Below, one piece after another: positions 1 to 64,000 of a stretch of DNA of 64,000 nucleotides. Where the stretch lies: contig CAIIXF020000004.1 of the NCBI GenBank assembly GCA_903813345.2, positions 10,050,196 through 10,114,195 of the forward strand, in the 5' to 3' direction. Both the position numbers and the translations under genes were made by a program. The DNA comes from Owenia fusiformis. Lineage: Eukaryota; Annelida; Polychaeta; Sabellida; Oweniidae. The notes beneath the pieces are model-generated. The model did no database searches. It saw nothing but the letters and a program-made list of their open reading frames with translations, and was not told where the DNA came from. Position 1 is the stretch's first letter; each line of letters opens with the position of its first letter.

Positions 1-2186
1 CACCGTTGTTGACGGAAAAGTGGATTTCACAAGTCAGATGGACAAATCAATGTTAACTAAAATGGCTGAAAATAAAAAAATAGATATAATTTTTCGCTGA
101 TTTTTCGTAACAAAATTATTTCATATATCTACTCTTTACATTGACACAGATTTTTACAATGTAGGACACCTGAAATTATTTGTTAAGCTAGAAAATGGGT
201 CAAAAGTGAATTTCGCGAGACAAAAATGGCGGCCATATAATATTTTGCCGATTTTTTGTAACAAAATTATTTCATACAACTACTCTTTACAGTGACATGG
301 CTTTTTACAATGCAGGACAGCTGAAATTATTTGTAAAGCTAGGAAATGGGCCAAAAGTGAATTTCGCGAGACAAGAACGGTGACCATTTTGAAAATAGGC
401 GAGCTTTTGAACCAAGAGTCATAGGAGAGTTTTTTGTATTGATGTTGAACAAAATTAACTTAAAACAGGAATCCTATCGACAGAGGGTTTAAGGCAAATG
501 GTCCAAAAGTGGATTTTGCGAGACAGATGGACAAATCAATGTTAACTAAAATGGCTGAAAATAAAAAAAATGGATATAATTTTTTGCTGATTTTTCGTAA
601 CAAAATTATTTCATACATCTACTCTTTACATTGACATGGATTTTTACAATGTAGGACACTTGAAATTATTTGTAAAGCTAGGAAATAGGTCAAAAGTGAA
701 TTTCGCGAGACAAAAATGGCGGCCATTTTGAAAATAGGCGAGCTTTTGAGACAGGAGTCATAGGGGAGTTTTCTGTATTGATGTTGAACAGAAATAACTT
801 AAAACAGGAATCCTATCGACAGAGGTTTTAAAACGTGCCACTGTTGTTGACGGAAAAGTGGATTTCACAAGTCAGATGGACAAATCAATGTTAACTAAAA
901 TGGCTGAAAATAAAAAAATAGATATAATTTTTCGCTGATTTTTCGTAACAAAATTATTTCATATATCTACTCTTTACATTGACACAGATTTTTACAATGT
1001 AGGACACCTGAAATTATTTGTTAAGCTAGAAAATGGGTCAAAAGTGAATTTCGCGAGACAAAAATGGCGGCCATATAATATTTTGCCGATTTTTCGTAAC
1101 AAAATTATTTCATACAACTACTCTTTACAGTGACATGGCTTTTTACAATGCAGGACAGCTGAAATTATTTGTAAAGCTAGGAAATGGGCCAAAAGTGAAT
1201 TTCGCGAGACAAGAATGGTGACCATTTTGAAAATAGGCGAGCTTTTGAACCAAGAGTCATAGGAGAGTTTTTTGTATTGATGTTGAACAAAATTAACTTA
1301 AAACAGGAATCCTATCGACAGAGGGTTTAAGGCAAATGGTCCAAAAGTGGATTTTGCGAGACAGATGGACAAATCAATGTTAACTAAAATGGCTGAAAAT
1401 AAAAAAAATGGATATAATTTTTTGCTGATTTTTCGTAACAAAATTATTTCATACTTCTACTCTTTACATTAACATGGATTTTTACAATGTAGGACACTTG
1501 AAATTATTTGTAAAGCTAGGAAATAGGTCAAAAGTGAATTTCGCGAGACAAAAATGGCGGCCATTTTGAAAATAGGCGAGCTTTTGAGCCAGGAGTCATA
1601 GGGGAGTTTTCTGTATTGATGTTGAACAGAAATAACTTAAAACAGGAATCCTATCGACAGAGGTTTTAAAACGTGCCACTGTTGTTGACGGAAAAGTGGA
1701 TTTCACAAGTCAGATGGACAAATCAATGTTAACTAAAATGGCTGAAATTAAAAAAATAGATATAATTTTTCGCTGATTTTTCGTAACAAAATTATTTCAT
1801 ATATCTACTCTTTACATTGACACAGATTTTTACAATGTAGGACACCTGAAATTATTTGTAAAGCTAGAAAATTGGTCAAAAGTGAATTTCGCGAGACAAA
1901 AATGGCGGCCATTTTGAAAATAGGCGAGCTTTTGAACCAGGAGTCATAGGGGAGTTTTCTGTATTGATGTTGAACAGAAATAACTTAAAACAGGAATCCT
2001 ATCGACAGAGGTTATAAAACGTGCCAGTCAAAAGTGAATTTCGCGAGACAAAAATGGCGGCCATTTTGAAAATAGGCGAGCTTTTGAACCAGGAGTCATA
2101 GGGGAGTTTTCTGTATTGATGTTGAACAGAAATAACTTAAAACAGGAATCCTATCAACAGAGGTTTTAAAACGTGCCACTATTGTT
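1..2186. repeat. 838-bp satellite, about 2.4 units plus a truncated piece
   Basis: The segment starting GTTGTTGACGGAAAAGTGG occurs at 5, 843 and 1681, giving an exact 838-bp period. Each unit is built from related sub-blocks of roughly 280 bp that share CAAAATTATTTCATAC, TTTCGCGAGACAA and ATGGCGGCCAT. The array runs off the left edge and ends in a shortened block before a GACA-type simple repeat. No gene was seen in it on either strand. By position it lies inside, or just 3' of, intron 4 of fukutin-like gene 1 (minus strand). Confidence 0.93.
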
Positions 2187-2195
2187 GACGGACAG

Positions 2196-2230
<35 letters not shown>

Positions 2231-2268
2231 GACAAGTGAGCGATTGCAAAAGCTCACCATGTGAGCTA
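2187..2268. repeat. (GACA/GACGGA)n simple repeat and GTGAGC hairpin tail
   Basis: A run of GACA and GACG tetranucleotides (2187-2234) is followed by GTGAGCGATTGCAAAAGCTCACCATGTGAGCT, which can fold through its GTGAGC/GCTCAC halves. This pairing marks the end of the satellite or of a transposon-derived repeat. Sequence shared with the paralogous locus (near 26158) resumes right after it. Confidence 0.7.
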
Positions 2269-2398
2269 ACGAGGTCGTCTTTAACTTCCTACATATCCTC
2301 GCTGTTAGTTACATCAGACACATAAAATCACTATGTCTGTACCATTCTACATATAATGCCTTATTATTTAATTAATGTGTATTGTTACTCTGACGTAC

Positions 2399-5300
2399 CT
2401 AATAGCGTTCCAGAAGTCAACCAAAACTCCATGCCAACTTTATCAAACACATCTTGTGTGGCTCGCAATATCTTCCGCGCCTTATTAGCAGCTCTGTTTG
2501 CTTTCACTATGGCCGCTTTTGACAGTTTATTGGCCGAGTTAAATTGATCAGCTCTTGTCTGGTTACAAGGGATAAACTTGGAATGTTCTAAACTGGAGAG
2601 ATACTTGGAGGTAGATGCTGGTACATACAACCCAGGGATGGCACTCTTAGTCACAGCAAGACTGAAAATATTACAAGCGATAAACTTGAAATGTTCTAAA
2701 CTGGAGAGATACTTTGAGGTAGATGCTGGTACATACAACCCAGGGATGGCACTCTTAGTCACAGCAAGACTGAAAATATTACAAGCGATAAACTTGGAAT
2801 GTTCTAAACTGGATAGATACTTTGAGGTAGATGCTGGTACATACAACCCAGGGATGGCACTCTTAGTCACAGCAAGACTGAAAATATTACAAGCGATAAA
2901 CTTGGAATGTTCTAAACTGGAGAGATACTTGGAGGTAGATGCTTGTACATACAACCCAGGGATGGCACTCTTAGTCACAGCAAGACTGAAAATATTACAA
3001 GCGATAAACTTGGAATGTTCTAAACTGGAGAGATACTTGGAAGTTGATGCTGGTACATACAACCCAGGGATGGCACTCTTAGTCACAGCAAGACTGAAAA
3101 TATTACAAGCGATAAACTTGGAATGTTCTAAACTGGAGAGATACTTGGAGGTAGATGCTGATACATACAACCCAGGGATGGCACTCTTAGTCACAGCAAG
3201 ACTGAAAATATTACAAGCGATAAACTTGGAATGTTCTAAACTGGATAGATACTTTGAGGTAGATGCTGGTACATACAACCCAGGGATGGCACTCTTAGTC
3301 ACAGCAAGACTGAAAATATTACAAGCGATAAACTTGGAATGTTCTAAACTGGAGAGATACTTGGAAGTAGATGCTGGTACATACAACCCAGGGATGGCAC
3401 TCTTAGTCACAGCAAGACTGAAAATATTACAAGCGATAAACTTGAAATGTTCTAAACTGGAGAGATACTTTGAGGTAGATGCTGGTACATACAACCCAGG
3501 GATGGCACTCTTAGTCACAGCAAGACTGAAAATATTACAAGCGATAAACTTGGAATGTTCTAAACTGGAGAGATACTTGGAGGTAGATGCTTGTACATAC
3601 AACCCAGGGATGGCACTCTTAGTCACAGCAAGACTGAAAATATTACAAGCGATAAACTTGGAATGTTCTAAACTGGATAGATACTTTGAGGTAGATGCTG
3701 GTACATACAACCCAGGGATGGCACTCTTAGTCACAGTAAGACTGAAAATATTACAAGCGATAAACTTGAAATGTTCTAAACTGGATAGATACTTGGAGGT
3801 AGATGCTGGTACATACAATCCAGGGATGACACTCTTAGTTATAGTAAGACTGGAAATATTGGGAAAGTAGAAATCCTAGCCTTGCCCAAGTCGGTATTTT
3901 TTACTTATCTGATCTTGAATTATTACCGCCTTGTACAATCCAATACACCTGCACTGATATTATGCAGAGTTATTCAACGGTTTCGAGATTTCCATAATAC
4001 GCTATCAGGGGTATCGCGAAACCTTATTGATTAACAGATATACGCGTGGACACGACGTGTGACTTCAGGCTGATTGACCAATCAAAACGTTATCAGGTTG
4101 ACCTGCATAAGCAAAGCAATCTTCCCGATTTGAAATTCAATGATCTGATCGATCGTTTTTTTAGAGTTACAATATATTATGTAATTAAATGTACATAGGA
4201 AATATAAGAGTCATTAATATAAATTAAATCATGCAATAGATTTAAAACTGATTTGGCGATGAAAATACAAGACCGAGTCCAATGTAGCGGGTCATGTAGT
4301 CGATCACTGATTGAATCTCAGCCTACATGTTCATTTGAATTCAGCGATCGTTTCAACGTTTATTGTTGAAATCTTCTCACCTCCGGTTACCGATCGATGC
4401 TCCGGCATCCACTAAACTCTGATTGATATTTATCTGATAAAATATTTGTATTTCCATGATGAATTCATGCAAGATTTGTTCGTGAAAAGTCCCGGCGAAA
4501 AGTAAAAAGTGTACTTGTTTTTGACCGTGCATAATAATGAGCTAACGCTGCAGGATCGTTGTTGATTGGTCAAATTTTACCGACATAAACATTGAGTCGG
4601 TAAAGCACATGGCTTTCTCTTTGGTACAAGGCGGTCATAATAGAAATCAAGATAGTAAAAGAGACCGACTTGGGCAAGGCTATAGAAATCCCTGAATGCA
4701 ACTTATTGTCAGTTTTTTCTAAAGGACTAGTATTTAGATGGCAAGAGATTTTGGACAGCTGTATTTTTGGTCATGGGTATTTCCCGACCATACAATGAAC
4801 TATATTAAAACAATATCTTGACTTCAACAAAAGTGCATGAAAAAAAATAAAAATCTCATTTTAATAATGAGATTAGCCATGGATTAGTAACCCACCTCCT
4901 CACTTTTTCAATAATGTTGACCTTATATTGAAAAAGAGGACCGTGATTTTCAAAGTTTCTGTGCAAAATTAGATTGCAACATTAGTTATAAATTAGCGAG
5001 CAAACATTTATCATTACAGCCAGTTAGCAGGCTAAGAAGCAACTGAAGGGAGCATAGACCAGAACACGTGTCTGGGAATGACATCTGTCATAGATAAGGC
5101 CAGCCCCCTTGACAAATGCTTTGTAGGTTTAATGTTAGAGGCTGGCCCTATCTGAGACGATCTGTTGCTGCATAATTTAAATCAAGTTTAATTAATTAAA
5201 CTTACAAGTAATCTCATATATAGGAAAATTGGATTGATATACTATCTTCAACACAAATAGATGGCAACACAGTGTCATAATATCTGGTGTTATATTTGGA

Positions 5301-8300
5301 TCTCATGTTTTGTACTCATAGTGTCAGCTACTGAATGCAGTTTATTCATACAGGATTATATGGCATTGTGACTTGCAAACACTTGAGTAGTATTATACCC
5401 AACAGCATTTATATAGAAGGTATAAGAAAATGTTTGAAGGATACATGCTCATAAAAGTCATGCTCATAGTAATTTGAGTAATGGCTGATGTTTGAATGGG
5501 TTTTTTTTTCTCCAGCACTTCACATTACCTTGACATTATATCCTTTATGTAACCCAATCCCAAAAGAGGGGTGTATAAATTTAAGAATCTGGCAAACTTC
5601 ATTACACTTTCATTTGGTTGGGATATAGCGAGGTTTTTATTACTCCAGTCTTATTCGATATAATCATATAAATATGGTGAGGTAGAATTGCTAATTATAA
5701 ATTCCATTCAAAATGGGTTAGTACAAAACATGGCACCGTGTCATGGCACAGGTACACCCTATGGCATAGGCTACGGCACCCCCTATGCCATACTGTAGGC
5801 ACTAAAACACTATTACGAGTCAAATTCTTGCATATTTATGTAGATTATGATTACCCTTACAAATGTCTACCCTTCCAAACATTGTTCTTGAGCCTCTTAC
5901 TAAAGTTATAATATTATCTTTCTTGGCATAGTTTGCCATGAATGAACATTTGTAAATCTGAATCAAGTTACAGACGTATGTAGTACGTACTCAAGGACCC
6001 ATTCTCTCTTTGCCCAAAAACAAAACTTTCGTAAGAGGATCAAGAACAAAAATAATCGAAATAAATCTGAATTAGTATTCAAGAGCCAATGACACAGGGG
6101 TGCCATGGCTTAGTGGCTTAGTGCCATGTTTTGTACTAATCCCATTTTAGAGGCTTTTCAGTCTATTCTTATTTTCTAATCAAAATACGGGTGTTTGTGA
6201 TTCATTTCTGGAAATGTTAAGAATATAAATTGAAACGAAACACAATTAGTTGAAACGGTGTAAGAGGCGAAGATACAGGGCGAGCCAATAAAGGTAACCA
6301 AAAAATGTTTGCTAATAACTCAGTCATTCAGCATGGGTTTAAAATCATATTTTGCACAATTAAACCTTGTTCAATTTCAGTTCATTATACATTTAATTCT
6401 CAATTATATTGCAGTTAAAAGTTACATAGGTCAATCCCTTGCGCAATGTGCATTACAGGCTAGCGTTTTGAAATGAATATAGATCAAATTAATTAACTCG
6501 TTGAGTGAGTTATACTTACAAATGTCCCAACTGGTTGCCTACACTCAATGGTGAAAAGTAAATCAGAATAAATTGGGTTAAAACCTTGGTCAATGTTCTT
6601 TCATTCTACTAAGTGTCATTGGTCTATCTATTGTAGTCACGATTTTATGGTTATTTACAAAACATGGTCAAAATGCCGAAATGTGTCTCACTGACTGGAC
6701 ATAAATCCCACCAGAGTTTTATCTTTGGGCATATTTTCTACACTAACTTCCCTTGAAACATAGAAACAAGAGATAAGAAGGAAGATAAGAGCCATAACAT
6801 AAGATGTTTATGAGCGTGTTGTGTACAACTAAGCCCAAAACGTTCAAGTTGGTCTTCAAACATGAATTCCATATTTTGTGGCATGTTTTGTTAAATAGCC
6901 ATAAAATTTTAACCCCTAGAGATAGACCATTAAAACTTGGTAGAACTAGAATGACAATATATTGGACAAGGCCTAATTGTGCCAAATGTGACACTAAACC
7001 TGATTTATTAATATTTGTTAGGGTTACCTTTTTTGGCTCACCCTGTACATACAATTTACAATTTAATCAGCAACATAGATCAATGATTATGTCAATGTAC
7101 CATACCATACATGTAAAATACTTTTGTGAAGTATATTGAAAAGTAAAACAATGAAAATAAGGAATGTGCTCCTTATTTCTGTGAGACTTTAGTAAGTGTA
7201 TATATTTGCCAGTGGAGTCTCAGTACTACAAAATCTGACTGAGTCTTGAAAACTTCAATAGGACAACAGAATCACATACTCGTAAATTTGAATGGGTCAT
7301 TTTATTTTTCATTGGTATCTAATGAGACTCCTCAATTGAACTTTCCCCAGAGTAGCTCTTGTGGTATTACAATGTGAGAGTAACTCATGCGGTATTGCAA
7401 TGTCAGAGTAGCTCTTGTGATATTACAATGTAGAGAAATTCATGTGGTATTGCAATTTTAGAGTAACAAATGTGGTATTGTAATGTCAGAATAGCACATG
7501 TGGTATTGTCAGAGATTAAAAAATGGATTACAAATTGTGGAACTGTTACCAAAATCAGTTTCATAATCCATCCCCTTTTCATACATTTTCACATTCATAC
7601 ATACATGTAGCTTTACTGTACAGGGTGTCCCGAACGTATGGCCCCCCCCTAGGCAGACATATTCCAGTGTCCTCATAGTATGTGTCATATATCATTTTAA
7701 ACCATATCCAAAGTTACATTGATTTGCCAAGTATCATGGTTTAACTCCCAAATAGGAAAAAGTTACAGTTATTTCAAAAGTTAGTGTTTTGTCAAAATAA
7801 AGTTAAAATTTTCACCACATTACTAGTCAATGAGTCCCCCCTTGGCCATGTTAACAGCAGCAATTATTTTCAAATATAACCTTAAAAGCCCTTCCAAATA
7901 GGGGTGTGGAATTTTATAACCCTCTTAAAACCTGTTAAGGCACTTTAGAAGAGTTTCCTTAGAGTTTCTACCCTCACCGTTCTCTTTTTCCAACTAAATA
8001 CCCATCCGACCCAAAAAGAATTGCTGCTGCTAAGATGGCCCGGGAGAACACATTGACTATTGATTTGGTGTAAAATTGAACTTAATTTTGACCAAACACT
8101 AAATTTTGAAATGTCTGTAATTTTTTCACATTTGAGAGTTCAACCATGATACTTGGTGAATCAATGTAACTTTGGATAAGCTTTAAAATGATATATGACA
8201 CATACTATGACGACACTGGTATATGTCTGTCTAGGGGGGGGGGGGGGGGGCCATACTTTCGGGACACCCTGTACATCAGTTTTTCATAGGTCCAGTATAA

Positions 8301-11076
8301 GTCAGTCAATGTTATTATATTCATGCCTCATTGGATACTCTGGTATTGAATTAAATCCCCTCGCATAAATAATGGATTATATTGGTTTCCCATGACCTAG
8401 CAAACTGTCATGCATTCATTAGCTGTCAACACATACATACATTTACAAATGTTCCTTCATTAATGCATCGATTTTCTCAAAGATGGCAGATGGGTAAACA
8501 GAACTTTCAAAGATGGACAGGGCGAACTCCATAACATGGGATTTCCCATTGGATAATCCTTATCCCATGTAACTTTCATATTAACTTTTCAATCCATATG
8601 CCCTTATATGAAGTGAATGCTACCTTACAGTGTAATCTTATATTGCAAAAAAATATGAAAAATCATGGTCATCTTTTTCAGTAATAAGGTCAATATTATT
8701 GAAGGTAGCTTACTAATCCATGGCTAATCTCATTATTAAAATGGGATTTTTATTTTTTCATGCACATTTGTTGAAGTCAAGATATTGTTTTAATATAAAA
8801 TGTTCATTGTATGGTCGGGAAATACCCGTGACCAAAAATACAGCTGTCCAAAATCTCTTGCCATCTTAATACTAGTCCTTTCTTGAGAAATTAGTACATA
8901 TAGGCAACTGAATGATTTTATTGAGCGTCATAAAATTTTGTAACTTCAACAATTCGGTTTCAGAATTTTTTTCGACATTCATGGCTATTCTTACTTTTGT
9001 AGAGAACATCAGAAAAGCTTTAGAAAATGACAAGTACTTAATTGGACTGTTTCTTGATCTTTCTAAAGCATTTGATACTTTCAATCATGGTATTCTTTTA
9101 GAAAAAATGATTTTTTATGGAATAAGGGATAAATCCCTTAACTTCTTGCAGAGTTATTTAGAAAACAGAAAACAAAAAGGTTTTTATAACCATGTTTTCT
9201 CTGAAACAGAATCAGTGTCATATGGTATTCCACAAGGTTCTGTCCTTGGTCCTCTTTTGTCCATTATTTATGTAAATGGTATATACTTGGCAGTGACTAC
9301 TCTAAACCCCGTTATTTTTGCAGATGATACGAATGTTTTAGCACATGATTCTTGTATTGACTCTCTTGTAGAGAATCTTAACCAGGAACTAGTTACTCTT
9401 GATGAATGGTTCAGATCAAATAAACTAAACTAAACAAGAAAATTCAGTGAAAAAATTCAGAATTTTTTCACTGGATTTTCTCGTTTTTTATACATTTTAC
9501 AAAACAAATCTTCTCACAAGTCTATTCTAGGCACATAAGTGCACTTTTTTGCAAACCTGGAAGATGTAGACAATGTGGGGAAGGAGTAATTCTTGTTTGA
9601 AAAATGACATGTGACTCAATTGAGGAATGCAGACAATTTCCCAACATGCACCCTGGCCTTAACATTTACACCTTTTCTCGATGCAACTATACTCACTTAC
9701 CTTTGAAATGCAGCTGGGAAACGGATGCTTCCCACTGGCGGGCGTTTCTTGGCTGTTGCCTCATCTGTTAAGGGCCCTATCCAGTAATATCTACCGTGTC
9801 TGTTATATATTATGGCTATGTGAATCCACTTGCTGATAGATGGCACTGATGTCGTTAAGAATATATGGTTGACATTCTGGTCTCTGTCTTTTACGACTGT
9901 TGTGTGGTATTTGTTACGAGATAGAGTGCGAATGAATGTCTCCTATAATAGAAAATTAATGGCTAGGGTGAGGTTGGACTTATTCTAGAATAGGAAACTA
10001 CTGGTAAGAGCGCTGTAGAATTTCTCCATTAATGGGAAATCACTGTCTAGAGCGCTGTAGGATTTCTCTAATGGAAAATTATTGACTACAGCGCCAGTAC
10101 AGGCTAGAACGCTGTAAGCCTTATAGAGCGTTAAAATTTCTCCTATAATAGAAAATTACTGACAAGAGCGCTAAGGAATTTTTCCTGTCATAGAAAATTA
10201 CTGGGAAGAATGCTAAAGAATTTCTCTTACATTAATGAAGGGCATTTACAGTACAGTTTACGTACATACTGTTGTAAACAAAATTCAAACATAACTTAAA
10301 CATTTCAAAAGCAGCTCACGTGTATTCTTACCAATTTAGTTCCAGCCAAATCGTCACGATTGATGCCATAGGAGACAATGGCTTTGTTGATGAGGTCCTC
10401 CTTCAGGTTATGTGTTGACACCATGCTGTTGTTGATTATGGTCGGGTCCAGAAGGATCAGAGAGATGTTATAGATGGCACTGAGTGATATGAATTGTAAT
10501 TGGAGGTTCAATGTGGCGTTAAGGAGTGTGGTTTTATTGGGCGAGAACGATTCTGTTGTGGACGATATCTGCAAAAACAAAATAACTTACCATTAATGAA
10601 TATTAATCACTTTTTTGTTGGAGAGAATCTTTAATCTTGAGTTTTTTTTTAAATTTGAATGGAGTAATTTCGAGACATTTGAATTTGGTTATCTATCAAA
10701 TTTATATCCACATAAATGTAGATGCACTTCTAATATGAATTATTTTAAAGATCACCATGCCAGTTGTTTTATGACTGCATATCTATTTATTTTTGGAAAC
10801 TGTAAACTGTTGATTTAATTTGTGTGTTGACCATGTATCAAGAGTGGTTGAATAGTGACGATCATTTGAGGCATCTTGGGTAGTTCTTTGCCGCTAACAT
10901 CTGCCTACCTGGTTTGCATGTTTGTAATATTTGGACATTCTTGGTCCGACGATCTTAGTCCCAGTATTTTCTGTCTTCGACTGCAGGTATAGTACGATGG
11001 CTGCAATCATGAACAGCAGAAGGAGTTTCTTGTTTAGTCGTCGTGCTATATATCCATCCATCATACCAAGGCGCAT
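2399..11076 (-). CDS. Fukutin-like LicD-family protein, gene 1 (partial, 3' exons off window)
   Basis: Four exons are read on the minus strand. Exon 1 is 11076-10909: 56 codons, a short cytoplasmic tail and a hydrophobic signal anchor (about residues 18-32) implying a type II Golgi/ER protein. Exon 2 is 10568-10332 (237 bp), exon 3 is 9942-9701 (242 bp), and exon 4 ends at 2399. Exon 4 begins at 2661 if the innermost 3' splice site is used (263 bp), or at any of eleven further sites up to 3849. Phases join cleanly (0, 0, 2, 1). Exon 4 ends in FWLTSGTLLG, the start of the fukutin/LicD nucleotidyltransferase domain, which in fukutin transfers ribitol-phosphate onto O-mannosyl glycans. The catalytic WYRQC/DVD exon and the C-terminal exon are not in the window; the gene either continues off the left edge or is truncated. 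Exons 2-4 match gene 2 in length; exon 1 is 9 bp shorter. Confidence 0.85.
2563..3849 (-). repeat. 108-bp minisatellite that repeats the exon 4 3' splice site 12 times
   Basis: Units of exactly 108 bp (36 codons) carry, in minus-strand order, AATATTTTCAG, then the first ~80 bases of exon 4, then ~20 bases leading to the next AATATTTTCAG. Candidate acceptors fall at 2661 + 108k for k = 0 to 11, the last at 3849. The minus frame is open through all units and matches the exon frame; each encodes a 36-residue block containing YVPASTSKYLSSLEHSKF. Unit variants (H/F before KF, L/K, G/C/D changes) recur in blocks, a sign of recent higher-order duplication. The plus strand is also open for 430 codons, but that is a by-product of the repeat. 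Confidence 0.93.
3868..4691. mobile_element. MULE-like foldback element with 9-bp target-site duplication
   Basis: The element spans 3877-4682 with inverted ends TAGCCTTGCCCAAGTCGG / CCGACTTGGGCAAGGCTA, homology continuing inward for about 70 bp. It is flanked by the direct repeat TAGAAATCC at 3868-3876 and 4683-4691. A 9-bp duplication with long inverted repeats is typical of Mutator-like elements. No transposase was seen. It sits about 20 bp upstream (minus sense) of the outermost exon 4 splice acceptor. Confidence 0.85.
5090..5155. other. Hairpin around GATAAGGCCAGCC / GGCTGGCCCTATC
   Basis: ATAGATAAGGCCAGCC is followed about 35 bases later by GGCTGGCCCTATCTGAGA, giving a stem of about 13 pairs. 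Probably a small foldback repeat; no function is inferred. Confidence 0.5.
5710..6148. mobile_element. MITE with ~27-bp inverted ends
   Basis: AAAATGGGTTAGTACAAAAC at 5710 is mirrored by GTTTTGTACTAATCCCATTTT ending at 6148, with ATGGCAC continuing the match on both sides. The interior is AT-rich with repeated ATGGCAC motifs. No clear target-site duplication and no ORF. Confidence 0.72.
6274..7047. mobile_element. Mariner-like MITE, TA target site
   Basis: The element is 6276-7045 with ends CAGGGCGAGCCAATAAAGGTAACC and GGTTACCTTTTTTGGCTCACCCTG, flanked by TA on both sides. It is 770 bp long and has no transposase. The two overlapping ORFs of about 100 codons here are translations of the element. 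Confidence 0.85.
7345..7510. repeat. Degenerate ~27-bp minisatellite
   Basis: About six imperfect copies of the phrase AGTAGCTCTTGTGGTATTACAATGTCAG, diverging at the 3' side. Intron 3 of fukutin-like gene 1. Confidence 0.75.
7619..8273. mobile_element. Mariner-like MITE with ~140-bp inverted ends
   Basis: CAGGGTGTCCCGAACGTATGG at 7621 is mirrored by CCATACTTTCGGGACACCCTG ending at 8271, with TA on each side. The inverted match continues inward through TATGTGTCATATATCATTTTAA and the ATCATGGTT region. 651 bp, no transposase ORF; a poly-G tract lies near the right end. Confidence 0.9.
8912..9433 (+). pseudogene. LINE reverse-transcriptase fragment (non-LTR retrotransposon)
   Basis: An open stretch of 173 codons contains FLDLSKAFDTFNH, YGIPQGSVLGPLL and FADDTNVL, the diagnostic blocks of a non-LTR retrotransposon reverse transcriptase, including the catalytic ADD. 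Just upstream, near 8955, QFGFR is readable only in a different frame, so there is at least one frameshift. Fingers, endonuclease and thumb regions are missing. This is a decayed fragment inserted in intron 3 of fukutin-like gene 1, not an active element. Confidence 0.9.
9440..9660. mobile_element. Half copy of a palindromic MITE (full copy at 53370-53790)
   Basis: AAGAAAATTCAGTGAAAAAATTC through TTTCCCAACATGCACCCTGGCC matches one arm of the palindrome at 53370-53790. It ends where homology with intron 3 of fukutin-like gene 2 begins (AACATTTACAC at 9659 and 27077). Confidence 0.8.
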
Positions 11077-12795
11077 TTTACCGAAACACGTATTGTTAAG
11101 GTGACTAGTGACTAGTGTTAGTAGTCTAGATCAACGAGTCATCACTGATCCGTATTAATTTTCCAAAGTAAAAAATGTAAAAATGAAATGGTGTTACGGT
11201 ACCATAGTCCTCGTACTTGCTATTCACGGTAAGATATCCAGTGTCAAGTGACAAGTACAGTAGCTTGATCCTATGTTTTACAGCGTTTAAGTTTTTCCAA
11301 GCACAGTGGCTGTGTAATTCTATGGATTTAAAGTTATGTTAACAAGAAAAACATTTTGAGACCTAAAGGCGACCAAGTGCAGCGAACCGCTCTCTTTCGT
11401 TACGTGTTATTGTAAAAATACTGTATTGAAAGGCATCCTTGATTATTGGTTATAAGATGTTATCATATGTTTATGGGACATGCTGGTACATTAATATTAA
11501 TCAATTGTCTTATTACACAATGTAAATGCTGGTTCGGGATCATCATCACTTGTAAAAACAATTAGCTTGTCTTTGAAAACCAATATATATGCGATATTTG
11601 ACCCCCAACTATTGAAATGGTGCTCGAAAACAGGTAGCGAAAGCAAACGAGTTGAATTTGTCGATATTTCGTGTCTGTGATGAATCTATATATTACAGAT
11701 GTTTGTAAGAAAATGAACCATGATGCAATCCAATCTAAATGTCTTTTTTATCTATTAAGTACCAGTATGTCAATGACCAAAGCGTTGGACAACGGGGGTC
11801 ACCCAATATTGGAAACCATCTGCTTGGTGTATGATATATACTTTTTAAAAGACGTACATAAGGGTGATGTACTGGGAGGTTTTGGATATGGGGTTTATCT
11901 AGAGGGAGATATGCATATCTACCTGAGGGACCGTAGGGACCGAAGGTAGATGTGCATATCTCACGAGGGATGAGCCCAATATCCAAACCGACCGTACATA
12001 ACTGCTTTATCCTATACCAAGTAGAGTTTCAGGTGCATATGGCCATTTCAATAGTACAAGGTGTAAAATAATCAAATCATTCTTATGCAAAGTCATTTTA
12101 TTGCATTTCCACTACTTACCGGAAGCGGGAAGATATGCACCGAAGCGGGAGATATGGAGGTTCTGGATATGGAAACCTCAAAATCAGGATACGGGATATA
12201 TCTTACCAACTTATCTCCCTAAAACTCTACTTGGCATAGGATAATAGTTGATATTCAACCAGATAAAAAATGTATGACGTGCACGGACCTGAGGACAATT
12301 CGGGAAGTGCGGGGTAATCTCAGCTTTAAGCGTTAATCTCTGCCTTATTTGAAAAGCTTACTATGTGTTTTTTATATCTATTTGAAGTATTTTTTATTCT
12401 CATTTCAGTGAAATTATATTTCCTTGAAAAGTTTGTTGGGATCTATCATATTTTAAAAATTAAACATTGTTAAATACGCTGGAAGGCGTAACACTTTACG
12501 CTTACACGGCTCGTTGAAATTGGGATAACTTTAAAAAAAATAATGATCAGAATTCAGATGAATTTAACAAAACGATTACATATACATTGAATGAGAATTA
12601 TATTTTCAAGAATATACACAAGCCTACAACAATGCAATTATTATGAGCATGTGATTGTGAGGCTCTAAAAACAGCAAAATGCCAACATCGCAAATTCAAC
12701 GATTTGTTGAAGTTTTGGATTTGAATGTTAATTTGGGGTCAATTGCTGAAACTTTTATTAAGTATATATTGTTCTTTTAGTCTAACATCATGATA
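9655..12795 (-). repeat. Segmental duplication shared with 27076-30012 (copy 1)
   Basis: Exons 1-3 of fukutin-like gene 1, their introns and about 1.7 kb of 5' flank recur nearly base for base at 27076-30012. The left limit is at AACATTTACAC and the right limit at GATATCAAGGAT. The copies differ by small indels, a 9-bp change in exon 1, and a ~390-bp insertion near 11854-12243 present only here. Exon 4 with its flank (2269-2700) matches 26158-26590 separately. Confidence 0.9.
11854..12243. mobile_element. Hairpin-type insertion in the 5' flank of fukutin-like gene 1
   Basis: These ~390 bp are absent from the otherwise matching flank of gene 2 (empty site near 29470). The segment includes a hairpin with stem GAGATATGCATATCTACC / GGTAGATGTGCATATCTC around GGGACCGTAGGGACC. 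The right side carries a second TATCCTA / TAGGATA phrase. Filled and empty paralogous sites identify it as a post-duplication insertion. Confidence 0.75.
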
Positions 12796-12799
12796 TCAA

Positions 12800-13210
12800 G
12801 GATCAACAAAAACAAGATGATGTTAAAAGAAAGTGAACTAAATGGAACAATTAATTTTAATCATTTTAAATGCAAAATATAGTCAGACAGGTGATCTTAT
12901 TTTCAATTACACAGATAAAATCAATATGTCATGCTAATAACCTTCCCAAAAACCGATTCATAAGTAGATAATCTGTTGTAAACTTCAAAAATATCAAAAT
13001 CTAATATTTTTCATTTTTTGTGGACCCCTGTTAAACCCATCAATAATAAGTAAATGGTAATGTTGACAAGTGCTCAACAAGTGAAAACGTATGCAGGAAT
13101 ATGTGTTTTATCATTTAAACTCATCAAAACGATTGGAGGATGAACAGGAGGAAACAGCTTAATTAAGGCTTATCTGAGAAATTCCATTATCACTTTAAAG
13201 CCTCCTGTTC
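12800..13210. other. AT-rich intergenic stretch, nothing recognised
   Basis: Between the 5' flank of fukutin-like gene 1 and the stop codon of the PAN-WSC gene. It should hold the 3' untranslated region and poly(A) site of the PAN-WSC gene, but no decisive signal was seen. Confidence 0.5.
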
Positions 13211-13216
13211 AAAAGG

Positions 13217-16200
13217 TTAATAAGAGACAAGGTATGTCGACATCATGTACATAGATGAACCTCCACATATCTCCGATGGGTTCCCCCGACACGGTATTGT
13301 GCAACCTTCAGTCATAGAATTCAAATAGTCTCCACACAGACACCGGAATCCCTCGTACGCCCCTGCGTACTTGGAACCTGAAATAATTTAAGAAATAAAA
13401 ACATCACACCGGAATACCCTGATAACGCTAATGTCAGATACCGTTGTCACAAATGGCGGACATAACCGTCGCTTCAACTCTTTAATCACTTGGTCCTTGT
13501 TTCATGGGACTTTATCGTCGCCAATTCTGTATATACATTGAGCTCTTGTGATGTTCAGGGTGGGCCAAAAAACCAATACCCAAGTTTAAAGATAAAGGTT
13601 TCAGGCCCGTAGACAGGGGGGTTCGATGGGTTCGAGTGACCCCCCCCCCCCACCAGGGGTGCCGTGAGCGACCAATAATCAAAAAATAGAAAATTCCCTT
13701 TCCCTCCATATTGCAGTCACAGCTGCACTCAATATGATTGACTTAATCATCATACATTTATGTACTGGATAAAGCATAAGAATGAGATTTTATAAGAAAT
13801 AATACACCGAAGGCCGAAGGCCTGAGGTTATTATTTCTTATCAAATCGACTTAAATCACACACATTCTTATTACAGGTAAATAGTATATTGCAGGTAAAT
13901 GGTCAATGATCTAATCTGGAAAATTTTATTTCTTTTGTGTTGACTGTTCATGTAGGGGTAAGTGGTTTGATACATGTAAGTGAGTGAGTTCTTTTGAGTT
14001 GAATGTTCATGTAGTTATATAGCCAATTAATTGTAACAACAAAAAGGGTTGGTTGCATTGACCTCATGAGTGTGAGTTGATGTAAGTGACTGAGTGAGCT
14101 ATAATTAGTCTAGCTTCAGTGCACAACAGGTGACCGTCCAGTCCAGAACATTGCATTTGAATACAGCAGAATATTTGTAAGTAAGATAAGATCAATGATG
14201 TAGATAGCAACAAAAATTGATAAATTGTTTTATTCTAAAGAATGCACAGTAACCAGAAAAGGGTACATGTATTTTTGTATATTGTTTTTAGGGAATGAAA
14301 ACTATCAAAAACTGTCAATGGTCATTTATGTCTCACTTGTTTTTGATAGCTTGCCAAGTGTACATTCTTTAAAAACAATAGAAAAATAATGCACTTTCCT
14401 TTTGATAAAACCATACATTCTTAAAAATAAACCACAGCAAATTCTATTGTGTTGCTACCCAAGTGGGATTTAATAAAGAGTAATGCACAATTGATAATTA
14501 ATCAAAAAATATAGAAGTATTATTGCTGAATTTTGCACTATACTTGTAAAAATTTTCCTCCATTTCCCACAATTTGGAAATCCGCAGTGAATATTTCTTT
14601 GGTCACGCATGACACCCCTGGTGTCAGTTTTAGCCTCTAAATCCACAAGAAAACAACAGTTTTTCAATCAGATAGTGTCACATTGTTGGGAAATGATTTT
14701 AATCTTTAAAATGATATACAAAAGCATGGCATGGTTTAACGTTATATCATATGATATTCATCCTTAAACTTGGGTATCGGTTTTTTGGCCCACCCTGTAC
14801 TTTTATCATAAGAAACCCCAATTTCTATCAAATGGGGTTGTGAATCGCCACAATACTGCGTCTTTAATATCGTCAATGACAACGGAATCTGAATTTGAAA
14901 TAATTGACAAAGACAACGGCATGTGGTAAGATGTGACAACGGACTATGGTGGATGTATTGCATTGGAACATATGAAAATAACAATCTTTAAACTACATAT
15001 ACCGTTGTCAAATATGACCGTTGTCACTCCGATTTTACATCACATTTGACCCACACCTACTGTTGTCATTTATACAGTATCCGTTGTCCTGTGTCATATT
15101 TTGATCGGTAAGATTAAAGCCTTCGTTTCGATGGTAGAACATATTTAACTATATGATCAGTAGAAAAACACTTTGATTGATTGCAGTACCAAAGGAATTT
15201 AATCCAGTCGCTCTATTAAACTTACAGATCACGAATATCTCATTGAAGCGACGGTTATTTCCCACCATTTGTGACAACGGTATCTGACTTTACCGTTGTC
15301 AGGATATTCCGGCGTCCAAATGAATGTCACATTTAGTTCAAATTGATGTCACATTTGGTTTAAATTGATGTCATATTCCTATTTGGGGGGGGGGGGTATA
15401 TACAGGAGAGGCTTGAGAAAATGCAATAACAAGGCAGTTCGGTTCTGGATGAAGATATTTATAACGAATGCTATATTCGATAATTATAATATGAACTGTT
15501 TTAATCAATTATCATTTAAGGATTTAAGCCCTGACTCAGTGCTATATATGCTGAATCATTCCATTGAAGGTGTTGTTTCCAAATATTGCATGATCACACA
15601 GCGGGAATGCAAAGTTTAGGACACCACCCCTGAGTGTTATGAACCAGCCACAATTCATTGTCTTGGGGTTAAATTCTTTTCCCACATTACAAAATATTTT
15701 CTACAAAATCACCTAAATCGCTAAAATGACATATTTTAAATGTTTTTTTTGCAGGGGTAAAGTTGGCAAAGCATCAATTTCAATCTGTGAGTCTAGTTAT
15801 CACTTTGACAAATGCTTTATTGGTTATTTAACGGAATGAAGTTACGTGAAATATCAAGTTCTGATTGGCTGGAATTGGACACACTTTGCCTAGCTATGTG
15901 TGAATTATCAATCACATCATTTACCATTAACTTTGCACTCAAGGTCGCCTTGGTACAAAACACCATGTAAAATTATCAACAATTACATTACCCATTGGAC
16001 CGTTGAAAGGATATATCATTTTGATGTTTTGATTGATGATGTCACGACAGCCCTACCATAGGAAGTGTAATAGAAAAGATATAATCATTGATTCAGTCAT
16101 ACTCGAATCTCTTGGAAAAGCATAACGCATTACTAATTTCCATATGTACATGTACATGTATATATTGGATTTCTTAATAACTGCAATAGACTAGGTGCGA

Positions 16201-19200
16201 GTAGAAATAATCTTGATTTACGTCATTAAAACTTAAAAATTCAATCAAACTGATGTCATATTTGGAATCTACATGTAAAACTACGTCTAGAAATTTGGTT
16301 TTGAAGAGTTTATCAACCTTGAAAATTTGATTTTCTTTGAAAATGTTATTTTTATGTTTCTTTTACTGGACATATTTTAATTTGTATAACTATCAAATAC
16401 ATAAGGATAACATGAAAAGTGAACCACTAAAACTGATGAATATTCAAGTCTAAGGGAACTTTATAATGTCCTGTCATGTTATTTCTCCCGAATTAGCCAC
16501 CTGGTGGCGAAACTGGTAACTACATACTCGCATCTGAGTAATTAAGTATACGATCTTGCATGCTCTCCTATAACTGACTATTTCATTGGATAATTTTAAC
16601 TTAGAATACCAGGCCTATAGTTTGCATTGAAATGGGTCTTAATATAAACAAGGAATGTACAGAAGGATTAGATGGGCCAAAGGAGTGGTATCGATATTGA
16701 GAACTGAATTCAACAATGTTTTTCTCTTAAACCAATCATTGAAAACATTCTGTAAAAAACATGGTATTTTATGTAATGTTGACTGATTGACAACAATTTA
16801 ATGCAAACATTATTTAGAAATATTTTATATACAGGGTGGTCCAAAAAATTGAAACATTTGTTAATTGAACACAAAACCTTTATTTTTCCTCAAAATGCAC
16901 CAAAATTTTACTGAGCACAGTTCAGTCACTTATCTCTCTGATGATAAGGTTATTGGTGCATACCACAAAGTCAATGTTTGCCCTTTTCTTAAATATACAC
17001 TTGTCAATTTCGCAGCTACTTTTTCAAGTACTGTATTCTTTATTTCAAAGCTTTAATGAACGTGTTGATTGCTAAACATATTTTATAAAATCATATTTAG
17101 TGGACATGAGGTATTAACATCTATGGTTTACTGGAAAACTATTGTGTTATTGTCAACTTAAGAATACCCCAAATCATTATTTTTATTTAAGAGTAGGAAA
17201 GATAGAACATGTCAGAGGTGAATGCATAACCCATACAGCTACTAAACTGACAAAATCATTGTTTCCACTTTTCAGTAGAGGGGAAACTTATCAGTTATTT
17301 ACAAGGCTTTATTAAAGACCACCTCTAAGCACATATAATATAATATATCATTTGTATTCTGGGAAACTCCTTTATGATATTGATATACATATAGAGATTA
17401 TCCTATATGAGGTTCAGGATATTGGGATTATCCCGAGGCAAATATAATATATTTGCCCGAGGGCCGCAGGTCCCGAGGGAAAATATATTATATTGGCCAA
17501 GGGATAATCCCAATATCCTGAACCGACTATAGGATAATATGTTTATCCCATACCAACCTTGGTCATCTGGTTCACATTGTTCAATCGTGAAAATATTTTA
17601 GAATATTCATGTCCCGTTTTGTTTTCTTGGCCGTGAGTGGATTTTCCTGTTCTCTCAAATATTCCCACATTTATTTTCTCGAATTTTTGATTGATAACGT
17701 GGATGTTCCTTCCCTTTTTTAAACCATCAAACAGATCCCGATTATCTGTGTTTTCTCCATTGTCGTTTACAGTCATCACGCGAACGTTATAAATTATGAA
17801 CAAATATGCGAGCGGCGATTATGACGTAGTGGGCAGATAAACTATATCTGCCCGCTCAGAGCGGGACGTAAAGCTATATCTGCCCGCTGATGAAAATATA
17901 AGTTTTTACAAACTGGCTTTATGTACCTGTAACACGTCCAAGTATGGGATAAATTGATATATTCAATGAATATTATTCATATTAGAACAAGAAAGGGAGG
18001 GGGAATCATTTACCAGTCAAAACAGACTGCCCTGGCCTCTTTCTGGAGAATATTCAATCAGTAATATATATCTAATAATAGCCATCAAAATATGCTTGAT
18101 ACCCATTTGGGTAAAAAATGTTGAATATGTTCATATATTTGATCTTCCAAGGCAAACATATAAGTAGTTGGTTTTTGTAATCAAGATGGCTTGGACTAAA
18201 TCAAACGAACAGCAAAGTGAATGAATCATTTCAAACCTGAGTCGCAGGCTTCAACGTAATTCAGGAGAAAGGGGGTCATATCAAACATTCTCTAGTTTAA
18301 TGCATTACTTTTGTTGTTTGCACCTATAAACTTTACATCAGATAGATAAGTGATTGAACAATACTCAGTAAAATTTTGGTGCATTTTAGAGAAAAAATAA
18401 CGATTTTGAGTTCAATTATCAAATGTTCCAATTTTTTCTTGGACCACCCTGTATATAACTGTTTTTGTTAACATTTTTTTTCTAGTGCAATTGTTTTTGC
18501 TACTTTCTACCAATTCTTGAGAATGAAATTAAATGTCTTTCCGAACCTTGTTGGAACAAAATAGCATATACAACATGTTTTTAGACCTCTCAATATTATA
18601 GTTATACAAAGGAATTTTTGGTTGATTTTAAAAAAGTATTCAAAAAATTAAAACAAAATCCCCCCAAAATAGATAAAAATCAAGATAAACCTTTTATTTC
18701 ATTAACAAGATACTTCTTTGAAATCAACCAAAATTTCCTTTGTACAATAACAATATTGAGAGACCTAAACATGTTGTGTTTATGTCGTTTTGTTCCAATG
18801 AGGTTCGGAAAGATGTTTCATTTCACTCTGGAAACATGATACCAAGAACAAAACAAGTGTTTGATGTGTTTTCTAAAATAATATAGATGAAAGTATATAT
18901 ATTTTTTCCAATTATATTGTTACCATTCAAGAGATGACCATTAAATTGACAATGTGTAAAATTTTTAGAATTTTTTGATGACTGGTTTAAGAGAAACGTG
19001 TGTTCAAAAAGTTCGCCATATCGATACCCATCCTTTGTCACAGCGAACCCCCGAAAAGTGACCCCCCCCCCCCCTTGGCAAAAGCTGGCTACATGCCTGC
19101 AAATTGTTTAAGCCGTTTGTAGGCAAACCTTACCTTACCTTTTACTCTACAGTGATCAACACAACGTTGTATGGTGAGGTTGTCGTCCGGGTGATTTGTA

Positions 19201-22200
19201 TGCGAGTATGTATAATAGAATATGCGAGTACACCCCAAATAGGTCAACTCAGCTGAAATGTAGTTTATATAAAGAAAAATTAGAAAAACAACATCTCAAA
19301 CATCTTGTTTAGTTTATAAATCACGTACATGTACATGTTTCAATCAATTTTTGTAAAATTCAAAATAATTTTTCGGCCTGTTTATGCCACAATCGCACCC
19401 CCCTGACTGAAAACCGAAACATTTTTGGCCTCGCACCCCCCCCCCCTGACTGAAAGCTTGCTACGCCCCTGAGTGGTATACCCAACCTAGTTCAATCCTG
19501 TTGAAATGTAATATTCATATAAAGGTATGAGTAGTAGAATAATGCACTATACCCCATCTATCTCAGTCCTGTTGAAATGTTAATATACAGGTATAAGTAG
19601 TAGAACACTGCGGTGGTATACCCCACCTAGTTCAACCCAGGGTTAATTAGGTGTCGATGGAAGAAAAACTCAAAGCCCAACCATATATGTCAACTTTATT
19701 GCAATTGATGACTACAGTGACATAAACATCAGGTAAAGCAAAAATTGACAATGGACAAAGGACAATGAAATATTAATATGGATTCAGTTGCAAAATGTAA
19801 AGATTGAAACATCCCTGCAAAATGTTGGCGAGACAGCTGCCTCGTCTGCCCAACAAGTGGCAACGCCCATGCCAGGCTTGTTTAAACGCCCATGTCTGGC
19901 TAGTGGAAACGTCCATGCCTGGCTAGTGGCAACGCCCATGCCTGGCTTGTTGAAATACCCATGCCTGGCTAGTGGAAACGCCAATGTATGACTAGTGGAA
20001 GCGCCAATGTCTGGCTATTGGAAACGCTCATGCCTGACTAGTGGAAACGCCCATATCTGGCTAGGGAAACGCCCAGGCCTGCCTTATGGAAACGCCAATG
20101 CATTGCTAGTGGCAGCCCCCATGCCTGGCTAGTGGAACCACATATGCCTGGTTACTGGAAACGCTCATGCCTGGCTAGTGGCAATGCTCATGTCTGGCTA
20201 ATGGCAACACCAATGCCTGGCTAATGGCAACGCACATGCCAGACTAGTGGAAACGCCCATGTCTGGCGAGTACCAACGCTCATGCCTGGCCAGTGGCAAC
20301 GCCCATGCTGGCTGGAGGAAACGCCAATGTCTGGCTAATGGCAACACGCATGCCTGGCTAGTGAAAACGCCCATTCCAGGCTAGTGGCAGCACTAATGCA
20401 TTTTAGCACGAAACCCCAAGAAACCCCAATATTTATTAACTACTAGACATTTCCCTTTGTTTTCCTGTCAATGTTGAAGAATCCAGATTCAATACAATTA
20501 AATAAAAGTCGTGCTATTATGTCTTCAATCAGACTGTAATTAAATTGAATTTATTTGTGATGGCAGCATTATTTGTATACGTGTCCCATCCTTGAAATGC
20601 AAATATAAATAATATATTGTGAAATAGTTCATTGAAATTATTTTCAATTGATCTTTGCATTTGTTGAGTACAATTACTTCATCCTACCATTTGACACAAG
20701 CCAAGGCAAGAAACTTCTTTATATGACAACGAGACCCAGAATTTACTGAACACAGCTGGCTCAAACTTCTGTCAGCTCGGTAGAGTAACCCAGAGGTAAC
20801 CGATAGGGGGGAAGGTTGCAATTAGGTCTTTGTAATTCTTGTTTGTATGTGGACTTTTGTCAAATTGTGGATTTGTCTGGCTTAAGATGCATCTAATCTG
20901 GCCCGGTAGCTCAGTTGGTTAGAGCGTCGTGCTAATAACGCGAATGTCGTGGGTTCGATCCCCATCCGGGCCATACTTTTGGTTTGACTCCATAATGAGC
21001 GACTTGGGTATCATTCGCTTATTCAACTGCCGACTGACGAATTAACCCCTATTTTATGGCCAACTCACTTAAATATGAATAGTCACACATTCTCGAATTT
21101 CAGGTCCATTTCGAGGTTTGGACTTTTGAAGAAATACAAAATCCATTGTTTTACATAGGAATGTCGATTTTCAAAAATTCATCAGATTTATCAATTTTTG
21201 ACATATTGTAATTGAGGAAAAAATTTGGAAAATTTGGAGGCATTGGAAATTAAGTCAAGTTACATTCCCATAAATATTATAAGTATTTTCTTCACAGGTT
21301 ATGTAAATGAAAATTCCAACACGTAGTTCAATGAGGGAGCTAAGGTTGCCAAACTTATGGAGGGGAGTGTACCATTTGACACAGGCCAAGGCAAGAAACT
21401 TCTTATTCTCAGAATATGAAAAATTATGTTTGCACTTTTGTTAAATTGTAAAGTTGTCTGGCTTTGATTGCATCTAAGCCGGCCCGGTAGCTCAGTTGGT
21501 TAGAGCGTCGTGCTAATAACGCGAATGTCGTGGGTTCGATCCCCATCCGGGCCATATTTTTGGTTCGACTCCATAATGAGTTTGCTCAACTGCCGGCTGT
21601 CGGCTGACGAGTTAACCGTTATTTCATGGCCAGTACCTGAAACTTTTCATATCCATAGGCCTATTAGAATTAGGGTTTCCTACAATAGCGGTTAATCCGT
21701 CAGCCGACAGCCTGCTTTTGAATTCGCGAATGCTCGCTTACATGTAGAGATTCACTAGTTTTGTCCAAATGTTTCAATTTGCATCAGATTATGAAAGGTT
21801 TGGGGGATTATTCTATGATTTAAACACTTCGATCATTATTATAATGTTGTCCAACCATTACGTTTCATTAATTCAAATGGTGAATATTCAACTTAATTAA
21901 AAATCATTTCTGGCACATCTAAGATACCCCGATCACCCTACATAAGTCGCATTAACAACAACAATATGCCAACCCGTTACCAAGGCAACTACCCTAGACG
22001 TGACAACATACCTGGATAAAACCTGTTCGTATGCCATAAGTCGTAATCGTTATTGTATACATCCAATGCAATAGTACCACCTTTTGCCAATAATTGACAC
22101 TTATTGTTAGTATTCGATTTTCGGAAATTGAATTGAGTGCAGTCCTTCGTTGATGCGCAATAAGTTGCGCAGTCGTCAACTGTCATGAATGGCATCTCAT

Positions 22201-22321
22201 GTGTTACATTTAGAGCCATGGTGTTTCTATATGGATAGAATGCGTGTCCAAATGAAAAGTCCAACAAGGTGTGGATATATGTTAACCCGAAAATGATCGA
22301 ACAGACACAGTTCTTAATCAT
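13217..22321 (-). CDS. Secreted PAN/Apple-WSC domain protein, three exons
   Basis: Exon 1 is 22321-22012 (310 bp): a hydrophobic signal peptide (about residues 1-27), then a PAN/Apple-like module with DDCATYC, CTQFNF and CQLLAKGG. Exon 2 is 19252-19139 (114 bp) and encodes the first half of a WSC domain (YLGCTRIF...LTIQRCVDHC). Exon 3 is 13377-13217 (161 bp) and encodes the second half (KYAGAYEG, CLCGD, GCTIPC, EICGG) and the stop. All introns are phase 1. The joined frame is 585 bp, 194 residues; eight WSC cysteines are present. WSC and PAN modules bind carbohydrate or protein ligands, so a secreted lectin-like role is inferred. A further exon in the long introns cannot be excluded. Confidence 0.82.
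13556..14797. mobile_element. Mariner-like element ends CAGGGTGGGCC (nested)
   Basis: CAGGGTGGGCCAAAAAACC...TACCCAAGTTTAA at 13556 is mirrored by TTAAACTTGGGTATCGG...GGCCCACCCTG ending at 14797. 1242 bp without transposase. TA is present on the right side but is TT on the left. It lies inside the 13403-15320 element and contains a poly-G MITE remnant near 13600-13680. Confidence 0.8.
13780..13850. other. Palindromic hairpin with CCGAAGGCC loop
   Basis: ATAAGAAATAATACACCGAAGGCCG faces GGCCTGAGGTTATTATTTCTTAT, a near-perfect stem. Similar hairpins with GGCCG/CCGAGGG centres occur at 11905-11960 and 17395-17560. Confidence 0.7.
16193..16537. mobile_element. ATGCGAGTAG-ended MITE, copy 1
   Basis: Starts AGGTGCGAGTAGAAATAATC and ends CATACTCGCATCTG. 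It shares CTTGATTTACGTCATTAAA, GCCACCTGGTGG and GGTAACTAC with copies at 40082-40507 and 44373-44795. This copy is shorter because of an internal deletion. No ORF. Confidence 0.88.
16660..19041. mobile_element. Nested inverted-repeat complex including a mariner-like element
   Basis: Inner element 16832-18451 has ends CAGGGTGGTCCAAAAAATTG and TTTTCTTGGACCACCCTG with TA on both sides; inverted homology continues for ~140 bp (GCACCAAAATTTTACTGAG). A second foldback lies at about 18515-18835 (TCCGAACCTTGTTGGAAC mirrored by GTTCCAATGAGGTTCGGA). Outside both, ~90-bp arms at 16675-16765 and 18946-19040 (GTATCGATA, TTCTCTTAAACCA) are also mirrored. No intact transposase. The complex lies in PAN-WSC intron 2. 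Confidence 0.82.
17395..17560. other. Near-perfect long palindrome with GGCCG centre
   Basis: TTCAGGATATTGGGATTATCCC at about 17412 is mirrored by GGGATAATCCCAATATCCTGAA near 17503. TTGCCCGAGGGCCGCAGGTCCCGAGG forms the centre, and ATTATCCTATA / TATAGGATAAT close the outside. It sits inside the mariner-like element and is a MITE-like hairpin. Confidence 0.82.
19044..19475. mobile_element. Poly-C/poly-G MITE remnants
   Basis: Pieces ending GGCTACATGCCTG (near 19100) and GCTTGCTACGCCCCTGAG (near 19470) with C-runs and CCTTGGC or CCTGACTGAAA phrases belong to the CAGGCCCGTAGCC family (better copies at 32425 and 56115). They flank WSC exon 2 of the PAN-WSC gene on both sides. Confidence 0.65.
19860..20405. 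repeat. ~23-bp minisatellite (ATGCCTGGCTAGTGGAAACGCCC)
   Basis: About two dozen imperfect copies of a 22-24-bp unit containing ATGCCTGGCTAGTGG and AACGCCC. It lies in intron 1 of the PAN-WSC gene. The ORFs seen across it on both strands are repeat translations. Confidence 0.92.
20406..20899. other. AT-rich spacer upstream of tRNA-Ile copy 1
   Basis: No ORF or domain. A block beginning TACCATTTGACACAAGCCAAG (20685) recurs as TACCATTTGACACAGGCCAAG at 21370, ahead of the second tRNA. Each tRNA gene thus travels with duplicated 5' flank, though spacing to the tRNA differs by about 100 bp. Confidence 0.6.
20900..20973 (+). tRNA. tRNA-Ile (AAT), copy 1
   Basis: The cloverleaf is readable: acceptor GGCCCGG/CCGGGCC plus discriminator A, D arm GCTC/GAGC, anticodon stem TCGTG/CGCGA around loop CTAATAA (anticodon AAT, read as IAU), and T arm with GGTTCGATC. 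There is no intron. Box A and box B promoter sequences are internal, and a T-rich terminator follows (ACTTTTGG). It lies in intron 1 of the PAN-WSC gene, opposite in strand. Confidence 0.96.
21481..21554 (+). tRNA. tRNA-Ile (AAT), copy 2
   Basis: Identical in sequence to the copy at 20900-20973, 581 bp downstream, with TATTTTTGG as terminator. Flanks are partly shared (GGTTCGACTCCATAATGAG downstream), so it is a tandem duplicate. Confidence 0.96.
21590..21720. other. 27-bp inverted repeat downstream of tRNA-Ile copy 2
   Basis: GCCGGCTGTCGGCTGACGAG near 21593 is mirrored by GTCAGCCGACAGCCTGC near 21701, with GTTAACCG / CGGTTAAT extending the stem; the loop is about 70 bases. A weaker single copy follows tRNA copy 1 (CTGCCGACTGACGAATTAAC). 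Probably MITE-derived. Confidence 0.7.
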
Positions 22322-23400
22322 TTTTATAAATTTTCAGAATGCTTTGTGTACAGAGTTATCGAATCATTTCCTTATGTCTTGGTACCGATGTTCATCCGGA
22401 TTATTTGAAATCGCCACCGTATGATTTCTAATTCCCAAACACCAATGTACCTCTTGATCTTTTGATGAGTGATTGCGAAATCAACAACATAAGTATCCTC
22501 ATGCCAAAATAACGTTGCAGCTCGCAGTTCATTTGCTAAATCTGTTAGACCAGTTCTGTGTTTTGAATATGATCGGCTGATATCGAAGACGTTGCTAATG
22601 ATCTAGATCTCCAGATCAAATTAATGAAGTGCACGAGCCCGAGGAATGGGAAAAGCATATAAAAACACAATGTAAGATTGCTGATATTGAAACATTCCTT
22701 CAATAATTTTCTAACAACACGAACATTGACCATTGTATTTCCTGCAATTAAACGCAATTTGCAACATTGTTCTATTACTTTGACACCATAATTCACTTTT
22801 GACACTGACACTAATCGAATTAATCAGACACGAATGTGATGTTTTAATTGTCATTATATAATATTACTGACATCTTTCTCAATTTTGATATTGAATAACA
22901 AGTTATAATTATGTTAAGTTGTTATAATTATATTGTTAGTCTCAAACTTTTTTTGTGGACGGTGATTGGCGGTTGGTGTCCGACGTCTGTAACAATGTTC
23001 GGCGTTCGGCGTCTGTAACAAATTGCAGGTGGTGACATTTTGCATGCTAATGCCTTGTAATTACTCAATTACGCCAGAAACTATCAATTTGGTTATTCAG
23101 TTAAATCATTCACTTTGTTGAATGGTCATTTCTTCTTATGATTTCTTCCGACCAATTAGTAAGGGTGACATGACATGCCGTTAAGACTATTGGAATGAAG
23201 ATTCATCTCTGCTACGTAATGGTGGTCTTACTTGGGACGATGCAAGTTAACCCCCCTCCCCCCTTGGCCGGCTTTATGCATATTTCCTACTTGTTAGTAT
23301 CGGGAAACATCAATGGACGTAGGCTGTTCCAAAAGGATGTTCAGGTTGCTATACTTTGGGAGGGGAGTTGTAATGAGTGATTAAACTAAAACCTAGGATG
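22322..23400. other. Intergenic region between the PAN-WSC gene and fukutin-like gene 2
   Basis: It should contain the promoter of the PAN-WSC gene and the 3' UTR of fukutin-like gene 2. An 88-codon minus ORF (22811-22545) shows no recognisable domain and is not called. A CGACGTCTG / CGGCGTCTG duplication lies near 22980-23010. Confidence 0.5.
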
Positions 23401-23409
23401 AATCCTAGA

Positions 23410-26400
23410 CTAAAATATTCTCTTTCCGTTATTTCTAAATCGTTGTACAACTTCTCTCTTTTCTGATTCTGCAAACTTTCCTGCTTCAACCATATTTGGT
23501 GCAGATCTGTCCCAGGCCCACTCTTTGTCAGGTTGCATCCAATTAGGTCCATACTCAGCTTCTATAATAGCTTGAGTGTTACATGGCACAAGGTAGAGAT
23601 CATTGAATAACTCAGCGGAACAGAGGGGTATATCTCGAGGATAAATCCATCGTACTTTTTCTAGTGTCTTAAAGCGCAAACCACCGGTCCACGTGTACTT
23701 GGTCTCTTTATAGTGGAAGAATATATCCAACTTGATACCGAATCCTCGAACTGCCAACTCAAAGCCATCTTTCGGCTGAAAGGTAAAACGGAACTTGAAC
23801 CGAAAGTGATTAGTGATTAGTTTCATTTCAGTACAAATGCCTTATGCCTATAATAACAGGGTTCAGATCAACCAATGAATTTGGGCTTTTGAAAATCAAT
23901 CTAGGCCTCTATCAAATCCCCTAGCATAGGATTTGATCAGATTAACCAAATCAGAAACTGACCATAGTCAAGTTCTGACAATAACCTGGTCGCTTAAGCC
24001 CAGCATATACTAACCACTTGTCCCATCGAGGGCTTTGTATAAAAAGCCTCCTACCTCATACCCACCTACCCACGTACGTGGGACATGATACAGTCCTTGA
24101 AGGGTTCAATTTTAAAAATATTAACTTTTAGTTTATGATGAATTATAGATGAATTAATGCACCCATATGCCTTTATTTATGGATCGGTCATGTCTTAAAG
24201 TAAAGCAGGAATTGCAGAAATGTTAATAATTTGAGCTTTTTAATTTGATTTCATGTCTGCTTTTGATTTCTGGAAATGTTTTTTTGTTGATCGGCAGTCT
24301 GGCTTTGTATAAAAAAAACTCTTACACACTTACGTGGGTCTTTTGAGGATGCAATTTTTTTTAAAGATTATTCATTCTCAGTTTATGCTTGATTATAGAT
24401 GCATTAATGCACTCGTCCCCTATGCCTTTATCTATACAATAATAATAAAGCCGAATTACAGAATTGTTATTTGAGAAATTTTAATCGTTTTGTCAAAATA
24501 ACGCAATCAATTTATTTTATATCCAAGGTTAATTAAAAGTGTATAGGAAAGTATGACGCAAAGGCTATTAAGGGATCGATCATATTTATACGATCGATAG
24601 AAAAGGCAGGATGTGTTGTAAGACTGCCCCATAAATCATTTCGAAAAATCAAAAGCAGACCTGAAAACAAAAATAGCTAAAATTCATGAAACTAAAGGCA
24701 CAGTGTAAAATACAGCCGATAAAATGGCTCATTTTTCAGGCTTTGGAGTCGATTCTACTTTCGAAATATGCCCCGAGAACTATGTATAAAGGTCCATTCA
24801 AAATTGAACTTGAAAAGCCATATTACATAATACTGAGGATTTAAAGTTGTATGCGACAACTTTCAGCTCATCTTTACTAAAATAGACCGGAAGTGAGTTT
24901 TCGAGTCGAGTAAATGGTGATACTGTAATGTCCTTTTATGAAGCGGGGAAGAATCCATGGCAAAATCTAAATAATTGAAATATTCACACACGGACGTCAC
25001 AGAACACACCTCCGGTTTTATAATCGATAACTTTTCAGTCAAAAAATATTTTTATGAATATCGCTAAATTACAAAAATAGGTAGGGTAAAGAATATGTTA
25101 AAATCGTTTCATCTCGTCCCAGAGGCAATGTTTTGTCACTTGTATCTCCCTCAGAATTCCTCATTAAACATTTCCGGTTTTATTTTATGACTAGACAGTT
25201 GACAGATCCATAGATAAAGGCATATGGGTGCATTAATTCATCTAAAATTCAACATCAACTAAGATTTAATAACTTTTAAAAACGAACCCTTCAAGGACTG
25301 CATCATGTCCCACGTACGTGGGTAGGTGGGTATGAGGTAGGAGGTCTTTTATACAAAGCCCCCATCGAGTCCCACGATGTCCCATGGGACCTCGTTATCC
25401 TTGCCCCCTTGAAGTCCCACTATGCCTTATCGAGTCCCATATTTTCATTCTCGATTTGGCTTCGTGGGGCTCGATCGGGGACTCGATGGGGAATGACGAC
25501 GCAAAGTTCCACGGACTACCATGGAATCCCATGAAGTCCCACGGAGTATCATGGGGCAAAACCTCATTAAGTCCAAAGAGATCCCACGAAGTCCCATGCA
25601 ATATTGATTCTGTGGAGGTCCCACAGTGCTCCATTGATTGGTGTATGTTGGGTTTCAGTCTCACCTTGCCATAGCGGTGCATGATTCTGATTGGTTGCCC
25701 CGGGCGATGAAGAAGTTTTTCTAGGTCAGGAATAAATTCTGTGATCCATGTCCCCACATCTACATCAGTAGTGTGCGCGATGAGACCACACTGTCTGTAC
25801 CAGCCTACAAAAAGTCAAAATGTTTGTACGAATGTACAAATAAAGCTACACTGTTTGTACCAACCTACAAAAAGTCATAATGTTTAATTGTACAAAATTA
25901 CAAATAAAGCTACACTGTCTGTACCAGCCTACAAAAAGTCAAAATGCTTGTACAAATGTACAAATAAAGCTAAACTGTTTGTACCGACCAACAAATGTCT
26001 ATCTGTACACATTGTCACACTGTCTGTACCATTCTCAAAATAAAGCCACACTGTCTGTACCATCCTATAATTCAGACATATTGTCCATGTCCTTCTAAAC
26101 CACCATCTGTACCATCTTTAAATTTATAAAAACATATTATTCAATTCCATAAATAAAGCGAGGCCGTCTTTAACTTCCTACATATACTCGCTGTTATATA
26201 GTTACATCAGACACATAAAGTCACAATTTCTACACCATTTTACATATAATGCCTTACTGTTTAATTAATGTGTATTGTTACTCTGAAGTACAGTACCTAA
26301 TAGCGTTCCAGCAGTCAACCAAAACTTCATGCCAACTTTATCAAATAAACCTTTTGTAGCTTGCAAGATATGCCGTGCTTTGTTAGCAGTAGCGTTTGCT

Positions 26401-28690
26401 TCCACTTGGCCCGCTTTTGACAGTTTATTGGCCGCGTTAAATTGATCAGCTCTTGTCTGGTTACAAGGGATGAACTTGGAATGTTCTAAACTGGAGAGAT
26501 ACTTGGAGGAAGATGCTGGTACATACAATCCAGGGATGACACTCCTAGTTATAGTAAGACTGAAAATATTACAAGCGATAAACTTGGAATGTTCTAAACT
26601 GGAGAGATACTTGGAGGTAGATGCTGGTAAATACAATCCAAGGATGACACTCTTAGTTATATAGTAAGACTGGAAATATTTGAAAATTAGAATATGCGAG
26701 CTTATTATGTAATGAGGGCAGGCCAATCAATTTGTGTTTATTCATACTTCGCAGGGAGGATTGGCTCCCTGAATGCAACATCGATATTCTGTCCCATATA
26801 TGGTATGGTGTCCTTTTACCTTATTTTCACGTGACAGCTTCCAGAAACATGTCACATGTAAAAGGTCAAGGTCAGCATACCATATATGGGACAGAATTGG
26901 ACAGACTATCGATACTACATTCTGGGAGCCAATGAGAAGAGATTTTTTACAGCGCTTTTTGACAGTTTTGTCAAAAAATCATGCGACCTCCGCTCCCCCT
27001 GGCTAAGGGGCCTGCACAGTGTCCTGGATAGACCCCATCCCTGGTGGGTCTAATGATTCATTACGTCTAGGGTATTAACATTTACACCCACTTTTCTTGA
27101 TGCAACTATACTCCACTCTACTATACTTGCATTTGGTGTTCATGAGCAACCCATTTGGCTTATTAGTAATGATTATGTATTTGTTTTTATTTGTCTGTTC
27201 CTTATTCATGGTTTATCGGATGAATGTTAGATGTAAGTAAGGCACTTTCAAAAACATACTAAACAATACAATTAGACAAACAAAGTATCTTATGCATTTC
27301 TAGGTGTTAGGTATAGTAGAGTGACTCACTTACCTTTGAAATGCAGCTGGGAAACGGATGCTCCTCACTGGCGGGCGTTTCTTGGCTGTTGCCTCATCGT
27401 TTAAAGGCCCTATCCAGTAATATCTACCGTGTCGGTTATATATTATGGCTATGTGAATCCATTTGCTGATAGATGGCACTGATGTCGTTAAGAATATATG
27501 ATTGGCATTCTGGTCTCTGTCTTTTACGAGGGATATGTGGTATTTGTTACGAGATAGAGTGCGAATGAATGTCTCCTATAATTGAAAATAGATAGCTAGG
27601 GTGACGTTGAACTTATTCTACAATATGAAACTACTGGTAAGAGCGCTGTAGAATTTCTCCTTTAATGGGAAATCACCTAGAGCGCAGTAGGATTTCTCTA
27701 ATGGAAAATTCGCGCTAGTACAGGCTAGAACGCTGTAAGCCTTATAGAGCGTTAGAATTTCTCCTACTATAGAAAATTACTGACTAGAGCGCTAAAAAAA
27801 TTTCCTGTTATAGAAAATTACTGGGTAGAATGCTTAATAATTCCTCTTACATTAATTAAGGGCATTTACAGCACAGTTTACGTTCATACTGTTTTAAACA
27901 AAGTTCAAACATAACTTAAACATTTCAAAAGCAGTTAACGTGTATTCTTACCAATTTAGTTCCAGCCAAATCGTCACGATTGATGCCATAGGAGACAAGG
28001 ACTTTGTTGATGAGGTCCTCCTTCAGGTTATGTGTTGAAACCATGCTGTTGTTGATTATGGTCGGGTCCAGAAGGATCAGAGTGATGTTATAGATGGCAC
28101 TGAGTGATATGAATTGTAATTGGAGGTTAGATGTGGCGTTTAGGCGTGTGGTTTTATTGGGCGAGAACGATTCTGTTTTGGACGATATCTGCAAAAACAA
28201 AATAACTTACCATTAATGAATATTAATTACTTTTTGTTGGAGAGAATCTTTATATTTTCCAGTTTATTTTTTAATTTGAATTTGGTTATCTATCAAATTT
28301 ATATCCACATAGATGCACTTCTAATATGAATTATTTTAAAGAGCACCATGACAGTGTTGTTTTATGACTGCATATCTATTTACTTTTGGAAACTGTAAAC
28401 TGGTGACTTAATGTGTTGACCATGTTTATCAAGAGTGGTTGAATAGTGACGATAATTTGAGGAATCTCGGGGAGTTCTTTGAGACTGGTGACATCTATCT
28501 AGCACCTGCCTACCTCGTTTGCATGTTTGTAATATTTAGACATTCTTGGTGCGACGATCCTAGTCCCAGTATTTTCCGTCCTCGACTGCAGGTATAGTAT
28601 GAAAACTGCTATCATGGACAGTAGAAGGAGTTTCTTGTTTTGTCGTCGTGCTATATATGAAGCGTATCCATCCATCATACCAAGGCGCAT
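23410..28690 (-). CDS. Fukutin-like LicD-family protein, gene 2 (complete, six exons)
   Basis: Exons on the minus strand are 28690-28514, 28188-27952, 27575-27334, 26559-26297, 25804-25665 and 23775-23410. All have GT-AG junctions and phases 0, 0, 2, 1, 0, giving 1425 bp, 474 residues; human fukutin has 461. Residues about 20-36 are a signal anchor, so a type II Golgi protein is expected. LILLDPTII (exon 2) and YYWIGPL (exon 3) fit the N-terminal stem domain. FWLTAGTLLG then WYRQCGLIAHTTDVDVG (exons 4-5) are the catalytic core, with DVD as metal-binding acidic pair. KLDIFFHY and WAWDRSAPN (exon 6) fit the C-terminal part. Fukutin adds ribitol-5-phosphate to alpha-dystroglycan; the substrate here is inferred only. 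Intron 5 contains nested transposons. Confidence 0.93.
23994..25657. mobile_element. PIF/Harbinger-like MITE split by a nested MULE-like element
   Basis: The left end AGCCCAGCATATACTAACCA (23997) resembles the inverse of the right end TGGTGTATGTTGGGTT (ending 25654). The interior carries CCCATCGAGTCCCACG, GTCCCATG and CCATGGAATCCCATGAAG phrases like the cleaner copy at 61301-61613. Flanking TTA/TCA fits a degraded 3-bp site. The right end lies within about 10 bp of the exon 5 splice donor of fukutin-like gene 2. Confidence 0.7.
24022..25369. mobile_element. MULE-like foldback element with 9-bp target-site duplication
   Basis: The element is 24031-25360, starting GGCTTTGTATAAAAAGCC and ending TTTTATACAAAGCC, flanked by the direct repeat CCCATCGAG (24022-24030 and 25361-25369). 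Inverted arms extend about 160 bp, including CCCACGTACGTGGG and CATATGCCTTTAT / ATAAAGGCATATG. A further partial copy of the left arm lies near 24300-24440. No transposase ORF. Confidence 0.87.
25804..26100 (-). repeat. ~60-bp minisatellite copying the exon 5 3' splice site
   Basis: On the minus strand the true acceptor of exon 5 is TTTTTGTAG followed by GCTGGTACAGACAGTGT. Upstream in intron 4 this junction recurs: near-intact at about 25850-25870 and 25920-25940 (TTTTTGTAG then G[C/T]TGGTACA[G/A]ACAGTGT), then decaying copies near 25990, 26030, 26060 and 26110. Each unit ends with AGCTTTATTTGTACATT. The copied exon piece encodes WYRQC. Confidence 0.85.
26470..26669 (-). repeat. Two-unit version of the 108-bp junction repeat in gene 2
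   Basis: The inner acceptor at 26559 gives the in-frame exon 4. The outer acceptor at 26669 lies 110 bp away: an extra TA changes ACTATAACTAAG to ACTATATAACTAAG, so entry there in the required phase meets TAA after four codons. Gene 2 therefore preserves a short ancestral or contracted state of the array seen in gene 1. Confidence 0.88.
26780..26915. mobile_element. Small foldback element in intron 3 of fukutin-like gene 2
   Basis: ATTCTGTCCCATATATGGTATG (26785) is mirrored by CATACCATATATGGGACAGAAT (ending near 26897), with ATCGATA and GTAAAAGG also paired. No gene copy 1 counterpart. Confidence 0.78.
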
Positions 28691-30012
28691 TTTACAGAAA
28701 AACGAAATTGTTAAGGTGACTAGTGACTAGTCGTACATTGCAGTACTTAGTCTAGATCAACGAGTCATCACTGATCCGTATTAATTTTCCAAAGTAAAAA
28801 AATACAAAACTTAAATGGTGTTACGGTACCATAGCCCTCGTACTTGCTATTCACGATAAGATATCCAATGTCAAGTAGCTTGATCCTATGTTTTACAGCG
28901 TTTAAGTTTTTCCAAGCACAGTGGCTGTGTAATTGTAATGATTTTAAAGTAATGTTAACAAGAAAAACATTTTGAGACTAAAGGCGACCAAGTGCAGCGA
29001 ACCGTTCTCTATCGTTTCGTGTTATTGTAAAAATACTGTATTGAAAGGCATCCTTGATTGTACATATGGTTAAAAGATGTTATCATATGTTTATGGGACA
29101 TGCTGGTACATTAATATTAACTCATTGTCTTATTACACAATGTAAATGTTGATTCAGGATCATCAACATTTGTAAAAACAATTAGCTTGTCTTTGAAAAC
29201 CTAAATCCGCGATATTTGACCCCCAGCTATTAAAATGGTGTTCGAAAACAGGTAGCGAAAGCAAACGAGTTTAATTCGTCGATATTTCGTGTCTGTGTTG
29301 AATCTAATATTACAAATGTTTGTAAGAAAATGAACCATGATGCAATCCAATACAAATGTCTTTTTTATCTATTAAGTACCCGTATGTCAGTGACCAAAGC
29401 GTTTGACAACGGGGGTCACCCAATATTGGAAACCATCTGCTAAGTGTATGATATATACTTTTTAAAAGACTTACTAGTTGATATTCAACCACATAAAAAT
29501 GTATACATGGCGTGCACAGACCTGGGGACAATTCGGGAAATGCGTGGTAATCTCAGCTTTAAGCGTTAATCTCTGCCTCATTTGAAAAGCTAACTATGTG
29601 ATTTATGTATCATTTTGAAGTATTTTTTATTCGCGTTTCAGTGAAATTATCTTTCCTTGAAAAGTTTGATGATACTTCGACATCGTCAAATATGCTGTAA
29701 GGGGTAACACTTTACGCTTACACGGCTCGTTGAAATTGGAATAACTTTTGAAATAATAATCAGAATTCACATGACATTAACAAAACAATTACATATACAT
29801 TGAATGAGAATTATATTTTCAAGAATACACACAAGCCTACAACAATGCAATTATTATGAGCATGTGAGGCTCTAAAAACAGTAAAATGCCAACATCGCAA
29901 ATTCAACGATTTGTTGAAGTATTAGATTTGAATGTTAATTTGGGGTCAATTGCTGAAACTTTTATTAAGTATATATTGTTCTTTTAGTCTTACATCATGA
30001 TATCAAGGATGA
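27076..30012 (-). repeat. Segmental duplication shared with 9655-12795 (copy 2)
   Basis: Holds exons 1-3 and the 5' flank of fukutin-like gene 2. Matching phrases include TTGAAATGCAGCTGGGAAACG, TAGAACGCTGTAAGCC and GCCAACATCGCAAATTCAAC. A ~240-bp MITE-related tract present near 9440 in copy 1 is absent here. Confidence 0.9.
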
Positions 30013-30990
30013 TAAATTGATTTGGAAAGCTGTTAAAAGCTTTTGGTAATGATATAACCTATGCTTAGTTTAATTGTGCTAAGTAACACTCACAACTAAA
30101 ATAGACCCATACAAAAATAATATAAGAAATATATAAGAAACATGTCAAAATTCGAGAACACATTTAATTTGTACAACATTGCATATTATATTAATGCATC
30201 TTTAATCAATATAATTGTAAATATCACACATCATAATTTAAATGAAAATGACTGATTATTTGACACAAATGCTAATCTTAAAGCTTAAATATAAGTATTT
30301 TATGAATACTGCAAACAGGCAATGTAAATATAAAATATTTCAAATAATTTACATACCATTATCTCATTGTCATGTTTCTCATTCTGTGATTGGTTGACAT
30401 GCATCACATGACATTAAATATTCCGTAAAATGGAGTGATTCCTTCAGTCCAAGAGGAGGGAAAACCCCATGATTCAATTGATGACATACGATTTCCTCCT
30501 TCGCGCACCTCCTTTTGTCCAAAAACGTACTGTCCATCTTGGTTTTCAAAGTTTTCAAATTGACCTACTTTTAAACCAATCAACGATCGACTCGCTTAAC
30601 CAATCAGTGACGATGTCATCTCAATATAGATTTACATTATAAGCGTATGTCATCTTTGAACCCTGGGGTTTCTCCCCCTCTTCTTCAGTCCCTTTTTATA
30701 TCTCTCGTCCAGAATGAGGACGTTAAATACAGATGTATTATATTACACTTTCTAAAGCTCGTTTTTAATATCCCCTCCCATGTTACAGAATGCGAAACAT
30801 AACTATGAATAATAAAACAAATATTTCATTCTACACATTTACTGGACGATGACTGGTGAATGTAATGTACTTATGGATATCTATTCATTATTCTCTCTCT
30901 TGATTTTGTTATAATACATGTACTATATTCGTCTATTTGACTAACTTGAATAAGTTAAATACATTTTGTCCAAAGTGCACAAGTTCATAA
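30013..30990. other. Intergenic stretch upstream of fukutin-like gene 2, no gene seen
   Basis: AT-rich. Weakly mirrored AGAGGAGGGAAAACCCC (30450) and GGGGTTTCTCCCCCTCT (30664) may be ends of a small decayed repeat. No recognisable exon. Confidence 0.45.
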
Positions 30991-31420
30991 ATTGTCCTAG
31001 TACACAAATTGAAAAATTAAGTACATTTTGTCCAAAATGCACAAGTACATAAATTGTCCTAGTACACAAATTGAAAAATTAAGTACATTTTGTCCAAAGT
31101 GCACAAGTACATATTAAATAAAATTGTCCTAGTACACAAATTGAAAAATTAAGTACATTTTGTCCAAAGTGCACGAGTACATAAATTGTCCTAGTACACA
31201 AATTGAAAAATTAAGTACATTTTGTCCAAAGTGCACAAGTACATAAATTGTCCTAGTACAAAAACTGAAAAATTAAGTACATTTTGTCCAAAGTGCACGA
31301 GTACATAAATTGTCCTAGTACACAAATACATTAATTGAAAAATTAAGTACATTTTGTTCTCAGTTCACAAGTACACAAACTGAAGAAATACATTAATAAT
31401 AAAATAAGTACATTTTGCCT
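30990..31420. repeat. ~60-bp minisatellite (AAGTACATTTTGTCCAAAGTGC)
   Basis: Six to seven copies of a unit containing AAAATTAAGTACATTTTGTCC, AAGTGCACAAGTACATAAA and TTGTCCTAGTACACAAATTG. Copies are very similar in the centre and decay outward. Confidence 0.92.
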
Positions 31421-31689
31421 TCAATATGTACAATTTTTTCCTAAATTGATCACTAGGTAGAAAGTGTAAACAAAATTAATGATGCAAGTATATCTCACAT
31501 AAAGTTCAATTCAAGTAAAGTACATTTAAATAATTCAATTCATTTAGGGAGACAAACAGATTTAATCAAAAGATTCTTATTTGGATTTGTTATACAGCAA
31601 ACTTGATTTTACAATCTAAACAACAATTAAATATGTGTTATATGTTATAATATAATATTCACTAACACTTTTTTCATCATAAAGTGAAT

Positions 31690-31785
31690 CTCTTCATTCC
31701 ATGATGCACCTCTTTTTCCCATGATGCATCTGTTTGTCCCATGATGCAACTCATCTCTATCCCATGATGCACCATCTGTCAATCT
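31690..31785. repeat. Short CCCATGATGCA repeat
   Basis: CCATGATGCA recurs five times at ~20-25-bp spacing. Confidence 0.7.
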
Positions 31786-32229
31786 GCTGTTAGATTCTTT
31801 TCTTTTATTATAAATAAACTACTTCAGGGTTCCATATATTTTTTCGTATCCCAAATATTTCTCTCTGCTGATGAACATTCCATTCAATTTCTCTCTAAAT
31901 TTTGGATGAACTGTATGATTTTCTTGCATTTCTGTATAATTTAAAGTGTTGGTTACCCACATTTTTTTTATTCCCTGCTTCATCTACTCTTTTCTGCTCA
32001 ATTTTGCCTTTTAAAAAAGTTTTATCCAAAAAGACCATTTAGGTATACGAGGAGGTCATTTTGTTGGTCAAATTTTTCATGTTATTTGGTCACAATCGGA
32101 ACATTGCACTCTATGTCACAATAAACATCATTTGATAAATCTTTCCAGGTGGAATACTTCTTGAACTGTCTTAACACTTAAAACGTTATAAGCATTATCT
32201 TCGACTTATGCAGGGTCAGGTATAAGCGG

Positions 32230-32301
32230 TTATGCAACTTGTTCATATGTTGCTTTCCGTAAGCCTTTGCCAAGACAACAAGCCAGAACTGCTCCGAAGA
32301 A
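32230..32301 (-). CDS. Alternative last exon B of the tetraspanin
   Basis: The acceptor TTATTTCAG at 32302 opens a 72-bp exon encoding 23 residues and a TAA stop: start FFGAVLACCLGKG, end KATYEQVA. It finishes TM4 and supplies a short cytoplasmic tail; the ACC pair is a likely palmitoylation site and YEQV resembles a tyrosine-type sorting signal. Same length, phase and FGAVL start as exon A at 43054-43125, so the two are duplicates. Confidence 0.85.
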   Translation of the reverse strand, partial: FFGAVLACCLGKGLRKATYEQVA

Positions 32302-35300
32302 CTGAAATAAGCAAGGTACATTATAGTTGGAATAAGGAGGGATGTTGTTAAAGAACATTATAGTTTAAAAGGGACTAGAAGGGATACTGTAGAGACATAC
32401 TAAGAGAAAGTTTAGAATAGTGAACAGGCCCGAAGCCAGGATTTGCCAAGGGGGGGGGGGGGGTTCAGTTTTCAAAAATTTCCAGGGGGGGTTCACATTT
32501 GACAATTTTGGCCCAAATATGGCTAAAATCCCTTGAAAAGTGCTCAAAATGGTGAAAAACTGCATGATTTTGAAATAATTTTTGGCCAGGGGGGGGGGGG
32601 GGGGTTGCCCTGGCTATGGGCCTGGTGAAACACTTTTGGTTCTCATCATCATTTAATGTGATGCATGTTTTCTAAAAGGTCCTACAGTTTCAGGATAATC
32701 TTTTGATTCACAAGATGGTATGGTATGTACTACATTAGTATTAAAAGCACTGTATATGTTTTAATAATATTTTCCCACGAGAAGCAAGTAAAAGCAAATA
32801 TTAAGGTTATTAAGTTGGAGGTTTTTTCTACCAGAAGCAAGTTATAAACATTTAGTTGTGCTCATGACGTTTTGCTCATGACGTGAGGTATTAACTTGAA
32901 TGAAGGACATTCACAAGTTTTCACCATGTTGAGCAGTTTTGAAAATTGTCCATTTTGAACCAATGCCTTGTATATTTTTATAACTGCCCTGAAATCATGA
33001 CAACCGTGATTCCCGAAAGCTGAGATAACTATGGCACACAAATAGCCGTTATGGAAAATAAAAACACCGCATTTTGAAATGGGTTAAAATGTCGCAGTCT
33101 CATGTTGTCTCCGTTAACAATGTAGCTTTCATATTAAGACATATTGATTTCAGCTAATAAAGTGCCCACATTTTTCTTTCATGGAGCCCATTGAACCAAT
33201 CCAATATTATAATAAAACCGCTAATAATCTAAATGGGCGCCCGTGATTTTGCAAGCACGTTATAAATGCTAAAACTAAAATATATCTGTCAACTGCTGCA
33301 CTAATCACTTCTGGTGACTTATTATGAAAAATCATTAATTAATTCATTACAACTTTCAAATGTCAAAACTTAATTTAGCGATACCCGCTTCTATTAAAAC
33401 ACTCAATATGTCTATGTCAAGAAGATAGTGTCAACGCGCTGTGTCAACAACATGTAACCTAATGTAAACAAAGAGCAGAGAAGTGTATCATCCAGTATAA
33501 TATGTTTTTCCCAGTTGAATCAAATGGAATATAACAGCTGGTAACAGCTGATAACAAATTAAAACAAATTATACAAGTATCAGAGGAGAAACTCCAAAAT
33601 TTTCCGTATCATTCATTGCTATAATTATGTCTTATACATTAACCTATGATAACAGGTTAAAACGAATTAAAACAACTGATATGTATGTTTAATAGGTTTA
33701 TGATATTGTATTAATCATGGGATTTTACATAGTGATAATACTTCATATTTTTACATTTATTTTAGATAATCTGTTGTACAAATACATAATTTGACACCAT
33801 TAACATGACACCATGACATTACATGTACAGTATATAAAATACTGGGTGTACAACAGCAACATTCAAATAATACATATTATAAAATACAGGGTGTTCAGTA
33901 TGAAGAATGATGCAAAAACAGAAATTCTTAATAAGACATGTAATTATAATATTTTTACAACTTGTTCGACTGACCCTAAATATTGCACATAACTGTCATA
34001 TTATTCAGAGCCTTAAGGTAGTTCGACGTATGAGGAATTTTGTGTGTTTTTCAGAGCCTTAAGGAAGTTCGACATATGAGGAATTTTGTGTGTTTTTCAG
34101 AGACTTAAGGTAGTCCCACATGAGAAATTTTCCGTAATTTTTTAGTATCATTAAAAATGATAAACAATGAATTGGTCAATAATTTTTACATCTTTACGTG
34201 GATATTTACACATCATGGTAATGTGCATGGTTTGAAATCAAAATAAAATGAAAAGATGTTTCTCCAGTTTTTGCACGTATGTGAAACCACAGAACTACCT
34301 AATAACCACAGAAAAGATGTGTGTTCAACTGAATATCCACATATGGAGATATATGTCCCCCCACATATTTCAAGAATTTGACAAGAAATTTTATAGAAAA
34401 TATAGGTATCCTCCTAAGCAGGTATCCAGAATCCGTACCTCCTTCTTCCCCCTGCTATAAGCAGTTAGCATTTCCCCGATTAAGAACTTGCAATTTGTAT
34501 ATGTCACCGGCACATAATTAGATCACATGATTCAGTTTAATCGGGCGCTTCCAACTTGGTTATAGCAGGGGTAAAAAGAAAGAAGATATTCTTGATTTTG
34601 AAGCCCTGTGATCGGAGGATGAAATATAGGTAGAAAGAACAAACAGACAACATAGAAACTGAGTAAATAAAATGTATTTTAGGTAAAAGTGCATATAACT
34701 AATAAACACAAGCTAAGACATAAACAGTTTCTCAGAGTTAAAGTTTTGTTTACAAATCTTGAAAGTAACCAGACTTTCATGCATACCTTCCTTTCGCATA
34801 AATGATGCAATAAGTAGTCATACTTCACAAATATGGTAAGGGTTTATAAAGCGCCAAAAATGACTTTGACAGGTTGCGTCTAATGGTCCCAGTGATATAT
34901 CTGGTTACAAGCGTACATGTTGGTGTCAGTTGCCATATAAATTTCTAATCATCAAATCAACATTTGCTACACTCTTTGCTACATGATGCAATGACACGTT
35001 CATATATTTCGATAATGACAATTATCTTATTTATAGCACTGCTTCATCTTCTTTTGTAGTTTGAATGGGCGGTCCTTCGGATCTAGCCAATCCACCAATC
35101 ATAATAATTCACAGATTTAGTTCATTATAATAATCAACTTTGTAGATAGCCCTCCCTTGAAGGGATACATTTTACATACTGCTTATTAGATGAGAACACG
35201 TGTATTTATATATATATCTGATAGTGATACGTTTTCTCAATATTAACTGTTTTCTATGATAAATGTAACATAAATATTATAATTTAAAATATTATAATAA

Positions 35301-47300: not shown

Positions 47301-50300
47301 CACCAATATACTGTATGACTGTAAGAAAACAAATATCAAAGATATCAAATCTCAGATAAATTTTGAAATACTCATTCAGTGAATGTGTTACAATTGTGAA
47401 ACAAGGGATAACATGCAAAATGTCACCACCTGCCATTTATTACAAATGCCAAGTGAAGAATGCCAACCACTGATCACCAACTGCCAAATGCAAAAAACAG
47501 CCCACAAAACCCAATGTAGGCCCTAAGGATTTGAAACCTGCTGGTCAAAATGGCATTACGGATAAGATGCAATGTTATTTTAGTGAAAAAATCAACTGGT
47601 CCGTATCAAAAGTAACCTGGTAATGACTGGCGGACCGGCCCTTAGAGCCAACATTGATATAACCACTTGTGAGGGTGACATAATAAAGGTCTATATAGTA
47701 CCCCTTTCTGCAGATCGTCCATGGCTTTGTGCTTTGTGGTCTGGTCCTGGTAACTGTTCACAGCACTCGTGAGTCCATCAGAGAATCCCTTTTGAAGCTG
47801 GAGAAAAAATAAATGGGTGTTTTCAAACTAGATATTGATAGGGAGAGATTTAACTGGCTATAAATTCATAATCACCGGTCCAAAAGATTTGAGCTCGTGT
47901 CTCGATCACTTCTTGTGTGTTTGAATTTTGTTGTTGTTATCTTATAAAACCAAAACTCACAATTCAAAATTTTGAAGTGAAAATCATAACATCCTTTAAA
48001 ATCAGATTCATTGAAAATAATCGAGATTGGGAGACAATCCTCCTTGCATGGCAAGAATGCATTTTTTAATCACTTAATTTTCATATCATATCATTCAAAG
48101 AATATCATATAGTAAAAATTCAACAAGGTTAATCAATTTAACATTTGTGTTAAATTAAGAATGCAAGAATGCTTCCAGGCATACTACGTGATACATACCT
48201 GACCTTGGAACACAAAGAGAGCAATGCCTGCACTCAATTCAACAATAAACACCAACATCAGGAAAGCCGCAAACTGAAAATATTAAAAAGAACATATCAG
48301 TCTTTAATCATCATGAACAATCATCTCTCAAATTATGAATTCCCGGCTATTTTGCCAGTTTTTATTCAAGTACTGTGTTAATACAGTATATGAAGACAAC
48401 TTCTTTTAGGATAACACAAGTAAAGATACTTTCAAGAAACCTCTCTGTTTTTTGCTAACACAGGCATTTCTAGTAAATAAGGCAATAAAACAGGAATTTC
48501 TGGCAAACAGGAATTTCTTGCTAATAATTATTTCTGGCAGATAGGTATTTCTGGCGGATGAGCATTTCTGGCAAACAGGTATTTCTGGTAGATGGGTATT
48601 TCTGGCAAACGGGTATGTCTGGATAATGGATATTTCTGAAAGATGAGTATTTCTGGCAGATGGGTATTTCTAGCAGGAGAGTATTTCTGGCAAATGGGTA
48701 TTCTGGGAGATTGGTGTTTATGGTAAATGGGTATCTTTGGCAGATGGGTATTTCTGCCAAATAGGTATTCCTGATGAACAGGTTTCTCTGGCAGGGGGTA
48801 TTTTTGGTGATAGGTATTTCTTGAGTGAGGTATTTCTGGCAGATGGGTATTTCAACAAACCTCACTTACCAAATATAGCAGGAAAGCCTTCCCTTTCACC
48901 GTACACAGACATCCTAGTGTTCCAACAATGATAATCAAACAGCCAACACCTGAGATAAAAATCATTAATAAAAATGAAAGTAAAGAGAAATGAATTATTT
49001 GAAAAGAAGATCTTTCGTGTAATTTTTAAATTAAATTGAAATAATAAAGAAAAGAGGAGTGCATTATTTAAAAAGAAGATGTATTGTGTAATATCTAAAA
49101 AAGTGAATTAAAAAATTGCCAATGTTTTAATTACCTTTGGCCTATGGAGAAGGCAGGCTCTGCACATAACAACCCCATAGGTCAAAGTTCAACAAAAACT
49201 ACCCAAAAAATAAAGCCCTACATTACAAATCTTTAGAAATTAAGCATCAATACCAACCCGAGTCTATTTAAACGTCAAATACAAAAATAGAAACAAGCCC
49301 CATATACCATATAAAAGAGAAAAGACTGACCTATTAGGACCCATGGGACGGCAATATTGTAAAGATTCGCCAACTCCAAGAATCTAAAGAGATCGACCTT
49401 CATCCATATTCCAATCGCAAGCACGGCAATTCCTGTAATCTGAAAATATATTTTGTTAAATACAAGATAATAAAAATAAAATGTAACATATAGAGGATAT
49501 CCTATGATTAATGAGTGATATGATTTTTATCCAAGAATGGATATGACATCTGCACTAACAAGTAAATCACAAAATATTCTTTTTAATCCAAAGCTGAAAA
49601 CTGCTAGTTATGTATTACATGCACTCATTGGCTCAAATTGACATAGATGAAGTAATTTCTGTAAGGTTATAAATTCCTGCTAACAAGAAAGACAGAAAGT
49701 CCTTCATTTGACCAGACAATAGAAATGTAACTTCTCGAGGGCACACTCGTTCAGGTAGCTGTAGTATAACGAGCCAGATACTAGACATGAAAGTGAGTGT
49801 GCTAAATCCAATGCCCTGTGCAGGAACATTTTCCCTTCCACTTCTTACTTTATTTAAAGCAAGAGCGGCAGTAGAAAGTTAAACCTGTTAAGTGGAACAC
49901 CTCTAAAAGTGAAACACCTCTGTTTGTGGAACACTTTTTAGAGTCAGGTTTACTATATGTGTAGTCTCAATACATTGTTTTTATCAAAATAGGTTCTAAC
50001 TAGGAGCTAATGAGGATCTAAGTTACTCATTGTTAATAACTCAGGCCTGTAGCCAGGATTTGCCAAGGGGGGTTCAGTTTTCAAAATATTCAAGGGGAGC
50101 ATTCACATTTGACAATGTTGGCCCAAATATGGCTAAAATCACTTGAAAAGTGCTCAAAATGGTGAAAAACTGCATGATTTTGAAAGAATTTTTGGTCGGG
50201 GGGGGGGGGGGGGTTGAACGCCTGAACCCTGTGAACCCTCTGTATCTTCTTCAACACTTGTAGGGAGATGTGTAGACGAGGGTGGGGGGGGGGGGTCACA

Positions 50301-53300
50301 AGGGCTTTAGCAAGACTAACAAGGCATTAACATGGAAAATGTCACCACCTGCCATTTGTTAAAGATGCCGACTACTAAACATTGAACACCAACCACCAAA
50401 TACCAAACACCTTGACCACCGAACACTGTCTACAAAAAGTTGGAGACTATAACAAAATGTTACTTTAAGCACTCAGTTAGTTTACATAAATAGAGAGGGC
50501 CCACGCCCTAGTCCAGTATCCCTAATCAAAGAACTTAACTCAGGGCCTAGGGAATACAGCACAGAGAGAAATCATTGGCAATTTAGGTATAAATCTTAAT
50601 TTGCATGTCAACATGAGTAGCAAGTTTCTTTATCAACAACAACAGTAATACCTGTTTTACTGTCAATGCAATGCCACTGAATCCAGTCAATGGGATGATA
50701 CACATAAAATTTGTACAGAGAAAGAGTTCTTAATCTGAGGTGTTCAGAATAGAGAGGTGTTCACAGGTCATATACACATTTTCTACATTTAACTGTCTAT
50801 ATATAAGAGACAAGGTCAATTGCCCTCTGATCCCACAGCTATCAGGTGTTGTCAATTTATACCCACGGTAAAATCTAAAATGATCACATTTTCAAATGCA
50901 AAATAGAGTGGAAATTAGTGAAATATGCAAGAATTAAACAAAACAGGCATGTAGTCAGTACTCTAAATTGTATAGAAATGCAAGAAAATCAGATAGTTCA
51001 TTCAAATTTTAGAGAGAAATTGAGTGAAATAAGCATGAACAGACGGACATTTCATTCATGATAAAACAGGGTATGTCAGTATATAGCACTCTTATCATTT
51101 TTATAACAAGAGACTTTATTTACTTATTTATTGTTTTGAAATGAACCCAACACTATTCAAATGCTCTGGTTATACTAATAGTACAGACTAAATGAATTAC
51201 ATTGTCAGTTCCCACGCGCGATCAGTGTGTTATATCAGATCCAAATCTTGATGAAGCAAGATGAATGAATTAGTAGCTCCTGAACAAAATGAAAATCAAA
51301 ATGAAACAATGCAAAATTTCAAACTTTATGCCCTAAACTTTCTGAACAGTTATTTTGTATGTTGGTTTGAAAGCCCATGTTCTTAATCATTAATGGGTTT
51401 GTTTTATAGGTAGACATTAACATAAACAAGTTATTTATAGAATTAATTACTTGATTAATTAGCAATTATCATCAAAAGTTTATAAGTAGATACATCAGTT
51501 CATTGGGTATGATTCACGACCACATGGACATTGTAACATGTTACTAAAGTACATGTATGAAGATAACAGTAAATAAATTGAAATAACTTTTAAAGACTTC
51601 AAAAAGTATATGGCAAATTTAATACTAATTTTGTGTTTGAGTATGCAACTATTTGATCTTAAAAAGGGCATACAGTGCATGAAATTTCAAATGGTAACGT
51701 TAACTATGAGGAATCTTCACTAAATAATGCTCCTTATCATGGTGTCTTAAGCTCTGTTGAAAGCCCATGATTTAGCCTTGAATACCATACACCCCTCCAC
51801 AGCCAAACCTGGATAATGGCCCCATAATTTATTCATCAAACTATTCAAATTGTTGAATTGACTCGCTTGCAGTACGGTTGCATCTGGGGGGGGGGGGGGG
51901 CTCACTGTACAGAAACCTTGACGGGTATCCTCGGCGCACATGGGGTACCTTTTTGGACATTTGGTGTGGCAATGAGAATGATTGTCGAAAATATGTTCCC
52001 TCACACTTGCGGTATGGTATTGGTTAAGTACCTGTAGTTACACATATCCCTATGTTTTCCACATAGATCTCCCTTCTTCAGTTTGAATATTAGCTTTTTT
52101 CTACTTTGGACATTTGGAATAGTATCCAGGGTATGGCATTGGTTCTATACATTTGGTATCATATGGCATTGGTCTTATATCTGGACATTTAGTATGGCTT
52201 TTGAGCGTTATTTTGGTTATGAACACATTGATATCTAAGTGAACCCCCGGGAGTTGCATTGTGATATGAATATATTTTGCTTACTTCTTCCGAAAGCTAT
52301 GTGGATTTTGATATAATAACTTTCTCACAGACAGCTGAATAAAAGTGACCCTTAAAACATGAATAGTGAGATCCATGGTCTCTAACTGTGTCTTACATCA
52401 GAATCATCAATCCGTGCAAGTATTGGAGGCTTGGAGCGCTGAAATAATTCTTTTTCGATAAAGACTTGTAAATTGTCCATCGAGTGAATATGTCAGCACA
52501 TGTAGATGATTGGTAAGTAAAAACAATCTACCCTTATAATGTAATATATTTTCTACAGCTAAGTGAATTTCGGTCACGAACCATTCAGAAACACCAGTTA
52601 AAGCAAAGATTATCTGCATCAAATTTGATGGTTCTCGAAGTGAGTAAGATCTTCGACATTTAAAAAGTTACTAGACTTTTTTGCAAAAAAACTTCCAAAA
52701 AGTGACAGTCGCATTAATTCACATTGTCGTACTTACAAAATGATCCACCGCCTAACTTATGCACCATCGAACTTGGTAATATTGTACACGTAACTGTTAA
52801 TAATGGTATATTCTCATAGAAAACTGGGCTTGCTTTTCAACATTTCAAGCGAAAATTCTCTACGGAGCTTCTGTTTTTCTGACGTAATTTCTTCTAAGAA
52901 ATCGGTCACGTGACACAGATCTGTTCATCTTATTTCGGAAGGGGTGTCAACTTTTTAGAATATTTATTTTCATCTTGTCCAGTCCTATATACAACCTGCC
53001 CTTATCTTTTGCGCTCATAAAACTGCGTAGTAATGTTGAAGTTATGGAGTAGATTCTCTGAGAGTGGCAACATGTCTTCATCTTTACCATCTTGCGTTTG
53101 ACACCCCTCCTTTTGGGGGAGTCCAAGTAAACCGCACATCCAGGTGATTAGAAAAGGGACATTTTTTTTTAAATCGAGCGGCAACAAAGATACTTCTGGT
53201 CAAACTGAGTTTATGACGAAACTTATGAAAGAATCAATAAAAGGTTAGTGGTATACATTAGGGGGACGCCAAAAATTAAACGTGGCGCCAATTTGACACT

Positions 53301-53905
53301 TCAGAATGCTTTCTGTGATTCAAAATCACAGAAAAGTCGAGTAACTTTTTAGATGTCAAAAATCTTAAGGACAGGGTGCATGTTGGGAAATTTTCTGCAT
53401 TCCTCAATTGAGTCACATGTTATTTTTCAAACAAGAATAACTCCTTCCCCACATTGTCTACATCTTCCAAGTTTGCACAAAGAGTGCACGTATGTGCCTA
53501 GAAAAGCCTTGTGAGAAGGTTTGTTTTGTAAAATGTATAAAAAATGAGAAAATTCAGTGAAAAAAAATTCTGAAAATTTTCTGATTTTTTTCACTGAATT
53601 TTCTTGTTTTTTATACACTTTATCAAAACATTCTTCTCACAAGTCTTTTCTCGGCACATAAGTGCACTCTTTGTGCAGAACTGGAAGATATAGACAATGT
53701 GGGGAAGGAGTGATTCTTGTTTGAAAAATAACATGTGACTCAATTGAGGAATGCAGAAAATTTCCCATCATGCACCCTGACCTTAATATTTTGCAAGATA
53801 AACACTCACCCAAAATATGAAATTGAAGACCATCAAAAGTATTTTCATACATGTGACCGCTGGTGTCGTTTTCAGTTGAGCCTTTAGTCTCTCTGTGTCT
53901 ACCAT
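32230..53905 (-). CDS. Tetraspanin, seven shared coding exons plus alternative last exon
   Basis: Minus-strand exons: 53905-53810, 49439-49331, 48949-48870, 48273-48199, 47797-47702, 46955-46782, 45514-45431, then a last exon at 43125-43054 or 32301-32230. With either, the frame is 786 bp, 261 residues. Exon 1 ends in the first transmembrane segment (KILLMVFNFIFW); exons 2-4 carry TM1-TM3 (ILIGVGCLIIIVGTLGC, FLMLVFIVELSAGIALF). Exon 5 ends MDDLQKG and exon 6 starts LQCCG, the tetraspanin CCG signature; TCC, NC and GC complete six cysteines in the large extracellular loop, with NKT and NET glycosylation sites. Exon 7 starts TM4. Tetraspanins organise membrane microdomains with integrins and other partners. 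Introns are 0 or 1 phase; donor of exon 5 (GGG|GTACTA) is weak. Confidence 0.93.
32420..32629. mobile_element. Poly-G MITE with 5-bp target-site duplication
   Basis: The element is 32425-32624, from CAGGCCCGAAGCCAGG to CCCTGGCTATGGGCCTG, flanked by GTGAA on both sides. It carries two long G runs and GTTCA phrases. Related copies lie at 45583-45677, 50043-50230 (truncated) and 56115-56313. Confidence 0.85.
32640..34000. other. Tetraspanin intron, AT-rich, nothing coding
   Basis: Between last exons A and B. No recognisable exon. One isolated mariner-like end (TACAGGGTGTTCAG) is seen near 33887. Confidence 0.5.
34009..34130. repeat. Three copies of a ~56-bp repeat (GAGCCTTAAGGTAGTTCGAC)
   Basis: AGAG[C/A]CTTAAGG[T/A]AGTTCGAC...GAATTTTGTGTGTTTTTC occurs three times head to tail, the last copy decayed. 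Confidence 0.85.
35006..37214 (+). repeat. Tandem duplication of a 1.7-kb unit; second copy lacks the SGNH ORF
   Basis: Block A (35006-35287) equals 36701-36982, each 282 bp; block B (36495-36703) equals 37006-37214, each 209 bp. Copy 1 is A, ~1.2 kb with the ORF, B; copy 2 is A, a 23-bp CT-rich filler (36983-37005), B. Copies are almost identical, so duplication and deletion are recent. Whether this is a duplicated gene or a mobile unit with a deletion derivative is open. Confidence 0.92.
35454..36083 (+). CDS. SGNH/GDSL-hydrolase-like protein, single-exon ORF
   Basis: 209 codons, intact. FGHSLIHWL near residues 8-16 fits block I with the serine nucleophile, IRGGQF (about 41-46) the block II glycine, LQIGGNDL (about 80-87) block III GxND, and DGIHLSHSG (about 170-178) block V with the DxxH pair. 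The family hydrolyses esters of lipids or carbohydrates; the substrate is not predictable. No signal peptide. TTTTCAACCTACAG just before the ATG looks like a 3' splice site, so a 5' non-coding exon is possible. It lies on the strand opposite the tetraspanin, between its alternative last exons. Similar small SGNH ORFs are multicopy in invertebrate genomes and are sometimes transposon-borne (recollection, not checked). Confidence 0.85.
   Translation: MMEKLLIFGHSLIHWLDDFQKAHMNNLELNSCEFEINYVGIRGGQFKWNEKMDKKYQEKSLFSYLTEAVNDFKPTMVFLQIGGNDLDVKFPDSDQVVTAIFSFANYLIFGMDVQTVVIGHVFRRLKPRYMHYNATIEAVNNTLTEKASSSNNIYIMPNKGFKVDAEAKYYRDGIHLSHSGNVCFANNIRRKVVFARDHSYAVCKYYFVL
37356..39610. mobile_element. Large palindrome of mariner-like sequence with transposase remnants
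   Basis: The left arm, about 37425-37990, is mirrored at about 39060-39607 (GCCAAGACGCCGTTTCTCAA, GGGTGTCTCAATAAAATGTACCC and others). Inside are CAGGGTG-type ends: TATAGGGTGTCTCAATAAAA at 37728 and its inverse ending near 39309; an extra end TACAGGGTGTCTCAAAAAATG at 37356 has no partner on the right. Each arm carries the C-terminal part of a Tc1/mariner-type transposase facing outward: FLCGYLKECFNAH...DLEQLKGNIQREIQ at 38080-37925 (minus) and its plus-strand counterpart near 38970-39070 with stops. The mirror extends beyond the inner ends, so it is an inverted duplication of a locus, not just one element. Confidence 0.87.
38308..38908. mobile_element. hAT-like MITE with 8-bp target-site duplication
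   Basis: The element is 38316-38900, ends TAGAGGTGTCAAGTATTAACC and GGTTAATTGACACCACTA, flanked by GATATAAG on both sides (38308-38315, 38901-38908). It contains multiple AACCGGTTAACC palindromes at both ends and an internal ~230-bp direct repeat (AACATCCAATCAGCAACTTTAA twice). It is inserted at the centre of the palindrome at 37356-39610. Confidence 0.93.
39635..39960. repeat. Minisatellite of CCAAT-box-like units (GATTGGTCAAT)
   Basis: About ten imperfect copies of a ~30-bp unit with TCTGATTGGTCAATGGCTA and TATCTGTAAT. ATTGG is the complement of CCAAT, so each unit carries an NF-Y-type core; whether it is bound is unknown. Confidence 0.88.
40082..40507. mobile_element. ATGCGAGTAG-ended MITE, copy 2
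   Basis: AGATGCGAGTAGAAATAATC to CTACTCGCATTTG; includes TTCTTGCTCGGGGAGATTCC, absent from the shorter copy at 16193. Confidence 0.9.
40713..41205. mobile_element. PIF/Harbinger-like MITE, TTA target site
   Basis: The element is 40716-41202: GGGGCGGGGTCAAAATATCG...CATATGGAGACGAAAGTA mirrored by TACTTTCGTCTCCATATG...GATATTTTGACCCCGCCCC. TTA flanks both sides. A poly-G run lies near the right arm. Confidence 0.88.
41210..43050. other. Tetraspanin 3' region, no gene recognised
   Basis: AT-rich. It holds the presumed 3' UTR of last exon A (43054). Short ATGGGGATATCATCATAT repeats lie at 42715-42785. No domain-bearing ORF. Confidence 0.5.
43054..43125 (-). CDS. Alternative last exon A of the tetraspanin
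   Basis: The acceptor GTTTTGTAG at 43126 opens a 72-bp exon encoding 23 residues and TAA: start MFGAVLGICLARR, end NRYQVI. Phase 0 joins it to exon 7 (ending 45431). It differs from exon B in the tail and has one cysteine rather than the ACC pair. Confidence 0.85.
   Translation of the reverse strand: MFGAVLGICLARRINYVNRYQVI
43310..44190. repeat. Degenerate ~20-bp repeat (AATGTATCATATTGTTGG) split by a foldback
   Basis: Many loose copies of AATGTAT[C/T]ATATTGTTGGAT. In the middle, TACCTACTGAGGTTCTAGGTAC (43644) is mirrored by GTACCTAGAACCTCAGTAGGTA (ending 43956), a perfect 22-bp inverted repeat bounding T-rich DNA. Confidence 0.82.
44373..44795. mobile_element. ATGCGAGTAG-ended MITE, copy 3
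   Basis: AGATGCGAGTAGAAATAATC to CTACTCGCATCTG, same internal order as copy 2. Intron 7 of the tetraspanin. Confidence 0.9.
45583..45677. mobile_element. Short poly-G MITE copy (95 bp)
   Basis: CAGGGCTGTAGCAAGGG to GCTAGCTATGGGCCTG around G-rich GTGAACCCCC phrases. Flanking TATTC / TATCA is a weak 5-bp duplication. Confidence 0.72.
45850..46782 (-). repeat. ~55-bp minisatellite copying the tetraspanin exon 6 5' splice site
   Basis: Minus-strand unit: CAATTTATACAGAG|GTAAGCCACTCCC followed by ACTATGTGTCAATCAACTAAGG. The boundary of the true exon is 46782. GT-bearing copies have their exon-side base at 46727, 46672, 46618, 46563, 46394, 46340, 46285, 46231, 46176, 46122, 46046 and 45992. Two central copies (near 46508 and 46451) have lost GT (GAGAGTGGAGCC) and the lowest copies are decayed. 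As 55 is not a multiple of three, use of most later donors would shift the frame. Confidence 0.9.
48440..48850. repeat. ~17-bp minisatellite (GGCAGATGGGTATTTCT)
   Basis: About twenty imperfect copies in intron 3 of the tetraspanin, starting some 15-20 bp inside the intron from the exon 3 donor (48870). The donor itself is not in the unit. ORFs across it are repeat translations. Confidence 0.88.
50043..50300. mobile_element. Truncated poly-G MITE
   Basis: CAGGCCTGTAGCCAGGATTTGCC and GGCCCAAATATGGCTAAAATC match the copy at 32425; the right inverted end is missing. Two G runs follow. Confidence 0.75.
50300..53370. other. Tetraspanin intron 1, no exon recognised
   Basis: Contains a family-F dispersed repeat (50876-51065) and a poly-G tract near 51890. 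ORFs of 60-85 codons show no domain. Confidence 0.5.
53370..53790. mobile_element. Palindromic MITE with ~200-bp arms
   Basis: AGGGTGCATGTTGGGAAATTTTC at 53373 is mirrored by GAAAATTTCCCATCATGCACCCT ending near 53780; AGAAAATTCAGTGAAAAAA is mirrored at the centre near 53570. The single arm at 9440-9660 is the same family. It lies ~20 bp from the tetraspanin exon 1 donor. Confidence 0.88.
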
Positions 53906-54030
53906 GGTGATTCCTCAAACTACCTAACTACCTAAATATAATAAAAAAATGTGTAGAAATGTCAAAAAACACAGAAACTTTTTTGGGCCTCGTTCTGATA
54001 AATCGCCCACTTCCGGGTTATAAAGGAGCA
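53906..54030 (-). promoter_or_regulatory. Candidate tetraspanin promoter with ETS-type site
   Basis: About 105 bp upstream of the tetraspanin ATG the minus strand reads ACCCGGAAGTGGGCG, a strong match to the CCGGAAGT ETS/GABP core often found at start sites of broadly expressed genes. No TATA box is obvious. Proposed from position and motif only. Confidence 0.45.
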
Positions 54031-54199
54031 TACATTGTTTTGGTTTTGTATATTTCCTCCAGTGTAAATTCTCAAAAACCGGGGAATTTCAACATGGGGA
54101 AGACAACTTTAATACTTTCTTCTCCATTGAGGAGGTACATGAAAGTTCAAATTATGATTTCTCAAATCTCAACCCATTGAATCAATGCATCCATTCAGA

Positions 54200-57100
54200 T
54201 TATTTAGTCTTATTCAAAAACTTCCCGGTCGGTTATGGTGAGAAAAATATCCCATGAGCGAAAAAAGATAACGAATCTAACATTTATAACAAACATTGTT
54301 TTTTGGGTCTGAAATAAGCATGTTTGATGTGATTATGCCACGGATTTACTGAGACAGCAAAGAATATAGTTCAAGTTTTTGGTTAAAAATTATTATCTGT
54401 CATTAGTCCCGGACACTCCTACTAGCTATTATCAAACATTAATTGTCAATACATGTACCCATGTATGTGTCATATATCTACAAAGTAGCAAACTAGTGCT
54501 TACATAAAAAGTATGCTAAGTCATTGGTCAATGGTGTATGTCCCCATGCTAAGTCAATTATTCCTGTATTTTAGTTTTTGCTTATTTCCTTCTTAATTAA
54601 CATGAAATTCAATATTAATTTAATGATTTTATTGTTATATACTAGTACTGTATTGTAGAAACAATTGAACTATAAATACACATCTTTCAAATGGTATATC
54701 ATACTGGCTTACAAATGATTTATCATACTCTGGTTTCATACAATTTGAGCCACATTATAATTTGGCCTATCAATGATTTATACAGTGAAATACTTTAAAT
54801 TTAAACACACTTGTTATTTCTACTTTTGTAACAGATTTTGGGTTAAACCCCTCAATTCCAAAAAATAGATTTACATTCTGTCTTACAATCTTACAAGTGA
54901 TTTTAAAATTTCAAAAATATATAACAATTATTAATAATGACCACATTAAAGTTTTCCTTTCCAAAGGTATACAAGAAGAAAATAGCATACATGCAAGTAA
55001 AACATTTTATAAATCTTATGAATAAAACAAAAATAGCAATTTAGGAGCTATTTTTGAGAATACTTTCACTTGAAGCACATCAAGAAGGTTTTGTTTTGAC
55101 TTTCCATTCTACTACGGTTCTACACGTGTCAGGACGCTATTAACACATTAAAGAGAGAATCAGATCCAGCGAGCAGGCCAACCAAAAATTGTTTCAATTT
55201 TAGAATATTTCTGGCACATGTCATTCCTTGTCATGTATATTTTCTAAAAATCCCCAAAGTACACACTTTATTTCAGGAAAACTTAAGATTTTGACAAAAT
55301 GTATTATCTTTCTATAACAATGGTTTACCATTCTTATTATTTAGGAGAAATTAAACCTTTTTCACCCATTTTTGCACTTTGAATCTATGATAACTTCACC
55401 AATTTATAACATATCATGAATTGTTTTGAAGATCTGTATTTTGTTTGGTAGGTCAATTGTTCATGTTGCTTGTAATTTTGTCACCCTTATAGATCTGATT
55501 CTGCCTTTAATAACTTTAAATTGCCTGATACACACAAAATGTTGATCAATGTTTTGCTTCTCTGTGTGCAGTGATTTCTCTCCCCCTCAGAAATGAAGTA
55601 TGGGAAAGGGAGAAATGTCAATACTTGGAGAATATAACCATTTTAAAATATGGAGTTCTCTTTCAAAATTGTTCTTGAGGCAAATGAGTTATCAAACAAC
55701 ATGATTCTCCACACACATTTTGTAAATTTAAAATGCAAAATTATTGACTGACAAAATAGCCTTTAAGAAACTGGTCACGGCTGTCTTGTTTAAAAATTGA
55801 AAATGAAGTTGAAAAGTGATAAATTAGTAACGGATAAAGTAAACAGGCATGTAGATAACATTCCAAATTGTATAGAAATGCAAGAAAATCAGACACTTCA
55901 TTCAAATTTAAGAGAGAAATGGAGAAAAATAGGCACAACCTCCGTGACCATTTTCTTGAAATAATTGCATTTCAGCCATCTTGGAACAAAAAATACTGAT
56001 TGTTCTACAATGATTTTAATATGTACATATTATATAATATTGCAGCAAACATATAAAATGATATAATAATGAAAACAAACATACATTACATATACTCAAA
56101 ATGTTTATGGAATCCAGGGCCGTAGCCAGGGGGGTTTGATGGGACGAACAAACTCCCCCTGGCCAAAAAATCTCTCAAAATCATGCATTTTTTCACCATT
56201 CTGAGAACTTTTTAAGTGATTTGGGCCATTTGTGGACCAAAATTGTCACAAGTGAACCCCTCTGGAGTTTTTCAAAAAGTGACCCCCCTTGGCAAATCCT
56301 GGCTACGGGCCTGGAATCACACTCATTAAACTTATTTTGGGGGGTGTATAGGGGTAATATGAACTTTAGACAGGCCAGGTATAGTGAGTATACACTCCCA
56401 CTTATGATATAAAACTAAATGCAAGAGTTTGAGAGTGTAAGGTTTGGTGTGAAATACAAATATAAGTACAAGCAGTTAGAATTACATTTTGACATGAATA
56501 TTTGATTATTAACACTATTATAAAGAGCATTTTATCTCAAAGAACATGTACTGTATTTTCTTTCATTTGGAGCTACTTAATTTGGTGATTTTGGGAGATT
56601 GAACATAATGGCATCTATTTAATTTGCGGTTTTTCAAGGGGATAAATCTCATATCTATATCTATCATATACCCTTCCGCCTAATCCAGTTTAATTGTTGT
56701 TGAACAATTTAAACGGCCCCAGCCATCTTGCAATCAGAAGTTCACCGAACAAAAAATCAAACTATTTAATTTAGCGATTTTTTGGATTCGCCAAATTAAA
56801 GACAAATACAGTAATCTTGTGTCTCTGAACTATGTTTTCAGAAATATGATCATAGGATATCTTATTATTCAGAAAATTGCATAGTAAAAGTTGATGGTTA
56901 AGGGACTACATTTTTGATGAGGACATTATTTTGAAGAAAATTCTCTAAATCATCTCAAAACTGTCATAAGAGGACACTTGAATAATTAGATATAAATGTA
57001 TATTGAACTCAGGTAATATTGAGAAAGTTTTAAAATCAGTCAAACTAATGCTATACTTGTGCATCATATGTACATATACACCTTATTGGTGCAAAAATTG
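54200..57100. other. Intergenic, no gene recognised
   Basis: AT-rich sequence upstream of the tetraspanin, with a family-F repeat at 55835-55945 and a poly-G MITE at 56110. No domain-bearing ORF. Confidence 0.5.
56110..56318. mobile_element. Poly-G MITE, GAATC target-site duplication
   Basis: The element is 56115-56313: CAGGGCCGTAGCCAGGG to CCTGGCTACGGGCCTG, GAATC on each side. With the copy at 32425 this supports a 5-bp duplication for the family. Confidence 0.85.
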
Positions 57101-57109
57101 CATTTGTAA

Positions 57110-58075
57110 AGGTTTTAGTTGCTATGGTAACACATTTTAAAAAGGTTGCCATGGTGACCAATGTAGCTTTATTCCAATAGATGCTATTGTATTGATCTGG
57201 TGATCTCCCAATGTTAAGTTAATAGGTGCAGGTGCTCAATCTTGATTACACCAGTTTTGGTCCAAAATACAATTATGTATATCAATATTCCACCAATTTG
57301 ATTGAGTGGCACCATTTTGACAGAGTCGCACACCATTTCCAGATATTGAAGAGGGCGCAGCTAGCATATACATATCAATATAAGAAATATCCAAAGCCAT
57401 ATCAGATGTTGCTATAACGATGGTTCAAGTCGTTGGCATAGAAACACAACATATTCCTAACTGTTGTAAACATTCAAGGTCAATACATCCTCTGGTACTT
57501 GGGTAAATATGGTATTTAATACAATCCTGTTGCTATGCTGTTTCATTTGGGTAACCATGGTGATAGTTATTACAATCATGGTTAACGCAAAATGTTGAAT
57601 TTCCTTTTCTTTCCCAATTCAATTCACTTTGCTGATTTGTGATAAGGCACTAGGCAGAGTGTGACGTTATATTGCCCTTCCTTTATGTATATTCTCATTA
57701 TTTCATATATTGAGATGCCCTATAGGTTTAAATTGTAATTTTTTGCCAAGGTTTTAAGCCATACCAATATTTAAAACCATATTTGGTTGTTGGTTTTGGT
57801 TACCATGGAACATATGGTTGTCATTGGCAATGATTCCTATTGTTCCATTTAATGTTTGTTTACCATGGAGATTAATGGTCACTGAGTTAAATGATACCAT
57901 AACAAGTGCTGCCACCATATAGTTGTATGGTTGCTATGGTTACTGGTATACTATAGCTGTTGTTACTATTCAGATTGTTGACTTGGTTACTTTCCTATTG
58001 TTGTTGGTATTGTTGTTACCAGTGATATACAATTGCTGTGGTTCCTGTGGTTATTGTTACCATGGTGATGTCAGA
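57110..58075. promoter_or_regulatory. Cluster of RFX X-box-like motifs
   Basis: GTTGCTATGGTAAC (57119), GTTGCCATGGTGAC (57146), GTAACCATGGTGAT (57552), GTTACCATGGAAC (57802), GTTTACCATGGAGAT (57848), GTTGCTATGGTTAC (57930) and GTTACCATGGTGAT (58055) approach the RFX consensus GTTRCCATGGYAAC. They lie in ordinary AT-rich DNA with no ORF. Confidence 0.5.
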
Positions 58076-58816
58076 GAATATTGCTGAATACATTGTTTGG
58101 TTCCCTTATATTTGGTTAACTGAAAATATATAAAAATGTATTTGATAGTTAAGATATTGAAAATTATATCATGATTATACATTTATTAATAAAATAATTT
58201 ACTAATAATATAACATTTAGTAAACTCTATCGTAATTTAAATTTCAGAGAAAATGAGTGGAATGAGCATAAATATGTAGATGAACATGGTATTTGATTGA
58301 AAAGTAACAAAATAACAACATTTCTGATATTTACAAACCCTTCGTTAACTAAAGATCAGAATGGTAATGGATTAAAATTACACCATTCTGTCATCTAAAC
58401 CATCTCTCCCTAATTCACATAATTTTCCACTAAAATTTGATAAAATGTCTGTCTGTCCATGCTTATTTCACTCCATTTCTCTCTAAAATTTGAATGAAGT
58501 GTCTGATTTTCTTGCATTTCTATACAATTTAGAGTGTTGACTCCATGCCAGTGTATTTTATTCCTTCCTGATTCCACTCTTTTCCATTCTATTTTGGATC
58601 TAAAACTACTACCATGATACTTTCTAGCGAGGAGGCCATTAGTGATTGCTTGAAATTTGAAAAATGAGTTTCTATATCCTCATTCTTAAAGGCTGTCCTC
58701 TTTGCTTCATTTTCTGAGTTGATTACTCTTGCTGAACCACTGCTACTATTTATACAAATGACCCAGTTAGATGAGCCAACAATGTTATCAATAAACCATT
58801 GTTATAGATTTAGAGT

Positions 58817-58863
58817 GGTTACGCTGGTTACCGAAACAATTCCTTTTGGTAACCAGCGTAACC
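58817..58863. other. Perfect 16-bp stem hairpin
   Basis: GGTTACGCTGGTTACC (58817-58832) and GGTAACCAGCGTAACC (58848-58863) are exact inverted repeats around a 15-nt loop. Likely a MITE remnant; nothing supports an RNA gene. Confidence 0.8.
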
Positions 58864-59164
58864 GAGTGGATCACCAGTGTTGGTACCTTTGGGATGTTAA
58901 GTCAGTGAAGATTTGATATCAAAGAGGTGTGACAAGACAAGAGCCTTTAAAGCTATTACTCTAATGAGTGCAATAAGGTTACATTGTTATCTAGTGCATT
59001 AATTTTCATCATCTGAGTAAAATGTGATAGCTTTTGTTACTGTGGCCATTATAAAACACAAAATAGAGATTTATAGAGAAATTCAAGGATACTTCTTTCA
59101 AATGAAGAAGAAAATTGAGTGAAATAGGCATGACTATCTTAGGAAGCCAGAAAATTAACTATGA

Positions 59165-59565
59165 AAAAAAATTCATGAGAAACACAATATACATAAGACA
59201 AAAATACACTCATGAGAAACACAATACACTCGCACGACACAAAATGCACTCATAAGAAACACAACACACTCGCACGACACAAAATGCACTCATGAGAAAC
59301 ACAATACACTCGCAAGACACAAAATACACTGATGAGAAACACAATACACCCGCAAGACACAAAATGCACTCATGAGAAACACAATACACTCGTAAGACAC
59401 AAAATGCACGCATGAGAAACACAATATACCCGTAAGACACAAAATGCAATCATGAGAAACACAGCACACTTGCAAGACACAAAATGCACTCATGAGAAAC
59501 ATAATACACTCACAAGACATAAAATTTGCACTCATGAGAAACACAATACACTCGCAAGATATTTT
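59165..59565. repeat. ~40-bp minisatellite (CATGAGAAACACAATACACT)
   Basis: About ten copies of ACTCATGAGAAACACAATAC-ACTCGCAAGACACAAAATGC. Two overlapping cysteine-rich minus ORFs across it are repeat translations. Confidence 0.93.
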
Positions 59566-60464
59566 CTCTGGTCTTTTTTATGGGTAAATCACACCCAGAG
59601 GTGTTAAAGTAGATCAATTTTAATGGTCATTTAAGATAGAATCCAATAAATGGTTTAAGGGGAACATAATCACATCTTTTAGTAAATGTCAAGCTCATCT
59701 TAAAGCTTAAAGGAGTAGGTACAATTAGCAATTTCCATATTCTATTTAAACGTTGCATTAACTATCATTTCAATGACTGTGATAAAGTGCAGTGTTCTTC
59801 CAAGGATTTTTTACCAAGTGGGTGCAAAATTCTCATTTTCATGATTCAGTCCAAAGTCCAGGTCAAAATATGCCCATTTTACATGATTTTTCTCATTTTC
59901 AAGTGGGCGCAAATAAAATCTCAGGTGGGTGCAAACTTGTTTTAAAATCTCAGGTGGGTGCTGCGTCTACTTGCTTTAATGCTGGGGAGATCACTGTAGT
60001 GTCAGCTACATGACTGTGTATCATGGTCCATGCTAATTCAATTAATTTCTCTATAAACTTTGAATAAAGTGACTGATTTTCTAACATTTTTATATATGAG
60101 AAATTCATCATATGTCTGCTTGTTTATTTGTTCTCTTACTGATTTCTCTAAATTCTGTTTAACATTTAATTGAAGTGGCAGATTTTCTGACATTTTTATA
60201 TACGAGAAATTGACCATATGTCTGTTTGTTTACCTGATCTCTTACTGATTTCTCTAAAATTCTCTCCAAAATTTATATGAAGTGCCTGATTTTCTGACAT
60301 TTCTACAATTTGTAATGTTAATCATATACATGTATTCTATTTCCTTGCTGATTCCACTCTTTTCCATTCTATTTGCATTTTAAAACACAACCACTGTGAC
60401 ACATTTCCAATAAGTCTTGCATCACTGGGCTCTCTTCAGAATATAAGATAAGTGAGGAGGGACA

Positions 60465-60940
60465 TAGGGGCTTGAGGCGAGACTACCTTTAAGTCATAAG
60501 GGTTTGAGGCAAGACTACCTTTAAGCCATAAGGGTTTGAGGCACGACTACCTTTAAGTCATAAGGGTTTGAGGCACAACTACCTTTAAGTCATAAGGTTT
60601 TGAGGCATGACTACCTTTAAGTCATAAGGGTTTGAGGCAGGACTACCTTTAAGTCATAAGTGTTTGAGGTACAACTACCTTTAAGTCATAAGGGTTTGAG
60701 GCACGACTACCTTTAAGTCATAAGGGTTTGAGGCACGACTACCTTTAAATCATAAGGGTTTGAGGCACGACTACCTTTAAGTCATAAGGGTTTGAGGCAC
60801 GACTACCTTTAAGTCATAAGGGTTTGAGGCACGACTACCTTTAAGTCATAAGGGTTTGAGGCACGACTACATTTAAGTCATAAGGGTTTGAGGCACGACT
60901 ACCTTTAAGTCATAGGGGTTTGAGGCACGACTACCTAAAG
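60465..60940. repeat. 31-bp minisatellite (GAGGCACGACTACCTTTAAG)
   Basis: About fifteen highly similar copies of GAGGCACGACTACCTTTAAGTCATAAGGGTTT, the most homogeneous array in the window. Confidence 0.95.
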
Positions 60941-61297
60941 TTTGACATTCACAAAGTGTCTCTAACTAAGCATTTTATTTGTAAAGCCTTGGAAATCATC
61001 TAATTTTGGTAAAGAATCTCCTGACATGTTTCTCCTTTGATCTTAAAGTTAAGAAATTGATTGATTTTATGATGGTGCCAGGAGGCTCATCTTGGTTTGC
61101 AACTAGAATTTTGATCTTATATCTGGAATCTCTCGATCTAAATTACATTCTTTTGACTCCACAAACACAACCAATAACATCAATTGCTCAACTGCCCATT
61201 TCCTTATATGGTCCTTATAGCATCGATACAAGCAAGCACTGCATCCACTTGAGATTTTAATTTTGAACTAATTTAATGCATTTTAGTTTCATTTATC

Positions 61298-61616
61298 TAA
61301 AGCCTGGTATACACCATGGGACCTCGTGGAAATTCTTAGGATTTTGCCCCATCGAGTCCCATGAGGTCCCACGTGGGACTGGGTGGGATTCGACGGGGCA
61401 AGTTGTGGCAAAATGGGGCGAAATCCCACAGAGTCCCATCTTGCCCCATCGAGAATGACTATGTTCATTCTTTCCATGGGGCATCGTGGGATTTTCGATC
61501 ATATGACGTGTTGGGGACTTTGTGGGATTCGATGGGGCAAGTTGAGATTCGATGGGGCAAGATGGGACTCAATGGGGCAAGTGGGATTTTGCCCCATTGT
61601 TGTATACCGGGCTTAA
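61298..61616. mobile_element. PIF/Harbinger-like MITE, TAA target site
   Basis: The element is 61301-61613, AGCCTGGTATACA to TGTATACCGGGCT, with TAA on both sides. Internal GATTCGATGGGGCAAG and GTCCCA phrases repeat, keeping several frames open, so ORFs here are not called. Same family as the split copy at 23994-25657. Confidence 0.85.
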
Positions 61617-61744
61617 TGAACATGCATAAAATGGATAAAACCGAGAATACTGAACATTTTTGGGATTAGAAAAAACATTCAGTTTTCTTAGGTGTTCACT
61701 ACAAAGAGGGTAATTCATACAGGAGTCAGTACAGTATGTGTGAA

Positions 61745-61995
61745 GGAGGCAGGGTGCCCACTAGAGACAGGTGTTCACTAGAGAGAGGTGTTCACTCGAA
61801 CAGGTTTAACTGTATTATAAAACTTGCATGACGGAACACCTCTCTAATGCAAACACTCGATCCCAATTTTGAGCCCAGTTTTGATTCAATCCAATTTGAC
61901 TCACATATTGTTAAACTTTGAAATGTGAACACTTGCTAATTCGAACACTTTTGGCTGTCCAAGTGGCATTTGGATTAGACAGGTTTTACTGTAAT
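61745..61995. mobile_element. Pogo/Tigger-like MITE remnant
   Basis: GGTGTTCACTAGAG and GTTCACTCGAACAGGTTTAACTG, with GACAGGTTTTACTGTAAT at the right, resemble the GTGAACACC-type element at 63080. Ends are not clean. Confidence 0.55.
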
Positions 61996-62268
61996 ATGTT
62001 TTTAAGGTTAATACATACTTCACTGCAATGTAGAAGGGAAGTGGCTTAAGAAGCAATTCATTTTTAGTCCTTTTCCGATTAATAACAAGTTTGTGGTCAA
62101 TTTTGAAAAGCCAAATGTAGCAGACAAGATTGGTTTAGATATCGTTATAGATAAACTTAGCAAAGGGAAACATTCATTATCCTCTTGAAAAAAATAGTTG
62201 ATGTGATTTTAGATGGATTTATTATAAACACAATCAAAAGGTACTTGTTACCATACTTAACTTTTGTT

Positions 62269-62383
62269 AATAGTCTAGCTACAAGCCCCTGTGACCAACC
62301 TACCACTACTTGACTAAAACACTCCATACAGGGGGAGGGGTGTAGAGGGGGGGGGGATCACAGGGGCTTGTAGCTAGACTATT
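62269..62383. mobile_element. 115-bp MITE with perfect 26-bp inverted ends
   Basis: AATAGTCTAGCTACAAGCCC continuing to CTGTGA (62269-62294) is exactly mirrored at 62358-62383. The loop is G-rich. No ORF. Confidence 0.88.
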
Positions 62384-63079
62384 GTGTTAACTACATGGTT
62401 GTTTAATTTATTCCTTGCCAATTCTACTCTTTTCAAGGATACTTTGCCTCTCAAAAGAAGACAAACGGATAAAATAACACTTCTTCATGAAAGACAATTC
62501 AGTTAATACGCTTGCGCTGTTATCTTTTGTCAGATGTATTGCATGCACTTTCCTTTACATAACAATAGATACCCTGCCGTAAAAACAGGCAGAATAATAC
62601 ATGAATTACAACTTTTGAGATAAAACATAGTCCTTAACTCTAGGATAATTCCTTAATTTCCACCACCCGGGAAACTCTGGTAGAAATGTGTGATTTACAT
62701 TTTTTAGATTTCTGATAGACAATCCCTGTAATACAAAACAATTCGGTGTTATTTTTTGAAAGGATGGACCATGAATTATTGATCAGTCCTCAATTTAGTG
62801 ATGTATTCAATGAAAAGATCTTCCCAATTTCCAGGATAATTGTACATTCTCACGTGGGAAATGCTATGGCGGAAGTGTTTTAAAATGCAAAATAGAGTGA
62901 AAAAGAGTGGAATTAGCATGGAATAAAGTAAACAGGCATGTAGTTAACATACTAAATTGTAGGGAAATATCAGAATATCTGGCATTTTATTCAAATTTTA
63001 GAGAGAATTGGAGTGGAATTGACATGACCAGAAAGATATAGGCATAGATATGTGCAATGCACTGCAATGTCACAAATTA

Positions 63080-63270
63080 TACAGTGAAACCTGTCTTAAT
63101 GAACACCTCTCTCTAATGAACACCTTTGTCTGGTGAACACCCCCTTTTGAGCCTTCCCATCACATTCTCCACTGACTTCTGTACAAATTTACTTCACTGT
63201 TGTGAACACTTTCTTATAGTGAACATATTTTTGTGGCTCTATAGGTGTTCACTGTACAGAGGTTTCACTG
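63080..63270. mobile_element. Pogo/Tigger-like MITE
   Basis: TACAGTGAAACCTGTCTTAATGAACACC at 63080 and its near-inverse GGTGTTCACTGTACAGAGGTTTCACTG ending 63270. TA precedes the left end; the right TA is lost. 189 bp. Confidence 0.75.
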
Positions 63271-63299
63271 ACTTAATCAGATTTCTATTATTTTTCTAA

Positions 63300-64000
63300 A
63301 TATCTGCTACCTCTATAAAAATTCTATACAATTGTCCATACTATGAACCCAAAAATATGCACCAGTTTATATTTTCAGAAAGTACATCTATGTAAGACCA
63401 TCAGAGCAGCCCAGAGGCAAAATATGATGAAACGTTTCACTCAGCTTGATTGTCTCAAAATGCAATGGACTCAGATTCAACTTCTTTAAAATATACATCA
63501 TCTTTTTAACCTAAAAAAACATCCAGTTTAGAGGTTTGAACTGTTTCTGTGTCATCCTAAACGTTTAATTGTGAAACACAATATGAGAATGTGTAACAGA
63601 AGAACTTCACTTCCTTCAAACAAGGATGTTGAAATGTAGAGATGTAGAAATCTCAGCAACTCTGATCCTGTAATACAACAGACACGTTTTAAGGTATATT
63701 ACACCGTTGCTCATAAATATTGAATATTTTCCATATTTTACCATTGATTTCCTCATTTCATTTTGAATACCCTCTCTAATTCAAAGGAATGGAGATTTTT
63801 CTGATGCAAATATAAACAGTTCTAAAATGTGCCCTTCTTGAGCTACCTTAAAGTTAACTATACTCCACAAGATTAAAACATATTAATTTTGTATCAGCTA
63901 AGTCCCTTTAAGCTAGAATCCATTAACTGACAACAGAGCCCTTTAAATATGATTAATTTAGCAAGGTTCAATCATATGACTGAAAGCGAATATATGTTTT
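63300..64000. other. AT-rich edge, nothing recognised
   Basis: No ORF, tRNA or repeat with readable ends seen. Confidence 0.5.

Follow-up and report, generated by a model that had tools for sequence, protein, structure and literature searches.

The window analysed here, a stretch of 64,000 nucleotides of the Owenia fusiformis genome, carries on its minus strand two fukutin-like genes, referred to as A and B. Gene A consists of a probable exon 1 (10909-11076), which is conserved in A, B and the sister copy A' and contains a putative start codon, exon 2 (10332-10568), for which a counterpart exon is present in all six loci described below, exon 3 (9701-9942), which ends in phase 2 at the donor AAAG/GTAAGT and whose counterpart in B lies inside the FKTN_N match, and exon 4, which from its innermost acceptor spans 2399-2661 (263 nt, phase 2 to phase 1, donor TTAG/GTACGT). 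In gene B the probable exon 1 lies at 28514-28690, likewise with a putative start codon, followed by exon 2 (27952-28188), exon 3 (27334-27575), exon 4 from the innermost acceptor (26297-26559, 263 nt), exon 5 (25665-25804) with the GWYRQC...DVDVG of the putative catalytic part, and the last exon, exon 6 (23410-23775). The exon 4 donor of B reads GTACTG (26291-26296), compared to GTACGT in A and A' and GTAAGT in D, and may be weak.

The genome searched comprised 498,259,871 bases in 525 contigs, and the queries were exon 4, the repeat unit and then exons 2-6. Six close loci harbour exons 3-6, namely A and B in the same window, A' (C4 at 10.028 Mb, 24.7 kb from A), D (C4 at 1.05 Mb), and E and F (C1 at 4.65 and 4.69 Mb). 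Exon 4 counted from the innermost acceptor is 263 nt long in A, A', B and D and 260 nt in E and F, while intron 3 up to that site measures 7,039 nt in A, 6,171 nt in A', 1,883 nt in D, 774 nt in B, and 392 and 405 nt in E and F. The exon 1 counterpart is weaker in D, where no start could be assigned, and was not seen for E and F. A seventh, more distant fukutin-like locus at C1:53.33 Mb matches the group at 33-42% per exon, and its exon starts at the matching place (TTATAG/GTTTGAGGTT, compared by eye at the exon start alone); set against this locus the six form a separate group, four members of which carry arrays. All 68 genome matches of the joined B protein fall in these seven loci, with no separate processed copy among them, and, judged by their coordinates, the matches reaching across the exon 3/4 boundary represent exons, or copies of the array, that run over into the intron.

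The description of gene A as fukutin-like in the first-pass annotation is borne out by the joined B protein, which matches FKTN_N (PF19737, Pfam) at E 4.4e-9 and 36.7 bits against a cut-off of 27; its match to LicD (PF04991, E 0.057, 13.9 bits) is under the cut-off of 22.6. In the PDB, FKRP alone matches the family profile at E up to 0.01 (E 6.5e-4), over profile positions 147-192, from the end of exon 4 into exon 5. The likeness to the LicD-like transferases FKTN and FKRP consists of the FKTN_N and FKRP matches. The assignment rests on the joined B protein and not on a scan of the raw array reading frame, in which FKTN_N appears at E 2.9e-7 alongside unrelated families and no single stretch passes alone. 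All six loci carry DVDVG in exon 5, and the array lies, as first described, just ahead of the putative catalytic part.

Adjoining exon 4 of gene A on its intron 3 side is a tandem array (2563-3860; Tandem Repeats Finder: period 108, 12.0 copies, 96% matches, 0% indels, score 2414). In its 12 copies the exon sequence begins at window positions 2661, 2769 and onwards to 3849 (2661 + 108k), in agreement with the acceptor positions reported earlier. The unit proved to be, as had been proposed, a copy of the intron 3/exon 4 junction, composed of 99 nt of the start of exon 4 and 9 nt of intron end (TATTTTCAG), and eleven such 108-bp copies occupy 2662-3849 (minus strand) beyond the innermost one. 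Save for one base, the innermost copy of gene A begins to diverge from the unit only past CTTGTAA, and intron 3 of the single-copy relatives E and F ends in TTAATATTTTCAG, which the TATTTTCAG of the unit resembles. This point of departure and the intron end of E and F together indicate that the junction was copied in a single event. Sites k = 0 to 10 of gene A (n = 11) share an identical 25 nt upstream (AGTTTATCGCTTGTAATATTTTCAG), while the outermost site at 3849 has its own, different upstream sequence (ATTTCTACTTTCCCAATATTTCCAG).

Exon 3 ends in phase 2 (CAA AG/GTAAGT) and every copy restarts with T-CTT in the same frame, which is open from 3875 to 2385 (496 aa); all 12 acceptors can be translated through exon 4 without encountering a stop, in accordance with the phase, restart and open frame first described. 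The 12 in-frame sites are not, however, 12 independent facts. The copies descend from one unit of 108 = 3x36 nt, and given that this unit is open, an in-frame array has a prior of about one in three by our own reckoning.

The number of copies per array is 12 in A, 12 in A' (C4:10028174-10029361 being the stretch that corresponds to 2662-3849 of A), 2 in B and 15 in D; repeat counts given by the search tool are lower bounds. Arrays are accordingly present in four of the six loci; E and F have none, and a search of the genome with the repeat unit matches each of them once. From the outer acceptors a productive frame to the end of exon 4 is available in 11/11 cases in A' and 11/11 in A, compared to 0/1 in B and 0/14 in D; with the innermost sites included, 24 of 24 acceptors are in frame in A and A'. 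In B the single outer copy (26560-26669, 110 bp) carries a 2-bp insertion, and its acceptor reads S-L-T-I-stop, with the stop at the fifth codon. The 14 outer copies of D are spaced at 108, 109, 110 or 112 bp and contain frameshifts and stops, and each of their acceptors meets a stop ahead of the innermost copy; the AG is lost in 3 and intact in 11 of them. From the innermost acceptor, exons 3-6 are open throughout in both B and D.

The stops in B and D, together with the lack of an array in E and F, mean that only the innermost acceptor suits all sisters, and it is predicted to be the only one giving a full protein in B, D, E and F. Most likely it is also the ancestral one. Read in this way, exons 3-6 are colinear in all six close loci and yield pairwise dN/dS of 0.14-0.49 (15 pairs), although in the 8 pairs of A, A', B and D with E and F dS exceeds 1.2 and the ratios are rough. 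These values establish that the innermost-acceptor reading of exons 3-6 is under purifying selection. The identity of the innermost copies to the outgroup E (0.772-0.783) is above that of the outer copies, for which the mean is 0.729 in D, 0.753 in A with A' and 0.739 in B. Among the outer copies of D, 43 distinct variants comprise 10 synonymous, 31 non-synonymous and 2 stop changes with 9.9 synonymous expected, and these copies vary like untranslated DNA.

These observations suggest that the innermost acceptor is the one normally used and that the other copies are spliced out, although outer sites may be used to a minor extent, in A' for instance. We regard it as probable that the array is an intronic minisatellite born from a splice junction, with exon 3 joined to the innermost acceptor. 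Tandem duplication of a stretch spanning the end of intron 3 and the start of exon 4 (final 9 nt of intron, initial 99 nt of exon) would have given rise to the minisatellite, probably before the split of A, A', B and D, as all four have the same fused end. In the mRNA exon 3 would then most likely be joined to the innermost acceptor and the outer copies would leave as the tail of intron 3, the open frame being presumably incidental to the 108-bp period. Which acceptor is joined, in what order the events took place and by which mechanism are inferred.

In A and A' the internal acceptors (k = 0 to 10 in each gene, 22 altogether) share the same 25 nt upstream, which gives the innermost one no advantage in local sequence, so that position must decide. 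On established principles of splicing, a short exon that is recognised by its two ends would be entered at the copy closest to the donor of exon 4, and the innermost copy is most likely picked through definition of the 263-nt exon together with this donor. A preference for the first acceptor met after exon 3 would instead lead A' to take in the whole array. A choice by splice-site strength was considered and rejected. On an acceptor matrix built from the family's own sites, with 24 acceptors, 17 of them distinct, and hence too few to lean on, the innermost site of A, A', B and D scores 1.9, which is low compared to the other introns of the family (leave-one-out mean 8.9, range about 0 to 16). 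This score equals that of the internal sites of A and is below the 3.8 of the outermost site of D; the other values are -7.7 for the outermost sites of A and A', -2.6 for the outer site of B and 3.3 for E and F. An initial pattern search, with 2,646 and 2,671 matches against 1,214 and 1,184 in the reversed control, was uninformative.

Gene A itself is probably a dying copy. Its last exon holds an in-frame TGA (C4:10047971-10047969, outside the window) where A', B and D have CGA, and which would cut off the last 80 residues; from any acceptor of A the frame then runs into this TGA in exon 6. Among A, A' and B, the changes unique to A are 19 non-synonymous, 8 synonymous and 1 stop, compared to 5 non-synonymous and 4 synonymous in A' and 11 and 10 in B, though some of the A-only changes may come from a different origin of the 3' half of A and not from decay. 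A' is intact over the exons read.

The first-pass annotation had seen in the array a length-variable module, in which choice among the acceptors would add up to 11 blocks of 36 residues, and the sister loci speak against this proposal. In its present form the reading would apply to A', and to A before its breakage. All 12 acceptors are open in both genes, and the outer units contain a mild excess of synonymous changes (9 among the 19 distinct variants; p 0.033 if 25% is assumed throughout), which is the sole hint, and a weak one, favouring translated outer copies. The excess is not significant once the observed base changes are kept (P 0.12), and the comparison of synonymous share with D gives a Fisher p of 0.076. 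The 22 outer units of A and A' differ by 19 distinct substitutions, and with these the probability of no stop is 0.87 without constraint, from which it follows that the open array of these genes is what drift without constraint would often produce. A single-sequence fold of the array reading frame gives a regular beta-rich repeat (pLDDT 65, pTM 0.65), which would suit a translated module, but fold models of this kind are unreliable for near-perfect repeats. Furthermore, copies k = 1 to 3 of A' have accumulated amino acid replacements such as P>T, S>Y, H>N and A>T, gene A carries the TGA in its last exon, and the reading is impossible in B and D, where the outer acceptors lead to stops. Outer acceptors that make protein would predict in-frame arrays in the sisters, and since the arrays of B and D are out of frame the reading is unsupported; we consider a length-variable protein unlikely, and the idea of the array as a selected, translated repeat domain was dropped because the substitution test gives it no support (P 0.12). 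A related and distinctly unlikely version places a ladder in A', where the spliceosome would choose among 12 acceptors and yield proteins with 0 to 11 extra 36-residue blocks, while the arrays of B and D would be former ladders turned decoys. Were the outer sites of A' in use, protein length would be set by repeat number and splice choice.

The outer acceptors could also act as decoys, competing with the innermost site such that a wrong choice in B or D leads to a stop and mRNA decay and copy number tunes the output. The AG is intact in 11 of the 14 outer copies of D despite the stop after each, and 3 of the 43 D variants fall in the last 9 nt against 3.6 expected by length (our own reckoning). 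This closeness suggests that decoys are not being purged, but it equally gives no sign of selection keeping the acceptors, and a role of this kind appears very improbable. That the whole group is decaying, with unexpressed genes and an array without a role, is hardly credible: the TGA in gene A and the surplus of non-synonymous changes unique to A (19, against 8 synonymous and 1 stop) would fit, whereas exons 3-6 are open in A', B, D, E and F, with dN/dS of 0.14-0.33 in the 10 pairs among these five. The reading of the array as an intronic minisatellite, with exon 3 joined to the innermost acceptor, is thus the one we prefer.

The comparison of A and A' suggests a further property of the array. 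The two genes are about 99.1% identical in aligned stretches from upstream of exon 1 into intron 3, and their array units 1-7 differ at 2 of 756 nt. In units 8-11 the difference rises to 19 of 432 nt (about 96% identity; Fisher p 3e-7 compared to units 1-7), the innermost unit differs at 2 of 108 nt, and past units 8-11 identity is about 85-91%, with 25 of 171 nt differing in the remainder of exon 4. In this remainder A' and B differ at only 5 of 171 nt. The relatedness of A and A' therefore shifts inside the array, which is most likely a place of unequal exchange or conversion reshuffling gene halves, as judged from the two copies compared. A splice junction would in this manner have turned into an expanding minisatellite and, seemingly, into a crossover point between the halves of genes.

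Splice sites carried by minisatellites have been described on the donor side. The human IFI6 (G1P3, 6-16) minisatellite is reported to supply a single transcript with several splice sites (Turri, Cuin and Porter 1995), where downstream repeat units are described as acting as splice donors and yielding three mRNA species (PMC4526556). The array of gene A resembles it in that repeat-borne splice sites lie in one transcript, and differs in that the sites are acceptors, whereas those of IFI6 are donors of which more than one is reported to be used. In the VNTR of ABCA7 intron 18 the first two bases of a 25-bp repeat are described as the exon 18 donor site, and the intronic copies as numbering about 12 to 427, with one isoform retaining a single unit via a further donor (PMC5954066). 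Here too the splice site lies inside the tandem unit and the copies in an intron, but the ABCA7 case, as reported, concerns the donor side, a retained unit that is out of frame and a human polymorphism with RNA data, while ours concerns the acceptor side and is read from DNA. As in such splice-junction minisatellites, the splice site of the present array is within the tandem unit and copy number differs between gene copies (in one assembly), and the array may by analogy be regarded as an acceptor-side variant of IFI6 and ABCA7. A search of the open-access literature found no acceptor-side counterpart, which is no claim of absence from print. If the ladder in A' were true, it would be an acceptor-side counterpart of these minisatellites with an outcome in protein. 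With up to fifteen copies of one acceptor in a row the family constitutes a natural experiment on splice-site choice, in which the sister genes indicate the acceptor that must win for protein to be made.

Other repeats and reading frames are present in the window. A nested satellite with periods of 151 and 339-348 bp occupies 1-2180, in the intron past exon 4 of gene A, and tracts about 98% identical to it are found downstream of gene D. Within intron 3 of gene A an open reading frame of 173 aa lies on the opposite strand (8912-9433, plus strand), and by its motifs it may be a fragment of a non-LTR reverse transcriptase. An open reading frame at 21989-22333 on the minus strand contains a PAN domain (PF00024, E 3.9e-6), and a further open reading frame of 233 aa lies at 35382-36083 on the plus strand. 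Minisatellites occur at 19856-20387 (23 bp x 23.2, 75%), 46096-46797 (55 bp x 12.8, 86%) and 60463-60936 (32 bp x 14.8, 94%).
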